Shown here: one piece after another, positions 1 through 64,000 of the stretch
Numbering within the stretch: position 1 is the stretch's first letter
Layout: each line of letters opens with the position of its first letter
NCBI GenBank assembly: GCA_900313925.1
Contig: OMTF01000017.1
Location: 1 to 64,000, forward strand
Direction of reading: 5' to 3'
DNA: 64,000 bases
From: an uncultured Eubacteriales bacterium
Lineage (GTDB): Bacteria > Bacillota > Clostridia > Oscillospirales > Oscillospiraceae
The notes under the pieces: model-generated
Told to the model about the DNA's origin: nothing
Database searches by the model: none
Seen by the model: only the letters and a program-made list of their open reading frames with translations
Program-made: the position numbers and the translations under genes

Positions 1-481
1 AACTTTGATTATTAATACTATAAATATTTTTATCCATGTTTATATTATACCATATAGCACCACCGGATACAAGCAAAACGGCGGCTTACTCATGTCTGAA
101 GACACGAGAATGCGCCGCCGGACTTTTCAAAGAGAGGAGAAAATATTAAAAGATAGAAAAAGGGGATCATGCAGGAAAGAAATTCCGCACGGTCCTCTTG
201 TAAACGTCCCCGATTTTTCCTTTACTTTAAAAACTCGTATCTGAAGAGCGCCGGAACAATTTACCGGCTGTAGTACGCCTTCACAAGTTCATTCCGCGAG
301 GAAAGCGCCGAATGGGTCGATGCTGTTCCTTACTGTTATTCCGTCATTGTCTTTGCAAGACGTGTCAATTTCCTCAAAAATCTGACCTGCGCCGAAGGTA
401 AGGTCCTTATCGTACTCCGACCGAGACTTTCGAGGCCATCGTGCCGCCGTGATGCCGTTTTCAGGCATAATTTGGTTCTTC
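1..481. other. Intergenic/edge region without a supported gene
   Basis: The first ~60 bases are AT-rich and carry a leftward promoter-like element. Open frames of 50-98 codons exist on both strands, but none has a convincing ribosome binding site or recognisable product. The segment from about 250 to 481 lies downstream of the leftward zinc-ribbon gene, and I see no clear intrinsic terminator in it. Confidence 0.5.
44..72 (-). promoter_or_regulatory. Candidate leftward promoter for a gene beyond the left edge
   Basis: On the minus strand a TATAAT -10 (44-49) lies 17 bases downstream of TTGTAT (67-72). It would drive transcription off the left end of the window, so its target cannot be seen. 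Confidence 0.45.
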
Positions 482-1135
482 TTACCAGACGATAACCGTG
501 CAGGTCGCGGAAAGATCGCCGCTGCTGAGCGTAATCTGTGCATTTCCGCTTCCGACTGCTTCGACGGAGCAGACCCCGGACTCATCGACCGTCAGCGTAA
601 TAACAGATTCATCGGAAGATTTCCATGTTACTTTGGACGTCGCATCCGTCGGGTAGATCTCCGCCCCCAGTTCAATGGGTTCATCGCCTACATTCATGCT
701 GAATTCCGTTATTTCATCGCCAAAATAGGTAATCGTCAGGCTCGTTATATCTGTTTTCGGCGTCGGAGTCGGCGTGGGTGTGGGTGTCGGCGTCGGCGTT
801 ACCGCCGGAGAAGCCGGCAGGCTGGAGCTGGGCACAGCCGTCGCCTCCGTCGTTGTCTGTGCAGCCTGTTCCGGTGTGTTATTCAAGCTCACCGAAACAA
901 GCGTTACGACCGCCGCAATGATGGCAACGACCAGAACATAGCCGATAATAACCTGCCAGCGAACGCCGTCATTGGCCCGTTTTTTTGCTTCCGTTCCCTT
1001 CACCGTTCCAGGTGTCCCCTGCGGGGTACGGCGGTTCTGCTGGACATGCCGTGTGCCGCATTTCGGGCAGCGCGTATGAATCGCCGAATATACCGTGCCG
1101 CAGTTTCTGCATTTTATCTTAGGGATGAAACTCAT
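482..1135 (-). CDS. Zinc-ribbon, single-pass membrane protein with Ig-like (Big_2-type) domain
   Basis: The protein has about 217 residues. It begins with a zinc ribbon of four cysteines (C9, C12, C23, C26), followed by a basic linker, one transmembrane helix near residues 61-83, a Thr/Pro linker of repeated TP units near 115-128, and a C-terminal ~90-residue bacterial Ig-like fold containing the WKSSDESV signature of Big_2 domains. The likely topology is ribbon inside and Ig-like domain outside. I chose the ATG at 1135 because a GGAG lies 9 bases upstream; the GTG at 1144 is too close to that site. It follows gltX but has its own promoter. The function is unknown; a surface or sensor protein is an inference. 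Confidence 0.8.
   Translation of the reverse strand: MSFIPKIKCRNCGTVYSAIHTRCPKCGTRHVQQNRRTPQGTPGTVKGTEAKKRANDGVRWQVIIGYVLVVAIIAAVVTLVSVSLNNTPEQAAQTTTEATAVPSSSLPASPAVTPTPTPTPTPTPTPKTDITSLTITYFGDEITEFSMNVGDEPIELGAEIYPTDATSKVTWKSSDESVITLTVDESGVCSVEAVGSGNAQITLSSGDLSATCTVIVW
757..800. repeat. Short GGCGTC/GGTGTG-type tandem repeat encoding a Thr-Pro linker
   Basis: Imperfect 6-base repeats on the plus strand encode the (TP)n stretch of the overlapping minus-strand gene. Such tracts can change length by slippage, which here would only lengthen or shorten the extracellular linker. Confidence 0.6.
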
Positions 1136-1171
1136 TGGAGTCACTCCGTTTCAAGAACTTCTTTTTTTTGT

Positions 1172-1236
1172 AAAAAAGGGCGCAGCGGCGGGAAATTTTT
1201 CGCCGCTTCTAGAGCATTATGATACTATTTGCGCCC
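1172..1236 (-). terminator. Intrinsic terminator of gltX with an embedded promoter
   Basis: On the minus strand, GGGCGCA (1236-1230) pairs with TGCGCCC (1184-1178), and a second stem pairs AGCGGCG with CGCCGCT (1207-1201 with 1190-1184). Six T follow (1177-1172). The two stems are separated by a 22-base single-stranded segment that carries the -10 box of the next gene's promoter. Confidence 0.65.
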
Positions 1237-1247
1237 TATTTAGTCAA
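1219..1247 (-). promoter_or_regulatory. Promoter of the zinc-ribbon gene
   Basis: On the minus strand TTGACT (1247-1242) and TATCAT (1224-1219) are separated by exactly 17 bases. Each matches the sigma-A consensus at five of six positions. The spacer contains the left arm of the gltX terminator. Confidence 0.65.
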
Positions 1248-1281
1248 GAATGACGGGGGTGTGAAGCGGTTTCCGGTGCCG

Positions 1282-2769
1282 TCAGCCCAGGGATTTCTGC
1301 AGTTTTTCGATTCCCTTGCGCATTCTTCGCAGCGTTTCCTCTCTTCCCAGAATCCGGCATATTTCCACCGCCCCTCCCGGCGTCACCGCCTGTCCGGAGA
1401 CGGCAATGCGGACCGGCCACATTATGAGGGCGTTTTTACAGCCCCTTTCCTCGACCAGCGTCGTCATGGCATCATGAATGGAGGGGTCCTCCCAGACCGT
1501 CAGATTTTCAAACCGCGGCAGCATTTCCTGCAGTGCTTCCAGGCTGGATTCCAGCGTCGTTTTGGACTTTTTGTGTACAAACAGCTGCGGATCATAGTCC
1601 GGCAGCGCCTCAAAGAAAGCCACTTTTTCCGGGATTTCGGTAAGGACTTCCGTCCGAGGGTGCAGCAGCACGGCGATTTCCGTCGCGTTGATCGCCGCAT
1701 TGCGGACCGTCTGCCGGATATAGGGCTCCGCAACGGCGGCAAATTCTTCTTCGCTCATGGCCCGAAGATACTCGGCATTGAAGTGGCGGAGTTTCTCTAT
1801 ATCAAAAATAGCCGGAGATTTGGACATTCCATGGATCTCAAAGGCTTCAATCAGCTCCTGCTTGCTGAAGATCTCCCGCTCTCCGCCGGGGCTCCATCCC
1901 AGCAGGGCAACATAGTTCACGATGGCGGGACTTATATAGCCCTGTGCCAGCAGATCCTCATAGCTCGGGTCCCCATGACGCTTCGACATTTTATTGTGCG
2001 CATCCCGCATGACGGGTGAGCAGTGAATGTATTTGGGAATCTCCCATCCGAAGCCTTCGTACAGGAGATTATATTTCGGCGCGGACGCAAGATACTCGCT
2101 TCCGCGTACGACATGTGTGATCCCCATAAGGTGATCATCCACAACATTGGCGAAATTGTAGGTCGGCAGTCCATCGCGCTTCAGAAGAACCTGATTGTCG
2201 AGGTCCGCATTTTCTACCGTAATGCTTCCGAAAATTTCATCGACGAAAGTGGTGCTTCCGCCATCCGGGATTCGCTGCCGTATTACAAAGGGGGCCCCGG
2301 CGGCTGCTCTGGCATCCGATTCCTCCTTCGAAAGCCGCAGGCAGGGATCGTCGGTTCTCGCAAAGTCTCCCGCCTCCTCTTCCGACTCGGTTTTTTCGCA
2401 GAAGCACCGGTAAGCATGTCCCCGCTCCATGAGCAGGTCTGCATATTCCTTATACAGACTGCGCCGCTGCGACTGTATATACGGACCTACCGGTCCTCCG
2501 ATGTCGGGTCCTTCATCGTGCTCAAGGCCGCACTGGTCCAGCGTCCGGTATATGACATCCGTCGCCCCCTCCACCAGACGGTTCTGGTCCGTATCCTCTA
2601 TGCGAAGAATAAAGCTCCCGCCGGCGTGGCGGGCAATAAGATACGTATACAGGGCTGTACGGAGATTTCCGACATGCATGTACCCGGTCGGCGAGGGAGC
2701 AAACCGAGTCCGCACCTTCCCTTTCGGGATTCTTTCTTCCATTTCCTCATACCATGCTGCGTCCTTCAT
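1282..2769 (-). CDS. gltX: Glutamate--tRNA ligase
   Basis: Class I aminoacyl-tRNA synthetase that charges tRNA-Glu, or possibly also tRNA-Gln (non-discriminating) in organisms that use GatCAB. It has 495 residues, normal for the family. The FAPSPTG block is followed by the HIGH-type motif HVGN at 32-35, and KMSKR lies at 260-264, followed by HGD. The start at 2769 has a GGGGG run about five bases upstream; the open frame extends 31 codons further, but that part has no family similarity. It is transcribed divergently from trpS, and a terminator lies just past its stop. Confidence 0.96.
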   Translation of the reverse strand: MKDAAWYEEMEERIPKGKVRTRFAPSPTGYMHVGNLRTALYTYLIARHAGGSFILRIEDTDQNRLVEGATDVIYRTLDQCGLEHDEGPDIGGPVGPYIQSQRRSLYKEYADLLMERGHAYRCFCEKTESEEEAGDFARTDDPCLRLSKEESDARAAAGAPFVIRQRIPDGGSTTFVDEIFGSITVENADLDNQVLLKRDGLPTYNFANVVDDHLMGITHVVRGSEYLASAPKYNLLYEGFGWEIPKYIHCSPVMRDAHNKMSKRHGDPSYEDLLAQGYISPAIVNYVALLGWSPGGEREIFSKQELIEAFEIHGMSKSPAIFDIEKLRHFNAEYLRAMSEEEFAAVAEPYIRQTVRNAAINATEIAVLLHPRTEVLTEIPEKVAFFEALPDYDPQLFVHKKSKTTLESSLEALQEMLPRFENLTVWEDPSIHDAMTTLVEERGCKNALIMWPVRIAVSGQAVTPGGAVEICRILGREETLRRMRKGIEKLQKSLG

Positions 2770-2860
2770 AGGCACCCCCGGTCCGTGCCGTGCGGCATCG
2801 GAGCCGGCCTCCTTCCCTTCCGTGCGTCCGTCGGAGCAGGCTTCGTGCCCCGACCACCTC

Positions 2861-2889
2861 ATAGTATTTTACACGGGAAAGGTTGTCAA
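2861..2889 (-). promoter_or_regulatory. gltX promoter
   Basis: On the minus strand a perfect TTGACA (2889-2884) and TACTAT (2866-2861) are 17 bases apart. The implied leader is about 85 nt. The -35 box coincides with the -35 box of the divergent trpS promoter. Confidence 0.7.
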
Positions 2890-2911
2890 GTACAGGGCGC
2901 AATGGTAAAAT
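2883..2911 (+). promoter_or_regulatory. trpS promoter
   Basis: TTGTCA (2883-2888) and TAAAAT (2906-2911) are 17 bases apart, about 31 bases before the trpS start. The same seven bases TTGTCAA supply the -35 hexamer for both directions. Confidence 0.7.
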
Positions 2912-2942
2912 GTTGTGATTAAAAGCACGGGAGGACATATAC

Positions 2943-3959
2943 ATGGAAAGCGCCGAAGCGAAGAAAGTTATGCTGTCCGGCATCCAGCCGTCCGGGGAGC
3001 TGCACCTCGGAAATTATCTGGGAGCTGTAAAGAACTGGGTTGCTCTTGCCGATGCCTTTGACTGCTACTACTTCATGGCGGATATGCATACGATCACGGT
3101 CCGTCAGGAGCCGAAAGAACTGCGGCGCCGCACGACGGAACAGCTGGCAGAGTATATCGCCTGCGGCCTGGATCCGGAGAAGAATACCCTTTTTATCCAG
3201 AGTCACGTGCACGAGCACGCAGAGCTGGGCTGGATTCTCAACTGCTACACCATGTTCGGCGAACTGAGCCGCATGACACAGTTTAAGGATAAATCCGCAA
3301 AACATGCAAACAACATAAACGGCGGCCTGTTTACCTATCCCGCCCTGATGGCGGCGGACATCCTTCTCTACCAGCCGGACTATGTTCCCGTAGGGGAGGA
3401 CCAGAAGCAGCACTGTGAGCTGACGCGGGATATTGCCATCCGCTTCAACAACCTGTACGGGGAAACGTTTAAAGTTCCGGAGCCGTATATTCCAAAGACC
3501 GGAGCCCGCATTATGAGTCTTTCCGATCCGACTTCAAAAATGTCTAAGTCCGATCCGGCAGGCTGCGTTTTCATTATGGACCGTCCGGAAGATGTCGCCC
3601 GGAAATTCAAGCGTGCTGTAACGGATTCGGATACCGAGCGCTGCGTCCGCTTCGATCCGGAAAACAAGCCGGGCGTATCCAACTTAATGAATATCTACTC
3701 CGCCGTGACAGGCCGTTCTCTCGACCGTGTGGAAAAGGAATTCGAGGGGCAGGGCTACGGGGTTTTCAAAGCCGCGGTCGGTGACGCCGTTGTAGAAACG
3801 CTGCGCCCGATCCGTGAACAGGCAGGCCGCCTGATCGCCGACAAAGCCTATATCAAGCAAGTGTATACCGACGGAGACCTGAAAGCGTCGCGCGTCGCAC
3901 GCAGAACTCTTCGAAAAGTCTACCGAAAAGTCGGTTTTGTCGAAAAGCCGTTTGAATAA
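2943..3959 (+). CDS. trpS: Tryptophan--tRNA ligase
   Basis: Class I synthetase that activates tryptophan for tRNA-Trp. The 338-residue length is typical of the bacterial dimeric enzyme. The GIQPSG block precedes the HIGH-type HLGN (21-24), and KMSKSDP starts at K199. The conserved GEDQKQH segment of the active site is present. A GGGAGG ribosome binding site lies about 8 bases before the ATG. The gene is monocistronic: its own promoter is upstream and a strong hairpin terminator follows the stop. Confidence 0.97.
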   Translation: MESAEAKKVMLSGIQPSGELHLGNYLGAVKNWVALADAFDCYYFMADMHTITVRQEPKELRRRTTEQLAEYIACGLDPEKNTLFIQSHVHEHAELGWILNCYTMFGELSRMTQFKDKSAKHANNINGGLFTYPALMAADILLYQPDYVPVGEDQKQHCELTRDIAIRFNNLYGETFKVPEPYIPKTGARIMSLSDPTSKMSKSDPAGCVFIMDRPEDVARKFKRAVTDSDTERCVRFDPENKPGVSNLMNIYSAVTGRSLDRVEKEFEGQGYGVFKAAVGDAVVETLRPIREQAGRLIADKAYIKQVYTDGDLKASRVARRTLRKVYRKVGFVEKPFE

Positions 3960-3974
3960 TCCGGATACAGCCTC

Positions 3975-4012
3975 CCGCCGCGGCAGAGGGAGTCTTCTGC
4001 CACGGCGGTTTT
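3975..4012 (+). terminator. trpS terminator
   Basis: A 13-bp stem with one mismatch joins 3975-3987 and 3996-4008, with an 8-base loop, and is followed by TTTT. Confidence 0.75.
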
Positions 4013-4045
4013 CAATGCAGTTATAAAGGAGCCCTCAGGCAAAGA

Positions 4046-5185
4046 ATGGAAAAAGTCCGAACCCTATGCGTCTTCGGTACCCGCCCGGAAGCCATTAAAA
4101 TGGTTCCGATCGTTCGGGCGCTGGAACGCTCGGAAATGTTTTCAAATACAATCTGCGTTACCGCCCAGCATCGCGAACTGCTGGACGGCGTCCTGCGTTC
4201 CTTTTCCATTCTCCCGGACTATGATCTGAACATTATGGAACCGGATCAGGAGATTTCATCCCTGACTGCCCGTCTTCTCCAAACGCTGGATCCGATTCTC
4301 CGGGAAACTTCCCCCGATCTTCTCCTTGTCCAAGGGGACACCACCACCGCCTTTGCCTCCGCTCTGGCCGCTTTTTACCGGCGGATACCGGTCGCACATG
4401 TGGAAGCGGGGCTTCGGACCGGCAGTCTCAGCCGCCCGTATCCGGAAGAGGCAAATCGACGGCTTCTAGGGCAGATCGCCTGTCTGCATTTTGCCCCGAC
4501 GCAGGGAAATGCGAACAATCTGCGCCGAGAAAATGTCCCCGGAAGCGTTTATATCACCGGAAACACAGGCATGGACGTCCTTCGCGATTCCCTTGCAGAG
4601 GATGCCCCCTATCAAAACTCCGTCCTGCGTTCGCTGGAACCGCAGAATCGGAAAATTCTTCTGCTTACCTGTCACCGAAGGGAAAACCGCGGAAAGCCGA
4701 TGGAAGCGGTTTTCGCCGCGGCGGCGTCGCTGGCTGTCCGTTATCCGGAAATCACCGTCGTTCTTCCCCTGCACCGGAGTCCTGCCGTTCAGAAAGCCGT
4801 ACAGATCTGCCCTGCAAATCTCCCGAATTTTCTTCTCCTGGATCCGCTTTCGGTTTCGGACATGCATCGCCTGCTGCGCCGGTGCTATTTCGTAATGACC
4901 GACTCCGGAGGGCTGCAGGAGGAAGCCGCCGCACTTGGAAAGCCAACGCTCGTCCTCCGCACGGAAACGGAACGGCCGGAATGTCTTCTGGCAGGAACGG
5001 CCTGCCTGTGCGGAACCGATTCGGAGAAAATTCTCCGTACCGCGCGGCAGCTCCTGGAAGATCCCGTCTGCTACCGCAGGATGGCTGTAGCTACCAACAT
5101 TTTCGGGGACGGACACAGCGGGGAAAGAATTCTCCGAATTCTGACCGAATATTTCCAGAAAACTCGGGAGGGATTCGAATGCTGA
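4046..5185 (+). CDS. wecB: UDP-N-acetylglucosamine 2-epimerase (non-hydrolysing)
   Basis: Interconverts UDP-GlcNAc and UDP-ManNAc in the cytoplasm, giving the ManNAc donor for wall teichoic acid linkage units or capsule. The 379 residues match the family. The N-terminal GTRPEAIKM block, the HVEAGLRTG segment, the CHRREN motif and the C-terminal DSGGLQEEA nucleotide-binding block are all present. The AAAGGAG ribosome binding site lies 14 bases before the ATG, longer than usual, with no better start nearby. It overlaps the next gene by 7 bases, so the two are probably co-translated. The equivalent gene name in Gram-positives is mnaA. Confidence 0.94.
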   Translation: MEKVRTLCVFGTRPEAIKMVPIVRALERSEMFSNTICVTAQHRELLDGVLRSFSILPDYDLNIMEPDQEISSLTARLLQTLDPILRETSPDLLLVQGDTTTAFASALAAFYRRIPVAHVEAGLRTGSLSRPYPEEANRRLLGQIACLHFAPTQGNANNLRRENVPGSVYITGNTGMDVLRDSLAEDAPYQNSVLRSLEPQNRKILLLTCHRRENRGKPMEAVFAAAASLAVRYPEITVVLPLHRSPAVQKAVQICPANLPNFLLLDPLSVSDMHRLLRRCYFVMTDSGGLQEEAAALGKPTLVLRTETERPECLLAGTACLCGTDSEKILRTARQLLEDPVCYRRMAVATNIFGDGHSGERILRILTEYFQKTREGFEC

Positions 5186-5670
5186 AGGTGGCTGTTTTTT
5201 CCGACACGCACGAACGCGCTTCCGACTGGATCGATGCCGTGCAGCACTGCCGTCCGGATGCGGTTGTCCACTGCGGGGACGGATGGCGGGACACGCAGCG
5301 GCTCCGTCGGAAATTTCCCTCTCTGCCGGTCTATGCCGTCTGCGGAAACTGCGACTTTTCGTGCCGCGCGCCGGATTCTCTGGTTTTTACCCTGGGAGCT
5401 TCCCGTTTTTTTGTAACCCACGGCCATCTTTTCGGTGTAAAATCCCACGGTCTTGATCGACTGGTCTATGCGGCACAGGAGGCGGAAGCACAGATTTGCT
5501 TTTACGGCCACACACATATCCCGGATGCCTGCCGCGTTGACGGGGTACAGCTTTTTAATCCTGGGTCCGCCGGCTACGGTCGGCCGCGAACCTGGGGACT
5601 GCTGGAACTGTCTCCCCAGGGGGTCCTGCGCTGGCAGATTCGAGCCCTTCCCGACGGCTATTCCTCCTAA
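5179..5670 (+). CDS. YfcE/MJ0936-type metallophosphoesterase
   Basis: Small calcineurin-like phosphodiesterase of 163 residues. The metal-binding motifs appear in order: SDTH near residue 8, HCGDG, GNCD, THGH and GHTH. The family hydrolyses phosphodiesters in vitro; the physiological substrate is uncertain. The ATG at 5179 lies inside the end of the epimerase gene (7-base overlap) behind a GGGAGGG site. The open frame extends upstream, but that part is only the shifted frame of the epimerase. A strong terminator follows. Confidence 0.9.
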   Translation: MLKVAVFSDTHERASDWIDAVQHCRPDAVVHCGDGWRDTQRLRRKFPSLPVYAVCGNCDFSCRAPDSLVFTLGASRFFVTHGHLFGVKSHGLDRLVYAAQEAEAQICFYGHTHIPDACRVDGVQLFNPGSAGYGRPRTWGLLELSPQGVLRWQIRALPDGYSS

Positions 5671-5691
5671 GAGTGATTCCCTTTCCAGCAC

Positions 5692-5727
5692 GAAACTCTT
5701 CTGCAGACCGGCAGAAGAGTTTCTTTT
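5692..5727 (+). terminator. Terminator of the wecB-phosphodiesterase operon
   Basis: A perfect 13-bp stem (5692-5704 with 5711-5723) with a 6-base loop is followed by TTTTCCTGTTT. Confidence 0.85.
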
Positions 5728-5757
5728 CCTGTTTCGTATTCTGTTTCTCGACGGCTT

Positions 5758-6318
5758 TCAATCCCAAATCCAGGAGAAATCATCAAGATTAATATCCTCT
5801 TCGGTAACCTCCCCGATATCTCCGGGAACCGTCTCCTCCGTCGTATCGGTCGGTGATGCGGTAGAAGGCTCCGTCTGTTCCGGGGTCGGCGTCGGTGTCG
5901 CAATAACTTCCGCACCGAAAACGACGCTGATGACCATATCCGTTTGGATATCCTCGATCGTATAGGTGCCCGCGGTTTCCGCCAGTTCGCCGTTTACGGT
6001 CACCTTTTCCACGGAATATCCTGCTTCCGGAAGAAAATAGATCGTCAGGCTGCTGCCACGGGTAACAGTCATCTTCCCGCTCGGTGAGCATGTCCCGCCT
6101 TCACTGGAAAAAATCTGAACCGTAAGGGTATTGGCACTGTCCGTCGGTTCAGCAGATTCCGTACTCGGAGCCACACTCGTCAGAACCGGCAGCGTGGAAA
6201 CCGGCGTGGCATTGCCTTTTGAAAAGTTGAAGGCCCCGCTGAGCAGGCACACGATAACCACCAGAATTGCAAGGATGAAGACTGCCAGAGTAATGTAGTA
6301 CTTCGTCTTTTTCGTCAT
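5758..6318 (-). CDS. Membrane-anchored protein with a bacterial repeat (InlB B-repeat-like) domain
   Basis: The protein has 186 residues. A basic N-terminus precedes one hydrophobic helix at about 8-30 (signal anchor), then a Ser/Thr/Pro linker, and a ~65-residue beta-rich module with GGTCSPSG, AGYSV and VTVNG, which resembles the repeat found in listerial and clostridial surface proteins. An acidic, Thr/Pro-rich tail ends in DDFSWIWD. It starts 30 bases after the ricT stop and is probably in the holB-ricT operon. Function unknown. Its layout (membrane helix, TP linker, beta domain) resembles that of the zinc-ribbon gene at 482-1135. Confidence 0.8.
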   Translation of the reverse strand: MTKKTKYYITLAVFILAILVVIVCLLSGAFNFSKGNATPVSTLPVLTSVAPSTESAEPTDSANTLTVQIFSSEGGTCSPSGKMTVTRGSSLTIYFLPEAGYSVEKVTVNGELAETAGTYTIEDIQTDMVISVVFGAEVIATPTPTPEQTEPSTASPTDTTEETVPGDIGEVTEEDINLDDFSWIWD

Positions 6319-6347
6319 AATTCCGCTCCTGTCCTGTCTGCCATGGG

Positions 6348-7622
6348 TCAGCCAGGGCTATTCGTTTCTTTCGGTTTTTCAGCCGCTGCAGGTTTGGAGG
6401 ATTTTCTTCTCCGTCTCGGACGGCGGCGTGATGCATGCCCGCCGGACGGTGTCTGAACCGACGCGGAGGCTGCCTCTTTGTCCTGCTTCCGTTCGCTTGT
6501 CTCTTTGCTTTCCTCCAAGTTCTTTGCGCCGGAAGATTCGGTTCTGCCTGCGCGATGCCGGCGCCGGCGCCGGCGCGGCGCCTTTGTTTTCCCTTCCGAA
6601 GCTTCTCCGGCTTCGTCCGGCTGCTTTCGGATTTCCTCGGTTTTCTCATCTTCTTCCGAGGCTATGGTCCCAACTTCCTGCGTGTTCCAGAGTCCGTCGG
6701 AAAGAGAAGCCGACAGATAGCCGGGGAATTTCTGCGCTCCCGTGCTTTCCGGTTTCTTCCAGGGACAGGAAAAATCTTCGTCGTTCTCCTCCGGTCTCTC
6801 TTCCGGCTCTATCTTCCGATCCGGATGCTTCAGCTGCTCTGCCGTATAGAGACGGACTTCCTCGGACTCGCCGTCCAGCTGTACTTTAATCGTCTGCCGA
6901 AGAAGATTGACCTGTACCGCAGTTCCCGGCCCGTCGGGCGTATCCACATGCGCTCCCGTCTTCGGTACATTGGCTGTCAGCTCTTCATAGGCTTCCTCCT
7001 CGTAGCGCAGGCAGCACATCAGCCGTCCGCAGGCTCCGGAAATTTTTGCCGGATTGAGGGAAAGATTCTGCAGTTTTGCCATTTTCGTGCTCACCGGCTG
7101 GAAGGAATCCAGAAACACGCTGCAGCAGTACGGGCGGCCGCACAGTCCGATTCCGCCCAGCAGTTTGGTTTCGTCCCGGACACCAATCTGCCGCAGTTCA
7201 ATGCGATTGTGAAACACACTGGCAAGATCCTTGACCAATTCTCGAAAATCCACCCGCCCATCCGCGGTAAAGAAAAAGGTGGTTTTGGTCCCTTCAAAAT
7301 TGCATTCCACGTCGAGAAGCTTCATTTCAAGGCCATGGGCGGCGATCTTCTTTTCTCCGATCTCAAATGCTTCCTTTTCCTTCTCCCGATTGCGCCGGTC
7401 CTGCTGCAGGTCCTGCTCTGTTGCCACGCGCTTTACCGGCCGCAGCGGCATAACCACCTCCCGGTCATCCACCTCATGGTTTCCCTCTACGCAATCGGCG
7501 ATTTCCAGGCCCTTCGCCGTTTCCACAATCAGCTTAAGGCCGTTCTCCGCGGAAATCCCGTCCGGAGAAAAATAATAGGATTTCCCCTTATTTTTGAATT
7601 TAACACTGATAACTTCAACCAT
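6348..7622 (-). CDS. ricT: RicT/YaaT-type PSP1-domain protein
   Basis: Member of the PSP1 C-terminal domain family. In Bacillus subtilis RicT works with RicA and RicF as an Fe-S-containing complex that promotes RNase Y-dependent mRNA maturation. Cysteines C161, C166, C167, C198, C203 and C204 lie in the two family motifs GLCGRPYCC and ACGRLMCC. The conserved PSP1 part ends near residue 270. A long tail of about 150 residues follows, acidic then very arginine-rich, with two runs of five to six Arg-rich residues, longer than in B. subtilis. It lies 14 bases after holB, the usual Firmicutes order. Confidence 0.93.
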   Translation of the reverse strand: MVEVISVKFKNKGKSYYFSPDGISAENGLKLIVETAKGLEIADCVEGNHEVDDREVVMPLRPVKRVATEQDLQQDRRNREKEKEAFEIGEKKIAAHGLEMKLLDVECNFEGTKTTFFFTADGRVDFRELVKDLASVFHNRIELRQIGVRDETKLLGGIGLCGRPYCCSVFLDSFQPVSTKMAKLQNLSLNPAKISGACGRLMCCLRYEEEAYEELTANVPKTGAHVDTPDGPGTAVQVNLLRQTIKVQLDGESEEVRLYTAEQLKHPDRKIEPEERPEENDEDFSCPWKKPESTGAQKFPGYLSASLSDGLWNTQEVGTIASEEDEKTEEIRKQPDEAGEASEGKTKAPRRRRRRHRAGRTESSGAKNLEESKETSERKQDKEAASASVQTPSGGHASRRRPRRRRKSSKPAAAEKPKETNSPG

Positions 7623-7636
7623 TCATGATCCTACTT

Positions 7637-8413
7637 TCAGGGAACGGAGTCTACCGCCAGCATTCCCAGCATATGCCCGACGCCGCAGTTGACTGCGTTG
7701 TAGCGCCGGCATTTCTTCATCAATTCAATAATCTGCATTCCCCACGGAATCTGCGAAACATCCCGTTCCATCCGTTCGGTTTCCAGAGCAATGACACATT
7801 CCAGAAAATTTCCAAACGCCCGGCTGTCCATGCTTTCGTTCTCCATGCACCAGTTCAGCATCTTCTTTCGATCCCCGCTGCGTGCCGCCGCAAGATATTC
7901 TGCCGCACGGGCTTCCGCCTCCGGATCCTCCATCCGATCCTCTGCATTCAGGCGGAGAACTTCGCAGCGTGATCGGACCGTGGGCAGAAGTGCCTCCGGC
8001 TCCGCGCACAGCAGCAGAAAAGCAACATGCGCGGGCGGTTCCTCCAGCAGTTTCAGCGCCGCGTTCTGTGCGCTTGCATTCATCGTATCCGCGTCCCGAA
8101 TCACATAAACTTTTCGTTCCGCTTCATTCGGCAGAATCCGCGCTTCTGAGGAAATCCGCCGGATCTGATCCACGACAATCTCACGCCGCACCGCGCCCTT
8201 CTCGCTCTTTTCCCTCTCCAGGACTATTACATCCGGATGATTCCCGCTTTTCACCTTCCGGCAGTCCCGGCAGACGCCGCAGGGGCGAGGTTCCCCGCCG
8301 GAGCATAGAAACATCTGACACAGATATTCCGCTGCCTGACTGCGGGCTTCTTCCGAAAGAGAGGAGATGATGTACGCATGCGCCATTTTTTCTGAATTTA
8401 CGCGCAGCTGCAT
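7637..8413 (-). CDS. holB: DNA polymerase III delta-prime subunit
   Basis: Clamp-loader subunit related to DnaX. The HAYIIS start of the AAA+ domain is present, followed by a four-cysteine zinc module (C37, C45, C48, C51) and the conserved GNHPD segment. The KLLEEPP and SRC (arginine finger) motifs are also present. The P-loop is lost: the region after HAY lacks a GxxGxGK. At 258 residues it is shorter than most delta-prime proteins. A GGAGG site lies about 10 bases before the ATG. It heads the leftward operon with ricT. Confidence 0.9.
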   Translation of the reverse strand: MQLRVNSEKMAHAYIISSLSEEARSQAAEYLCQMFLCSGGEPRPCGVCRDCRKVKSGNHPDVIVLEREKSEKGAVRREIVVDQIRRISSEARILPNEAERKVYVIRDADTMNASAQNAALKLLEEPPAHVAFLLLCAEPEALLPTVRSRCEVLRLNAEDRMEDPEAEARAAEYLAAARSGDRKKMLNWCMENESMDSRAFGNFLECVIALETERMERDVSQIPWGMQIIELMKKCRRYNAVNCGVGHMLGMLAVDSVP

Positions 8414-8472
8414 AGCACTTTCTTCCTCCTCCGGTGCGGCTGAAATGCCCTCATTTATCAGGGAATTATTTT

Positions 8473-8501
8473 ATTTTACCTTCATTGCCATTCTTCGTCA
8501 A
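8473..8501 (-). promoter_or_regulatory. holB-ricT promoter
   Basis: On the minus strand TTGACG (8501-8496) and TAAAAT (8478-8473) are 17 bases apart, about 60 bases from the holB start. Confidence 0.7.
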
Positions 8502-8578
8502 CTGCCGCTCCGTCCGTCAAATTACACGAGCCCGGCACCGGCGCGCCATAGCCGCGGCGGAAAAATCCCCCGCAGAAG

Positions 8579-8607
8579 TTGCGGAAGTTTCGAAGACTGA
8601 GTAAAAT
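8579..8607 (+). promoter_or_regulatory. hprK operon promoter
   Basis: TTGCGG (8579-8584) and TAAAAT (8602-8607) are 17 bases apart, about 40 bases before the hprK start. Confidence 0.6.
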
Positions 8608-8646
8608 AGGGAGAGATATTGAATCCACCGCAGAGAGGACCTGCCT

Positions 8647-9612
8647 ATGAGTACAAAGCGCACCGTCAAACTTTCTACCATCGTTGATGCCTATCATCTG
8701 AAGAAAGTGCATATTTCCAGCGACTATAAAACCCGTGTCCTGGAAACAGCGGATGTCAACCGTCCCGCCCTGCAGCTTACCGGGTTTTACGACTATTTTG
8801 ATCCGCATCGCCTGCAGATGATCGGCCGCGTAGAGAGCACGTATCTGGACTCTCTCAGCCCGGAAGCCCGTCGGAGCAGCTTTGCACAGCTCATGAAATT
8901 CGACATTTCCGCTCTGGTGCTCTGCCATGGCGTGCAGCCTTCCGCGGAATGTCTGGAGATGGCGGAAAAATACGATCGGAACGTGTTCCAGACCGACGAG
9001 GATACTTCCGACTTCATGGCGGACGTTATCTCCTCTCTGCATCGGCATCTTGCTCCGCGCGTCACCATGCACGGCGTTCTGGTAGAGGTCCACGGCGAAG
9101 GTCTTCTCATCACTGGAGATTCTGGCGTCGGAAAATCCGAAACCGCACTGGAGCTTGTCAAGCGCGGACACCGGTTCATCGCCGATGACGCCGTCGAAAT
9201 CCGCCGGATTGACAAGGATTCCCTGATTGGCTCCGCGCCGACGCTCATCCGGGACTACATGGAACTGCGCGGCATCGGCGTCGTCAATGTGCGCTATATT
9301 TACGGCGTAGGCGCCGTCAAGCCGGAAACCGCTGTCGATCTTGTGATTAAGCTGGAACCCTGGATTGAGTCCAAGCCTTACGACCGGCTGGGCCTGAGCA
9401 GCGAAACGGAGGAGATCCTGGGTGTGACGGTCCCGGCCGTCACAATCCCCGTGCGGCCCGGTCGGAACCTTGCCGTGATTCTGGAGCTTGCCGCTATGAA
9501 CAACCGGCAGAAAAAGCTTGGCTACAATGCAGCCGAAGCACTTGCCCAGGCGATTGATGACGCCGTGGATTCCGGCATTGACATTGATGATCTTGATGTT
9601 CCCTCCCGGTAG
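8647..9612 (+). CDS. hprK: HPr kinase/phosphorylase
   Basis: Phosphorylates or dephosphorylates Ser46 of HPr (and Crh) and so controls CcpA-type carbon catabolite repression. It has 321 residues. The C-terminal catalytic domain carries Walker A GDSGVGKS at 157-164, and the signature with ELRGIGVVNV follows. The N-terminal domain is the DRTGG-like part. An AGAGGA site lies about 8 bases before the ATG. It is the first gene of hprK-murB-rapZ-whiA-dnaE, an arrangement common in Clostridia. Its presence supports the reading of the cre-like site near 58178. Confidence 0.96.
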   Translation: MSTKRTVKLSTIVDAYHLKKVHISSDYKTRVLETADVNRPALQLTGFYDYFDPHRLQMIGRVESTYLDSLSPEARRSSFAQLMKFDISALVLCHGVQPSAECLEMAEKYDRNVFQTDEDTSDFMADVISSLHRHLAPRVTMHGVLVEVHGEGLLITGDSGVGKSETALELVKRGHRFIADDAVEIRRIDKDSLIGSAPTLIRDYMELRGIGVVNVRYIYGVGAVKPETAVDLVIKLEPWIESKPYDRLGLSSETEEILGVTVPAVTIPVRPGRNLAVILELAAMNNRQKKLGYNAAEALAQAIDDAVDSGIDIDDLDVPSR

Positions 9613-9671
9613 TTTCCGGAAAAACTATATGGTTCAGCCGCCCCTTGCATGCGGCGGCGGAAAGGAAGTCC

Positions 9672-10694
9672 ATGCGCTACAGTGAAGCTCTGGAACAGGC
9701 AGTAAAGGAAATAAAGGAAGATCTTCCGGGCATGAAGCTCCTGGAAAACGAGCCCATGTCGGAGCACACTTCCTTTAAAATCGGCGGCTCCGTGCGTGCG
9801 ATCGCCGTACCGTCGGATATATTCAGTCTCAGCCGCATCTGCGTTCGCCTGCAGATGAACGGCGTAGCTCCGTTTTTTCTCGGCAACGGCACAAACATCC
9901 TGATTCCGGATGAAGGCTTGAATATTTTCGTAATCTCCACGGAAAAGCTGCAGAAAATGTTTCTGCAGGAGGATGGCTGCATTTACGCGGAAGCCGGCGT
10001 ACCGCTGGGGACGCTCAGCCAATTTGCCCAGCAGAACGGGCTTTCTGGGCTGGAATTCGCTTCCGGAATTCCCGGTACGGTCGGCGGGGCGATTCTGATG
10101 AACGCCGGTGCTTACGGAGGGGAAATGAAGGATGTCGTCCGATCGGTCGTAAGCCTTTATCTTCCCGATCAGGCGCTGTACGAGCTCCCCGCCGAAAAAT
10201 GCGGTTTTGCTTACCGGCACAGTATTTTTGAGGACGGCCGCTCTCTGATTGCCGCCGCCGTCTTTCAGCTGCAGCCCGGAAATCCCGAAGAGATCCAGGC
10301 GAAAATGCGGGATCTGAACACCCGCCGGCGGGAAAAGCAGCCGCTGAACCTGCCTTCCGCCGGAAGCGCGTTCAAGCGCCCTGCCGACGGCCATGCTTCC
10401 GCCCTGATCGATAAGGCGGGACTCCGCGGGTTTTCCGTCGGGGGAGCGCAGGTCTCCGAAAAGCATGCCGGCTTTGTTGTCAATACCGGCACTGCAACCT
10501 ATGAGGATGTTGTTGCTCTGCTGAAGGAGGTCCGGAAAGTCGTACAGGAAAAGTTCCATGTCGTTTTGGATCCCGAGATCCGAATCTATCCGCATAATAT
10601 GGTTCTTCTGGACGATGCGATCAACCAGTCGGCAAAGGATATCCATAAGGCTGTGGAAGAGATGAAAACGCGCATGCGCGGAGAGGATGCCTAA
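9672..10694 (+). CDS. murB: UDP-N-acetylenolpyruvoylglucosamine reductase
   Basis: FAD enzyme that reduces UDP-GlcNAc-enolpyruvate with NADPH to UDP-MurNAc, the second committed step of peptidoglycan synthesis. It has 340 residues. The motifs are TSFKIGG near the N-terminus, GNGTNIL, and the FAD-binding GIPGTVGGAILMNAGAYGG block. The catalytic Ser lies in NLPSAGSAFKRP and the final Glu near DPEIRI, both as in type II MurB. The ATG at 9672 follows AAAGGAAG; an upstream in-frame start at 9645 lacks a site. The last residues, after IRIYPHN, form a helical extension of about 30 residues. Confidence 0.95.
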   Translation: MRYSEALEQAVKEIKEDLPGMKLLENEPMSEHTSFKIGGSVRAIAVPSDIFSLSRICVRLQMNGVAPFFLGNGTNILIPDEGLNIFVISTEKLQKMFLQEDGCIYAEAGVPLGTLSQFAQQNGLSGLEFASGIPGTVGGAILMNAGAYGGEMKDVVRSVVSLYLPDQALYELPAEKCGFAYRHSIFEDGRSLIAAAVFQLQPGNPEEIQAKMRDLNTRRREKQPLNLPSAGSAFKRPADGHASALIDKAGLRGFSVGGAQVSEKHAGFVVNTGTATYEDVVALLKEVRKVVQEKFHVVLDPEIRIYPHNMVLLDDAINQSAKDIHKAVEEMKTRMRGEDA

Positions 10695-10697
10695 GTT

Positions 10698-11552
10698 ATG
10701 CAGTTTCTTATCATCACCGGCATGTCCGGCGGCGGGAAGAGCAAAGTCGCCGATACGCTGGAAGATTTGGATTTCTATTGCGTTGACAACCTGCCGATTG
10801 ATCTGGTTGTGACCTTCGCGAATCTCTGCCTTCAGTCCAAGGATCGCTACAACAAGGTCGCTCTCGTGATCGACATTCGTGAGCGGGAAAGCTTTGACCG
10901 CCTTCCGGATGTGCTGGATCAGCTTTCCGCCCTCGTATGCAACTATAAAATTCTGTTTGTGGACGCGGATCCCTCGACACTGGTGCGCCGCTACAAGGAA
11001 AGCCGCCGCCCCCATCCGTTGGAGGAAAGCGGCAAAACGCTGGAAGCGGCGATCGCACAGGAAAAAGAACTCCTGCTTCCTCTGCGTTCCCGGGCAGACT
11101 ATGTCATCAACACCACGAATCTGACACTGGGAAAGCTTCGGCAGAGGATTCTTCGCCTGTTCAAGAGTCAGAATCTGCAGGAGGAAAATCTCCCCATCAG
11201 CATTTATTCCTTCGGATATAAGTTCGGGATTCCGCTGGACGCGGATATCGTCTTTGACGTCCGTTTCCTCCCAAACCCGTATTATGTGGAGGACCTGCGT
11301 TCAAAAACAGGGCTGGATCAAAAGGTTCAGAACTATATTTTTGAATCCGATCTCTCCAAAGAGTTTATGGATCGATTCGTTTCTCTTCTCGAATTTTTGA
11401 TTCCGCTGTATGAAAACGAGGGAAAAACGGCACTGAATATTGCTGTCGGCTGCACCGGCGGCCAGCATCGGTCCGTTGCTGTCGCAGCCCTGCTGACCAA
11501 ACGGCTGCAGAGCAAGGGGCACAATGTGCAGGAATTCCATCGGGATATCTGA
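10698..11552 (+). CDS. rapZ: RNase adapter/nucleotide-binding protein RapZ (YvcJ)
   Basis: P-loop ATPase/GTPase family. In E. coli RapZ guides RNase E to the GlmZ sRNA. In Firmicutes (YvcJ) the role is less clear and linked to competence and cell-wall precursor control. It has 284 residues. Walker A GMSGGGKS is at 8-15, and the C-terminal domain has the conserved GCTGGQHRSV. It sits 3 bases after murB and before whiA, as in most Firmicutes. The nearest purine-rich site is about 12 bases upstream, so expression may rely on coupling to murB. Confidence 0.95.
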   Translation: MQFLIITGMSGGGKSKVADTLEDLDFYCVDNLPIDLVVTFANLCLQSKDRYNKVALVIDIRERESFDRLPDVLDQLSALVCNYKILFVDADPSTLVRRYKESRRPHPLEESGKTLEAAIAQEKELLLPLRSRADYVINTTNLTLGKLRQRILRLFKSQNLQEENLPISIYSFGYKFGIPLDADIVFDVRFLPNPYYVEDLRSKTGLDQKVQNYIFESDLSKEFMDRFVSLLEFLIPLYENEGKTALNIAVGCTGGQHRSVAVAALLTKRLQSKGHNVQEFHRDI

Positions 11553-11569
11553 GCCGGGAGGCACCTATC

Positions 11570-12493
11570 ATGTCATTTTCCGCACGGATCAAGGCAGAGC
11601 TCTGCCGCGGAAAACTGGATAGCAAAGCCGACGCACTCGCCGAACTGTACGGAGTGCTTCTTTTCAGCAACACTTTTACGCCCGATGAAATCCGCATCAT
11701 TACCGCCTCTCCGGAGTTTGCGCAGCGGCTTCCGCGTCTTCTGCGGCGTGCCGTCGGACTTTCCTTTGATCGGCAGCCGGACCCCTCGGCCGCGGGAAAG
11801 AAAACGTTTCTGATTACAGATCCTGAAAAGATTTTCCAGATCTTTGCCGCCTACGACATCGACTCCCGTCAGGTCCTGAGTCTGCACATCAACTACAGCC
11901 GCATCGAAGAGGATAGCAATCGAATCGCCTTTGTCCGCGGCGCCTTTCTGGCAGGCGGGAGCGTAACGGATCCTGCGAAGGGATACCACCTCGAACTCTG
12001 CACCACCCATGCAAGCGTCGCAAGGGAAGCATATTCCATTCTTCTGGATCTCGATCTCGATCCGAAGCGGACTTCCCGCTCCGGCAGCTCCCTGCTGTAT
12101 TTCAAAAAATCGGAGGAAATAGAGAAATTCCTTATCACGATCGGTGCACCCGCAATGGCCATGGAAGTCATGAACGCAAAGGTTGAAAAGGGCATGCGCA
12201 ACGAAATCCAGCGGAAAGTCAACTGCGACTATGCCAATACGGACAAAACCGTTGCCGCTGCCCAGGAGCAGATCGCCGCCATCCGAAAAGTGGATCGCCT
12301 GTACGGACTGTACAATCTGCCGGACAATCTGCAGCAGGCCGCTTTGCTCCGCCTCACCAATCCCGAGGCAAGCCTTGCCGATCTGGCTTCCCTGTCGCTG
12401 ACACCGGTATCCAAATCCGGCCTCAGCCATCGGCTGAAAAAAATCATCGAACTGAGCCGTCGGGGGGAGGAGTCCCCGGCGGATACGGAATAG
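11570..12493 (+). CDS. whiA: DNA-binding protein WhiA
   Basis: Conserved Gram-positive regulator with a degenerate LAGLIDADG endonuclease-like N-terminal domain and a C-terminal helix-turn-helix. In Streptomyces it controls sporulation division, and in Bacillus it affects cell division and chromosome segregation. It has 307 residues. The GAFLAGGSV and YHLE segments mark the LAGLIDADG part, and the C-terminus has the SKSGLSHRLKKI recognition helix. It follows rapZ by 17 bases with a GGGAGG site. Confidence 0.95.
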   Translation: MSFSARIKAELCRGKLDSKADALAELYGVLLFSNTFTPDEIRIITASPEFAQRLPRLLRRAVGLSFDRQPDPSAAGKKTFLITDPEKIFQIFAAYDIDSRQVLSLHINYSRIEEDSNRIAFVRGAFLAGGSVTDPAKGYHLELCTTHASVAREAYSILLDLDLDPKRTSRSGSSLLYFKKSEEIEKFLITIGAPAMAMEVMNAKVEKGMRNEIQRKVNCDYANTDKTVAAAQEQIAAIRKVDRLYGLYNLPDNLQQAALLRLTNPEASLADLASLSLTPVSKSGLSHRLKKIIELSRRGEESPADTE

Positions 12494-12501
12494 GAGATTC
12501 T

Positions 12502-15500
12502 ATGGCATTCGTACACCTGCATGTTCACTCCGTATACAGTCTGCTGGACGGCGCAAGCCGTCTGGAGGATCTTGCAAAAACCGCCGCGGCAATGGGGCAG
12601 ACCGCCCTTGCCATCACGGATCATGGCGTAATGTACGGTGCGGTGGATTTTTATAAAGCCTGCCGCGCCGAAGGAATAAAGCCTATCATCGGCTGTGAAG
12701 TCTATGTGGCGCCGCGAAGTCTGCATGACAAAGTCCACGGGGTGGACAATCTCTATTCGCACCTCATTCTGCTCTGCCGGAACGAAGAGGGGTATCATAA
12801 CCTCTGCCGTCTGGAAGCGGTCGCCTTTACGGAGGGTTTCTATGTAAAACCCCGCATAGACTGGGACCTGCTGGCGGAGCACCACGAAGGGCTGATCTGC
12901 CTTTCCGGGTGCCTGGCCGGCGCGCTTCCGACCCTGATCCGCCAGGGCGATTATGCCGGTGCAAAGGCAAAGGCGCTGGAGCTTGCCCAGGTTTTCGGCG
13001 AGGGAAATTTCTATCTGGAAATTCAAGATCACGGTCTGGAGGGAGAGCGGGAGTCCGCCGCGGGGCTGATTCGTATTGCAAGGGAAACCGGCCTTCCCCT
13101 GGCTGTTACCAACGATTCCCATTATACCCGGAAGGAAGATGCGCAGCTGCAGGATATTCTGCTCTGCATTCAGACGAAGAAAACCATTGATGACCCGCAG
13201 CGGCTCCGCTTTGAGTCGGAGGAATTCTATCTCAAGTCCGAAGAGGAAATGCGCGCGCTCTATCCGGAGTATCCCGAAGCGTGCGACAACACATGCCGCA
13301 TTGCCGACGCGTGCAATTTCGATTTTACCTTTGGCCAGTATCATCTGCCGCATTATCTGCTTCCGGAAGGAGAATCGGATGCCTTCGCCTACCTGCAGAA
13401 ACTGTGCGAGAAAGGCTTTCAGGAACGCTACCTGGATCAGCCGGAGGCGCACGAGCGTCTGGACTATGAACTTAGCGTTATCCGGCAGATGGGGTTCGTT
13501 GAGTATTTCCTTATTGTACAGGACTATGTGAGCTTTGCCCGCCGGCAGAAAATTTTCGTCGGTCCGGGGCGCGGCAGCGCCGCAGGCAGCGTCGTGAGTT
13601 ACTGTCTCCACATCACGGATATCGACCCGATTCGCTACGCGCTTTACTTTGAGCGGTTTCTGAATCCGGAGCGGGTCTCCATGCCGGATATCGACGTGGA
13701 TTTTGAGCCAAGCCGCCGTGACGAAGTGATGGACTACGTTGTACGACGCTACGGGAAGCAGCAGGTCGCGAAAATTGTAACGTTCGGAACCCTCAAGGCA
13801 AAGCAGGCCATCCGTGACGTCGGCCGGGTGATGAATGTGGATCTCAGCCGTATGGACGCCGTCGCAAAAATGGTTCCGTCCGATGCAAAAATGACAATTG
13901 ACACGGCGCTGCAGGTCTCTCCGCAGCTGCGGGAGGCTTACGAGACGGATCCGACCATTAAGAAAGTCCTGGATCTTGCAAAGGGTCTGGAAGGCCTGCC
14001 CCGGCAGGCTTCGACGCATCCCGCCGGCGTGGTGATCACGCAGGATCCGGTCGTGAACTATGTCCCCCTGGCCGTCAGTGAAGATGCCGTTGTCTGCCAG
14101 TTTCAGGCTCCTACGCTTGAGGAGCTGGGTCTTCTCAAAATGGATCTCCTCAGCGTTCGCAATCTGACACTTCTCGAGCAGTCCCAGCAGATGGCCCGAC
14201 GGCAACAGCCTGATTTCAACCTGCGTTCCGTTCCCTTTGACGATCCGGAGGTCTATGCCATGCTGTGCGCAGGGCGGACCAAGGGCGTATTTCAGATGGA
14301 ATCCAGCGGCATGACACGGCTTTGCGTCCAGATGAAGCCGAAGCGCATCGATGATGTTTTTGCTTTGATCGCTTTGTTCCGGCCGGGGCCTATGGACAGC
14401 ATTCCCGCTTTCCTTGAAAACTCCGCCCATCCGGAGAAGATACAATACAAAACGCCGCTGCTCGAGCCTATTCTGAATGTAACCTACGGCTGCATTCTCT
14501 ATCAGGAACAGGTTATTGACATTTTCCGCCAAATCGCCGGCTATACAATGGGACAGGCGGATAATATCCGCAGAGCCATGTCAAAAAAGAAGGATGAGAA
14601 GATCGAAGCGGAGCGGCACTCGTTTATCTACGGCGACCCGTCCCGTTCCATCGCGGGTGCCGTCGCCCGGGGTGTGCCGGCGGAAACCGCTAACGCGATC
14701 TTTGATGACATGAAGGATTTCGGACGCTACGCCTTCAACAAGGCGCATGCCGTATCCTACGCCTATGTTACCTATTACACCGCTTATATGAAATGCCACT
14801 GGCCTACGCAGTATATGTCGGCCCTGCTCAGCTCGGAGCTTTCCAATACCGCAAAACTGCAGGAATATATAGCTGAGTGCAAGGACATGGGCATTGAAAT
14901 TCTTCCGCCGGATGTGAACGAGTCGGGCGCCGATTTTACCGCCGTGGGAAAAAATATCCGGTTTGGGCTGGCTGCCATCAAGGGCGTCGGAGCGGAATTT
15001 ACAGCCGCAATCGAGCGCACCCGGCAGGAAGACGGCCCTTTTCTTTCCTTTGATGATTTCTGCCGACGGCTGTGCCACCATGGCCTGAACCGGAAAGCCG
15101 CCGACAGCCTCATAAGCGCCGGCGCCTTTGACAGTATGGGCTATCCCCGCAAAGGTCTTCGGCAGATCTGCAATCAGGTCGTCACCAGCGTGACCCGCGA
15201 AAGCCGTGAAAATCTGGACGGACAGATGGATATTTTCAGCCTCCTTTCCGACCCGGGTGCTGCCGCCTCCGCGGTTTCCATTCCGGTCCCCAGAGTAACG
15301 GAATTCAGCAAGGAAGAAAAAATGGCTATGGAAAAAGAGGCTACCGGCCTCTATTTCTCCGGCCATCCTATGGATGCCTATGCCGAAGTTCTTCCCCGGA
15401 TCGGTGCGACTCCGATCGCCTCCTTTTTTGAAGAGGCCGATCCGATCACCGGACGTACCCGGTTTCACGATCTGGACAAAGTCCGCGCCGCCGGTATTCT

Positions 15501-15975
15501 GTCCTCTCTCCATCTGCGGACTACCCGTACGCATAAGCAGATGGCAAACGCCGTTCTGGAAGACAACACAGGCAGCATCGACCTGGTCATTTTTTCCAAT
15601 GCGCTGGATCGAGCCCATGCGGTTCTCAAAGAAAACGCAGCTGTACTGATTTCCGGCAGTCTTGTGCTGCAGGAGGATCGGAAGCCGGAGATTCGAGTCG
15701 ATGATGCCGTGGATCTGCGCCATGCAGGACTCGCGAAGCCGGAGGCTCCCTCCGCGCCGGCAAAGGATCCGACGCTTTATGTTCAGATCCCTTCCGAAAC
15801 GGACCCGCGTCTTGCCAGAATTCAGCTGATTCTGAACATGTTCCCTGGAACGCAGCGCATGGTTGTCTTCTGCAAAGCCGAAAAGAAAAAGCTTGGCATT
15901 CACTGTCTCATCCATGAAGCGCTGGTACAGGAAATGAAGGAAATGTTCGGAAGCGAAAATGTTGTCGTGAAGTGA
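12502..15975 (+). CDS. dnaE: DNA polymerase III alpha subunit (DnaE type)
   Basis: Replicative C-family polymerase of 1157 residues, the DnaE1-like length. The N-terminal PHP domain begins HLHVHSVYSLLDG. The catalytic PDIDVDF motif gives Asp398 and Asp400, and the third acidic residue lies further on. The tandem helix-hairpin-helix region and a C-terminal OB fold (near residues 985-1060) follow. No exonuclease insertion is seen, so it is not PolC. It starts 8 bases after whiA. Most Clostridia also encode PolC elsewhere; that cannot be judged here. Confidence 0.96.
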   Translation: MAFVHLHVHSVYSLLDGASRLEDLAKTAAAMGQTALAITDHGVMYGAVDFYKACRAEGIKPIIGCEVYVAPRSLHDKVHGVDNLYSHLILLCRNEEGYHNLCRLEAVAFTEGFYVKPRIDWDLLAEHHEGLICLSGCLAGALPTLIRQGDYAGAKAKALELAQVFGEGNFYLEIQDHGLEGERESAAGLIRIARETGLPLAVTNDSHYTRKEDAQLQDILLCIQTKKTIDDPQRLRFESEEFYLKSEEEMRALYPEYPEACDNTCRIADACNFDFTFGQYHLPHYLLPEGESDAFAYLQKLCEKGFQERYLDQPEAHERLDYELSVIRQMGFVEYFLIVQDYVSFARRQKIFVGPGRGSAAGSVVSYCLHITDIDPIRYALYFERFLNPERVSMPDIDVDFEPSRRDEVMDYVVRRYGKQQVAKIVTFGTLKAKQAIRDVGRVMNVDLSRMDAVAKMVPSDAKMTIDTALQVSPQLREAYETDPTIKKVLDLAKGLEGLPRQASTHPAGVVITQDPVVNYVPLAVSEDAVVCQFQAPTLEELGLLKMDLLSVRNLTLLEQSQQMARRQQPDFNLRSVPFDDPEVYAMLCAGRTKGVFQMESSGMTRLCVQMKPKRIDDVFALIALFRPGPMDSIPAFLENSAHPEKIQYKTPLLEPILNVTYGCILYQEQVIDIFRQIAGYTMGQADNIRRAMSKKKDEKIEAERHSFIYGDPSRSIAGAVARGVPAETANAIFDDMKDFGRYAFNKAHAVSYAYVTYYTAYMKCHWPTQYMSALLSSELSNTAKLQEYIAECKDMGIEILPPDVNESGADFTAVGKNIRFGLAAIKGVGAEFTAAIERTRQEDGPFLSFDDFCRRLCHHGLNRKAADSLISAGAFDSMGYPRKGLRQICNQVVTSVTRESRENLDGQMDIFSLLSDPGAAASAVSIPVPRVTEFSKEEKMAMEKEATGLYFSGHPMDAYAEVLPRIGATPIASFFEEADPITGRTRFHDLDKVRAAGILSSLHLRTTRTHKQMANAVLEDNTGSIDLVIFSNALDRAHAVLKENAAVLISGSLVLQEDRKPEIRVDDAVDLRHAGLAKPEAPSAPAKDPTLYVQIPSETDPRLARIQLILNMFPGTQRMVVFCKAEKKKLGIHCLIHEALVQEMKEMFGSENVVVK

Positions 15976-15994
15976 GCCGAAAAAGCCCGTCAGT

Positions 15995-16023
15995 TTGACA
16001 TCCCAAGGCCTTTATGATAGATT
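15995..16023 (+). promoter_or_regulatory. Promoter of the tandem CNNM-like genes
   Basis: A perfect TTGACA (15995-16000) and TAGATT (16018-16023) are 17 bases apart. The leader of about 75 nt includes a small GCAGC/GCTGC hairpin near 16063-16078. Confidence 0.65.
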
Positions 16024-16104
16024 AATTCCAATTCTGGAAGGGTTTTCCGGAGACTTGATTTTGCAGCGCGGAAGCTGCGATGACATGGGAGAGTGACATC
16101 CTTT

Positions 16105-17394
16105 ATGGATGATGGCAGTCGAATATCGTGGCTGATTGTTGTTCTGCTCCTTTTCGGAGCAATGTACTTTGCAATGGCGGAGACGGCCTTTGCATCTGTA
16201 TCCAGAGTTGCCTTGAAAACGGAGTCCGATCGCGGAGATACCCGGGCTGTAAAGGCTCTGCGCATCCTGGATAACTTTGATCGCGCCATTACCACCATTC
16301 TGATTTGCACCAATATCATCCATCTGGCGGCAGCCGCCATCGTAACGGTGCAGGTAACCCGTATCTGGGGGCTTTCCGCCGTTACGCTGTCAACCATTAT
16401 TACAACCATTGTCGTTTTTTTCGTAGGCGAGATGCTTCCGAAAAGCATTGCCCGCAAGTACAGCCTTCGCCTGAGTCTTGGCACGGCTCACACCATTCAG
16501 TTTTTCATGACCGTACTCTGGCCCTTCAGCTGGGTTCTGAGTCAGATTGGCGCGCTTGCGCTGAAGATGACAAAGACGTATCCGGATGTTGCAGTAACCG
16601 AGGATGAGCTCTATGACATCATTGAGGATATGACGGAAGAGGGAAGTCTCAATGAGGATCAAGGGGAGCTGATTTCCTCCGCTTTGCAGTTCGGCGATGT
16701 AACCGTCGCGAGCATCCTGACAAGCCGCGTCGATCTTGTCGCCTTAGATATTACCACGCCGGCGGATGAAATCATGCGGATTGTAAAAAAGGAAAATCAC
16801 AGCCGGCTTCCCGTCTATGAGGGCAGTATCGACAACATTATCGGGATTCTGCAGATCCGGAAATTCATCAAAGCCTATCTCCGTGACGAAGGGCATCTTG
16901 ACGTGCGTTCCCTTCTGGATGAGCCCTATTTCGTCTACGAAACAACGAATGTGGACGATCTTCTCCCTATTCTTTCCCGCAGAAAAATCAACCTCGCTGT
17001 CGTTCTGGACAACTACGGAGGAACGCTCGGCATCGTAACCGTAGAAGATATTCTGGAGGAACTGGTAGGAGAGATCTGGGATGAGGACGATACAGCCGTG
17101 GAACCGATTGTCGCCCTCAAGGACGGAACCTACAGCGTGGATGCCGAAGAGCATGTCATTGATGTTCTGGACACGCTGGAGATTCCTTATGACGATTCGG
17201 ATGAACTGGATAACAAGCTCATGGGCGAACTTGCCTATGAGCAGTTCAACACCATACCGAGGGAGGGGGATACTTTCCAATTCAACGGCATGGAGGTGCG
17301 CGTTTCCAGTATGCGCCACAACCGTGTTCTCCGCCTGAAAGTCCGAGCCCTGCCCCGTCCGGCGGCGGATGCCGCCGAGGAGGTGGAATCATGA
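16105..17394 (+). CDS. CNNM/CorC-like transporter-associated protein (DUF21-CBS-CorC_HlyC), first copy
   Basis: Membrane protein of about 429 residues. The N-terminal DUF21/CNNM domain has four hydrophobic segments within roughly residues 5-140. Two CBS domains follow (SRLPVYEGSIDNIIGIL and LAVVLDNYGGTLGIVTVEDILEELVGEI), and a C-terminal CorC_HlyC domain ends the protein. The family is linked to magnesium and cobalt efflux or homeostasis; hemolysin labels are historical. The ATG at 16105 has GGGAG 13 bases upstream. The GTG at 16093 is too close to that site. It overlaps the second copy by an ATGA. Confidence 0.88.
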   Translation: MDDGSRISWLIVVLLLFGAMYFAMAETAFASVSRVALKTESDRGDTRAVKALRILDNFDRAITTILICTNIIHLAAAAIVTVQVTRIWGLSAVTLSTIITTIVVFFVGEMLPKSIARKYSLRLSLGTAHTIQFFMTVLWPFSWVLSQIGALALKMTKTYPDVAVTEDELYDIIEDMTEEGSLNEDQGELISSALQFGDVTVASILTSRVDLVALDITTPADEIMRIVKKENHSRLPVYEGSIDNIIGILQIRKFIKAYLRDEGHLDVRSLLDEPYFVYETTNVDDLLPILSRRKINLAVVLDNYGGTLGIVTVEDILEELVGEIWDEDDTAVEPIVALKDGTYSVDAEEHVIDVLDTLEIPYDDSDELDNKLMGELAYEQFNTIPREGDTFQFNGMEVRVSSMRHNRVLRLKVRALPRPAADAAEEVES

Positions 17395-18689
17395 GTGCTG
17401 CCGTCATCGGCTGCTTTGCCGGCATTGTTCTATGTATTGTCTTCTCCGGTTTCTTCTCCTCTTCCGAGATGGCATATTCGTCCTGCAACCGGGTACGCAT
17501 TGAAAATGCCAAAGAGGACGGGAATCGAAAAGCCGGCCGGGCTTTCAAAATTATTTCGCATTTCGACGATGCTCTTTCCACCATTCTCATCGGAAACAAT
17601 CTGGTGAATATCGCCTGCTCGTCGCTGGCAAGCGTTGCCGTCATTCTGCTCTTCGGCGAAGAATATACCTGGGCAGGAACCGTCGTCGTCACACTGGCCG
17701 TGATCGTATTCGGAGAAACCATTCCGAAGATTACCGCGAAGAAAAACGCCAACCGGCTTTGTCTTCGGTATTCCGGAACCATCCGGTTTCTCATGGTTCT
17801 CTTTCGTCCCGTAACCTGGCCAATTGTAAAATTGGTCGAGCTGCTGACCCGCGGTCTGAAGGGAGAAGAAAAAGAGGAACTGGATGATTTGGCAAGAGAC
17901 GAGCTGCATACCATTATTGAAACAGCGGAAGATGAAGAAGTTATTGATGAGGGGGAATCGGAGCTTGTAAGCGCCGCCATTGATTTTTCGGAAATCCCCG
18001 CCTCGGAAGCCATGACAGCGCGGGTGGATGTGCTGGCGCTGGATCTGGAGGATGATTGGGAAGAAATTCTGCATACGGTAGAGGAGTCCCCCTACACCCG
18101 CATCCCGGTTTATCAGGACAGCATAGACAATATCCAGGGCATTCTTTCCGTAAACCATTTCCTGAAAGCGCTCACGGAGCAGAATCCCGTGGACATTCGG
18201 AGTCTGCTTCTTCCTGCGGGCTATGTATATAAAACTATGAAGCTGCCGGCAGTTCTGACGCAGCTGCGAAACTCGCACCAGCATCTTGCCATTGTAACCG
18301 ATGAATTCGGCGGAACGCTGGGCGTGATCTCCATGGAAGATGTTCTGGAAAAAATCGTCGGGGATATTTGGGACGAAACCGATACGGTGGAGCCGGATAT
18401 TCTGGAACATGATGATGGAACGTATGAGTTGAGCGGCGATACGCCGATATCGGATTTTCTGGATCTCATGCATATCAGCCCGGAGGACTTCGACTTTGAG
18501 AGCCAGACCGTAGGCGGCTGGACCATTGAAGTTCTGGATCGCTTTCCTGTACTGGGCGACAGCTTTACCTATGAAAATCTGCTTGTCAAAGTTCTGAAAA
18601 CCGGAAATCGAAGGGTCGAGCGGGTCTGGATCCGCCCGCTGGAAAAAGAGCTCGAAGAAAAGCAGAAGAAAAAGGAAAAGGAATCCTGA
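17391..18689 (+). CDS. CNNM/CorC-like transporter-associated protein, second copy
   Basis: Paralogue of the preceding gene with the same order of domains and nearly the same length (432 residues). It has the DUF21 membrane domain, CBS pair (TRIPVYQDSIDNIQGIL and LAIVTDEFGGTLGVISMEDVLEKIVGDI) and CorC_HlyC domain. The C-terminus is a Lys/Glu-rich tail. Start and previous stop overlap as ATGA, so the two are probably made in equal amounts and may form a heterodimer (inference). A hairpin terminator follows. Confidence 0.88.
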   Translation: MSAAVIGCFAGIVLCIVFSGFFSSSEMAYSSCNRVRIENAKEDGNRKAGRAFKIISHFDDALSTILIGNNLVNIACSSLASVAVILLFGEEYTWAGTVVVTLAVIVFGETIPKITAKKNANRLCLRYSGTIRFLMVLFRPVTWPIVKLVELLTRGLKGEEKEELDDLARDELHTIIETAEDEEVIDEGESELVSAAIDFSEIPASEAMTARVDVLALDLEDDWEEILHTVEESPYTRIPVYQDSIDNIQGILSVNHFLKALTEQNPVDIRSLLLPAGYVYKTMKLPAVLTQLRNSHQHLAIVTDEFGGTLGVISMEDVLEKIVGDIWDETDTVEPDILEHDDGTYELSGDTPISDFLDLMHISPEDFDFESQTVGGWTIEVLDRFPVLGDSFTYENLLVKVLKTGNRRVERVWIRPLEKELEEKQKKKEKES

Positions 18690-18735
18690 AGCCGGGATTT
18701 CCCTCCTCGGAGAAATGCCGCCGCAGTTCCTTTCC

Positions 18736-18766
18736 GAAGAACGCAGAAAAGTTCTTCGCCTCTTTT
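18736..18766 (+). terminator. Terminator after the CNNM-like pair
   Basis: GAAGAAC (18736-18742) pairs with GTTCTTC (18751-18757), followed after a short gap by CTCTTTT. Confidence 0.55.
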
Positions 18767-18881
18767 CCACATGCTGAACTTGCGGAAAGCGGAAAGCCGA
18801 TCTTTTCTCGCAGAAAGGGTCCTTCCCCCGTAAATCGCGGGAGCAATTTCCCGAAGAGGACAGGCCGTCCGTCTTTTCGCC

Positions 18882-19694
18882 TTAGAGCAGAAATGCCTCC
18901 TGCGTCTGCTCTGTGTCGTGCGTCATCAAAACCGCTTCACAGTTCGGATCCTGTGCAAACGTGCGGAGTTTCTCCAGTGACTTTGCCGCCTCTTTCCGAT
19001 TCCATTCCACGCCCGGCAGCACCTGTTCTTCCCAGGACTGCCTGCCGTATCCGGCATCGCCGGCCAGAATCAGATAATGATCCTCCGATCCAACCCGGAT
19101 GGCTGTCATTCCCGCAGAATGGCCATGCATCGGAAATGCGATGACGCTGCCGTCTCCAAACACGTCCCACGGCGCATCCTCGAACGTCTCCACTTTTACA
19201 TTCTCCCAGAGCCTTCGAAGATATCTGGGATTCCGCGTATTGGCTGCCCGCCACTCTGCCGCGCTGCACATTACGCGCCCGGCATCCTTAACCTCTTCAA
19301 GGCCCCCTGCATGGTCAATATCCAGGTGCGTCAGCAGGCAGTATGCGAGATCGGACGCCCGAATACCGCGCGCACGCAGCTGATCGACGACGCCTTCCCC
19401 TTTCGGAAGGCTTCCGGGGGAGGCAAAGTAATTGAAGAATCCTTCATAAGTCCTGGCATTTCTGCGGATGGCATCGTCCCAGCCCGTATCAACGAGTATG
19501 AGACCTTTTGGGTGATCAATCAAATACGCCCGAACCGGCACGGAAATTTTATGCCTTTTCCCCCTGAAAAGCCCTGTAAAAGCAAGCGGGTTTCTGGATC
19601 GATCCGAAAAAGGGAGCGCTTCATCCACTTTCGTGCTCCCGCAGGGGAGAACCTGCACCTTTATTCTTGTCTTCTCCGCTGTATCTTTCTCCAC
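18882..19694 (-). CDS. MBL-fold hydrolase, N-acyl-homoserine-lactonase-like
   Basis: Metallo-beta-lactamase-fold protein of 270 residues similar to the AHL-lactonase group. The conserved blocks are LVDTGWD, the metal site THLDIDHAGG, HGHSAGM, LAGDAGYG and a late MTHD. The usual HxHxDH has Asp in place of the second His, which may change the metal site. The GTG start at 19694 has AAAGG about 9 bases upstream. No quorum-sensing gene is nearby, so the substrate is open. The protein may act on other lactones or esters. Confidence 0.8.
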   Translation of the reverse strand: MEKDTAEKTRIKVQVLPCGSTKVDEALPFSDRSRNPLAFTGLFRGKRHKISVPVRAYLIDHPKGLILVDTGWDDAIRRNARTYEGFFNYFASPGSLPKGEGVVDQLRARGIRASDLAYCLLTHLDIDHAGGLEEVKDAGRVMCSAAEWRAANTRNPRYLRRLWENVKVETFEDAPWDVFGDGSVIAFPMHGHSAGMTAIRVGSEDHYLILAGDAGYGRQSWEEQVLPGVEWNRKEAAKSLEKLRTFAQDPNCEAVLMTHDTEQTQEAFLL

Positions 19695-19790
19695 CGTTGC
19701 TGCCTTTCCCGTCCCTTTGCGATGGTTCCCGCGACGGAACGATTCCGTTCTGCCTGACAGGAAGAAGTCTTTCCCAGTCAGGACTCTGCT

Positions 19791-21686
19791 TCAGGAAATT
19801 TTCTTCATGGAATTATAATACGTAAAGTAAAGAATTCCAGGATTTTCCTCTTTGGCGCTCTGTGTATTTTCTTCCTGCTGTCGGGTAAGCTCCTCCGCAT
19901 CCTTTCCTGAAAAAAGATTTCGGAAAAATTCCACAATGCTTTCCCAAAGCGCCCTGATTCCGGAGGGGCGCTGGGTGCCCATCTTCTGCGTCTGTTTCCC
20001 GAAAGCGCTGTTCATGGTCTTCTTCAGCTCCTGAATTTCCTTTTTCAGATCGTCCAGTACCGCGCTGCAGTTTTTCGCCTCTGTCATGTCTCGGAGGCCG
20101 GACGCGCTGAGCACTTCCTCATAGCTGCAGTTATACATCGCACTGATCGCCAGATACGTGGAAACCGCTTCATCGTAATCCTCCTCGGACATTGCCCAGA
20201 GATCCAGTGCAGAAAAAGCCGAAGTCGCATAGCTGATGCAATATCCGGGAGCAGAGAAAATATGAGGAATTTCAATCCAGGTATCATCTCCGTCCGGATA
20301 GCTGCTTTCGTCGTATCCGTAGTCTTCGCAGATTTCCTTGTAAAGAAGGTTCTTTTCCTGAAGCGTCATGGTCCCGTTTTCCGCCACGCGCTGCTCGAAC
20401 TCATCGATCATGGTTCCGAAAATAATCCCATACAGCAGCTGGTCAAGAACATAAAGTTCCATGTATGCCGCACTCCCGTCGCTGTCTTCTATTTCGCTCC
20501 AGCAGGGAATAAACAGTGCCTCGAGGCCCTGAGACTGAATTTCCGCTACATCCATGATATCCAGGGACCAGAAAGCATGCGTCGGGTCATGGTAGTAGTT
20601 ATTAAAATGGCCGAATTCATGAACCAGCGTTTCCGTCGCTTCCCGTTCCGTCAGGCTCTGCCCGTCATAGATATAGGCAGATCCATAGGCCGGAAGACCC
20701 GTCGTGTAGCCGGCCTTCTCCCCGGAGGAATCACCGCCGTAGTAGTATAGATCATTGACTTTCAGGTAATCAAAAGCTTCTGTTAGAGCAGGGCTGATAT
20801 TCTGAATATAGGAATCGATATTTTCAATGATATCCTGACTCGTCGTATCCGCTTGCTCCTCTTCCGAATACTTGGAGGAGTAGGAATAAAGCAGGCTGGA
20901 AGTCTGCGCATACAGAGGCATCACTTCCTTTTTTGCGATGTCCCATAATTTCCGTGCCTCTTCCCGGCTGTAGTCCCGGTAGTAAATTTCTGAATACAGA
21001 TAATCAATGTAATTGTCATAGCCTGCATCCGCCGCATCCTGCTGGTAGAGCTGAAGCATCTCATCCAAATCCGCGTTGCAGGCCTCGTAATCGCCTTCCG
21101 ACAGATGCTGATCATACAGCGAATCCGAGATTTCCGTCTCCCGTAACGAGCGCTGCTTCTGCTCGTCCGTCGGCATTTCAAATCCCTCCAGTGCCTGGAC
21201 CTCCTCCGACGTCAGCATCTCCCGCAGCGTATCTCCGGAGGGGCCAGCGAGAGTTTCCTTGAGCGTCTGTGCTAGGGAGAGGTAGGCATCCAGCGAGTTG
21301 CTCTGGTATTCCGTCAGTTTCTTGGAAATTTCACTGTTGGAAACATCCATACTCTGCCGGATGCTATAAATCTGACAGGCGGTTTCAATGCCGTCGTACT
21401 GCCTCATCAGATTTTCATACAGCAGTCGAACCGAGGCGCTGTTTCCGCTCTGCGCATCCTGCCGGAAGCTTTCCAGCGTCTTGTTAAACGACTCCATGGA
21501 AAACAGGCTGTCCGGATCCATCTTGGAAAATTCTATCTGCGTATGCTCTTTTTCCGGATACGCGAATCCATCGCCGCTATCCGCCCGTATGGAGGGCGCA
21601 AGCAGGCAGATCGCCAGGCAAAAAGCCAGAAAGAAGCTTGTTCCCCTGCGCATTGTTACCCATGTTTTACCGTTTTTGCTATTCAT
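19791..21686 (-). CDS. Secreted M3-like metallopeptidase
   Basis: Predicted zinc peptidase of 631 residues. A signal peptide with a hydrophobic core near 17-31 is cleaved around residue 35. The zinc motif HEFGH is at 356-360, and E381 in the VAEIQSQ segment is the likely third ligand, as in thimet/oligopeptidase (M3) proteins. The C-terminal ~110 residues are a Lys/Glu-rich region with an amphipathic WESIVEFFRNLF segment. An AAAGGGG site precedes the ATG. It follows rluD by about 45 bases. Substrates are probably oligopeptides (inference). Confidence 0.82.
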   Translation of the reverse strand: MNSKNGKTWVTMRRGTSFFLAFCLAICLLAPSIRADSGDGFAYPEKEHTQIEFSKMDPDSLFSMESFNKTLESFRQDAQSGNSASVRLLYENLMRQYDGIETACQIYSIRQSMDVSNSEISKKLTEYQSNSLDAYLSLAQTLKETLAGPSGDTLREMLTSEEVQALEGFEMPTDEQKQRSLRETEISDSLYDQHLSEGDYEACNADLDEMLQLYQQDAADAGYDNYIDYLYSEIYYRDYSREEARKLWDIAKKEVMPLYAQTSSLLYSYSSKYSEEEQADTTSQDIIENIDSYIQNISPALTEAFDYLKVNDLYYYGGDSSGEKAGYTTGLPAYGSAYIYDGQSLTEREATETLVHEFGHFNNYYHDPTHAFWSLDIMDVAEIQSQGLEALFIPCWSEIEDSDGSAAYMELYVLDQLLYGIIFGTMIDEFEQRVAENGTMTLQEKNLLYKEICEDYGYDESSYPDGDDTWIEIPHIFSAPGYCISYATSAFSALDLWAMSEEDYDEAVSTYLAISAMYNCSYEEVLSASGLRDMTEAKNCSAVLDDLKKEIQELKKTMNSAFGKQTQKMGTQRPSGIRALWESIVEFFRNLFSGKDAEELTRQQEENTQSAKEENPGILYFTYYNSMKKIS

Positions 21687-21730
21687 AATTTCCCCTTTGC
21701 ATTTTCACTCCGAGCCGGTTCGGCAAGGCA

Positions 21731-22672
21731 CTATTCCTCCGGTTCCTTCGGTCCGAGCTTCTGGAGAATTTCTGTAAAATACTTCGGCAGCGGAGCCTGA
21801 AACTTCATTGTCTGCCCTGTGCGCGGGTGAATGAGCTGCAGCTCGGACGCGTGAAGGCACTGTCCGCACAGCCCCTTGTCCGGGCTGGGCGCACCATACA
21901 GCGCATCTCCCAGAAGCGGATGCCCGATGGAAGCCATATGGACTCGAATCTGATGCGTCCGTCCTGTTTCAAGCCGGCATCGGATATGTGTGTAGCGCTC
22001 GTACTGCGCCACGCGCCGCCAGTGCGTAACCGCCGGTTTCGAGTTCTTTTCCGTCACCGCCATCTTCTTCCGATCCATCCTGCTTCTGCCGATGGAACCG
22101 CGAATGGTTCCCTCCGCCGCGGAGAATCGTCCCCGTGCCACCGCGTCGTACACCCGAAACAGGCTGTGATCGCGCAATTGCTCGGAAAGGCCGAGATGCG
22201 TAAAGTCATTTTTCGCCGCAACAAGAAGTCCGGAGGTATCCTTATCGATCCGATGCACAATCCCCGGCCGCAGTTCGCCTCCGATCCCGGACAGACTGCT
22301 GCCGCAGTGGAAGAGAAGGGCGTTGACGACGGTGCCGTCCGGATGTCCCGGCGCGGGGTGCACAACCATTCCTCGCTCCTTATTGATTACAATAAGATCC
22401 GCATCCTCGTACACAACCGCAAGAGGGATATCCTGCGCCGTAATCTCCGTCGGCTCCGGCGGCGGCAGGAGGATGTCGAATACATCCCCGGCATGGCAGC
22501 GGTAATTCTTCCGTACCGCCTGCCCCTCCCGCGTGACCCGTCCGCTCTCCAGCAGCCGCTGTACCGCGTTTCGGGAAAATTCCGTCAAGACAGAGGCAAG
22601 GAGAGCGTCGACGCGATCGCCGCTCTCCTTTGCCATTATTTGTATTCTATTCTCCCGTGCTGTCGTATTCAT
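21731..22672 (-). CDS. rluD: RluA-family 23S rRNA pseudouridine synthase
   Basis: Converts specific rRNA uridines to pseudouridine. It has 313 residues: an N-terminal S4 RNA-binding domain (about 15-75) and the catalytic domain with HRIDKDTSG, whose Asp is the nucleophile. The later RLETGRTHQIRVH and HPLLGD blocks are also present. The start is supported by the expected first beta strand rather than by a strong ribosome site. The ileS-lspA-rluD order is common. RluD is the closest label, but the exact target uridines cannot be read from sequence. Confidence 0.92.
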   Translation of the reverse strand: MNTTARENRIQIMAKESGDRVDALLASVLTEFSRNAVQRLLESGRVTREGQAVRKNYRCHAGDVFDILLPPPEPTEITAQDIPLAVVYEDADLIVINKERGMVVHPAPGHPDGTVVNALLFHCGSSLSGIGGELRPGIVHRIDKDTSGLLVAAKNDFTHLGLSEQLRDHSLFRVYDAVARGRFSAAEGTIRGSIGRSRMDRKKMAVTEKNSKPAVTHWRRVAQYERYTHIRCRLETGRTHQIRVHMASIGHPLLGDALYGAPSPDKGLCGQCLHASELQLIHPRTGQTMKFQAPLPKYFTEILQKLGPKEPEE

Positions 22673-22678
22673 GAACGC

Positions 22679-23554
22679 CTATTTGAATTCTTTCAGGATC
22701 TCATCCAGGTCGAAATCCATATCCTCCGGATTTTCGTCTTTTTTCGCCGGTTCGGATGGCACGCTGAAATCCAGTTCCTTCGGAGCCGGGGCAGCCCTTC
22801 GGACGGACGGCCGGGCTGTAGATTCCAGCGTCTCCCTTGAAATTACGGGACCGCCGGTTGCGGAGTACCCGTCTTCTTCTCCCGTGCTGTCCGCTTCTTT
22901 CTGCAGTTCCGCCTGATAGGCTTTCCGGCGCTTTTCCGCCGCCTTCTGCCGACGAACTTCCGCCTTGGCGGCATTCCGGCGCACTCTCTCGCTTTCCTTT
23001 CTGCGGGCGCGGTCGTCTTTGCCCCGATTCAGCGGTTCGGGCTGATTTTCTATCTCATATTCGCCCTCATCCTCTGCCGCCGCAGCCGCCTGTCGGCGGG
23101 CTGCTTTCCGGTTTCCTCCGAAAATAAGGTAGAAGCAGAAGAGGATTCCGCATACGGTTATGAAAATGTCCGCAACGTTGAAGACCTGCATAAAGCTGAT
23201 CGCCGGGACCGAAATCATATCCACCACGTAGCCGTTGATAACCCGATCAATGGCATTGCCCAGCGCGCCGGCGAGGGTCAGAACAAGCGTCCAGCGGCCG
23301 AACTTTCCCTTAATCCAATTTAAGGCGAGCGCCAGAACCACGAAAACCAGCAGCGCCGCCGCGAGCCCTATAAAGAGCCAGCGGAAGCCGGAAAGCAGAT
23401 TGAATGCCGCTCCGTCATTATGGATATTGACGATCTCCAGAACTCCCGGAATCAGCGGGATGGAGCCCGTATTGAGGGTGATATTTGTCGAAACCCAGAG
23501 CTTCGTGTACTGATCCAGAATCAGAACCAGAATAACTACTATCGCATACAGCAT
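22679..23554 (-). CDS. lspA: Signal peptidase II with a long charged C-terminal tail
   Basis: Aspartic protease that cleaves prolipoprotein signals in the membrane. The catalytic aspartates are D103 in GNAIDR and D129 in FNVADIF, and the NDGAAF block is present. Four membrane helices end near residue 147. Normal LspA is about 160 residues; here a tail of about 145 residues follows, first Arg/Ala-rich and coiled, then Pro-rich, ending in an acidic DFDLDEILKEFK. The ATG at 23554 has GAGGAA just upstream. It lies 29 bases after ileS. Several lipoproteins in this window are expected substrates. Confidence 0.93.
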   Translation of the reverse strand: MLYAIVVILVLILDQYTKLWVSTNITLNTGSIPLIPGVLEIVNIHNDGAAFNLLSGFRWLFIGLAAALLVFVVLALALNWIKGKFGRWTLVLTLAGALGNAIDRVINGYVVDMISVPAISFMQVFNVADIFITVCGILFCFYLIFGGNRKAARRQAAAAAEDEGEYEIENQPEPLNRGKDDRARRKESERVRRNAAKAEVRRQKAAEKRRKAYQAELQKEADSTGEEDGYSATGGPVISRETLESTARPSVRRAAPAPKELDFSVPSEPAKKDENPEDMDFDLDEILKEFK

Positions 23555-23583
23555 ATAATTTCCTCGATATCGATGTTTTTCCG

Positions 23584-26385
23584 TTATTTCCGTTTCGCAA
23601 CAACGGCGGCACAGCGCGGGCACAGTCCCGTCTCCGGATCCGCCTGTTCCGTATATTTCCAGCAGCGCGGGCATTTCGTGCCCGGTGCCTGCGTAACGGC
23701 AATCCGGACTCCCGGAAATCCTTCCGCGTCGCCCACTGTGGCTTCCACAGACGGTTCCTCGTCCCCGACAAGGCATTTGGATACGATAAACATGTCCGCA
23801 AGATCCATGGTTTTAAGATCTTCCATGGATTTCTCTGCGTCCGCATTCGCGCAATGCAGCGTGACCGCAGCATCCAGCGATTTTCCGATGCCCTTTTCTC
23901 CGCGCGCTCTTTCCAGAACTCCATTGACGGAATTGCGAAGGGAAATCAGCCGATCCCATTTGGCCATGGCGTCCTGCGGCAGGGAATATTCCTCGAACGG
24001 TTTGTTGAATACGTTCAGCAGGACATTCCGCGCATCGTCCGAATCTCTGTGCGGCATCGCAAGCCAGATCTCATCGCAGGTGAAGCAGAGAATTGGGGCA
24101 AAAAGCTTTGTCATCGTATCCAAAATCAGGAACAATGCCGTCTGTGCAGACCGGCGGGCCTGCCCGTCTTTCTCTTCACAGTACAGTCTGTCCTTGATAA
24201 TGTCAAGATAAAACGAGCTCAGATCCACGACGCAGAATTCGTTGATCGCGTGGGAAACAATGAAGAACGCGTAGTCGTAATAGGCATCCGCGCACCGGCG
24301 CATCAGATCGTTCAGGCGCGTCAGCGCCCACCGGTCCAGCTCCAGCATATCCTCCGGCGCGACCAGGTTGTTCGGGTCAAAATCACTCAGATTCCCCAGG
24401 CAGTACCGGGCGGTGTTGCGGAATTTCAGGTAATTCTGGCTCAGCTGCTTAAGGATGTCTTCCGAGCAGCGCACATCCATATGGTAGTCGGCCGAGCCCG
24501 CCCACAGACGGACAATGTCGGCGCCGTACTTCTCGATGACTTCATCCGGCTCAATGCCGTTTCCAAGGCTTTTGTGCATGGCGCGGCCTTCGCCGTCCAC
24601 CGTCCATCCGTGCGTAACCACTTCCTTGTACGGCGCTCCGTGATGGAACGCGCCGACGGCGCACAGAAGAGAGGACTGGAAATATCCGCGGTACTGGTCC
24701 AGGCCTTCCAGATACATCGTAGCCGGCCAGAAATGCTGATCCTGCCACATCGAGGCGTAATGGGAAGAACCGGAGTCAAACCAGCCGTCGAGCGTGTCTT
24801 CCTCCTTGGTAAATGCTCTGCCGCCGCAGTGCGGACAGGTAAAGCCTTCCGGAAGGATTTCCGCCGCTTCCTTTTCAAACCAGGCGTTGGAGCCTTCCGC
24901 GCGGAAAAGTTCCGAAACGGCATCAATCGTTTCATCCGTCACAATCGGTTCCCCGCATTCCTTGCAGTAGAAGACCGGAATCGGAAGTCCCCAGCGGCGC
25001 TGCCGGGAGATGCACCAATCCTGCCGCTCGTTTACCATGCTCTTGATGCGGTCAAGACCCCATTCCGGAACCCAGCGCACTTTCTCGCATGCGTCGCAGG
25101 CTTCCTGCTTGAATGAATCAACGCTGCAGAACCACTGCGGAGTGGCACGGAAGATGACCTCCTGTTTGCAGCGCCAGCAGTGGGGATAGCTGTGGATGAT
25201 TTCCTCCGTTGCAAAGAGGGTGCCGTCCCTGCGCATATCTTCCAGAATCACCGGATTGGATTCGCCCGTTGTCATTCCTGCATATTTTCCGGCTTCCGTG
25301 GTGTGCCGCCCCTGATCATCTACCGGAACAATCAGGTCCACCTTGTATTCCTTGCAGGTCATAAAGTCTTCAAATCCGAAGCCGGGAGCCGTATGCACGC
25401 AGCCGGTGCCGGAATCCATCGTGACGTAGTCCGCCATCATCAGCATAGACGTTTTCGGAAGGAACGGATGATCCGCCAGCATATATTCAAAGAAGGATCC
25501 CGGATGGGTCTCTGCGATCTTATAGTTTTCGAAGCCGCCGATATGCATCACCTTATCTACCAGGGCTTCCGCCATGATATAGGTGTTTCCGTCCGACGCC
25601 TCTACCAGCGCATAGCTGTCGTCCGGGCTCAGGACGATGCCAACGTTTCCGGGCAGCGTCCAAATCGTCGTTGTCCAGATGACGAAGAACAGCTTTGATT
25701 TATCGTAGCCGGGAAGCTTTCCCTTATCGTCGTGCATCCTGAATTTGACGTAAACGGTCGTGCAGGGATCTTCCTTGTATTCAATCTCCGCCTCCGCCAG
25801 CGCGGTTTCGTCATGCGGACACCAGTAGACCGGCTTGAATCCTTTATAGATATAGCCGTTTTTATACATGTTTCCGAAGACTTTGACTTCCAGCGCTTCA
25901 AATTTCGGGTCCATGGTTTTATACGGATGCTCCCAGTCTCCGATGATGCCCAGTCTTTTGAAGCCATCCCGCTGTACGTCGATATAGTGCTCGGCAAAAT
26001 CATGACATGCGGACCGGAATTCCGCAACGCTCATTTTTTTACGGTCGAGCTTTTGCTTTTTTATAATCGCCGACTCAATCGGCATGCCGTGGTTGTCCCA
26101 GCCGGGAATATACGGTGCGTAATAGCCCTGCATCGCATAATAGCGGGTAATGAAATCCTTCAGAGATTTGTTCAGCGCATGCCCGATATGCAGTCCTCCG
26201 TTGGAGAACGGAGGTCCGTCGTGAAGACTGAAAAGGGGATGCCCTTCGTTCTTTTTCAGCATTTCCCCGTATAAATCCATGTCATACCAGCGCTTGAGCA
26301 TTTCCGGCTCGCGCTTGGGCAGGTTTGCCCGCATGGGAAATTCCGTTTTCGGCAGATTCAAAGTCTTGTTATAGTCGTTCGCCAT
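23584..26385 (-). CDS. ileS: Isoleucine--tRNA ligase
   Basis: Class I synthetase of 933 residues with the editing (CP1) domain. HIGH is at 66-69. The KMSKS region reads MHKSLGN, a variant seen in other Firmicutes. The C-terminal zinc finger has CPRCW and CPRCA pairs. The ATG at 26385 has GAGGG about 8 bases upstream. The gene is co-directional with divIVA and sepF, but an intrinsic terminator lies about 32 bases before its start. The gap is too short for a typical T-box. Confidence 0.97.
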   Translation of the reverse strand: MANDYNKTLNLPKTEFPMRANLPKREPEMLKRWYDMDLYGEMLKKNEGHPLFSLHDGPPFSNGGLHIGHALNKSLKDFITRYYAMQGYYAPYIPGWDNHGMPIESAIIKKQKLDRKKMSVAEFRSACHDFAEHYIDVQRDGFKRLGIIGDWEHPYKTMDPKFEALEVKVFGNMYKNGYIYKGFKPVYWCPHDETALAEAEIEYKEDPCTTVYVKFRMHDDKGKLPGYDKSKLFFVIWTTTIWTLPGNVGIVLSPDDSYALVEASDGNTYIMAEALVDKVMHIGGFENYKIAETHPGSFFEYMLADHPFLPKTSMLMMADYVTMDSGTGCVHTAPGFGFEDFMTCKEYKVDLIVPVDDQGRHTTEAGKYAGMTTGESNPVILEDMRRDGTLFATEEIIHSYPHCWRCKQEVIFRATPQWFCSVDSFKQEACDACEKVRWVPEWGLDRIKSMVNERQDWCISRQRRWGLPIPVFYCKECGEPIVTDETIDAVSELFRAEGSNAWFEKEAAEILPEGFTCPHCGGRAFTKEEDTLDGWFDSGSSHYASMWQDQHFWPATMYLEGLDQYRGYFQSSLLCAVGAFHHGAPYKEVVTHGWTVDGEGRAMHKSLGNGIEPDEVIEKYGADIVRLWAGSADYHMDVRCSEDILKQLSQNYLKFRNTARYCLGNLSDFDPNNLVAPEDMLELDRWALTRLNDLMRRCADAYYDYAFFIVSHAINEFCVVDLSSFYLDIIKDRLYCEEKDGQARRSAQTALFLILDTMTKLFAPILCFTCDEIWLAMPHRDSDDARNVLLNVFNKPFEEYSLPQDAMAKWDRLISLRNSVNGVLERARGEKGIGKSLDAAVTLHCANADAEKSMEDLKTMDLADMFIVSKCLVGDEEPSVEATVGDAEGFPGVRIAVTQAPGTKCPRCWKYTEQADPETGLCPRCAAVVAKRK

Positions 26386-26417
26386 TTTAATACCCTCAAT
26401 TCAGAAAATTCATTCAG

Positions 26418-26442
26418 AAAAAAAAGGCGCATATTATGCGCC
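26418..26442 (-). terminator. Intrinsic terminator between divIVA and ileS
   Basis: On the minus strand GGCGCAT pairs with ATGCGCC around a 3-base loop, followed by eight T (26425-26418). It ends only 32 bases before the ileS start. Confidence 0.8.
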
Positions 26443-26499
26443 CTTGTATTCGTGTTTTTGTGGCCTTTCGATCGCAGGCAGACAGGAGAAGCCGGTGCT

Positions 26500-27126
26500 T
26501 TACAGGCTGTAAAACCTGGTCGCTCCGGGTTCCGTATCGGTTTCTGCCGGCTGGGAAGTGGGCGCACTTGCCGTACGGGCAGAAACTTCCGGATCTGCCT
26601 GCTGCGGTATTCGGCTTTCCTCCGCCGTTGATTCGGGTACGGCCGTCTGTTCCTTCACGGCCGCGGGCTCTTCCACAGGTTCCGTCTCTTCAAATTCGGA
26701 AAGCTGGCTCAGCTGACCGGCACAGAGCTCCCGAATGGATTCCATATACTCCTCTGTGGCTTTCCGCGTCTGCTCCAATCTCTCTTCCTCTTCCTTGCGG
26801 CGGTTCTCAATGCCGCCGACAATTGCTTCCGCCTGCCGACGGGCATCGGCGACAATCGCATTGGCTTTGTCCCGCGCCGTGGTTTCGATCTGCACGGCTG
26901 TTTTCTGGGCTGAAATCAGCGTAGAGGTGACAAGCGCCTCGGAGGCGCGGTATTCTTCAATTTTGGTGACCAGCACCTTCATCTTTGCGCGCAGAATTTT
27001 GATTTCCTTCTGCGTACTTTCCAGACTGTCCGCCACCTGATCCATAAAATCATCTACGGAGCCGATGTCGTAGCCGCCGAAAACCGCTTTGTCAAATGTC
27101 TTTTCCCGGATATTCTCTGGAGTCAT
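26500..27126 (-). CDS. divIVA: DivIVA-domain coiled-coil protein
   Basis: Cell-pole/septum scaffold of 208 residues. The DivIVA membrane-binding N-terminus has TPENIREKTFDKAVFGGY, then a coiled coil covers about 25-130. The C-terminus is a Glu/Pro/Thr-rich disordered tail of about 70 residues. The ATG at 27126 is behind GGTGG, and the longer open frame to 27189 has no family similarity. It follows sepF by 75 bases, the usual place. Confidence 0.9.
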   Translation of the reverse strand: MTPENIREKTFDKAVFGGYDIGSVDDFMDQVADSLESTQKEIKILRAKMKVLVTKIEEYRASEALVTSTLISAQKTAVQIETTARDKANAIVADARRQAEAIVGGIENRRKEEEERLEQTRKATEEYMESIRELCAGQLSQLSEFEETEPVEEPAAVKEQTAVPESTAEESRIPQQADPEVSARTASAPTSQPAETDTEPGATRFYSL

Positions 27127-27201
27127 TTGCAGTTCCACCTTTCCCTGGATCTCTGTCCGAACACTGTCTCCGCCGGCTGGTTCCGGCACAGTGGATTATT
27201 T

Positions 27202-27750
27202 TCAGTATGTGTTATGCGCAGGCTGCGTGCCGGCCGCTCCGCTGTCCGGATTGCTGGCAATCATCAGATTTACGTTGTAGGGCGCAATAAAATACGTCTT
27301 TGAGGCAACTCTCTTGATTTTTCCCTCCAAAGCATAGGCAACGCCCGACAGGAAGTCTACCAGGCGGCGGGAAACGTCCGTGGAAGCCCCTTCCAGATTC
27401 ATCAGCACCGGATGCCGGGACCGGAGGTGATCGGCAATTTCCGCCGCCGCTTCAAAGTCCTTCGGCTCAAACAGAACGACCTTCATGTCCGTTCCGACGT
27501 TCTTTGCCGCCGCGGAGCTCCGGATATTGACAACGCCGCTGTCCGAAGTGCGTGCCGTTTGGGCATCGCGCCGAGAACGGGTGAAGCTGCTGGGTTCTAC
27601 GTCCGGCTCCTGCGCACGGGTCCGGGAACTTCGCGATCTCTCCGGTTCTTCTTCCGGAAGATCCTCCAGCTCTTCGTCGTCGGTATATTCCATATCGTCT
27701 TCTTCGTCATATGGCTGCGCAAGTTTTTTTATTCCGTCTAAAAAGCTCAT
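27202..27750 (-). CDS. sepF: Cell division protein SepF
   Basis: FtsZ anchor. It has 182 residues: a short membrane-targeting amphipathic helix at 1-12 (MSFLDGIKKLAQ), an acidic then Arg-rich disordered linker to about 85, and the SepF core with VVLFEPKDF and MNLEGAS followed by the RLVDFLSG dimer segment. An AAAGGG site lies before the ATG. It sits between the YggS-type gene and divIVA, as in many Firmicutes. Confidence 0.94.
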   Translation of the reverse strand: MSFLDGIKKLAQPYDEEDDMEYTDDEELEDLPEEEPERSRSSRTRAQEPDVEPSSFTRSRRDAQTARTSDSGVVNIRSSAAAKNVGTDMKVVLFEPKDFEAAAEIADHLRSRHPVLMNLEGASTDVSRRLVDFLSGVAYALEGKIKRVASKTYFIAPYNVNLMIASNPDSGAAGTQPAHNTY

Positions 27751-27784
27751 CTTTTGACCCTTTCCGCGCTATTCCTTATTTATC

Positions 27785-28483
27785 CTAATTATTATAATTG
27801 CGAGCGCCGAATATTCCGGTTCCTACGCGAACCATCGTGGCACCTTCTGCGATCGCAATTTCGTAATCGTTGGTCATCCCCATGGATAGAGTCTGCATAG
27901 AGACATTAAACAACTTTTCAGAATCCATGTCAATAAAAAGCTGGTGCATCTGCCGGAAAAACGGCCGGCTCTGCTCCGGATCGGGCACCGCCGGCGGGAT
28001 GGCCATCAAGCCGCAGATCTGCACATTCCGGAACTGCTCGGCACCGCGGATCACCTGCCGGATCTCCTCCGGCCGAAATCCGGATTTGGATGCCTCTCCG
28101 CCGATATTGACTTCCAGCAGAACCTTCTGCTGCAGGTGCAGCGCCGCCGCCTTTTTATCGATGGCTTCCAGAAGCGCCCGGTTCTCCACGGACTGGATCA
28201 GCTGAACGGTTCCGACCAGATACTTTACTTTATTTTTCTGCAGCGTACCGATGAAATGCAGCTGGGCCCCTTCGTACGCCCCCTGCTCTTGCTTCTCCCG
28301 CATCTCCTGGACCCGGTTTTCCCCGCAGATGGTGATCCCGGCGGCAATGGCTTCCCGCACCCGTTCCGCATCGTTCATTTTGCTTGCCGCAACCAGCTGC
28401 ACGCTCTCCGGATCCCGGCCGCAGGCGGCACAGGCGCTTCGTATTTTCTCCTTTACGTTCTGTACATTTTCCGCAATGCTCAA
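27785..28483 (-). CDS. YggS/PLPBP-type pyridoxal phosphate homeostasis protein
   Basis: Fold-type III PLP-binding protein of 232 residues without known catalysis; it helps balance PLP and amino acids. The PLP lysine lies in VAASK near residue 34, and the family GENRVQE, HFIGTLQKNK and SMGMTNDYEIAI blocks are present. It starts with TTG at 28483, overlapping the stop of the HlyD-like gene as TTGA, with AAAGGTG upstream. Known as ylmE in Bacillus. Confidence 0.94.
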   Translation of the reverse strand: MSIAENVQNVKEKIRSACAACGRDPESVQLVAASKMNDAERVREAIAAGITICGENRVQEMREKQEQGAYEGAQLHFIGTLQKNKVKYLVGTVQLIQSVENRALLEAIDKKAAALHLQQKVLLEVNIGGEASKSGFRPEEIRQVIRGAEQFRNVQICGLMAIPPAVPDPEQSRPFFRQMHQLFIDMDSEKLFNVSMQTLSMGMTNDYEIAIAEGATMVRVGTGIFGARNYNN

Positions 28484-29697
28484 GATTCGATCACCTTTCC
28501 GTCTTCCAGATTTGATCCGCGGACAATCACTTCGTCCCCTTCCCGCAAACCGTCCGAATCCTCCTGCTCTTCCAGAATCGCATAATCCTCCTGCTGCAGA
28601 AGAATTTGCACGTTCTTTTTCTCCACGCGGCCGGATGTCAGGCAGTAGACAAAGGACTTTCCATCCTCCCCGACATGCACCGCACGCAGAGGAACCTGCA
28701 GCCCCTCAACCGTAGAGAAGACAATCTCCGCGCTCGAAGAGCGCATGGATATGGTTTCCGAGAGAGCGTCCTTCAGCGCAAAGATCACGGCGCACTGCCC
28801 GTTTTCCACCGCTGAAATGCTCTGGACCCGGGCTTTGACCGTTCCGGTATAGTATCGGCTGAATTCCAGTTCAATGGAATCCCCTTCCGCGAGGCGGGCG
28901 GCGTCGCTTTCTCCCAGCAGCGCCGTAAAGTACCAGGTGAATTCCGTCACGATTTTTCCGTAGGCCCGGCTGTCCTTCTGCGGCTCCGCAGCAAGAAGCG
29001 CCTGCAGTCCGGCCGCTGTGAGATTTTCCAGCCTGTCCGGGGTAAGATATTCATACCCGTCCAAATCCGTCGTAAAAAATCCCGCCGCAGGGGCGGTTAC
29101 GGCCGAGCCGCTGATGGTGCTTTCCTCCTGCAGGCTGTTCCGCTGCGCGGTCAGCTCCGCAATCTTCGTTTCCGCTTCCTCTTTGGAAGAGGTGCCAAGC
29201 AGCAGAGACTGCAGCGTACTGGCGGCTTCCTCCGCCTTCAGGGTTTCCCCCCGCGCCACGGCGGAAGCCATCTGGCGGATGGCCGACTGCGTCCGATTTG
29301 TATAGCCCTGCGCAAACGTCGTATTCCGTGCACTGGATACATAGGTTTCCAGATTTTCGATGTCTGCGTCGATCTGCTGGATTTCGCTGAGCCGATCCAG
29401 TTCCTCCTGGCTGTCCACAGCCAGGGCAATCTGGGATCCTGCCGCGACGGCCTCCCCGCTGGACGCAGTCACGCTGAGATAGGGACGGTCCGTATCCAGC
29501 ACAAGCTCCGACCGGACAACCATGCCGTTTATCTGTGCGCTTTCATTGGAAACGGTGCGTACGACCTTTACGGTATCCACCTGCCGATTGCAGGACTGAA
29601 GAAAGGCCGCCAGAAAATAGGCAGCGATAGCGCAGCATACCACTACGCAGATTATTTTCGTCATGCGATCATTTTTCAGTGGATCCCAACTCTGCAT
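28480..29697 (-). CDS. HlyD-like membrane-fusion/adaptor protein of the division cluster
   Basis: Single-pass membrane protein of 405 residues. The N-terminal helix is near 13-34, followed by a biotinyl-lipoyl-like strand region (ASSGEAVAAGSQI), a coiled-coil hairpin around 85-180, and a C-terminal beta-barrel part. This is the layout of efflux adaptors. No ABC or RND partner is adjacent; in Clostridia the same gene commonly lies next to yggS-sepF. Its role is not established. It is first in a leftward operon HlyD-like-yggS-sepF-divIVA. Confidence 0.82.
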   Translation of the reverse strand: MQSWDPLKNDRMTKIICVVVCCAIAAYFLAAFLQSCNRQVDTVKVVRTVSNESAQINGMVVRSELVLDTDRPYLSVTASSGEAVAAGSQIALAVDSQEELDRLSEIQQIDADIENLETYVSSARNTTFAQGYTNRTQSAIRQMASAVARGETLKAEEAASTLQSLLLGTSSKEEAETKIAELTAQRNSLQEESTISGSAVTAPAAGFFTTDLDGYEYLTPDRLENLTAAGLQALLAAEPQKDSRAYGKIVTEFTWYFTALLGESDAARLAEGDSIELEFSRYYTGTVKARVQSISAVENGQCAVIFALKDALSETISMRSSSAEIVFSTVEGLQVPLRAVHVGEDGKSFVYCLTSGRVEKKNVQILLQQEDYAILEEQEDSDGLREGDEVIVRGSNLEDGKVIES

Positions 29698-29713
29698 ATT
29701 CCCGGCCTCATTT

Positions 29714-29739
29714 CTCCGCAGGTTTTCGAACCTGCGGAG
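29714..29739 (-). other. Stem-loop in the leader of the HlyD-like operon
   Basis: A perfect 11-bp stem with a 4-base loop lies 17 bases before the start codon, just upstream of the ribosome site. No T-run follows, so a role in mRNA stability or translation is more likely than termination. Confidence 0.6.
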
Positions 29740-29764
29740 TACAATTTCCGAACAATTTTATGAG

Positions 29765-29773
29765 ATTATAACA
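29765..29773 (-). promoter_or_regulatory. Extended -10 promoter of the HlyD-like operon
   Basis: On the minus strand TGT followed by a perfect TATAAT (29770-29765). No good -35 lies at the normal distance, which fits an extended -10 promoter. Confidence 0.6.
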
Positions 29774-29790
29774 CAATTTGCAAGATTTGC

Positions 29791-30768
29791 TCACAAATAC
29801 AGCTCCCGATCCCTGTCTTCCTCCGGAAGCTTCCCGGCCCGGTAGGCCTGTGCCACAGCCTCCGCCGCCTGCGGAATAGCCGGGCGATCCTTCCAGAAAA
29901 TCCGAAGCGCATCGCGTTCGTGCCGGAACCAGGTCCGCTGCCGCTTTCCGTACTGCCGGCTTCGAAGCTGAATCAGCTGGACTGCCTCCGACAGCGGGAT
30001 GCGGCCCTGCAGGCCCAGTGCCGCCTCCTTGTACCCGATAGCCTGCATCGCCGTGCATTCGGGAGAAAGTCCGCTCTGCAGCAGTCTCTGGACTTCTTCA
30101 AAGAGGCCGTTCTGTATCATTTCCTCTACCCGTTCGTCTATGCGCTGATTCAGCGTTTCCCGATTTTCGTAGTCGAGGACGACCCGCAGCGCCGCATAGC
30201 GTGGCGGCTGTGCACGCGTCCTGCGATCGTGCTCTGTCAGGGTTTCCCCCGTCAGTCTGTAGTATTCCATCGCCCGCAGAATCCGTTTTCGATCCTGCGG
30301 AGAAAGCCTCTCCGCCCGCAGCGGATCTACCGTCCGCAGGCGTGCCAGCATCGCCGGCCCTCCCTGATCGCTGTATTCCTGCTCCAGCGTTTTACGGAGA
30401 GATATGCGGTCCGGAGATTCCGGCTCAAATGTTCTTCCCTCCAGCAGCGAATCCAGATAAAGGCCTGTGCCGCCGGCAAGAATCGGTATTTTTCCCTCCC
30501 GCAGAAGTGCCTCACAGCAGTCCGACGCTTCCGCGACATACTGCGCGACCGAATACGGCTGCGCGGGATTCACAACATCCAGCATATGATGCGGAACACC
30601 CCCGCGTTCTGCCGCCGTCGCTTTGGCCGTGCCGATATCCATGCCGCGGTATACCTGCATGGAATCGGCGGAAACGACTTCGCCGTTCAGTTTCCGCGCA
30701 AGGTCTACGGCAAGAGCCGATTTTCCCGTTGCCGTCGGTCCCATAACGGCAATCACATCGTAGCCCAT
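29791..30768 (-). CDS. miaA: tRNA dimethylallyltransferase
   Basis: Transfers a dimethylallyl group to A37 of tRNAs reading UNN codons. It has 325 residues. The P-loop GPTATGKS is near 10-17, and the SADSMQVYRGMDIGTAK block and the HHMLDV segment follow. The ATG at 30768 lies one base after the mutL stop and uses AAAAGGA inside the mutL end. MiaB, which methylthiolates the same base, is divergent from this operon at 32842. Confidence 0.95.
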   Translation of the reverse strand: MGYDVIAVMGPTATGKSALAVDLARKLNGEVVSADSMQVYRGMDIGTAKATAAERGGVPHHMLDVVNPAQPYSVAQYVAEASDCCEALLREGKIPILAGGTGLYLDSLLEGRTFEPESPDRISLRKTLEQEYSDQGGPAMLARLRTVDPLRAERLSPQDRKRILRAMEYYRLTGETLTEHDRRTRAQPPRYAALRVVLDYENRETLNQRIDERVEEMIQNGLFEEVQRLLQSGLSPECTAMQAIGYKEAALGLQGRIPLSEAVQLIQLRSRQYGKRQRTWFRHERDALRIFWKDRPAIPQAAEAVAQAYRAGKLPEEDRDRELYL

Positions 30769-30769
30769 G

Positions 30770-32644
30770 TTAAACGATCCTTTTAAACAGCTTATCCAGG
30801 TCTTTCCGGGAGTAGGAAACGGCGACCGGGCGGCCGTGGGGACAGTACTTGATCTTCCCGGAAACGACAGCATCCGCCAGGACCCGCAGCTGCTCTTCCG
30901 AGGAATCCCAGCCCGCTTTGATCGCCGCCTTGCAGGCAATCGTCCGCAGCGCGCGATCCCGGAGATCCTGCGGTGTAACCTCCCCCTGCTTCTGCAGCGT
31001 GCTGCAGATCTCCTCCAGGGCAGGCGCAATATCCTCCAGATTCATCTCTGCCGGCACCGCCCGCACTGCATACGTCCCGGTTCCGTACGGCTCGATTTCA
31101 AAGCCGAGGCTTTCCAAAAGCTCGCGCTTCTCCTCCAGAATCTCCGCTTCCGCCGCATCGGGCCGGAGGATCTCCGGCACCAGAAGCTGCTGTACCATCT
31201 CCGGGGCTTCCTGGGAGCGCAGCCGGTCAAAGAGGATCCTTTCATGGCAGGCGTGCTTGTCAATGAGGACCAGCGTATCCTGCACTTCCAGAAGAATATA
31301 GGTTTTCATCGTTTCCCCGATAAGCCGATAGGGAGGGATCGGCGCATCCCGCATTTCCTCCCGGGCGGGAGCCGGCTGCGGTTTCGGGCGCGGTGCCGAC
31401 GCCGCAGCCGGCTTCGGCGGGCTGTCTTTCTCCACCGAATTGTCCCGCATCGGCTCGATCTTTTCGGTCCGGGGCACCGCCGTTGCCAGCGGTTTCTTCA
31501 GCAGCGCTTCCAGATCCGGCTCCGGTTTCCGGGAGGATGCCGGCACCCGGTACCCTTCCTCCCGGAACTGCTTTGCCGTCAGAGTCTGGTAATAGCCTTC
31601 CTTCGGCGCAGCCGCCGTATTTTCCGGCATTTTCTTCCCCTGTTCATAGACGACCGTTTCTCCCTGCAGGGCGGACCGCACGGCGTAGTAGACCGCATCA
31701 AAGACCTTTTTTTCCTCATGGAATTTTACTTCCGACTTCGCCGGATGCACATTCACGTCCACAGACGCGAAGCTCAGGTCGAGATAGAGAACGCATGCCG
31801 GATAGCGCCCCGTCAGCAGCGTATTGCGATAAGCCTGTTCCAGCGCCGCCTGCAGCAGGCTGGAACGGATATACCGATGATTGCAGAAGAAGAACTGCTG
31901 GGTCCGATTTCCCCTTCCATAGCGCGGAGAAGAGATAAAGCCGCAGACCTGCACCGCCTCCCGGCTGCCGGAGCAGGGCAGCAGTTCCCGGGCAGCCTCC
32001 CGCCCGAGGATTTCATAAACGGCGGATTTCGGCTCGCCGTCGCCGGGCGTGCTGAATTCCTCCCGATCCTCCCGGATGCACTGAATGCTGACATCCGGAC
32101 GCCCCATTGCGACACGGGCGGCGGTCTGCACGCATGCCATGCCCTCCGCACGGTCCGACTTCAGGAATTTCAGGCGGGCCGGCGTATTGTAGAAGAGATT
32201 GCGTACGGCCAGCACGGTTCCTTCCGGACAGCCGCACGGCTGCATGTTCCGGATCTCGCCGGCTTCCAGATAAAGCTGCGTGCCCTCCGCAGATCCCGGC
32301 TCCCTTGTCATGAGCTCCACTCGGGAGACGGAGCCGATGGCTGCCAGCGCCTCTCCCCGGAATCCCATCGTTCCGATGGCTTCCAGATCCTCTTCCTTGC
32401 TTATTTTACTGGTCGCATGGCGGAGAAAGGCTATGCCTGCGTCTTCCGGAGACATGCCCTTTCCGTTGTCCGCGACACGGATTTCCTGCGCCCCGCCGCC
32501 GCGGATTTCTACCTTGATCCGCGTCGCACCGGCGTCCAGAGAGTTTTCCATCAGCTCCTTGACTACCGATGCCGGCCGATCCACGACTTCCCCCGCCGCG
32601 ATGAGGTCGGCGACATGCGGCGTAAGAATATTGATAACGCTCAA
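30770..32644 (-). CDS. mutL: DNA mismatch repair protein MutL
   Basis: GHKL ATPase of 624 residues. The N-terminal blocks IAAGEVVDRP, ELMENSLDAG and DNGKGM are followed by RGEAL. A Pro/Lys-rich linker spans about 340-430. The C-terminal domain keeps DKHACHE and the late CPHGRP, so it probably has the MutL endonuclease activity of organisms without MutH. The start is TTG at 32644 behind AAGGA; upstream in-frame starts extend past the family N-terminus. It is divergent from miaB-mutS. Confidence 0.94.
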   Translation of the reverse strand: MSVINILTPHVADLIAAGEVVDRPASVVKELMENSLDAGATRIKVEIRGGGAQEIRVADNGKGMSPEDAGIAFLRHATSKISKEEDLEAIGTMGFRGEALAAIGSVSRVELMTREPGSAEGTQLYLEAGEIRNMQPCGCPEGTVLAVRNLFYNTPARLKFLKSDRAEGMACVQTAARVAMGRPDVSIQCIREDREEFSTPGDGEPKSAVYEILGREAARELLPCSGSREAVQVCGFISSPRYGRGNRTQQFFFCNHRYIRSSLLQAALEQAYRNTLLTGRYPACVLYLDLSFASVDVNVHPAKSEVKFHEEKKVFDAVYYAVRSALQGETVVYEQGKKMPENTAAAPKEGYYQTLTAKQFREEGYRVPASSRKPEPDLEALLKKPLATAVPRTEKIEPMRDNSVEKDSPPKPAAASAPRPKPQPAPAREEMRDAPIPPYRLIGETMKTYILLEVQDTLVLIDKHACHERILFDRLRSQEAPEMVQQLLVPEILRPDAAEAEILEEKRELLESLGFEIEPYGTGTYAVRAVPAEMNLEDIAPALEEICSTLQKQGEVTPQDLRDRALRTIACKAAIKAGWDSSEEQLRVLADAVVSGKIKYCPHGRPVAVSYSRKDLDKLFKRIV

Positions 32645-32690
32645 GGCTTTTCCTTCTTTCTTTAAGTAGAGAAAGTATACACGATCCGCG

Positions 32691-32719
32691 TTGAACTTTC
32701 TATAGAAAAATGTTAAGAT
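32691..32719 (+). promoter_or_regulatory. miaB-mutS promoter
   Basis: TTGAAC (32691-32696) and TAAGAT (32714-32719) are 17 bases apart. The leader is about 115 nt and ends in a CCGCCC/GGGCGG hairpin (32816-32831) that covers part of the ribosome site. Confidence 0.5.
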
Positions 32720-32841
32720 TAAAAACTCCGGTACCGGCTGAAACGGCCGCATTTCGGGCCCTTTCCGGCACCCGGCCGGCATTCATTTCGACGAACGCAA
32801 GGAGGGTTGCACAGCCCGCCCGGCAGGGCGGAGTCCTGTGC

Positions 32842-34263
32842 GTGACGCCTATGTCTTATTCTCGCACGGAAATCACAGCGGAGCAGATCCGGCATGAACA
32901 GGCCGTCTGCGACGCCCTGCGCCGACGCCTGACGGAGGGCGGAACGCATCCGCTGGCGCTGGTGGATACCTACGGCTGCCAGCAGAACGAAGCCGACAGC
33001 GAAAAAATCCGCGGCTACCTGGAGCGGATGGGCTACGGGTTTACGGAGGACGAATATGCGGCCGATGTGATTGTAGTCAATACCTGCGCCGTCCGGGAGC
33101 ATGCCGAAATGCGGATTCTCGGCAACGTGGGCGCCCTCGTGCATACAAAGGCGAAAAAGCCGCACCAGGTGGTCGCGGTCTGCGGCTGCATGGTGCAGCA
33201 GCCGCATATGGCAGAAAAAATCCGGCGCTCCTATCCGGTCGTGGATCTGGTGTTCGGGCCGCACGATCTATGGCGATTTCCGGAACTTCTGCAGCAGACG
33301 CTGGAGCAGCACCGCAGAATCTTCGCCGTAAGCCCTTCCGACGGCGTCGTCGCGGAAGGGATCCCGCTGCATCGGCAGGGATCCGTCAAGGCATGGCTTT
33401 CCATCATGTACGGATGCAACAACTACTGCACCTACTGCATTGTTCCCTATGTCCGGGGCCGGGAACGGTCCCGCCATCCGAATCAGGTTCTGGAGGAAGC
33501 CCGGCAGCTTGTATTAAGCGGCTATAAGGATATCACTCTTCTCGGACAGAATGTGAATTCCTACGGCCGGGATCTCGAGGAGCCTGTGGATTTTGCGGAC
33601 CTTCTCCGCTCCATCGACGCTCTGGACGGGGAATTCCGTCTGCGCTTCATGACCAGTCATCCCCGGGATGCTACGGAAAAGCTGTTTGATGCCATGGCGA
33701 ACAGCCGCCACTGCGCACACCAGCTTCATCTTCCGGTGCAGTCCGGAAGCAATCGCATTCTGCAGCGGATGAACCGCCATTATACTAGAGAGGAATATCT
33801 CGAGAAGGTTGCTCTCGCCCGGGAACAGATGCCGGATCTGGTCCTTACTACGGATATCATCGTCGGTTTTCCCGGGGAAACCGCGGAGGATTTCGAGCAG
33901 ACGCTGTCTCTCGTACGGGAAGTCCGCTACGACGCAATGTTTACCTTTATCTACTCGCCCCGCGTGGGAACGCCCGCGGCGAAAATGCCCGATCCCATCT
34001 CTCGGGAGGAAAAGCAGGCCTGGTTCGATCGCCTGCTGGAGACCGCCAACGGCATCTCGGTGGAGAAGCATCATGCATACGAAGGAAAAACCGTCCGTGT
34101 TCTTATCGACGGGAAAACCGGACGCGAGCCCTATACCCTCAGTGCGAGAACCGACGGGGGCCGTCTGGTTCACCTCCGGGGAGACGCTTCCCTGATCGGA
34201 ACCTTTCAGAATGTAAAAATCACCGGCTCCAACACCTGGGCACTTTACGGAGAACTACAGTAG
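32842..34263 (+). CDS. miaB: tRNA-2-methylthio-N6-dimethylallyladenosine synthase
   Basis: Radical-SAM methylthiotransferase acting on A37 after MiaA. It has about 473 residues. The N-terminal UPF0004 domain holds the auxiliary cluster cysteines in YGCQQN, NTCAVRE and CGCM. The radical-SAM cluster is C192, C196, C199. A TRAM domain ends the protein. I place the start at GTG 32842, 8 bases after GGAG; ATG 32851 is also possible. mutS follows by 15 bases. Confidence 0.94.
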   Translation: MTPMSYSRTEITAEQIRHEQAVCDALRRRLTEGGTHPLALVDTYGCQQNEADSEKIRGYLERMGYGFTEDEYAADVIVVNTCAVREHAEMRILGNVGALVHTKAKKPHQVVAVCGCMVQQPHMAEKIRRSYPVVDLVFGPHDLWRFPELLQQTLEQHRRIFAVSPSDGVVAEGIPLHRQGSVKAWLSIMYGCNNYCTYCIVPYVRGRERSRHPNQVLEEARQLVLSGYKDITLLGQNVNSYGRDLEEPVDFADLLRSIDALDGEFRLRFMTSHPRDATEKLFDAMANSRHCAHQLHLPVQSGSNRILQRMNRHYTREEYLEKVALAREQMPDLVLTTDIIVGFPGETAEDFEQTLSLVREVRYDAMFTFIYSPRVGTPAAKMPDPISREEKQAWFDRLLETANGISVEKHHAYEGKTVRVLIDGKTGREPYTLSARTDGGRLVHLRGDASLIGTFQNVKITGSNTWALYGELQ

Positions 34264-34278
34264 GAACAGGAAAAGAAA

Positions 34279-36897
34279 ATGGCCGAATTAACCCCAATGA
34301 AAAGACAGTACTTCCAGATTAAGCAGAACTACCAGGACTGCCTCCTGTTTTTCCGCCTGGGAGATTTCTATGAAATGTTTGAAGAGGATGCCAAAACGGC
34401 TTCCCGGGAACTCGATCTGGCGCTCACCACCCGGGATCGGGGAAAGCCGGAAGACGAGCAGACGCCCATGTGCGGCATTCCCTACCATGCCGCGGACAGC
34501 TATATTGCCCGCCTCATTGCCAAGGGCTACAAGGTCGCTATCTGCGAGCAGATGGAAGATCCCGCTCTGGCAAAGGGTCTGGTAGATCGGGACGTGATTC
34601 GGATCATAACCCCCGGCACGGTAACCGACAGCTCGATGCTGGAAGAAGGGCGCTCCAATTATCTCTGTGCCCTGTGTCTGGAGGAATCCGCCGGCGGAGC
34701 CGCGTTCTGCGATGTCTCGACGGGAGAGTTCTGCGCCACTTCTTTTACCGGTCCGGACTGCGCCGAACATCTTCTCAATGAATTGGGCCGGTACCGCCCC
34801 CGCGAAGCCATTCTGTCCCTCGGCGCAAAAAGCAGTGCTCCTCTTCTTTCCTTCCTCTCCGACAAGCTCAATGCCATGCTGGAAGATCGCGAGGAAAGCT
34901 TCGATTATTCCCGGGCCGCCCGCCGGCTCTGCGGGCAGTTTCATGTCGAATCCGTCTCGGAACTGGGGGACGATTTCTCGCCGGCCGCGGTCGAGGCCGC
35001 CGGCGCCCTGCTGGAATACCTGGAGGAAACGCAGAAGTTCGATCTGGGACACATTGACCATCTCGATCTGTATCACCGGGGACGGTATATGGAGCTCGAC
35101 TGGACCACGCGCAGGAACCTGGAGCTTACCGAGTCTCTCCGCACCGGGGAGAAAAAAGGAAGCCTGCTCTGGGTCCTTGACCGGACCCGCACGCCCATGG
35201 GAGGCCGCATGCTCCGCAGCTGGCTGGAACGGCCGCTGCTGAGCCCGGTTCCCATTCAGCGCCGGCTGCATGCGGTACAGGACCTTGTCCAGCACAATGT
35301 GGAGCGGGAGGAGCTGCGCACCGCGCTGCGGAGTATCGGGGATATGGAACGGCTCATCGGAAAAGCCGTCTACGGGACGGCGAACGGAAGGGATCTGCTG
35401 GCTCTAGCAAACAGCATCGCCGTTCTTCCCGCCCTGCTGGCCCAGCTGCAGCCCATGAACAGTACGGAGCTGCGGCAGATCGCGCGCCTGGATCTTCTGA
35501 CGGACGTCGGGCAGCGTATCCGGGAAAGCATCTGCGACGACCCGCCGTTTTCCATCCGGGAAGGCGGAATCCTGCGCACCGGCTACAATGAGGAGCTGGA
35601 CCATCTCCGGGATGTCCGGGACAACGGCGCCCGGCTGGTCGCGGAACTGGAAAGCCGGGAGCGGGAGCGGACCGGTGCAAAAAAACTCAAGGTCGGCTAC
35701 AACAAGGTCTTCGGGTACTACATTGACGTTCCGAATTCCGCAGGAATGAAGGAAATTCCCCCGGACTATATCCGAAAGCAGACGCTTGTATCCAGCGAAC
35801 GCTACTTTACGCCCGAGCTCAAGGATCTGGAAAACACGCTTCTTACCGCCCGGGAGCGCATCGTTGATCTGGAATACCGCTACTTTGAGGAAGTCCGCAG
35901 AGAAATTGCGGCGCAGGTGGAGCGTGTCAAGGACACCGCTTCCTGCGTTGCACGGCTGGACGTCTACGCCTCCCTTGCGGAAGTCGCCGTGCGAAGCCAC
36001 TATACCATGCCGGCCGTGGACAACTCGCGGGAGATCCGCATCCAGGAGGGACGGCACCCTGTCGTGGAAAAGACGCAGAAGGATGTGCTCTTCGTTCCGA
36101 ACGATACGGTTCTGAATGACGGGGAGGACCGCCTGGCCATCATCACCGGTCCGAACATGGCGGGCAAATCCACTTATATGCGGCAGACGGCTCTGATTGT
36201 TCTTATGGCGCAGATCGGCTCCTTCGTGCCGGCGAAAGCGGCTACCATCGGCGTCGTCGATCGCATTTTCACCCGCATCGGAGCCTCCGATGACCTCGCC
36301 TCCGGCCAGTCTACCTTTATGGTGGAGATGAACGAAATGGCGGACATCCTGAAAAATGCCACGCCGGCTTCCCTGCTGATCCTGGACGAGATCGGGCGGG
36401 GCACTTCGACCTACGACGGCATGGCGATCGCCCGCGCGGTTCTGGAGTACTGCGCCGACCGGAAGAAGCTGGGCGCCAAGACCATGTTTGCAACTCACTA
36501 CCATGAGCTTTCCGGGCTGGAAGGGAAAATTCCGGGCGTAAAGAACTATAACATCACGGCAAAAAAGCAGAAGGATACGCTGGTGTTCCTGCGGAAAATT
36601 GTCCGCGGCGCCGCGGATGACAGCTATGGAATCGAAGTCGCAAAACTTGCCGGGCTACCGGATACGGTAATCCGGAAGGCAAAGCAGTTCTTGACGGAGC
36701 TGGAAGAGGGAAAGCGCACACCGGCTCCAAAACGCCAAGCGGCTTCCGCTCCGGAGCACGCGCCGGCGCAGATTGATCTGCGGGATCTCGCTGCGCAGGA
36801 AATTTACGATCGGCTCCGGCAGACAGACGTCAATACGCTGACGCCGCTGGAGGCGCTGAACCTTCTCTATGAACTGCAGAAGAAGGTGAATGCGTAA
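34279..36897 (+). CDS. mutS: DNA mismatch repair protein MutS
   Basis: Mismatch recognition ATPase of 872 residues. The N-terminal mismatch-binding GDFYEMFEEDA motif gives the Phe-x-Glu pair. Connector, lever and clamp domains follow. Walker A GPNMAGKST is at 624-632, and the Walker B LILDEIGRGTSTYDG is intact. The C-terminal segment is Ala/Pro-rich before the final helix. The last A of its stop codon is the first base of the next gene's ATG. Confidence 0.97.
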   Translation: MAELTPMKRQYFQIKQNYQDCLLFFRLGDFYEMFEEDAKTASRELDLALTTRDRGKPEDEQTPMCGIPYHAADSYIARLIAKGYKVAICEQMEDPALAKGLVDRDVIRIITPGTVTDSSMLEEGRSNYLCALCLEESAGGAAFCDVSTGEFCATSFTGPDCAEHLLNELGRYRPREAILSLGAKSSAPLLSFLSDKLNAMLEDREESFDYSRAARRLCGQFHVESVSELGDDFSPAAVEAAGALLEYLEETQKFDLGHIDHLDLYHRGRYMELDWTTRRNLELTESLRTGEKKGSLLWVLDRTRTPMGGRMLRSWLERPLLSPVPIQRRLHAVQDLVQHNVEREELRTALRSIGDMERLIGKAVYGTANGRDLLALANSIAVLPALLAQLQPMNSTELRQIARLDLLTDVGQRIRESICDDPPFSIREGGILRTGYNEELDHLRDVRDNGARLVAELESRERERTGAKKLKVGYNKVFGYYIDVPNSAGMKEIPPDYIRKQTLVSSERYFTPELKDLENTLLTARERIVDLEYRYFEEVRREIAAQVERVKDTASCVARLDVYASLAEVAVRSHYTMPAVDNSREIRIQEGRHPVVEKTQKDVLFVPNDTVLNDGEDRLAIITGPNMAGKSTYMRQTALIVLMAQIGSFVPAKAATIGVVDRIFTRIGASDDLASGQSTFMVEMNEMADILKNATPASLLILDEIGRGTSTYDGMAIARAVLEYCADRKKLGAKTMFATHYHELSGLEGKIPGVKNYNITAKKQKDTLVFLRKIVRGAADDSYGIEVAKLAGLPDTVIRKAKQFLTELEEGKRTPAPKRQAASAPEHAPAQIDLRDLAAQEIYDRLRQTDVNTLTPLEALNLLYELQKKVNA

Positions 36898-37637
36898 TGG
36901 GCCGTTCCTCCGACAGCAGAGGCTCCGGGCGCCGCGGCCTGCTCACCAGCATTCCTCCTGCGCTCTGTCTGCAGCCCCGTAAAGGAGAGCGGATTTTTCT
37001 CTGGATTTATCTGCCGGTGCATGTTTTCCTGCTGCCCTTTGCCCTGTCGCTTCTGCAGCTGCCCTTTCCGAACCTGACCGAAACCGACATCAACGCCCTC
37101 TACTACGCCGTCGGCCTGATGCTCTGTCTCGTGTTTACCTGGAATTTTCTGCGCCGGTCCTTCGACCGGTTTCTGGACAACTGGAAAACCGGACTTTTTA
37201 TGGTCTTTTTCGGCTACTGCATCATTCTGGCCCTCTCCTACCTTGTGAACGTCATCAAGGTGCTCCTTCCGGACAGCTTTGTGAACCTCAACAACGAAAT
37301 GGTTCTGGATATGGCCGAGGAGGAAACCGCAAAGACGTACGGCATCGCCATTCTGGCTGCCCCGATCGTGGAAGAGCTGATTTTCCGCGTCGGCATGTTC
37401 GGGCAGCTGAAGCGGAAAAATATTGTTCTTGCCTATATTGCGACGCTTCTGTTTTTCGCGTTCTATCATGTATGGCAGTTTATTCTCGTCTACCGGGATC
37501 TCCGCTATCTTGTCATCATGCTGGATTATCTGCCGGCGGGCTACGCCCTCTGCCGAGTCTACGATCAGACGGACAGCATCTGGCCCGGCATTTTTCTTCA
37601 TATGACCATCAACACCATCGCGCTCCTGGCGATCTGA
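36897..37637 (+). CDS. CPBP-family intramembrane metalloprotease
   Basis: Membrane protein of 246 residues with about six hydrophobic helices. The family motifs are EELIFR near residue 161, FAFYH and HMTINT near the C-terminus, which carry the catalytic Glu and metal-binding His. Relatives include Rce1-like CAAX proteases and bacteriocin-immunity proteins; the substrate is unknown. It overlaps mutS by one base (TAATG), so it is translationally coupled to a repair gene with no obvious functional link. Confidence 0.85.
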   Translation: MGRSSDSRGSGRRGLLTSIPPALCLQPRKGERIFLWIYLPVHVFLLPFALSLLQLPFPNLTETDINALYYAVGLMLCLVFTWNFLRRSFDRFLDNWKTGLFMVFFGYCIILALSYLVNVIKVLLPDSFVNLNNEMVLDMAEEETAKTYGIAILAAPIVEELIFRVGMFGQLKRKNIVLAYIATLLFFAFYHVWQFILVYRDLRYLVIMLDYLPAGYALCRVYDQTDSIWPGIFLHMTINTIALLAI

Positions 37638-37659
37638 GCCGGGGACCGGCGGAAATTGC

Positions 37660-37688
37660 TTCGAAAAGCGGCGTGCCCGTGGTATAGT
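37660..37688 (+). promoter_or_regulatory. Promoter of the ACT/UPF0210 pair
   Basis: TTCGAA (37660-37665) and TATAGT (37683-37688) are 17 bases apart, with TGG before the -10 giving an extended -10. Confidence 0.6.
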
Positions 37689-37779
37689 AGGCGCAGACTT
37701 GCCATCCGGCACGGAAAAGAAAATCAACACGCGGCGCGCGGCGTACTTTCCGCCCGCTGCAGAAGAGGAGGCATCGGAC

Positions 37780-38049
37780 TTGAAAGCCATCGTTTCCGTA
37801 TTCGCCAAAGACACGAAGGGCATCATTGCCTATGTATCGCAGCTCCTGGCGGAAAAAAACATCAATGTCCTGGACATCAGCCAGACGCTGATGCAGGAAT
37901 ATTTTGCCATGATTATGCTCGTGGACCTATCCGAGTGCACCGTTCCTTTCGATGAACTGGTCCAGTACCTGAAGGAAAAAGGCGAGGAGAGAGCTCTTGC
38001 CATTCACATTCAGCGTCAGGATATCTTCGACGCAATGCACCGGATCTGA
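37780..38049 (+). CDS. ACT-domain protein (UPF0237-type)
   Basis: Stand-alone ACT domain of 89 residues beginning with KAIVSVFAKDTKGIIAYVS, the pattern of small-molecule sensing domains. The TTG start at 37780 has AGAGGAGG 8 bases upstream. The longer open frame to 37699 has no site. It lies 9 bases before the UPF0210 gene; the two are neighbours in many genomes and the ACT protein may sense an amino acid for it (inference). Confidence 0.88.
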   Translation: MKAIVSVFAKDTKGIIAYVSQLLAEKNINVLDISQTLMQEYFAMIMLVDLSECTVPFDELVQYLKEKGEERALAIHIQRQDIFDAMHRI

Positions 38050-38058
38050 GGCGAAGCC

Positions 38059-39426
38059 ATGAGCTATCTTCTGAACAGCGACGATATTATACAGACCATC
38101 CAGATGATCGATCAGCAGCATCTGGATGTCCGCACAATCACGATGGGCATCAGCCTTCTGGACTGTGCAGACCCGGATCTGCACACCTGCAGCCGGAAGA
38201 TTTACGAAAAAATCTGCCGCAAGGCGGAGCACCTTGTACGGACCGGCGAGGACATCGAGCGGGAGTACGGGATTCCCATCGTAAACAAGCGCATTTCCGT
38301 AAGCCCGATTGCGCTGGTCGCGGGAGCCTGCCGAACGGAGTCCCTTGTTCCGATCGCAAAGGCGCTGGACGCAGCGGCAAAGGAGGTAGGCGTCAACTTC
38401 ATCGGCGGCTTTTCCGCCCTTGTGCAGAAAGGGAGCACCATCGGAGATGAGCTTCTGATCCGGTCCATTCCGGAGGCGCTGGCGGAAACCGATCGGGTCT
38501 GCTCCAGCGTTAACGTGGGCTCGACGCGTGCGGGCATCAACATGGACGCCGTACGGCAGATGGGCTGCATCATCAAGGAAGCGGCGGAGCGGACGGCGGA
38601 TCGGGATGCGCTCGCCTGCACAAAGCTTGTCGTATTCTGCAATGCCGTGGAGGACAATCCGTTTATGGCAGGAGCCTTCCACGGCGTCGGAGAGCCGGAA
38701 TGCGTCATCAACGTCGGCGTTTCCGGGCCGGGAGCTGTATGCCATGCCCTGCAGAGCTGCAAGGGCGCGCCCTTTGATGTGGTCGCGGAAACCGTGAAGA
38801 AAACCGCCTTCAAGGTTACGCGCATGGGTGAGCTTGTCGCCCGGGAAGCGTCCCGACGGCTGAATCTTCCGTTCGGCATCGTCGATCTGTCCCTGGCGCC
38901 GACCCCCGCGGTCGGGGATTCCGTTGCCCGGATACTGGAGGCTATGGGACTGGAAGTCTGCGGCACGCACGGCACGACCGCCGCGCTGGCTCTCCTCAAC
39001 GACGCCGTGAAAAAAGGCGGAATCATGGCTTCCAGCCATGTCGGAGGACTTTCCGGCGCCTTTATTCCCGTGTCCGAAGATGAAGGCATGATTGCCGCCG
39101 CCCGCAGCGAAAGCCTGTCTATGGATAAGCTGGAGGCAATGACCTGCGTCTGCTCCGTAGGACTTGACATGATCGCGGTGCCCGGCGATACCCCGGCGGA
39201 AACCCTTTCCGCCATTCTTGCCGACGAAGCCGCCATCGGTATGATCAACAACAAGACCACCGCCTGCCGCCTCATCCCGGCGCCCGGCAAAAAGGTCGGG
39301 GACACGGTTCCCATCGGCGGCCTGTTCGGAGAAGCCCCGGTCATGGCAGTGCACAGCGGATCGGCAAAGGAGTTCATCGATCGCGGCGGGCGCATTCCCG
39401 CCCCTATCAACAGCTTGAAGAATTAA
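38059..39426 (+). CDS. UPF0210 (PFL family) protein
   Basis: Protein of 455 residues of a widely conserved family with no firm function. The conserved segments are [43 protein letters not shown] and [16 protein letters not shown]. The Gly-rich repeated pattern suggests a metabolic enzyme related to pyruvate formate-lyase-like folds. It is always found with the small ACT protein, which precedes it here. The stop is followed by a GC-rich hairpin and then the promoter of the exporter operon. Confidence 0.9.
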
Positions 39427-39442
39427 GCGAAACCGGAGCGAT

Positions 39443-39480
39443 CCGGCGCATCGCGCCGGTTCGCGTTTCTTGCTATTTTT
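39443..39480 (+). terminator. Terminator after the UPF0210 gene
   Basis: CCGGCGC (39443-39449) pairs with GCGCCGG (39453-39459), with an outer GCGAA/TTCGC pairing possible, followed by interrupted T-rich sequence ending TTTTT. Confidence 0.55.
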
Positions 39481-39498
39481 ACGGGCACCGACTATAAT
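39470..39498 (+). promoter_or_regulatory. Promoter of the polysaccharide exporter operon
   Basis: TTGCTA (39470-39475) and a perfect TATAAT (39493-39498) are 17 bases apart. The -35 lies in the T-rich tail of the preceding terminator. Confidence 0.6.
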
Positions 39499-39582
39499 TT
39501 ATGTGTTTTTTATCATGTCGGTCCGGATCCCCGGATACGGGGACGCTGCCGGCAAGGGACGGCAGCAGAGGAAAGGACAGCT

Positions 39583-40371
39583 ATGGCGGCAGTCAACAAA
39601 GAAAAGGTATCCCGCTGGAAAAAATATTTTCCGCTTATCCACGAGCTGGTGCTCCGGGATATCAAGGTAAAATACAGACGGTCCTTTCTTGGATATCTGT
39701 GGAGCCTTCTGAATCCGCTTCTGATGATGCTGGTCATGACGGCTGTCTTTTCCCATATCTTCCGCTTTGATATTGAAAATTATCCGCTGTACCTGATTAC
39801 CGGGCAGACGCTCTGGTCCTTTTTCAATGAATCGACCAACATGGCGATGTATTCAATAATCCAGAATGCGCCGCTGCTGAAGAAAGTCTACATTCCTAAG
39901 TTCATCTTTCCTCTGTCGCGAGTGATTTCCAGCTTCGTAACCATGCTTTTCAGCCTGGTTGCCATCGTGCTGGTGATGCTGTTTACGAGATCGCCTATCT
40001 ACTGGACGCTTCTGCTGTTTTTCGTACCGCTCCTTCTCCTGCTGCTGTTCTGCGTGGGAATGGGAATGATTCTTTCCTCCCTTTCCGTGTATTTCCGGGA
40101 TATCACACACCTGTACGGGGTTCTCTGCCTTGCCTGGATGTACGCCACCCCGATTTTTTACCCTCTGGAGCAGCTCAGTGATAAAATGCAGTATCTGATG
40201 CATTTCAACCCGATGTTCCAGTACATCGACTGCTTCCGATCGCTGGTTCTGTACGGTCAGCTGCCGAGCGGGACGACGCTGCTTGCCTGCTTTCTCGCCT
40301 CTTTCGGCTCCCTTGTCATCGGGCTTCTGGTGTTCAATCGGCTGCAGCGCAACTTCGTAACGCAGATTTGA
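39583..40371 (+). CDS. ABC-2-type polysaccharide/teichoic acid export permease (TagG-like)
   Basis: Six-helix permease of 262 residues. The N-terminus has the family signature ELVLRDIKVKYRRSFLGYLWSLL, followed by helices and the YFRDITHLYG segment. Partner of the ATPase directly downstream (12 bases). Exports undecaprenyl-linked glycans. Together with the WecB epimerase and glycosyltransferases it suggests wall teichoic acid, O-antigen-like or capsular polymer export. A GAGGAAAGGA site precedes the ATG. Confidence 0.92.
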   Translation: MAAVNKEKVSRWKKYFPLIHELVLRDIKVKYRRSFLGYLWSLLNPLLMMLVMTAVFSHIFRFDIENYPLYLITGQTLWSFFNESTNMAMYSIIQNAPLLKKVYIPKFIFPLSRVISSFVTMLFSLVAIVLVMLFTRSPIYWTLLLFFVPLLLLLLFCVGMGMILSSLSVYFRDITHLYGVLCLAWMYATPIFYPLEQLSDKMQYLMHFNPMFQYIDCFRSLVLYGQLPSGTTLLACFLASFGSLVIGLLVFNRLQRNFVTQI

Positions 40372-40383
40372 GAGGGCAAGGAC

Positions 40384-41151
40384 ATGACGGATAGGAAGAC
40401 TGCAAGAGAAGAGCTGCCGATGATTGAAGTCCGGGACGTCACCATGCGCTTCAATCTGGCAAAAGAAAAAACCGATACGATAAAGGAATATTTTCTGAAG
40501 CTGATTCAGGGCCGGCTGCATTTCGACGAGTTCTTCGCACTGAAAAATGTCAGCTTTACGGTTTCCAAGGGAGAATCCGTTGCCCTGATCGGGCGTAACG
40601 GGTGCGGCAAGAGTACGCTCCTGAAGCTGATCGCTGGAGTATATTACCCGACCAAAGGGCAGATTATAAAGCGGGGAAGCATTGCCCCTTTGATCGAGCT
40701 TGGCGCCGGTTTTGACATGGATCTTACGGCAAGGGAAAATATCTATCTGAACGGCGCCGTTCTGGGATTTGATCATAAGTTCATGGACGCTCACTTTGAC
40801 GAAATCATGGACTTTGCGGAGCTCTGGGACTTCGTGGATGTGCCGGTCAAGAATTTCTCCTCCGGCATGCTCGCCCGTCTCGGCTTTTCCATTGCCACCA
40901 TTGTAACGGCGGATATTCTTATCGTGGATGAAATTCTCGCTGTCGGTGATTTTGAATTTCAGAAAAAATGCCACCGGAAAATGGCAAGCATGCTGGAAAA
41001 CGGCACGACGCTTCTTTTCGTAAGCCATGACGCGGAGCAGGTCAAGCAGATTTGCCAGCGAGCCGTTTGGATCGATCACGGAGAGGTTCAGGACATCGGG
41101 GAATCCGGTAAAATTGTAGAGGAATACCAGCAGTCTCTGACGCAGGCCTGA
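40384..41151 (+). CDS. ABC exporter ATPase for polysaccharide (TagH/RfbE-like)
   Basis: ATPase of 255 residues with the long N-terminal loop typical of this group. Walker A GRNGCGKST is at 70-78, the signature reads FSSGML, and Walker B is ILIVDEILAVGD. No C-terminal carbohydrate-recognition domain is present, unlike Wzt, so export is probably not tied to a terminal sugar. It forms an operon with the permease and the GtrA gene. Confidence 0.93.
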   Translation: MTDRKTAREELPMIEVRDVTMRFNLAKEKTDTIKEYFLKLIQGRLHFDEFFALKNVSFTVSKGESVALIGRNGCGKSTLLKLIAGVYYPTKGQIIKRGSIAPLIELGAGFDMDLTARENIYLNGAVLGFDHKFMDAHFDEIMDFAELWDFVDVPVKNFSSGMLARLGFSIATIVTADILIVDEILAVGDFEFQKKCHRKMASMLENGTTLLFVSHDAEQVKQICQRAVWIDHGEVQDIGESGKIVEEYQQSLTQA

Positions 41152-41185
41152 GCGGCTTCGGACTTCCGGGGGAGGATTGCTTTCC

Positions 41186-41650
41186 GTGTTTGCATGGGCT
41201 AGGAATATAATCGCAAAATGCTATCAGAACCGGGTTCTGCGTTACATTTTCTTCGGCGGACTTACGACGCTTGTCAATCTGGGCGTCTACTATCTGCTGC
41301 GAGCCGTGCTGCCCTCAATGCCCTACACCTTTGCGAATATCATTTCCGTTTCCCTGTCCATTCTCTTCGCCTACTTCACCAACTCCCGCTATGTATTCCT
41401 CTCTAATTCCCGCGGTCTTCCGCAGAGGTTTCCGGAATTCGTAAAATTCGTAAGTGCGCGCCTAACGACAATGGTTATCGAAGTGGGCGGCGTCTGGCTG
41501 ATGTGCGAGAAGATGGGAATCGCAGACCGCTGGGGCAAGCTGATCGTTCAGTTTATTGTCCTGGCCTTGAATTATATCTTCAGCAAATTTCTTGTTTTCA
41601 CCCGAAAGCGAAGTGCAGAGGAAGACGCCGGAGGCGGGAAGACGGATTGA
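41186..41650 (+). CDS. GtrA-family membrane protein
   Basis: Four-helix membrane protein of about 154 residues with the family pattern LRYIFFGGLTTLVNLGVYYLL and the late NYIFSKFLVF. GtrA proteins help move undecaprenyl-phosphate-linked sugars across the membrane. I choose the GTG at 41186, which lies 9 bases after GGGGGAGGA; the TTG at 41177 touches that site. It follows the exporter, so a role in glycan decoration is likely. A terminator follows. Confidence 0.88.
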   Translation: MFAWARNIIAKCYQNRVLRYIFFGGLTTLVNLGVYYLLRAVLPSMPYTFANIISVSLSILFAYFTNSRYVFLSNSRGLPQRFPEFVKFVSARLTTMVIEVGGVWLMCEKMGIADRWGKLIVQFIVLALNYIFSKFLVFTRKRSAEEDAGGGKTD

Positions 41651-41657
41651 CGGGCCG

Positions 41658-41692
41658 CCGCAGGAAATGTTCTCCGGCTGCGGTGATTTTTC
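41658..41692 (+). terminator. Terminator after the GtrA gene
   Basis: CCGCAG (41658-41663) pairs with CTGCGG (41678-41683), followed by TGATTTTTCTTTC. Confidence 0.6.
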
Positions 41693-41787
41693 TTTCTTTA
41701 TTAAGCTCTTTTTAATGGATTTCCTATATTCTTTGCGCAGAAGGAACGCGGATCGACTTCGGGCGTATGTAGAAAAAGGTGATTATG

Positions 41788-42480
41788 ATGCGGCTTCTGG
41801 TTGTTGAAGACGAAAAAGATCTGAATCGTATTATTTCCAAAACGCTGACGGCGGAAGGCTACAGCGTAGACAGCTGCTATGACGGCGAAGAAGCAACAGA
41901 GTACATTCTGGGTGCAAAATACGATGTAATTATCCTGGATATTACCATGCCCAGGAAGGACGGACTGACGCTCCTGAAGGAAATGCGGGCGAACGGCGAC
42001 CTGACCCCGGTCCTTTTCCTTTCCGCCCGCGACAGCATCGATGATCGAGTGAAGGGTCTTGATACCGGCGCCGACGACTATCTGGTAAAGCCTTTCAGCT
42101 ACGATGAGCTTCTTGCCCGGATTCGGGTGCTGGCAAGAAAATACACCGGCAACAAAACCAACATCTACACGCTTGGGGATCTCGTTGTAAACACGGAGTC
42201 CCGTATGGCTTCCCGGGGCGGGAAAGATCTGAATCTTTCCTCCAAGGAATACGCACTTCTGGAGTACATGATCCGAAACAAGGGCGTGGTTCTCTCGCGG
42301 GAAAGCATCGAAAACAACATCTGGAATTACGATTATACCGGCGGAACGAATGTCGTTGACGTGTACATGAGCTACCTGCGGAAAAAAGTGGATGCTAATT
42401 TCGACACTAAGCTTATCCACACCGTCTGGGGCGTGGGATGGATTCTGAAAGAGGATAATGATGAAGAAGCGGAACATTAA
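41788..42480 (+). CDS. OmpR/PhoB-family response regulator
   Basis: Two-domain regulator of about 230 residues. The receiver has the acidic pair in VVEDEKD, the phospho-acceptor D51 in ILDITMP, and the KPF lysine. A winged-helix DNA-binding domain fills the C-terminal half (NVVDVYMSYLRKKVD). Start candidates are ATG 41785 and 41788 behind AAAAAGG; I prefer the second, giving the usual MRLLVVEDE. It overlaps the kinase gene by 23 bases. Confidence 0.93.
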   Translation: MRLLVVEDEKDLNRIISKTLTAEGYSVDSCYDGEEATEYILGAKYDVIILDITMPRKDGLTLLKEMRANGDLTPVLFLSARDSIDDRVKGLDTGADDYLVKPFSYDELLARIRVLARKYTGNKTNIYTLGDLVVNTESRMASRGGKDLNLSSKEYALLEYMIRNKGVVLSRESIENNIWNYDYTGGTNVVDVYMSYLRKKVDANFDTKLIHTVWGVGWILKEDNDEEAEH

Positions 42481-43867
42481 GCTCCCCATTCAAGCCTCGA
42501 AGCTTTCCATCAAGGCTCGCCTGACTCTGTGGTTTACCCTGGCACTCGCCGTTTTGGCCATTCTTGTGCAGGTCTTTATCCTTCTGGCAACCGGAAACTC
42601 CGTCGTCAGCGACGCAGGGTCGGTTCTTGTCGGCGCGGTAGAGAAGAACGCCGATATAATTGCGGATTCCGGCGGAACGTTTTCGCTCGATCAGCTGCAT
42701 TCCACGACTAACGGCGTCTATCTCAGTCTTTACAGTATCGACGGCGCGTTTCTGGACGGCGCATATCCGTTCGAATGTGAAGAGCCCTTTTCTCAGGGTC
42801 TTGTAAAGGAAGTCTCCCAAGAAGACCACATATACTATGTCTATGATATGCAGGCCGATTCCGGAACGCAGAGCTATTGGGTCCGCGGCATTGCAACAAA
42901 AGACGCCGCCAATACGCTGCTGGACGGATACCTCAGCTATTCCGGCTTTCTTCTTTCCCTGATCGTCGTCATCGGGGCCCTGGGCGGCTATCTCCTGTCC
43001 AGCCGTCTGCTCAAGCCGATCCGGCAGATCCGGGAAGCGGCCGACACCATCAGCGACGCAAACGATCTAAGCCTGCGCATCGGCCTGGGAAAGCCGGGCA
43101 GCCACGATGAGCTCTGCCGGCTGTCGGATTCGTTCGACAATATGTTCGCCCGCCTGGAAAAATCCTTCAACGATCAGCAGCAGTTTACATCCGATGCCTC
43201 CCACGAGCTTCGCACTCCGACGACCGTCATTCTTGCGGAATGCGATTATACCCGTAAATATGCGCAGAATCTGGAAGATTACCAGAGCGCTATCGACGTG
43301 ATCTCCCGGCAGGCAAAGAAGATGTCCCGGCTGGTAGAGAATCTCCTTTCCATGACCCGGCTGGATCTTGGAATGGCGAAGGCAAATTTTGAGGTGAGTG
43401 ACCTTTCCGAAATGCTGGAAGTCATCTGCTCGGAGTCGAAAATTATCGGAACAAACGGCATTGCGCTGACCTGTTCCATTGAACCCGGTCTGATGGTCAA
43501 TATGGACGTCTCTCTTTTCAGCCGGCTTGTTCAGAATCTGATCGACAACGCCTATAAGTACGGAAGGGAAAACGGATACATCCGAGTATCCCTGAAAAAA
43601 GACGGGGACTGTGCCGTTCTAGCCGTTGAGGACAACGGCATCGGGATCGCGCCGGAGCATCTGGACAGCATCTGGGATCGCTTCTATCAGGAGGATCGTT
43701 CCCGTGCCAATGGGGAAGGCCTGGGTATGGGGCTTTCGATGGTGAAGAATATTGCCCGCCTTCATCAGGCTACTGTTGAGGTTTCCAGTACGCAGGGAGA
43801 AGGCAGCTGTTTTACGGTGCGGATTCCTCTTTATAGGGAACCAACGGAAGCCATAGACGGAGATTAG
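42458..43867 (+). CDS. Membrane sensor histidine kinase
   Basis: Protein of 469 residues partnering the upstream regulator. Two membrane helices (about 20-42 and 163-187) flank an extracellular sensor loop of about 120 residues. HAMP, then HisKA with ASHELRTP (H249 is the phosphorylation site), then the ATPase domain with NLIDNAYKYGR, DNGIGI and GEGLGMGLSM. The order matches the typical OmpR-type pair. The ligand is unknown. The small PepSY-like lipoprotein downstream may act on the sensor loop (inference). Confidence 0.94.
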   Translation: MMKKRNIKLPIQASKLSIKARLTLWFTLALAVLAILVQVFILLATGNSVVSDAGSVLVGAVEKNADIIADSGGTFSLDQLHSTTNGVYLSLYSIDGAFLDGAYPFECEEPFSQGLVKEVSQEDHIYYVYDMQADSGTQSYWVRGIATKDAANTLLDGYLSYSGFLLSLIVVIGALGGYLLSSRLLKPIRQIREAADTISDANDLSLRIGLGKPGSHDELCRLSDSFDNMFARLEKSFNDQQQFTSDASHELRTPTTVILAECDYTRKYAQNLEDYQSAIDVISRQAKKMSRLVENLLSMTRLDLGMAKANFEVSDLSEMLEVICSESKIIGTNGIALTCSIEPGLMVNMDVSLFSRLVQNLIDNAYKYGRENGYIRVSLKKDGDCAVLAVEDNGIGIAPEHLDSIWDRFYQEDRSRANGEGLGMGLSMVKNIARLHQATVEVSSTQGEGSCFTVRIPLYREPTEAIDGD

Positions 43868-43902
43868 TTTCGGAGATTGTAGCCAGCGGCGGCGATTTTT
43901 TC

Positions 43903-43931
43903 TTGACGGAAATCCTGTGAAAAGTTACGAT
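43903..43931 (+). promoter_or_regulatory. Promoter of the PepSY-like lipoprotein gene
   Basis: TTGACG (43903-43908) and TACGAT (43926-43931) are 17 bases apart. Confidence 0.65.
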
Positions 43932-43935
43932 AGAC

Positions 43936-43952
43936 CTGTGGAATTTCCACAG
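43936..43952. promoter_or_regulatory. 17-bp perfect palindrome at the lipoprotein gene start site
   Basis: CTGTGGA and TCCACAG flank ATT at about +1 of the predicted transcript. It may be an operator, or a 7-bp hairpin at the mRNA 5' end. Confidence 0.5.
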
Positions 43953-43984
43953 AATTTCCGTTCCGACGGAAGGATGTGTTTGTA

Positions 43985-44278
43985 TTGCAAAAGGCTCGAC
44001 GGCTGCTCTCGGTTCTGCTGATCACCGCCCTGCTGCTTCTCCTGGCAGCCTGTGGCGGCAATTCGTCCAATTATATCGGAAAAGACGCGGCCAGGGATAT
44101 TGCGCTGGACGACGCGGGTTTTCCGGAAAAGTACGTGATTCAGCTGAAAGTTACTTTGGAAAAGGAGTCTCCTGCAGTTTATAAAGTTTATTTCATTAAC
44201 GCAGAAGTTCAGTATTACTACACGATCGATGCCGTAAACGGAACCATTCTGTCCGCAAGTACGGAAGCGCTGTTCTGA
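43985..44278 (+). CDS. Small PepSY-like lipoprotein
   Basis: About 97 residues. A basic N-terminus and hydrophobic core end in the lipobox LAAC near residue 22. The rest is a single PepSY-like unit (IGKDAARDIALDDAGF, then YKVYFINAEVQYYYTIDAVNGTILS). Such domains often bind or inhibit peptidases or sit beside two-component systems. The TTG at 43985 lies 10 bases after GGAAGG; GTG 43976 is too close to that site. It has its own promoter and terminator. Confidence 0.82.
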   Translation: MQKARRLLSVLLITALLLLLAACGGNSSNYIGKDAARDIALDDAGFPEKYVIQLKVTLEKESPAVYKVYFINAEVQYYYTIDAVNGTILSASTEALF

Positions 44279-44312
44279 ATGATACTAACGATATTGCCGA
44301 AATCGAGTTCGC

Positions 44313-44352
44313 GCCGGAGCGCAGGATGGAATTGCCTCCGGCACGTTTTTTC
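44313..44352 (+). terminator. Terminator of the PepSY-like lipoprotein gene
   Basis: GCCGGAG (44313-44319) pairs with CTCCGGC (44336-44342), followed by ACG and TTTTTT. Confidence 0.7.
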
Positions 44353-44505
44353 TTTTTCCGAAAAAGGACAGTAGCGATCGTTCGGAAATTCATTCGCCCG
44401 AAAGCGCTCGCTTATCCTGTTCCCACAGCATAGGACTTCGAACAGTAAGTTTCTCAAAGCATAGCCCTTTTTTCTATCAGCGGGGCTGTTACGACCATAT
44501 AATCA

Positions 44506-44543
44506 GGCAGCTGTCACGCACATAACGGTGCGCGGCAGCTGCC
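44506..44543. repeat. Imperfect 38-base inverted repeat
   Basis: GGCAGCTG (44506-44513) pairs with CAGCTGCC (44536-44543); an inner CGCAC/GTGCG stem surrounds a 6-base loop. No T-run on either side. Confidence 0.55.
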
Positions 44544-44617
44544 GAGTTAAGGATGCAGGCGCCTCTTCATGGGGTTTCTATGTTATTGAACCGGCTTACT
44601 GTGTGACCTTAGCTAAT

Positions 44618-46498
44618 CTACTCCCCTGCCGGTGACCCTCCGGTCGGTTTTCCGTCTGCTCTTTTCTTATCTTTTTCCGCCGCCTTCTTTTCATCCAGCC
44701 GCAGATAATGGGTCCAGAAGACTTCGTTCGTCATGGCGGGAAATTCCGCCTTGTATTCCTTCCGTAGTCTGTCGTACTCCGTAAAGAGCCGCAGACAGGT
44801 TGAAATTCCGCGCGCGTAGAGCTGTACATCTTTTTTACTGCTGCGCTTCAGTTCCGTCACCGTCTGAAAATTCGGATCAATCGCAAGCGTTGTCCTCTTG
44901 CCGAAAAACATCTTGGAATGGGATCCGTATCCGTATTCTGCGAAGCCGCTGCGGTGCATGAGTGCGCTCGGCAGAAGGTGCCCGTTGAGAGTGAGGTAGC
45001 GGAACCATTGCTTTATAATGCTTTCCCGGTTCTTATCCACCGCCGCACGAAACTCACCGTAAAATACATCGAACTTGTCGTAGTCGCCTACGGGGACCGC
45101 CTTAGTCTGTTTGGTTCCATGCTCCGCCCGATCCTGAACCGGGTCGACGGTTTTGAAGAATTCCGGCCCTTTCAGGAAGTTGTCGACGCCGTCGCAAAGC
45201 AGCTCCGCCCCGCCGTAGTCGGACTGAAACATGGCTCGAATAAACCGAAACGTGAAGAAGGCCGAGACGATGTACTTGTCCCCCTCTCCGTGGACGGCGT
45301 CCACCACGAGGTTGTTTCGGAACATGAAATAGTCTTCCATCAGTGTGGAGTATTTGTTATCGAACGCGTCATGCCATACGCAGATGCCGTTGAGCGAAAT
45401 GGCCTCCTTGATGTTGCGCACGGAATATTCGATGTCATCCATGCGGACGAAGAACGGATAGGGGAGGTTCTGTGCATTTACAATTGTCTTCGGCATGCAG
45501 CAGTACCACCAGGCCGCATAGACGGGATGAATCGGTTCCGGCATTTCATTGAAGAGAACCAAACTGTATTGATTCAAATTCAGCTGCTGCTTCAGGCCTA
45601 CCAGGCGGTATCCCTTGAAGGTCGCGAGGTTTTCATGCTGTATGTTCTTTTGATCCAGCCGGATCATGGCGCCGCCTATAAAGGCCTTATTATATTCCTC
45701 CTTCAGAAGCGTCAGGAAATTATAGGTCTTTTCAAAGGCTTCCACCTGTACCAGCACATCATCGTCCATAAGGATCATATGCGTGGATTTCTCGTTATGC
45801 AGGGATTCCATCATACCGCGGCAGAAGCCGCCGGAACCGCCGGCGTTGATATTCGGATACAGATCCACCAGTCCCGGCCGTACTATTTCTTTTGGATCGA
45901 GCGTCTGGCCGTTGTCCACAACCAGGATGTGGAAATGAGCCGAACCGTTGTAGCGTTTTACCCGCAGATACTGATTTACGATTAAATCAAGATTTCGCTT
46001 CAAGTAAAATTCCCGGCGATAAGTGCACATGATAAGATCAATCTCGACGGGGTTCAGATCCTTTTTCAGGACCTCCGTATAGTAGTATCCGCCGTAAAAA
46101 ACGGAATCCTCCTGCAGGGCAGTCAGTTTGAAGTAGATGCTGTCATTGCTGGTAATGTCCACAGGGAATGTGAATTCCGCCTTCTTATCCGAGGAGATTT
46201 TTACGGTCTGCAGACATTCCCGCACCACGCTGCCGCGGAACCATCTCGCGGAGTAGAGCGAAACGATGAATTCTCCGTCCAGCTGCAGGGATAGGTGAAG
46301 GTTGGAAAGCCGGGTATACCGCCTCCACTTATTCAGGGAAAACGAATTGAAGTAGGTGGAAAATTCACAGGAGGCGTATTTTCGGATACGCAGCGTTCCT
46401 TCCACCTGTGCAAGAAGCCCCATGCGGCGGTAATACATTCTCTCCTCATCGCACACAGTCGGATCCGGCAGCAGAATGTTCTGAATTCTATATTTCAT
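44618..46498 (-). CDS. GlfT2-like galactofuranosyltransferase/GT2 glycosyltransferase
   Basis: Protein of 626 residues. The N-terminal ~145 residues form a beta-rich module as in mycobacterial GlfT2, then a GT-A domain from about 150. The metal-binding DDD lies at 245-247 (LMDDDVLV), and the acceptor-side WHDAF follows near residue 400. A helical C-terminal part ends in a Lys-rich tail. The ATG at 46498 has GGGAGGG upstream; the longer frame to 46597 is not supported. Galactofuranose transfer is inferred from the family; a UDP-galactopyranose mutase is not in view. Confidence 0.82.
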   Translation of the reverse strand: MKYRIQNILLPDPTVCDEERMYYRRMGLLAQVEGTLRIRKYASCEFSTYFNSFSLNKWRRYTRLSNLHLSLQLDGEFIVSLYSARWFRGSVVRECLQTVKISSDKKAEFTFPVDITSNDSIYFKLTALQEDSVFYGGYYYTEVLKKDLNPVEIDLIMCTYRREFYLKRNLDLIVNQYLRVKRYNGSAHFHILVVDNGQTLDPKEIVRPGLVDLYPNINAGGSGGFCRGMMESLHNEKSTHMILMDDDVLVQVEAFEKTYNFLTLLKEEYNKAFIGGAMIRLDQKNIQHENLATFKGYRLVGLKQQLNLNQYSLVLFNEMPEPIHPVYAAWWYCCMPKTIVNAQNLPYPFFVRMDDIEYSVRNIKEAISLNGICVWHDAFDNKYSTLMEDYFMFRNNLVVDAVHGEGDKYIVSAFFTFRFIRAMFQSDYGGAELLCDGVDNFLKGPEFFKTVDPVQDRAEHGTKQTKAVPVGDYDKFDVFYGEFRAAVDKNRESIIKQWFRYLTLNGHLLPSALMHRSGFAEYGYGSHSKMFFGKRTTLAIDPNFQTVTELKRSSKKDVQLYARGISTCLRLFTEYDRLRKEYKAEFPAMTNEVFWTHYLRLDEKKAAEKDKKRADGKPTGGSPAGE

Positions 46499-46595
46499 AA
46501 GTGCCCTCCCTACGATTCTCGACGCATCGCTGCGCAGTCTGTCCCGCACCCCCGGAATGCGTACTGCATTTTCCGAGCCCGGCAAACCGCAGTTC

Positions 46596-46604
46596 ATAGT
46601 ATCA
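46596..46604 (-). promoter_or_regulatory. Extended -10 promoter of the GlfT2-like gene
   Basis: On the minus strand TGA directly precedes TACTAT (46601-46596), giving an extended -10. The leader would be about 90 nt. Confidence 0.5.
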
Positions 46605-46811
46605 CACTGCTTTTTCGAATTCTATACCCAGATGTGAATTCTTTCTTTTCGCAGCATCGGCTGGCCGCAGCCGAAGTGAACTCGGATGCATCAATGCGGA
46701 GAGTCTTTCCTTCTGGCCGGCGCTCGGCTGCTTCCGTCCTGTCCTTTGCGGTATCGGCATGACAGAGAAAAGGACGGCGCAAGCGGAAATTTCCCGCAAA
46801 GGATCCGTTGA

Positions 46812-46846
46812 GGGCAGGGGGAGCGGAAAACCGCTTCCTCCTGCCC
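46812..46846 (-). other. Long stem-loop downstream of asd
   Basis: About 14 bp with a mismatch and a bulge close around an AAAA/TTTT loop. No T-run follows on the minus strand, so it may protect the 3' end of the hom-lysC-asd mRNA or act as a weak terminator. Confidence 0.5.
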
Positions 46847-46900
46847 CGGGATATTGGATGTGCACTTTGCCGTTTCGAATTTTTCCTTTCGGGAGTTTTC

Positions 46901-47920
46901 TCAGTCCTTCGTCAGCAGCTCGGCAATCTGTACCGCGTTTGTTGCCGCACCTTTCCGGACCTGATCGCCGCAGCACCACAGGCAGAGCCCGTCCTCATAG
47001 ACGAGATCCTCCCGGATTCTTCCAACAAACACCAGATCCTGGTCGGTCGTATCCAGAGGTGACGGGAAAATTCCATGGGGAAGATCATCCGTCAGCTTGA
47101 CCCCCGGTGCGTCTGACAGAATTTCCCTGGCCTTTTCGACGCTTATTTTCTCCTTGGTACGCAGCTGAATGGAAACGCTGTGGCTGCGGATTACCGGGAC
47201 CCGTACGCAGGTGCAGGATACTTTCATCTCCGGAAGATGCATGATTTTTCTTCCTTCATTCTGCAGTTTCATCTCCTCCGATGTGTACCCCTTATATTGT
47301 TCGCCGCCGATTTGGGCAATTACATTGTAGGCAATCTGCTTGGAAAAGACGCTGGGCGTGTACTCTTCGCCCTTCAGTCCTGCCTGGATTTCGTCGAGAA
47401 GTTCTTTCAGGCCCTTGGCACCGGCACCGGAAACCGCCTGATACGTCGATGCAATCATGGACTGAATCGGGCTTACTGCGTTCAGCGCATTGACCGCTGT
47501 GCAGGAGATAATCGTCGTGCAGTTCGGATTGGAAATCAGGTTGTGGTGCCATTTCACATCCTGCGGATTGATTTCCGGAACCACCAAGGGTACTTCCGGA
47601 TCCAGACGGAAGGCGCTGGAGTTGTCAATAAAGACGCAGCCTGCCGACCGGATCGCCGGAGCAAATTTTTCTGCTATATCGTTTTCCGCCGCCCCCAGGA
47701 CAATATCCAGGCCACGAAATGCATCGTTCCTGGCCTCTTCCACGACGACTTCGCTGTCTCCAAAGGGAATCTTTTTTCCTGCGCTGTGGGCACTGGCAAA
47801 AAGATGCAGTTCCGAAACGGGAAATTTCCTCTCCAGAAGAATCTTCCGCATTTCCTGTCCAACGGCTCCGGTTGCGCCCAGAATTCCTACTTTATATCCG
47901 CTCATACTGTTCCGCCGCAC
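46901..47920 (-). CDS. asd: Aspartate-semialdehyde dehydrogenase
   Basis: Reduces aspartyl-4-phosphate with NADPH to the semialdehyde that feeds lysine/DAP, methionine, threonine and isoleucine. It has 339 residues. The nucleotide-binding GATGAVGQEM and the catalytic C134 in SNPNCTT are present, as are the FIDNSSAFR and SGAGAKGL blocks. I take GTG 47920 because AAAGGAGGGA lies about 11 bases upstream; ATG 47905 is the alternative. Last gene of hom-lysC-asd. Confidence 0.95.
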   Translation of the reverse strand: MRRNSMSGYKVGILGATGAVGQEMRKILLERKFPVSELHLFASAHSAGKKIPFGDSEVVVEEARNDAFRGLDIVLGAAENDIAEKFAPAIRSAGCVFIDNSSAFRLDPEVPLVVPEINPQDVKWHHNLISNPNCTTIISCTAVNALNAVSPIQSMIASTYQAVSGAGAKGLKELLDEIQAGLKGEEYTPSVFSKQIAYNVIAQIGGEQYKGYTSEEMKLQNEGRKIMHLPEMKVSCTCVRVPVIRSHSVSIQLRTKEKISVEKAREILSDAPGVKLTDDLPHGIFPSPLDTTDQDLVFVGRIREDLVYEDGLCLWCCGDQVRKGAATNAVQIAELLTKD

Positions 47921-47972
47921 GTCTGTGCAGCTCCCTCCTTTATGCTAATCTGTCTTTTTCGATTTCGCGCTA

Positions 47973-49292
47973 TTACTGCTGCTTGACAAAGCTTTCGTAG
48001 ATAACCTGAATTGTCTTTTCAAAATCCGAATTGTTGACGCCCACGACAATATTCAGTTCTTCAGGCTCCTGCGTAATCATGCGTACATTGACGCCCGCAC
48101 GCCCGAGTGCCGCAAAAAGGGCACCGGAGGATCCGGGGACAAAGACCATTTTCCGTCCGACAGCCGCGACCATAGAGATTCCTTCGGTTACTTCCATGGC
48201 TTCCGGTACAACCGTTTTTTGCAGCGCTCCGATAACCGTATACAGGGAACCCCGGCTCTCTTCCGAAGAGATCGCCAGGGACACGGAATCAATCCCGGAC
48301 GTGATGTGCTCCACATTGACACCGGCATCCGCAAAGCATCCCATAATGCTCCGGAGGATTCCGATGGCATTGGACATGCCGCTTTTATGAATGGTCACGA
48401 TGGTAAAGTCGCGGCGTCCGGCAATACCGGTCAGGAGCTTTCCGCTGCCCTGCTTGTCGTCAAAGCTTTCCATGATCACCGTACCCGGATGGGTCGGGTC
48501 GTTGGTATTCCGAATATTCAGCGGAATGTGCTTTTCCCGAACCGGCGCAATGGAGCCTTCATGGAGAACCTGCGCACCCATGTAGGAAAGCGCGCGCAGT
48601 TCCGGATAGGTAATCTGCCGGATTGTATCCGGATGATCCACGATTCTCGGGTCCGCCATAAGGATGCCGGAGACATCCGTCCAGTTCTCATAAATGTTCG
48701 CGTCCAGCGCCGCCGCCGCAAGGGCGCCCGTAATGTCGCTTCCGCCGCGGGACATGGTACGGATTCTTCCGTCCGGAAGGACCCCGTAGAAGCCCGGCGT
48801 AACCATCCTGCGCTCCGTGCCCAGATCCCGCAGCGCCCGATAGGTTTTATCCTGATTTATCGTCCCGTCCAGATTGAATTTGACCCACTCCACGCTGTCA
48901 ACAAAATCGAATTTAAGATAATCCGCCAGCAGTCTTGCGGAAAAATATTCGCCCCTTGAAACCAGCCAGTCTCTGCTTACGCTCGGCCGAAGCGCCGCCT
49001 TCAGCTGCCGCAGCTCCCCTTCAATATCGATGGAAAGGGAAAGGTCCCTGCAGATTTCGCGGTAGCGTTCCGCGATCATCTGAAAAATGTCCCCGGGATC
49101 AACCCCATACTGAATATGTGCGTAGCAGAGATACAGCAGATCAGTGATCTTATGATCGTCTTCCTTTCTTTTCCCGGCTGCGGAAACGACAATCACTTTT
49201 CTTGCCGGGTCGGACAGAATGATGTCCTTTACTTTTTTATACTGTTCTGCATCGGCCATGGATGAGCCGCCGAATTTTGCTACTTTCAACAT
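47973..49292 (-). CDS. lysC: Aspartate kinase
   Basis: Phosphorylates aspartate, the first step of the aspartate family. The 439 residues are the long monofunctional form with two C-terminal ACT domains (about 300-439), which normally bind lysine or threonine. KFGGSSMAD begins the catalytic domain, and the SRGGSDITG and WTDVSGI blocks follow. The ATG lies one base after the hom stop, behind GGAG within the hom end. Confidence 0.96.
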   Translation of the reverse strand: MLKVAKFGGSSMADAEQYKKVKDIILSDPARKVIVVSAAGKRKEDDHKITDLLYLCYAHIQYGVDPGDIFQMIAERYREICRDLSLSIDIEGELRQLKAALRPSVSRDWLVSRGEYFSARLLADYLKFDFVDSVEWVKFNLDGTINQDKTYRALRDLGTERRMVTPGFYGVLPDGRIRTMSRGGSDITGALAAAALDANIYENWTDVSGILMADPRIVDHPDTIRQITYPELRALSYMGAQVLHEGSIAPVREKHIPLNIRNTNDPTHPGTVIMESFDDKQGSGKLLTGIAGRRDFTIVTIHKSGMSNAIGILRSIMGCFADAGVNVEHITSGIDSVSLAISSEESRGSLYTVIGALQKTVVPEAMEVTEGISMVAAVGRKMVFVPGSSGALFAALGRAGVNVRMITQEPEELNIVVGVNNSDFEKTIQVIYESFVKQQ

Positions 49293-49293
49293 G

Positions 49294-50433
49294 CTACCTT
49301 ACTCCTGCAAAGAAAATCTCCGGATCCTGCCGGCGGAGGCGTGCCGCCTGTCTGTGCGCTTCCCGGACGCTTATTTCTTCTGTAAGCACGCCGTCCGCCC
49401 ATTTTTCCATTGACTTTTCCTCCAGCCAGGAATCCTCCGCCCGAGTCCGGAAATAATACGGCATCGTTTCGGATTCGTTGTCTACCGGAATCTCTTTTCC
49501 CGCTTCGGAATAAAAACCGCGGGTTCCGTTTTGGATATCCAGCAGGTCCTCCACAACATTGTAGGCTGTGGGGAAGCGGCCGGCTCCCTGTCCGTAAAAG
49601 CTCTCCCGGCCGGTATATTCGGTTTCAAAGGAGATCATGTTAAAGTTCTGCCGCACAGCGCATTCAAGGCTTCGGTCCGGAAGGAACTCCGGCTGGACAT
49701 AGGCCGAAATTCCGTTCTCCGTTCTGCTTCCCGTCGCCATAAACCGGCAGCACCGGCCATGCAGATGTGCAGCGCGGATATCGGGCTCCTGTATGCAGCG
49801 GATGCCCGCAACGGGAACTTCCTCCTCCTTCAGAAGGCTGCCGAAAGCGACATTGGCACTGATGATGCATTTGCGCTGCACATCCAGCCCGTCAATGTCC
49901 GCGGTCGGATCCGCTTCCGCATAACCAAGCTTCTGCGCCGTGGCAAGCACTTCCGAAAAGCTTTTTCCGTCGGTTTCCATGGAGTCAAGAATAAAATTCG
50001 TCGTCCCGTTCATGATGCCGTAAAAGCGCTGCATCGGACTGACTCTCGCCGCTCGCTGCAAATTGACAAGCCAGGGTATGCCGCCGCCGACGGCTGCCGT
50101 GCAGCGGAACGCCGCCTTTTTCTTCTCCGCAAGAGAAAGAAGTTCTCTGTAATAATGCGCGACCAGATATTTATTTGCCGTAACCAGGTTCTTTCCCGCT
50201 TCCAGTGCCCGCGATACATATTCGAAGGAAGGATGAATTCCCCCCAGCACTTCGACGACCGTATCGACCTCGGGATCCTGCAGGATTTTCTCTATATCGT
50301 ACACCGCAAGGCTGCCCAGCTCGGGACGTTCCCGACGCACAAGGACATATTTCACTTTCAGATCTTCCCGGCTTTCCGCAATCTTCAGAACGCCGCCCCC
50401 TACGGTTCCGCAGCCCAATAATCCTATCTTCAT
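49294..50433 (-). CDS. hom: Homoserine dehydrogenase, short form
   Basis: Reduces aspartate semialdehyde to homoserine. It has 379 residues, shorter than the ~430 of the common Bacillus form. The NAD(P)-binding GCGTVGGGV is at 7-15, and the TANKYLVAHY, GGGIPW and NGTTNFIL blocks are present, with the ADPTADIDGLD substrate loop. The C-terminal ~55 residues do not look like a full ACT domain, so feedback control may be weak or absent. The ATG at 50433 has GGTGGA upstream inside a hairpin. First gene of the hom-lysC-asd operon. Confidence 0.93.
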   Translation of the reverse strand: MKIGLLGCGTVGGGVLKIAESREDLKVKYVLVRRERPELGSLAVYDIEKILQDPEVDTVVEVLGGIHPSFEYVSRALEAGKNLVTANKYLVAHYYRELLSLAEKKKAAFRCTAAVGGGIPWLVNLQRAARVSPMQRFYGIMNGTTNFILDSMETDGKSFSEVLATAQKLGYAEADPTADIDGLDVQRKCIISANVAFGSLLKEEEVPVAGIRCIQEPDIRAAHLHGRCCRFMATGSRTENGISAYVQPEFLPDRSLECAVRQNFNMISFETEYTGRESFYGQGAGRFPTAYNVVEDLLDIQNGTRGFYSEAGKEIPVDNESETMPYYFRTRAEDSWLEEKSMEKWADGVLTEEISVREAHRQAARLRRQDPEIFFAGVR

Positions 50434-50440
50434 CCGCTTC

Positions 50441-50455
50441 CACCGATTTTCGGTG
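50441..50455 (-). promoter_or_regulatory. Hairpin covering the hom ribosome site
   Basis: On the minus strand CACCGA (50455-50450) pairs with TCGGTG (50446-50441) around AAA. The right arm contains part of the GGTGG ribosome site of hom. Confidence 0.5.
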
Positions 50456-50539
50456 AATCCCCCCTTTTTCTCTTTCTGTAAGGTCTTTTTCCCCTTTGGA
50501 TGGCCGTGAGGAAAATACAATTGTTTTTGGTAGGTGTAC

Positions 50540-50568
50540 ACTATACCATAGCTTCCGCAGGATTTCAA
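50540..50568 (-). promoter_or_regulatory. hom-lysC-asd promoter
   Basis: On the minus strand TTGAAA (50568-50563) and TATAGT (50545-50540) are 17 bases apart, with TGG before the -10. The leader is about 100 nt. Confidence 0.7.
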
Positions 50569-50709
50569 CCGACGTTTTACCCAGTATCGTGCAGCCTCCG
50601 CACAGAAAATTGTATATTCCGCCTAAGTATGCGAATCCGGCGGGAAAATTATGCAGAATTATACAAAATGGAAATTCTCTTAAATTTTTTCAGATTTCAA
50701 TTTCAATCT

Positions 50710-50738
50710 TTGAAAATTTCGATTTTTCGCATTATTTT
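50710..50738 (+). promoter_or_regulatory. Candidate promoter of the small ORF
   Basis: TTGAAA (50710-50715) and TATTTT (50733-50738) are 17 bases apart in AT-rich sequence. The AT-richness weakens the call. Confidence 0.3.
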
Positions 50739-50771
50739 GGGAAATATTTATCCCCCTTATAAGGAGACTTT

Positions 50772-50867
50772 ATGTTTGTTCAGCACAGTACGCTGTTAAA
50801 ATATTTGCAATTTTCATTCGTTATTTATGCGTTTTTAACTTGCAACTCTTTCGTAAACATACTATAA
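50772..50867 (+). CDS. Possible 31-residue hydrophobic peptide
   Basis: A perfect AAGGAG lies 5 bases before ATG 50772. The frame encodes a peptide beginning MFVQHSTLLKYLQF with a hydrophobic aromatic middle, and it stops at 50865-50867 inside the -10 of the TAXI promoter. No family is recognised. It could be a real membrane peptide, a leader or chance in AT-rich DNA. Confidence 0.3.
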   Translation: MFVQHSTLLKYLQFSFVIYAFLTCNSFVNIL

Positions 50868-50868
50868 T
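50840..50868 (+). promoter_or_regulatory. Promoter of the TAXI transporter operon
   Basis: TTGCAA (50840-50845) and a perfect TATAAT (50863-50868) are 17 bases apart, about 75 bases before the gene. Confidence 0.75.
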
Positions 50869-50942
50869 TACTCCATGCCCTTCGCGCCTGAAATCCGTGA
50901 TCTTCCGGCGCGAAGCAAGAATGAAATCGAGGAGGAACTACA

Positions 50943-51971
50943 ATGAAAAAGATTCTGGCATTGGTCCTCGCTCTCTGCATGGTTTTTGTCCTGTGCGCGT
51001 GCGGTTCCGGCAATTCGGGCACCACTTCTTCCGCTTCTCCGGATGCAGCCGCGTCATCGGATACTTCTGCAGCGAGTACGGATACAGAAACCGTGGCGGT
51101 TACTGCCGTAATTATTGCAGCGGATACGGTCCCGGAAGATGTAATTTACAAATTCACGTCAACAATCTTTGATAATCTGGACGCCATCTCCGAGCAGCAC
51201 GCGAAAGGCTCGGAGGCAAGCCTTGAGCAGGCGGCTTCCATTACTTCCGTGCCGTACCATCCCGGCGCCGCGAAGTATTATCAGGAAAAAGGCATTACTG
51301 TCGAGGCGGTCAAGGAAGGTGCGGGGACCGGATCCGGCTCTGCGCTGACCTTCGGTACCGGTGGCGAAGCCGGAACCTATTATGCGTTCGGCGGCGTCCT
51401 TGCCCAGTATGTGTCTTCGAACACCGACGTTTCCGTCACCGCCGTTTCTTCCGGCGGCTCGCAGGCAAATATTGAGGATATCGCAGCGGGAACCATTCAG
51501 CTTGGATTTGTCCAGTCCGACGTTATGAGCTATGCCTTCAACGGCGAGCGTCTGTTTACGGAACCGGTGAAAGGATTCTCCGTCGTTGCCGCCATGTACA
51601 TGGAACAGGTTCAGATAGTAACGACCGATCCTTCCATCAAGTCTGTTGCGGACCTGAAAGGCAAAACCGTATCCATCGGCGCTTCCGGCTCGGGCGTATA
51701 CTTCAACGCAATTGATGTTCTGGAATCCTACGGCCTGTCGGAATCCGACATCAGCCCCGTGTACCAGAGCTTCGGTGACAGTGCGGACAGCCTGAAGGAC
51801 GGAAAGATCGACGCCGGCTTCATCGTTGCCGGCGCACCGACAACGGCTATCACGGACCTTGCCGCTTCAAAGGATGTATACCTCGTCAGCCTGGACGAAG
51901 AGCATATCCTGCAGCTGCTTGAGAAATCTCCGTACTATGTCGCCTATACGATTCCTGCCGGAACCTACTGA
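50943..51971 (+). CDS. Circularly permuted TAXI-family TRAP solute-binding lipoprotein
   Basis: Substrate-binding protein of 342 residues for the adjacent TRAP permease. A signal with lipobox LCAC (C20) is followed by a Ser/Ala/Thr linker. Residues about 46-125 (TVAVTAVIIA through VPYHPGAAKYYQEKGITVEA) match what in TAXI proteins is the C-terminal end. A Gly/Ser-rich linker (126-134, GAGTGSGSA) then leads into the family's normal N-terminal part (LTFGTGGEAGTYYAFGG at 135-151, then GSGVYFNAI and APTTAITDL). The protein ends at TIPAGTY, exactly where normal members run on into the VAV segment. The mature fold could be unchanged if the native termini are close. TAXI proteins often take C4-dicarboxylate or glutamate-like ligands; the ligand here is unknown. 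Confidence 0.9.
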   Translation: MKKILALVLALCMVFVLCACGSGNSGTTSSASPDAAASSDTSAASTDTETVAVTAVIIAADTVPEDVIYKFTSTIFDNLDAISEQHAKGSEASLEQAASITSVPYHPGAAKYYQEKGITVEAVKEGAGTGSGSALTFGTGGEAGTYYAFGGVLAQYVSSNTDVSVTAVSSGGSQANIEDIAAGTIQLGFVQSDVMSYAFNGERLFTEPVKGFSVVAAMYMEQVQIVTTDPSIKSVADLKGKTVSIGASGSGVYFNAIDVLESYGLSESDISPVYQSFGDSADSLKDGKIDAGFIVAGAPTTAITDLAASKDVYLVSLDEEHILQLLEKSPYYVAYTIPAGTY

Positions 51972-52003
51972 GTTCCCTCCGCAGGTTCGATTTAGCGCTT
52001 TTT

Positions 52004-52042
52004 TCCGGCAACCCGCGGTTTCTTCGGCCGTCGGTTGCCGGA
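52004..52042 (+). other. Intergenic stem-loop 1 (TAXI-permease)
   Basis: TCCGGCAACC (52004-52013) pairs perfectly with GGTTGCCGGA (52033-52042). No T-run follows. Confidence 0.7.
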
Positions 52043-52047
52043 TTCAC

Positions 52048-52073
52048 CTGCGTCATCTTCTCAGATGACGCAG
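52048..52073 (+). other. Intergenic stem-loop 2 (TAXI-permease)
   Basis: CTGCGTCATC (52048-52057) pairs perfectly with GATGACGCAG (52064-52073) around TTCTCA. A weak T-rich tail (TGTATTTTGT) follows, so partial termination is possible. Confidence 0.7.
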
Positions 52074-52098
52074 TGTATTTTGTACGAGGACTGTCCTT

Positions 52099-52133
52099 TT
52101 TTCAGAAAGCAGAAGTCTTCCGCTTTCTGAAAA
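52099..52133 (+). other. Intergenic stem-loop 3 (TAXI-permease)
   Basis: TTTTCAGAAAGC (52099-52110) pairs perfectly with GCTTTCTGAAAA (52122-52133), ending about 33 bases before the permease start. Confidence 0.7.
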
Positions 52134-52166
52134 GCGGATAACCAACTACCACAGGGAGGATTCTTC

Positions 52167-54224
52167 ATGGCAGAAGACATAAACAATACCGCAGCGCAGC
52201 AAACAAAGGAGCAGGCGGAAGACATCATGCGCCAGTACGACCGTGAGTCCGCCACCCGTATCTGGACGGGAACGCCGGCTATTATTGTAAAGATAATACT
52301 GGCTGTTTTCTCGCTCTACTGCATCTGGTCTACTTTGTTTTCAACGGCGGACCTGCCTATTCGCCTTACGGCGTTTCTCGGGTTCACCATTATTATGGGA
52401 TATTTGACCTACCCTGCAAAAAAGAAAAACGTAAAGCCGAACTCCCTTCCCTGGTATGACATACTGCTGATGGTCCTGGGTGCCTTTTCCTTTTTCTATT
52501 ACTGCCTCAACTATTCCACCCTGGTAAAGGTGCTCACCAGTTCCTCGGCTCTTCAGACGATGAGCAATGCCTGGTTCTATGTTGCGATCGCCATCGTCGG
52601 AATCCTCTGCACAGCGGAACTGTGCCGGAGATGCGTCGGCGTTCCCATTCTCTGCGTGGTTGCAGCCCTTGTAATCTATACCTTCATCAGCATGATGAAA
52701 GGCAGCCAGAATTTTTATCAGGTTCTGACCCGTGTACTGTACACGCTCTATTACGGCACCTCCGGAATTCTGGGCACGCCGGTACAGGTCTGCCTGAAAT
52801 TTATCGCCGTCTTTATCATCTTCGGCGCCTTTCTGGAGCGCACCGGAATTTCCAATTTCTTCATCGCTCTTGCAAATTCCATCGCAGGCTCCTCCTGCGG
52901 CGGTCCCGCAAAAGTCGCGGTGATCTCCTCCGCACTCTGCGGCATGGTTTCCGGCTCCTCCGTCGGCAATACCGTAACAACCGGGTCCGTAACCATTCCG
53001 ATGATGAAGAAAACCGGGTACAAACCGGAATTTGCCGGAGCCGTGGAGGCGGCCGCCTCGACCGGCGGTCAGATCATGCCTCCCATCATGGGCGCCGCGG
53101 CGTTTCTGATGGCTGAATATATCGGCGTTCCCTATGGAAATGTTGCCGTTTGGGCAATTCTCCCGGCAGTTCTCTATTTCTTCGGCATATTCATTGCCGT
53201 TCATCTGGAAGCCCGGAAACTCGGATTGAACGGAATTCCGCGCAGCCAGCTTCCGAATTTCTGGAAGCTTCAGAAAAATGTTTACCTGCTCCTGCCGCTG
53301 ATTCTTCTGATCTGGCTGGTAACGGCAAACATTCGTTCGCTTCAGTTCTCCGCTTCCATTGCCATCATCCTGGCCATTATCGTCAGCATCCCGGGCTTCA
53401 TCATGGAAGGCAGGGAGGACGTAAAGACGGGAAGGAACGCCGGCTCCGTTCTAGGCCTTACCGCGAAAAAAACGGGCGCCATGATACTGAACTCCCTAGA
53501 GGCAGGAGGGCGCGGATGCATTACCGTTATTTCCGCCTGCGCCATGGCAGGCATCATTGCCGGATGCATCACGGTAACCGGCCTTGCCTCCAAGCTTATA
53601 AGCTCCATTGTAGCCGTAAGCCGCTCCATTCCCTATCCGGGGCTGGCACTGTTCCTTGCGCTGTTCCTGACAATGCTCTGCTGCATTGTCCTCGGCATGG
53701 GCGTTCCGACAACCGCAAACTACTGCATTATGGCTTCGACCTGCGCACCGATTCTTATCACCCTGGGAATTCCGAAAGTTGCTGCACATTTCTTCGTGTT
53801 TTATTTTGGAATCGTAGCGGATATCACGCCGCCGGTCGCGCTGGCTGCCTATGCGGGTTCCGCCATCGCGCATTCCGATCCGATGAAAACCGGGCTCAAT
53901 GCGACAAAGCTTGCGATTGCAGCGTTTATTGTTCCGTACATTTTCGCGATGAATCCTTCGATGCTCCTTCTGGATCAGGGCTTTCTCAATGCCCTGCAGG
54001 TCATTGTAACCTCTCTGCTGGGAATCTTCGGGGTCGCCGCAGCGCTGAACGGCTATACCTTTACCCATATTCACTGGCTGGGACGGATTGCCTTTGCCAT
54101 CGGCGGCCTGTCTCTGCTGATTCCCACGACGGCGACGGACGTTATCGGTCTGGTTCTGCTCGCCGGCATGACCGTTGTTCAATATATGAAGCGGAAGAGG
54201 ATTTCGGCAAAACAGGCTGTGTAA
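52167..54224 (+). CDS. TRAP transporter permease, fused small and large subunits (DctQM type)
   Basis: Membrane protein of 685 residues. About four helices in the first ~190 residues correspond to the small DctQ subunit, and the remaining ~12 helices form DctM. The conserved blocks include GGPAKVAVISSALCGMVSGSSVGNT and GQIMPPIMGAAAFLMAEY, and the second half has GMGVPTTANYC. The fused form is the usual partner of TAXI proteins and normally works with sodium. GGGAGG precedes the ATG. It follows the binding protein after 195 bases holding three hairpins. Confidence 0.93.
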   Translation: MAEDINNTAAQQTKEQAEDIMRQYDRESATRIWTGTPAIIVKIILAVFSLYCIWSTLFSTADLPIRLTAFLGFTIIMGYLTYPAKKKNVKPNSLPWYDILLMVLGAFSFFYYCLNYSTLVKVLTSSSALQTMSNAWFYVAIAIVGILCTAELCRRCVGVPILCVVAALVIYTFISMMKGSQNFYQVLTRVLYTLYYGTSGILGTPVQVCLKFIAVFIIFGAFLERTGISNFFIALANSIAGSSCGGPAKVAVISSALCGMVSGSSVGNTVTTGSVTIPMMKKTGYKPEFAGAVEAAASTGGQIMPPIMGAAAFLMAEYIGVPYGNVAVWAILPAVLYFFGIFIAVHLEARKLGLNGIPRSQLPNFWKLQKNVYLLLPLILLIWLVTANIRSLQFSASIAIILAIIVSIPGFIMEGREDVKTGRNAGSVLGLTAKKTGAMILNSLEAGGRGCITVISACAMAGIIAGCITVTGLASKLISSIVAVSRSIPYPGLALFLALFLTMLCCIVLGMGVPTTANYCIMASTCAPILITLGIPKVAAHFFVFYFGIVADITPPVALAAYAGSAIAHSDPMKTGLNATKLAIAAFIVPYIFAMNPSMLLLDQGFLNALQVIVTSLLGIFGVAAALNGYTFTHIHWLGRIAFAIGGLSLLIPTTATDVIGLVLLAGMTVVQYMKRKRISAKQAV

Positions 54225-54359
54225 TTCTTCGGATTCCGGAAATGTCCATGGATAGCTGATATGCGCCCCCAGGCAGCTGCCGCTATCGCAGTCTGCTCGG
54301 GGGCATCGCCGTGCTCCTCCGCCCTGCGGAATCAGTGCGAAGGAAACATCGGAATTTAT

Positions 54360-54388
54360 TTGTATAAATTGTTCTCTTGGAGTATAGT
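54360..54388 (+). promoter_or_regulatory. Promoter of the PNPOx-like gene
   Basis: TTGTAT (54360-54365) and TATAGT (54383-54388) are 17 bases apart. Confidence 0.65.
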
Positions 54389-54389
54389 A

Positions 54390-54415
54390 GGACGGATCAT
54401 TAAATTGGACGGATC
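54390..54415 (+). repeat. Direct repeat in the PNPOx-like leader
   Basis: GGACGGATC occurs at 54390-54398 and again at 54407-54415, 17 bases apart, spanning the predicted transcription start. It may be a regulator site. Confidence 0.5.
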
Positions 54416-54430
54416 GCAGGAGAGGAACGC

Positions 54431-54907
54431 ATGCGCAGGAAAGATAGAGAAGTTACAGACAGCAATTCCCTCAACCGAATGCTTTTTGCGTGTGATACGC
54501 TTCGCATCGGAATTATGGGAGATCCCTACCCGTATATCGTACCGGTCTCTTTCGGGATGGAAGTCGCAGAGGACGGAAAACCGGTCCTCTATGTGCACAG
54601 TTCGAAAGAAGGGGAAAAAGTAAACCGGCTGCGTGCGCACCCGGAAGTCTGCATTGAGGCGGACCAGTTTCTGGGCGTCGAAAAAACCGCCGCCGGCATC
54701 ACCGCCCGCTACGAGAGCATCATCGGCTACGGCAAATGCGCTTTTGTGTCGGATCCGGAGGAAGCGGAAAAAGGGCTCCGTCTTATCGTGGCGCACTACG
54801 GTTTTCCGGATTATCCGATGGACCGCTGCAAAGGCTTTTCCCGCGTGCTTATTCTCCGCATTAAGCTGAACTCTCTCTGCGGAAAGCGAAATTCCGCCGC
54901 CGGGTGA
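54431..54907 (+). CDS. Pyridoxamine 5'-phosphate oxidase-like flavoprotein (NimA-type)
   Basis: Split-barrel flavin-binding protein of 158 residues. The IGIMGDPYPYIVPVSFGME segment and VLYVHSSKEGEKVNRLRAHPEVCIEAD are the family features. NimA-type proteins can reduce nitroimidazoles, but most have unknown substrates, so no resistance claim is made. AGGAGAGG precedes the ATG. It stands alone between the transporter and asnS with its own promoter. Confidence 0.88.
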   Translation: MRRKDREVTDSNSLNRMLFACDTLRIGIMGDPYPYIVPVSFGMEVAEDGKPVLYVHSSKEGEKVNRLRAHPEVCIEADQFLGVEKTAAGITARYESIIGYGKCAFVSDPEEAEKGLRLIVAHYGFPDYPMDRCKGFSRVLILRIKLNSLCGKRNSAAG

Positions 54908-54939
54908 GGAAAATTTGCGCGCTTTGCGGAAGAATTTCG

Positions 54940-54968
54940 TTTACAGTCCCTTTTTTCAATGATAAACT
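54940..54968 (+). promoter_or_regulatory. asnS promoter
   Basis: TTTACA (54940-54945) and TAAACT (54963-54968) are 17 bases apart. The leader has a CGGGC/GCCCG hairpin with a GGAA loop. Confidence 0.6.
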
Positions 54969-55032
54969 GAGGTTCTGACTTGCGGGCGGAAGCCCGGAGA
55001 CTATGCTGTAAGAAGACGAGGAGTGCAGATTC

Positions 55033-56430
55033 ATGATATCGAGAACAAAAATCAAGCAGATATTCGCGGATCCGGAGACTTTTTCCGGAAAGGAAATTAC
55101 TGTTGCCGGATGGGTCCGTTCCATCCGGGACATGAAAAATTTCGGATTTATTTCGCTGAATGACGGCTCCTGCTTTCAGCCGCTGCAGGTCGTCATGGAA
55201 AGGGACCGCTTGGCCGATTATGATGCCATTGTAGGACAGAATGTCGGCGCGGCTCTGATCTGCAAAGGGCTCCTGACGCTAACACCGGATGCTCCGCAGC
55301 CGTTTGAATTAAAAGCCGGCTCCATTTCCGTGGAAGGCGTTTCCGCACCGGACTATCCTCTGCAGAAAAAGCGCCATACGCTGGAATATCTGCGGACCAT
55401 TCAGCATCTGCGTCCTCGTACAAATCTGTTCAATGCAGTGTTTCGCGTTCGCTCCGTTGCCGCCTACGCGGTGCACACCTACTTCCAGAGCCAGGGCTTC
55501 GTTTATGTCCAGACTCCGATTATTACCGGATCGGACGCGGAGGGCGCCGGCGAAATGTTTCAGGTTACGACCTTGGATTTGAACAACATTCCGAAAACGC
55601 CGGACGGAAAGGTAGACTTCCGGCAGGACTTCTTCGGAAAGAGCACAAACCTTACCGTTTCCGGGCAGCTGAATGCAGAGAACTTCGCCTTGGCGTTCGG
55701 CGACGTATATACATTCGGACCGACTTTCCGTGCTGAAAATTCCAACACGCAGCGCCATGCGGCGGAGTTCTGGATGATCGAGCCGGAAATGGCCTTCTGC
55801 GATCTGGAAGGGGATCTGGAGAGCATGGAAGGTCTCGTAAAATTCATGATTCATTCCGTATTGGATCAGTGCCCGCAGGAAATGGAATTTTTCAACAAGT
55901 ACGTAGACAAAGGCCTGCTCGCTCGTCTCGAAAATGTTGTTTCGAATGATTTCGGCCGCATCACGTACACGGAAGCGGTGGAGCTTCTGCAGAAATCCGG
56001 CAGAAAATTCGATAACCCCGTCGCCTGGGGCATCGACCTGCAGACGGAACACGAGCGATATCTTACGGAAGAAGTGTTTAAAAAGCCGATTTTCGTCACG
56101 GATTACCCGAAGGAAATCAAGGCTTTCTACATGCGCCTTAACGATGACGGGAAAACCGTCGCCGCAGCCGACTGCCTGGTTCCCGGCATCGGAGAAATTA
56201 TCGGTGGAAGCCAGCGTGAAGAGCGGCTGGACATTCTGGAGAAAGTCATGGATGATCGCAAAATGCGCAAGGAAGATTACTGGTGGTACAGGGACCTTCG
56301 CCGTTACGGCTCCTGCCGCCACGCCGGCTACGGCGTCGGTTTTGAGCGAATGGTAATGTATCTTACCGGCGTAAGCAATATCCGGGATGTAGAACTGCAT
56401 CCGCGTACGGTGGGAAATGCAGAATTTTAA
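55033..56430 (+). CDS. asnS: Asparagine--tRNA ligase
   Basis: Class II synthetase of 465 residues. The N-terminal OB-fold anticodon domain begins with the [10 protein letters not shown] motif. Motif 2 includes [26 protein letters not shown] and motif 3 ends [13 protein letters not shown]. The NSNT sequence and length fit AsnS rather than AspS. GAGGAG lies about 10 bases before the ATG. It is followed by a perfect terminator and converges with the citrate synthase gene. Confidence 0.96.
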
Positions 56431-56447
56431 CTTTGGTTTTTTTGCCG

Positions 56448-56480
56448 AAGAGGAGGCACGCATCGGTGCCTCCTCTTTTT
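56448..56480 (+). terminator. asnS terminator
   Basis: A perfect 12-bp stem (56448-56459 with 56466-56477) with a 6-base loop runs into TTTTT. Confidence 0.85.
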
Positions 56481-56561
56481 CCGTATTTTGCCGATTTGCT
56501 GCATCGTATATCGGGCTGCCGCCCCATGCAGCGTTCCTCTTTGCCGGTTCCGGTTTCCTAT

Positions 56562-57929
56562 CTACCGGTTTTCCGGTTCCGTGTAGCTTGTAAATTCCAG
56601 TGCCGAACGATAGGCCGGACGCATGATGCGGCCCCCTGTCAGGACCTCTTCCATCCGGTGGGCGCACCAGCCGGCACTGCGCGCTATGGAAAACAGCGGT
56701 GTATACAGGTCCGCGGGAATTCCAAGCATGCTGTAGACGAGGCCGGAATACATATCCACATTGGCGCAGAGAGGAAGCTCCAGGTTCTTCCGCTGCCGCA
56801 GAAGCTTCGCTCCGATGCTCTCGATTTTCTCCATGAGCTCCAGATCTTCCAGGCGTCCTTTTTCTTCCGCCAGCCTGCGGGCGTGCTTCTTGATCATAAT
56901 CGCGCGGGGATCCGAAAGGGTATAGACCGCATGACCGAGACCGTAGATTTTACCCGATCGGTCTCCGCGTTTTCCATCCAGCAGTTCGCTGAGGTAGTGC
57001 TCGATCTCGTCTTCGTCCCGGATATCGGATACTTCCGCCTTCACATGGCTAAACATCTGCATTACCTTCGCATTCGCTCCGCCATGCAGGGGTCCTTTCA
57101 GCGACCCAATTGCCGCGGCAACCGCACTGTAGGTATCACTGCCCGTGGAGGAGACCGACCGGCAGGTAAATGTGGAGTTGTTGCCGCCGCCGTGATCCGC
57201 ATGCAGGATCAGCATCATGTCCAGCATGTGGGCCTCTTCCTCCGTATAATTCTGATCGGGACGGACCATGCGCAGGAAATTTTCCGCAAGGCTCAGGTCC
57301 GGATCCGGATTATGAATATACAGAGACTTATTCAGCAGATAATGCCGCATTACGGCATAGGAATTGGCAACTATCAGCGGCATCTTCGCGATAATCTCCA
57401 CCGACTGGCGGAAGAGGTTCTCCGGAGAAAGGGAATCCGGCTCCGGATCATAGGCATAAAGCGCAAGCACCGACCTCGCCAGCTGATTCATGACGTTGTA
57501 GGAGGGCGCCTTGAAAATAACGTCCTCGTTGTAGCCCCGCGGAAGCTCCCGGGCACTCGAAAGCATCTTTTTGAATCGTTCTTCCTGATCCCGATCCGGC
57601 AACTTTCCTAACAGCAGCAGATATACGACCTCCTCATAGCCAAAAGTATGGTTCCGAAGATGCGCTTCCGCGATGTCGCTGGAATCAATGCCGCGATAAT
57701 ACAGACGGCCTGGCATGGGAACCTTGACTCCGTCCACAACCGTATAGCCCTGCACGCTTCCGATACCAGTCACTCCGATGATAACGCCGGTGCCGTCCGC
57801 ATTTCGGAGGCCCCGTTTCATCTCGACATTCTGGTACCGTTTTTTATCAATGATATATGCATTGCGGATATTCTCCGCAAATTTTTGCATTTCCTCGCTG
57901 GTCTCCGCGTAGGTTGCATAGAAATCCAA
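56562..57929 (-). CDS. gltA: Citrate synthase
   Basis: Condenses oxaloacetate and acetyl-CoA. The protein has about 455 residues, with the catalytic His in GPLHGGAN, the HADHGGGNNST block, and the late CANVDMYSG catalytic Asp. An N-terminal ~65-residue part includes the PGRLYYRGIDSSDI segment; 2-methylcitrate synthase activity cannot be excluded. I choose TTG 57929, which has GGGAG 8 bases upstream; GTG 57938 touches that site. It is divergent from aconitase and isocitrate dehydrogenase. Confidence 0.92.
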   Translation of the reverse strand: MDFYATYAETSEEMQKFAENIRNAYIIDKKRYQNVEMKRGLRNADGTGVIIGVTGIGSVQGYTVVDGVKVPMPGRLYYRGIDSSDIAEAHLRNHTFGYEEVVYLLLLGKLPDRDQEERFKKMLSSARELPRGYNEDVIFKAPSYNVMNQLARSVLALYAYDPEPDSLSPENLFRQSVEIIAKMPLIVANSYAVMRHYLLNKSLYIHNPDPDLSLAENFLRMVRPDQNYTEEEAHMLDMMLILHADHGGGNNSTFTCRSVSSTGSDTYSAVAAAIGSLKGPLHGGANAKVMQMFSHVKAEVSDIRDEDEIEHYLSELLDGKRGDRSGKIYGLGHAVYTLSDPRAIMIKKHARRLAEEKGRLEDLELMEKIESIGAKLLRQRKNLELPLCANVDMYSGLVYSMLGIPADLYTPLFSIARSAGWCAHRMEEVLTGGRIMRPAYRSALEFTSYTEPENR

Positions 57930-57989
57930 GCCATCCACTCCCTGTTCTGGTATGCTGCTATCCTATCCTGTTTTCTCTGTTTTTGCAAG

Positions 57990-58018
57990 ATTTTAATTTG
58001 AATTATTCATAATTTAAA
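57990..58018 (-). promoter_or_regulatory. Candidate citrate synthase promoter
   Basis: On the minus strand TTTAAA (58018-58013) and TAAAAT (57995-57990) are 17 bases apart. The spacer contains the palindrome TGAATTATTCA (57999-58009 on the plus strand), which may bind a regulator. Confidence 0.5.
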
Positions 58019-58069
58019 TTTTAATAAGGGTCTGACGTTTCCTTATGCCATCAAAATGCAGAAATTGCC

Positions 58070-58097
58070 AAGACGCATTGCAAACCGTCTTTTTTTA
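58070..58097 (+). terminator. Orphan rightward terminator
   Basis: AAGACG (58070-58075) pairs with CGTCTT (58086-58091), and the T-run extends to 58097. No rightward gene precedes it, so it may end a small RNA or act as an attenuator. Confidence 0.55.
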
Positions 58098-58177
58098 TTT
58101 GTTTTCCGCATGATTTCCGGGCATTTCTGTCGAAAATTTTTATTTTTGCGCCGATTTTCAAGACAGATTTTTCTTGT

Positions 58178-58191
58178 TGAAAGCGGTTGCA
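58178..58191 (+). promoter_or_regulatory. cre-like CcpA-binding site
   Basis: TGAAAGCGGTTGCA matches the published consensus TGWNANCGNTNWCA at all but one position. It overlaps the -35 hexamer of the aconitase promoter, which would favour repression. Confidence 0.55.
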
Positions 58192-58215
58192 TCGAAGTTT
58201 TTCCTGCGTTAAAAT
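58187..58215 (+). promoter_or_regulatory. Aconitase-isocitrate dehydrogenase promoter
   Basis: TTGCAT (58187-58192) and TAAAAT (58210-58215) are 17 bases apart; the leader is about 120 nt. Confidence 0.65.
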
Positions 58216-58342
58216 GCAAGATGCGAGTATAAGATTCTGCAGATTTTCGTACTCCCGTATTTTGGAATTCTGTGCGGATCGTACATTTGCCGCAGCCTGT
58301 GAATTAATGCTCCCGCATCGGGTGCAGGAAGGAGGACGGCGC

Positions 58343-60517
58343 ATGGAAATGCCATGCGTCGCAAAAAGAATGATAGAGCGTACTGAACAGCCGGTTGTCT
58401 GGAAAAACGGAGCGCCGCAGAAGGCCGACCCTCGGCCTGGGAAGGAAGGCTTTCGGAAAACCATCGCATATCGCATTCTGCGGGCTCATAATTCCGGTTC
58501 TCCGGAGGATCTGAAAATTCGGTTTGACGCGCTTATTTCCCACGATATTACCTATGTGGGGATCATCCAGACGGCTGTCGCGTCAGGGCTCAAAACGTTT
58601 CCGATGCCCTATGTACTGACAAACTGCCACAACAGCCTCTGCGCTGTAGGCGGAACGATCAATGCGGACGATCATCGCTTCGGTCTCTCCGCCGCGCAGA
58701 AGTTCGGCGGCATATTTGTTCCAGCAAACCTCGCTGTCTGCCATCAGTATGCACGGGAGCAGCTCGCGGGCTCCGGCGGTATGGTCCTGGGTTCCGACAG
58801 CCACACCCGCTACGGCCCTCTCGGAACTATGGGAATCGGAGAGGGCGGCCCCGAACTGGTCAAGCAGCTTCTGGGCGGTACATACGATATAAAGCGGCCG
58901 GAAGTCGTTCTGGTCTATCTTACGGGGAAGCCTGCCCGTGGCGTCGGTCCGCACGATGTAGCCCTGGCTCTGTGCGGAAATGTATACGAGGACGGTTTTG
59001 TGAAAAATCGGGTTTTGGAATTTGCCGGACCTGGAATTGCAAATCTTTCCATGGATTTCCGTTTCGGCGTGGATGTGATGACGACGGAATCCGCCTGCCT
59101 GACGTCAGTATGGGCTACGGACCGGACGGCGGAAGCCTACTATGAAGACCATCACCGTGCGGACGCCTATCGTCCGCTTGCCCCGGAGGAAGGGGCTATA
59201 TACGATCGCATGATTCATATCGATCTCAGCCGCATTGAGCCCATGATTGCTCTCCCGTTTCATCCCAGTGAGGCCTGCACGATACGGGAATTTATGGAAA
59301 ATCCCGGAGATATCCTCCGCGCCTGCGAAAAACGCGCCCTCGATATATTCGGACCGCAGCTGCCGCTGCGTCTTACGGACAAAGTCCGGGACGGAAAGCT
59401 GCTTGCGGACCAGGGAATTATTGCAGGCTGCAGCGGGGGAATGTACGAGAATCTTTCCGAAGCGGCCGCAATTCTCCGCTCTCGCGGTCTTTCCTGCGGT
59501 CCATTTGCTCTTTCCGTGTATCCTTCCTCGCTGCCCGTCAGCCTGTCTCTGATGAATTCCGGAGACGCAAAGACGCTTCTGGAGGCGGGCGCTGTCCTGA
59601 AGCCCTGCTTCTGCGGCCCCTGCTTCGGAGCCGGAGATGTTCCCTCCAACGGCGCGCTCAGTCTGCGCCACACAACGCGAAATTTTCCAAACCGGGAGGG
59701 CTCGATCCCAAAGGAAGGACAGATTTCGGCGGTCGCGCTCATGGATGCGAGAAGTATCGCTGCAACAGCCGCGATGGGCGGGGTTCTTACGCCGGCAACA
59801 AGTCTGGATTACGAAGCTCCCAGGCAGGAAGCACCCGGCTTTGATGCCCGTCCCTATGCGCATCGCGTCTATTCCGGCTGGGGGCACGCACAGCCTGATG
59901 CAAAGCTGGTTTACGGTCCGAATATCCGGCCCTGGCCGGAAATCCCGGCGATGCCGGAGGATCTGGTTCTGGAGCTTGCCAGTGTAATCCACGATCCCGT
60001 GACAACAACGGATGAACTGATCCCGTCCGGGGAAACCAGCTCCTTCCGTTCCAATCCGCTCCGCCTTGCGGAATTTGCCCTTTCCCGAAGGGATCCGGAC
60101 TACGTCCGCCGCGCAAAGGACATCCGCGCCCGCGGTCTTGCTTCCTGTATATTTGCGGAATGCCCGGGAGACGGAAGCGCCCGTGAGCAGGCCGCCTCCT
60201 GCCAGCGGGTACTGGGCGGCGCCGCCAATATCTGCCGCAAGTTTGCAACCAAGCGCTATCGTTCCAACTGCATCAACTGGGGAATGCTGCCTTTGGTTCT
60301 GAGCCCGGAAATTCCATTTAACGGCAAGCCGGGGGATCGGATCGAGATTCCGGGTGTACGGCGGGCCCTTCAGTCCGGCACCGATACGCTGCAGGGTACG
60401 ATCTCCGGGAAGCCGGTTACTTTCTCCATCGGACCGCTGACGCAGGAGGAGCGGCAGATCCTGCTTGACGGATGCCTGATGAATTATTACGCAAATCGGG
60501 AGGCTGGCCGTGGATAA
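58343..60517 (+). CDS. Aconitate hydratase-like Fe-S enzyme
   Basis: Aconitase-family protein of 724 residues, predicted to interconvert citrate and isocitrate. The Fe-S ligands are probably C363 (AGCSGG), C424 and C427 (CGPC). The DSHTRYGPLGTMGIGEGG block lies in domain 1, and the C-terminal swivelling domain has KRYRSNCINWG. It is closer to the short hydratase/YbhJ-like group than to AcnA (~890 residues). The ATG at 58343 has GGAAGGAGG upstream; the frame to 58187 extends across the promoter. It overlaps isocitrate dehydrogenase by 8 bases and is divergent from citrate synthase, which supports the aconitase role. Confidence 0.88.
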   Translation: MEMPCVAKRMIERTEQPVVWKNGAPQKADPRPGKEGFRKTIAYRILRAHNSGSPEDLKIRFDALISHDITYVGIIQTAVASGLKTFPMPYVLTNCHNSLCAVGGTINADDHRFGLSAAQKFGGIFVPANLAVCHQYAREQLAGSGGMVLGSDSHTRYGPLGTMGIGEGGPELVKQLLGGTYDIKRPEVVLVYLTGKPARGVGPHDVALALCGNVYEDGFVKNRVLEFAGPGIANLSMDFRFGVDVMTTESACLTSVWATDRTAEAYYEDHHRADAYRPLAPEEGAIYDRMIHIDLSRIEPMIALPFHPSEACTIREFMENPGDILRACEKRALDIFGPQLPLRLTDKVRDGKLLADQGIIAGCSGGMYENLSEAAAILRSRGLSCGPFALSVYPSSLPVSLSLMNSGDAKTLLEAGAVLKPCFCGPCFGAGDVPSNGALSLRHTTRNFPNREGSIPKEGQISAVALMDARSIAATAAMGGVLTPATSLDYEAPRQEAPGFDARPYAHRVYSGWGHAQPDAKLVYGPNIRPWPEIPAMPEDLVLELASVIHDPVTTTDELIPSGETSSFRSNPLRLAEFALSRRDPDYVRRAKDIRARGLASCIFAECPGDGSAREQAASCQRVLGGAANICRKFATKRYRSNCINWGMLPLVLSPEIPFNGKPGDRIEIPGVRRALQSGTDTLQGTISGKPVTFSIGPLTQEERQILLDGCLMNYYANREAGRG

Positions 60518-61721
60518 AATTCCGATGCATGCACCCGTCGTTGAAATGGACGGGGATGAAATGACGCGCGTTCTCTGGCAGATGATAAAAGAAGAGCTCA
60601 TTGCGCCTTTTGTAGAGCTGCAGACGGTTTATTTTGATCTGGGACTAAAAAACCGGGACGCAACGGAGGATGCAGTGACTGTGGAAGCGGCTTATGCCGT
60701 GAAGAAATACCATGTGGGGATCAAATGCGCCACGATTACGCCGAACGCAGACAGAGTACGCGAATACGGTCTGCGCCGGATGTATAAAAGCCCGAACGGA
60801 ACGCTTCGGGCAATCCTGGACGGAACCGTATTCCGGACGCCCATCCCCGCACCGTGCCTTATGCCGTATATCCGCACCTGGAAAAAGCCCATTACGATTG
60901 CAAGGCACGCCTACGGAGACATTTATCGGGCCGTCGAATGTTCCGCGGAAGCGGGAGATACGGCGGAGCTTGTCGTGTCGCGTCAAGGAGCGGAATTTCT
61001 CCGAACGCCGATCTACCGTTTCGAAGGAGCCGGCGTCGTGCAGGGCGCCTACAACAAGGACGCCTCGATTGAAGCTTTCGCGGATTCCTGCTTCCGTTTC
61101 GCCCTGGAAGAAAAGCAAGATCTCTGGTTTTCCTGCAAAGACACCATATCCAAAACCTATGACGGACGCTTCCGGGATATCTTTGCCCGTCTCTATGAGG
61201 AAAAATACAAGGCCCTCTTTGAAGCCGAAGGCCTTTCGTATCTCTATACGCTGATTGATGACGCTGTGGCTCGCGCCGTACGCTCCGAAGGCGGTTTTCT
61301 CTGGGCCTGCAAAAACTATGACGGGGATGTCATGAGCGACATGATCGCTTCCGGGTTCGGTTCGATCGCTATGATGCGAAGCGTCCTGGTCTCCCCCTCC
61401 GGAGACCGGGAGTATGAGGCCGCCCATGGAACAATCACCCGGCACTACAGGCGCTATCTGCGCGGAGAGCAGCCCTCCTCCAACCCGGTTGCAACTATTT
61501 TTGCCTGGACCGGCGGACTCTGCTGGAGCGGCAAGCTGAACGGCAATCCGCAGCTCGTGCGCTGGAGCTGCGATATGGAAAAGGCCGTGCTGCAGACAAT
61601 TGCATCCGGCTGCATTACAAAGGATCTGCTTCCGGTTTATAACGGTACGCCGGAAGTCGTCTCCAGCGCAGAATTTCTGCGCCGGGTCCGGGAATCTTAT
61701 CTTTCCCTTTCGGGCGCCTGA
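60510..61721 (+). CDS. icd: Isocitrate dehydrogenase, NADP-type
   Basis: Oxidatively decarboxylates isocitrate to 2-oxoglutarate. The 403 residues match the dimeric subfamily that includes eukaryotic-type NADP enzymes: EMDGDEMTRVLW, KCATITP, KSPNGTLRAIL for isocitrate binding and YEAAHGTITRHY for cofactor binding. Cofactor choice is inferred from the subfamily. The GTG start at 60510 has GGGAGG before it and overlaps the aconitase gene. A terminator overlaps its stop codon. Confidence 0.95.
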   Translation: MDKIPMHAPVVEMDGDEMTRVLWQMIKEELIAPFVELQTVYFDLGLKNRDATEDAVTVEAAYAVKKYHVGIKCATITPNADRVREYGLRRMYKSPNGTLRAILDGTVFRTPIPAPCLMPYIRTWKKPITIARHAYGDIYRAVECSAEAGDTAELVVSRQGAEFLRTPIYRFEGAGVVQGAYNKDASIEAFADSCFRFALEEKQDLWFSCKDTISKTYDGRFRDIFARLYEEKYKALFEAEGLSYLYTLIDDAVARAVRSEGGFLWACKNYDGDVMSDMIASGFGSIAMMRSVLVSPSGDREYEAAHGTITRHYRRYLRGEQPSSNPVATIFAWTGGLCWSGKLNGNPQLVRWSCDMEKAVLQTIASGCITKDLLPVYNGTPEVVSSAEFLRRVRESYLSLSGA

Positions 61722-61741
61722 CGCAGCGCCCGATTCTTTTT
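61711..61741 (+). terminator. icd terminator overlapping the stop codon
   Basis: CGGGCGC (61711-61717) pairs with GCGCCCG (61726-61732) around a loop that holds the TGA stop, followed by ATTCTTTTT. Confidence 0.75.
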
Positions 61742-61784
61742 CCCGGAATTCTTCCGTAAGGACCGTGCTGCGGCCAATCCCTTT

Positions 61785-62267
61785 TCAGACCAGCCGCAGT
61801 TTCCCGGATTTTTTCTTTGCCAGCCGCACAAGCCGGGGCCGGTTGAAGCGCTGGATTATGATAAACGGAAGATTTCCCAGCAGATTGTATACCGACAGAA
61901 ACAGGGCCGCCCATTTGTCCCGCCAGAATGCCAGGATGCCGAAGGAAGAGACGATCAGCGCCGCATGCACGCATTCCGCCTTGCAGGTTTCCTGCACCAG
62001 CTGTTCGGCCTGCACGCCGGATGGTTCGGACTTTATTTCCTTGTTCGGGAGAAATGGCAGGATCTTGCTCATATCCGGCACTCGGTCCTTCCATTTCCGT
62101 ACCCGCAGGGCGCGAAACAGCTTCCCATCCTTCTCCCATGGCCATAGTGCAAAGGGAAAGCGATCCGCTTTCCAGGTTATCTTTATATCCTTCGCTGCCA
62201 GGTTGGAAAGAAGACCAAGACCGGCTACATAAGCCGAGGCAATTAAAAATTTTTTCTTCTCTGTCAT
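61785..62267 (-). CDS. CrtO-like glycosyl-diaponeurosporenoate acyltransferase-family protein
   Basis: Small membrane protein of 160 residues with hydrophobic segments near 7-25, 100-116 and 120-138. The FPFALWPWEKDGKLF and LRVRKWKDRVPD segments are typical of this acyltransferase family, named after staphylococcal CrtO. No carotenoid genes are nearby. It lies 36 bases after the UgtP/MGDG-like gene, so acylation of a glycolipid is a reasonable inference. The ribosome site is weak. Confidence 0.78.
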   Translation of the reverse strand: MTEKKKFLIASAYVAGLGLLSNLAAKDIKITWKADRFPFALWPWEKDGKLFRALRVRKWKDRVPDMSKILPFLPNKEIKSEPSGVQAEQLVQETCKAECVHAALIVSSFGILAFWRDKWAALFLSVYNLLGNLPFIIIQRFNRPRLVRLAKKKSGKLRLV

Positions 62268-62303
62268 TTCTTACGCGGTGTTCCGTTCTACCGCTGTCCC
62301 CCC

Positions 62304-63443
62304 TTACTTACCGGAAATACCGGCTTTTCTGCATGTTTCCCGCAGCAGAATTTCCGTTACTTCCTCCGCGGCGATGCGCCGTCTTATCAGGGCGCCTGCC
62401 ATCGTTTCCAAAACCGCCGGGGAGCGCAGCAGCCGTATTGCCTGTACCGCCAGCTCCTCCGGATCTTCCTGTGCGATTGCGCATCCGGCTTCGCAGAAGA
62501 TTTTCAAATTGTAATTTTCACAGGCGCTGACGCGATTTTCCAGGACCATGGGGAGTCTTTTGACAACCGCTTCCGATGTGCTGATGCCGCCGGGTTTGGT
62601 AATAAACAGATCCGCGCTGTCCATCAGAAGGCAGGTGTTCTGCACGTAGCCCAGAGCCCGGATATTTTTCCGCAGCAGGTTTCGAATCCGCAGGTCGGCT
62701 AAGGTCCTCGTATTGGTTCCGCAGACGACCGTAAGAACTTCGTCCGAGCCGATGCGGCATCGCAGAGCTTCCGTAAGCCGGCGCATAGGCCCGGCCCCCA
62801 TGGATCCGAACATCATCAGAATATGCCTGGCGTCCGGGTCAATGCCAACCAGCTTCTTCGCCTCCGGTTTCCGTATTTTATTATAAAATTCATGGCGAAC
62901 GGGAATCCCGTCCGTAACATGAATTTTCTTCGGATCCACGCCGGCGTTTTCAAATTCCTTCACAATCTTTGCATCCGGGACAAAGTACGCATCCAGATCG
63001 CTTTCCCCCGTCATTGGACTGCAGGTATAGTCCGTTGCGATATTGCATGCATAGAACGAAGTTCCGTCCCATTTTCTCCGGAGAATCGTCAGCATCAGGG
63101 AAGGAATGACATGCGGACAAATGACGCAGTCGTATACTCCGGAGCGGAGAAAGTCGTACAGCCTGTCTGTCCCGGTCTCCAGAAGCGAGTAAACCGCCGA
63201 TCCCCTATCGAATGCCGCCGGATGGCGTTCCGCCTGGGCATAGCCTCTACCGTATACTTTCGGAAGGTGCCGATACATCCAAACGTGCCCTTCGCTGATG
63301 GTTTTGGCAATCTGCCGGGGGAAAAACTGCAGGGCGTCCTTGACCCGGCACGGGATGCTGCGCTTGCGCAGAGATTCCTCTACGGCGAGAGCCACCGAAT
63401 TATGGCCTTCCCCCGTACTGCAGGTTAGAATCAGAACATTCAT
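62304..63443 (-). CDS. UgtP/MGDG-synthase-like diacylglycerol glycosyltransferase
   Basis: GT28-family enzyme of about 379 residues. The N-terminus has LTCSTGEGHNSVA, the MGDG-synthase pattern, and the C-terminal nucleotide-sugar site has KPGGISTSEA. UgtP/YpfP glucosylates diacylglycerol to make membrane glycolipids and lipoteichoic acid anchors. The ATG at 63443 gives the usual MNVLILT start although its ribosome site is weak; TTG 63458 is possible. It precedes the CrtO-like gene in the same direction. Confidence 0.88.
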   Translation of the reverse strand: MNVLILTCSTGEGHNSVALAVEESLRKRSIPCRVKDALQFFPRQIAKTISEGHVWMYRHLPKVYGRGYAQAERHPAAFDRGSAVYSLLETGTDRLYDFLRSGVYDCVICPHVIPSLMLTILRRKWDGTSFYACNIATDYTCSPMTGESDLDAYFVPDAKIVKEFENAGVDPKKIHVTDGIPVRHEFYNKIRKPEAKKLVGIDPDARHILMMFGSMGAGPMRRLTEALRCRIGSDEVLTVVCGTNTRTLADLRIRNLLRKNIRALGYVQNTCLLMDSADLFITKPGGISTSEAVVKRLPMVLENRVSACENYNLKIFCEAGCAIAQEDPEELAVQAIRLLRSPAVLETMAGALIRRRIAAEEVTEILLRETCRKAGISGK

Positions 63444-63567
63444 AGCTGGAACCGTCAACAGAATCCGCTTTCCGTACGGTATTTCCTTTCCTCATACTCT
63501 TCGCCGGCCTTTGCGCAAGCGATGTTCCGCGGAATCAAATTTTCGCTTTCGGGAAAGCCTGCCTTAT

Positions 63568-63596
63568 GTATTGTAACAATCGAATTCCGTTTTGCC
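63568..63596 (-). promoter_or_regulatory. Promoter of the glycolipid pair
   Basis: On the minus strand TTGGCA (63596-63591) and TACAAT (63573-63568) are 17 bases apart, about 125 bases from the gene. Confidence 0.65.
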
Positions 63597-63612
63597 AACA
63601 CACTGGAAGCAG

Positions 63613-63659
63613 AAACTCCGGCAGGGATCCGCGCCGCCGCGGTTTTCCTTCCGGAGTTT
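63613..63659 (-). other. Stem-loop downstream of the right-edge gene
   Basis: AAACTCCGG pairs with CCGGAGTTT across a 29-base loop with its own CCGCG/CGCGG stem. A T-rich end (TTTCTGCTTCC on the minus strand) makes it a weak terminator candidate for the truncated gene. Confidence 0.45.
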
Positions 63660-63683
63660 TCTGAATAGGTTTCCTTCTCCCCT

Positions 63684-64000
63684 TCATGGAAGCAGTTCTT
63701 CGAAGGGTTCTGCCTTTTTGCCGACGTACCGCCGCTGCCGGCTATGGTAAGTTCTGCCGGAATATGCCTCGTGCGGATCCTCCAAAAACAGAAGATCCTT
63801 TCTTGCCGCTCTGCGGTAAATCGGATCCGCGATGACGATGTCGGATGCGTTCATAGCCTCCGTGATTTCCTCTTCCCCGCTGCTGTGCAGATCGGTTTTC
63901 CTCAGGACCCCAGCGTCTTTTTCCAGCGGGCAGAGCACCCGGACGGAGGTGTACCCGTATTCCTTTTCCAATTGAAAGCGCAGCGAGGCGGCGTGCACCG
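63684..64000 (-). CDS. C-terminal fragment, possibly nitrogenase component 1-type oxidoreductase
   Basis: About 105 residues are visible; the gene runs off the right edge, so the apparent start at 63998 is not reliable. The visible part has an acidic EEEITEAM stretch, then SDIVIADPIYRRAAR and LEDPHEAYSGRTY. The DIVIADPLYR-like segment and the later PHxAxSG resemble the C-terminus of nitrogenase component 1-type oxidoreductase proteins. I give this as a tentative match only. Confidence 0.45.
   Translation of the reverse strand, partial: VHAASLRFQLEKEYGYTSVRVLCPLEKDAGVLRKTDLHSSGEEEITEAMNASDIVIADPIYRRAARKDLLFLEDPHEAYSGRTYHSRQRRYVGKKAEPFEELLP

Follow-up and report, generated by a model that had tools for sequence, protein, structure and literature searches.

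On the evidence of its alignments, the ORF at 50943-51971 (+ strand) of the window, a 64,000-nucleotide stretch of DNA from an uncultured Eubacteriales bacterium, is a natural circular permutation of a TAXI solute-binding protein. The ORF encodes a TAXI-family TRAP solute-binding protein of 342 amino acids in which the block order is swapped, the former C-terminal part of TAXI (block 1) lying ahead of the former N-terminal two thirds (block 2). The fuller reading, to which a probability of roughly 0.88 is given, is of a lipid-anchored permutant, with a putative glutamate-like ligand, that feeds the adjacent fused TRAP permease and that originated by duplication and trimming. Dozens of species have kept the permuted form beside its usual transporter, which marks it as a functioning natural variant, with transport itself presumed from sequence. 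Its wide spread and its predicted single covalent hinge strand both go beyond what had been claimed in an earlier note on this DNA.

All of the features described here are on the + strand. Upstream of the gene are a promoter-like site (TTGCAA-17-TATAAT; 50840-50868), suggested by consensus scan alone, and a Shine-Dalgarno sequence (AGGAGG; 50930-50935), read from the sequence. The lipoprotein signal peptide (residues 1-20; 50943-51002) carries the lipobox LCA-C20, of which C20 is invariant among 18 aligned permuted proteins, and is followed by a low-complexity tether (residues 21-46; 51003-51080), pLDDT being below 50 at residues 17-41. Block 1 (residues 47-118; 51081-51296) contains hinge strand 2 (48-60) and the C-terminal part of domain 1. 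The junction linker TVEAVKEGAGTGSGSA (residues 119-134; 51297-51344), supported by conservation, pLDDT, and dN/dS, leads into block 2 (residues 135-342; 51345-51968), supported by phmmer, PF16868, TIGR02122, and model fits, within which is hinge strand 1 (residues 212-227; 51576-51623). The new stop (51969-51971) is immediately 3′ of AGTY; of 60 permuted proteins, 47 have the stop in this very place and the other 13 have three extra residues. The earlier note located all of these correctly: the ORF and its two blocks, the segment that joins them, the lipobox, and the stop after AGTY. Its joining segment, GAGTGSGSA, is present, but the full conserved linker is the 16 residues of TVEAVKEGAGTGSGSA rather than GAGTGSGSA alone.

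The partner gene (52167-54224) encodes a fused TRAP permease of 685 amino acids (TIGR02123, E 5e-187). Between the two genes, a terminator-like scan identified a perfect stem-loop of 11 bp (52048-52073), at which the expression ratio of binding protein to permease may be set. The permuted ORF is the sole TAXI in the genome from which the window comes, the remaining matches there being limited to the signal peptide region.

Circular permutation is strongly supported by swapped alignments to the PDB, Pfam, and NCBIfam. When the protein was compared with the PDB by phmmer, residues 125-342 matched chain positions 18-238 of the Thermus thermophilus structure 8u79 and residues 46-118 matched positions 243-316. 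Likewise, residues 137-342 align to positions 1-214 of PF16868 and block 1 to positions 219-289, while in TIGR02122, which has 320 positions, block 2 aligns to 28-244 and block 1 to 250-320, each being matched once. Both blocks therefore match the family profiles, in swapped order. The scores are 271.4 bits for TIGR02122 (cut-off 84.35) and 254.1 bits for PF16868 (cut-off 27), and the best matches of the protein are all TAXI. Every alignment gave two swapped stretches and none was colinear, such that the canonical TAXI block order was not recovered, nor was any colinear alignment to an ordinary TAXI protein obtained. Two-stretch profile matches of this kind may conceal a reordered protein. It had also been claimed that no relic of the lost C-terminal block lies after the new stop, and this held: relics of either block were sought by tblastn 5′ of the ORF and between the stop and the permease and none was found (best E ~0.02). 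The weak match after the stop (E 0.02) was rejected as a block relic, as 41 of 200 shuffles score equally high.

Homologues with the swapped order were found in independent genomes. Among 400 genomes of the window's family, a full-length permuted match is present in 19, from 11 genera, one of these reaching residue 309 only; many others have the canonical order only, with block 2 matching alone in one piece. A wider scan, in which the permuted alignment was compared with 84,980 species genomes, yielded 80 loci, of which 62 are permuted (L038-L099) and the remainder canonical (L100-L117). Judged by their record labels, the permuted carriers belong mostly to the Oscillospiraceae (Oscillibacter, Dysosmobacter, and Lawsonibacter), including one isolate, Oscillibacter sp. 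1-3, with further carriers in records labelled Lachnospiraceae or Parasporobacterium and in rumen Spirochaetes/Sphaerochaetaceae; 10 out of 150 relatives of one spirochaete carrier have the permuted protein. A class-wide scan of 391 genomes, with few per group, added no full-length permuted protein. That the majority of carriers are metagenome-assembled genomes would suit an assembly artefact, but the identical junction recurs in many independent assemblies and in the isolate Oscillibacter sp. 1-3 (L043), and an artefact is therefore rejected. A pseudogene is likewise opposed by the absence of stops and by low dN/dS, so that the chance of either is negligible.

The fused TRAP permease is 3′ of the permuted gene at 58 of the 62 loci, and it is directly downstream at permuted and canonical loci alike. 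Purifying selection acts on both blocks and on the linker: in 19 close pairs, dN/dS came to 0.10 and 0.11 for blocks 1 and 2, respectively, and to 0.31 for the linker. Several permuted copies depart from the common arrangement. In the most divergent permuted TAXI, L026/L099 (G371, G802), at ~50 % identity, ~8 kb of flank contains no TRAP permease, and its genome also encodes a canonical TAXI with 44 % identity (L128). Ten spirochaete copies (L066, L067, L069, L072, L073, L075, L076, L080, L082, and L083) end in AGTYGSK and are at ~-28 to +5 bases from the permease, overlapping or nearly so, six of them having no lipobox. In L025 and L092, from the window's genus, the permuted match stops at residue 309 with an unrelated C-terminus beyond, suggestive of a frameshift or a deletion, either real or from assembly.

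AF2 models were made of the permuted protein (pLDDT 86, pTM 0.81) and of a canonical relative, L028 (pLDDT 88.7, pTM 0.83). The helices and strands of the latter reappear in the former, rotated in order, with the exception of a short helix in the turn where the cut falls (residues 238-241 of L028). With 1us4, the canonical model gives a fit of 289 residues at Z 38.6. The permuted model fits 8u79, 1us4, and 8s4j over residues 131-342 (Z ~22, rmsd 1.8-2.0), the fit to 1us4 covering 212 residues (Z 21.9) of block 2 only; this confinement to block 2 is to be expected where an order-keeping aligner meets a permuted chain. In VcGluP, domain 1 is formed by residues 29-115 and 268-328 and domain 2 by 132-254, with hinge strands at 116-131 and 255-267 (PMC11574862). 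Mapped by alignment offset, these hinge strands correspond to residues 212-227 and 48-60 of the permuted protein, which are the two long strands of its model; those of the L028 model are at 111-126 and 247-259.

By this mapping and the prediction, the cut is between domain 2, which ends at Y342, and hinge strand 2, and therefore each lobe is contiguous in sequence and there is a single covalent hinge strand. The predicted chain order is hinge strand 2, the C-terminal part of domain 1, linker, the N-terminal part of domain 1, hinge strand 1, and domain 2. Hinge strand 1 is thus predicted to be the sole remaining covalent link between the lobes, whereas the canonical protein has two. The linker would bridge the former termini, with the fold probably closing there, and hinge strand 2 would now be the first element of the core, with the tether attached to it. 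A protein with one covalent hinge may differ in lobe opening, closing, and handover, and gene conversion may have carried lineages from one form to the other, canonical or permuted, with no change of permease; this is offered tentatively, as possible rather than probable. If true, the switching between forms on the same permease is a natural experiment on the flytrap mechanism.

The linker appears to be more than a spacer. It is 16 residues long in 54 of 60 permuted proteins (15-17 overall), the motif V-[AS]-V-K-[ED]-G-A-G-x-G is nearly invariant among them, and mean pLDDT over residues 121-130 of the AF2 model is ~95. This conservation and the high pLDDT indicate a predicted ordered bridge, not a loose spacer.

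The ligand site is preserved, as the earlier note had suggested. Residues Y45, S75, Q93, and E125 of VcGluP correspond to Y146, S173, Q191, and E221, which are invariant among the 18 aligned permuted proteins; these, like every known ligand residue, are within the uninterrupted block 2. Of the VcGluP residues, Y45 and Q93 are reported as critical for the ligand (PMC11574862). Other positions differ, Y200/M201 of VcGluP being replaced by I294/V295 and D157 by V252. With the key residues kept and these three changed, the ligand is likely to be an amino acid or another small carboxylate, with a glutamate-like compound as the likeliest candidate, as far as comparison of residues can indicate. It would be bound in the cleft between the two lobes and then passed to the neighbouring fused TRAP permease, as in canonical TAXI. 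Other clues to the ligand were sought: an Rfam search for a regulatory RNA gave no match, and among the genes flanking permuted loci the permease alone is widely conserved.

The earlier note suggested that the permutation moves the lipid anchor to another side of the protein, which could alter the presentation of substrate. A comparable anchor-shift idea has been proposed for Tp0684 (PMC4990184). Selection for moving the anchor to another side of the protein would accord with the presence of a lipobox in most permuted proteins with a complete N-terminus, with a shortest Cys-to-core tether of 13 residues in permuted proteins against four in canonical ones, and with the tether now meeting a hinge strand. 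However, eight permuted proteins have a signal peptide without a lipobox (L039, L041, and the six spirochaete copies L067, L069, L072, L075, L076, and L083), which weakens this rationale, canonical relatives of the same family are lipoproteins too, and the tether difference fades after redundancy removal (medians 18.5 and 15, p 0.09). Such selection is therefore rather improbable; anchor relocation is a consequence of the permutation and is not well supported as its cause.

The permuted gene may have arisen in an ancestor among the gut Clostridia through tandem duplication, read-through fusion, and trimming, with the permuted form later spreading both vertically and horizontally and undergoing gene conversion by canonical copies. 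The proposal that a tandem copy was trimmed at both ends is indirectly favoured by the linker, although no intermediate with a duplicated block in one ORF was present among the loci examined. Canonical C-terminal tails end in EVASVK (L116), EVASTK (L113), or TVASK (L110), and many permuted linkers start VASVKEGAG, some reading EVASVKEGAG. The linker therefore resembles the former C-terminal tail extended by GAGxG and then fused to what was once the start of the mature protein. An ORF of 734 amino acids in the window's family (L209:1628-3829; G309) has a canonical-order TAXI and a membrane part resembling GltS, the latter recognised by eye and with no profile; it was considered as a duplicated-block intermediate and rejected, since it resembles a TAXI-GltS fusion whose TAXI part keeps the canonical order.

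A single origin with strictly vertical descent is rejected by the AU test, in which all permuted proteins as one clade gave p-AU 0.0004 and 1e-5. One permuted clade is not rejected on block 1 alone (p 0.45, from only 72 columns), nor is the main permuted clade as one clade (p 0.55). Two canonical-order proteins, L105 and (in one tree) L106, are placed weakly within the main permuted clade, whether by tree error, conversion, or return to canonical order.

Three permuted proteins, L086, L094, and L097, have blocks that nest in canonical clade S (support 100/97). Their permeases are also S-type; the one beside L097 shares 89 % identity with its counterpart at the canonical locus L193. Within the group, S-type sequence reaches the linker from both sides. 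The linkers nevertheless match those of the main clade: that of L086, EVASVKEGAGTGDSRN, shares 14 out of 16 residues and 81 % of its DNA with that of L047, EVASVKEGAGTGDSQA, and its DNA identity to another main-clade linker is up to 84 %. S-type blocks and permease with a main-clade linker point to gene conversion. Two independent permutations, one in the main clade and one in the L086 group, with convergent linkers, would account for the rejection of one clade, for the nesting of blocks and permeases in clade S, and for the different C-terminal end of the L086 group (AKDVYFGS). The linker match is unlikely without common descent, however, and conversion from a canonical copy would swap the blocks but not the linker, which is the pattern observed. 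A second permutation is thus unlikely, and common descent of the permuted form with conversion of its blocks by canonical copies is the simplest reading.

The permutation could also be a neutral accident, in which a permuted duplicate that folds and works equally well spread by drift and transfer. The permeases served by the permuted and the canonical form are close (89 % identical), the ligand residues are the same in both forms, and selection is similar on both blocks, all in keeping with a neutral change. Its persistence in many genera, its crossing between phyla, and the keeping of linker length and motif speak for more than neutrality, but would fit neutrality after fixation too. The odds of neutrality are put at a little short of even.

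In comparison with known systems, the protein is a circularly permuted variant of the known TAXI family (TIGR02122, PF16868; VcGluP 8s4j, TtGluBP 1us4/8u79). It resembles these proteins in its block sequences, ligand residues, predicted two-lobed fold, size, partner TRAP permease, and lipoprotein signal, the last of which is present in many TAXI proteins. It differs from canonical TAXI in its swapped block order, in the new linker between the former termini, and in its new termini, which lie at the boundary of domain 2 with hinge strand 2 and are predicted to leave one covalent hinge strand instead of two. Permuted and canonical proteins that are ~80 % identical serve close permeases, and therefore the parts played by the second hinge connection, by the position of the tether, and by chain order during folding can be tested on natural pairs. 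With its termini at the hinge, the permuted TAXI also provides a naturally evolved scaffold on which sensors could be built.

Records of natural circular permutation among transport binding proteins are few. No permuted TRAP protein turned up in a literature search of sources mostly outside the subscription journals, and a search for natural permuted transport binding proteins, covering few subscription papers, gave Tp0684 as the sole clear precedent. Unusual TAXI-family architectures are known in BP0403 and the TAXI-GltS fusions (PMC12344293), but in these domains are added or fused, not reordered, and the fusion in L209 is likewise of canonical order. Engineered permuted halves of ribose-binding protein demonstrate that lobes tolerate permutation and can stand alone (PMC9815098, PMC10601554); these differ from the permuted TAXI in being laboratory-made and of Type I fold. 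Tp0684 (TpMglB-2) of Treponema pallidum, 'Type Ic / Cluster Bc', is a naturally permuted lipoprotein solute-binding protein of solved structure, from an ABC transporter for glucose, with a Type I (Cluster B) fold to which permutation adds a fourth cross-over (PMC4990184). Permuted proteins of the Tp0684 type have a similarly odd host range of Gram-positive gut bacteria and spirochaetes (PMC4990184). The permuted TAXI is, like Tp0684, a natural circular permutation of a lipoprotein solute-binding protein, but of another family, fold, and transporter class, and it is predicted to lose a covalent cross-over where Tp0684 gains one.
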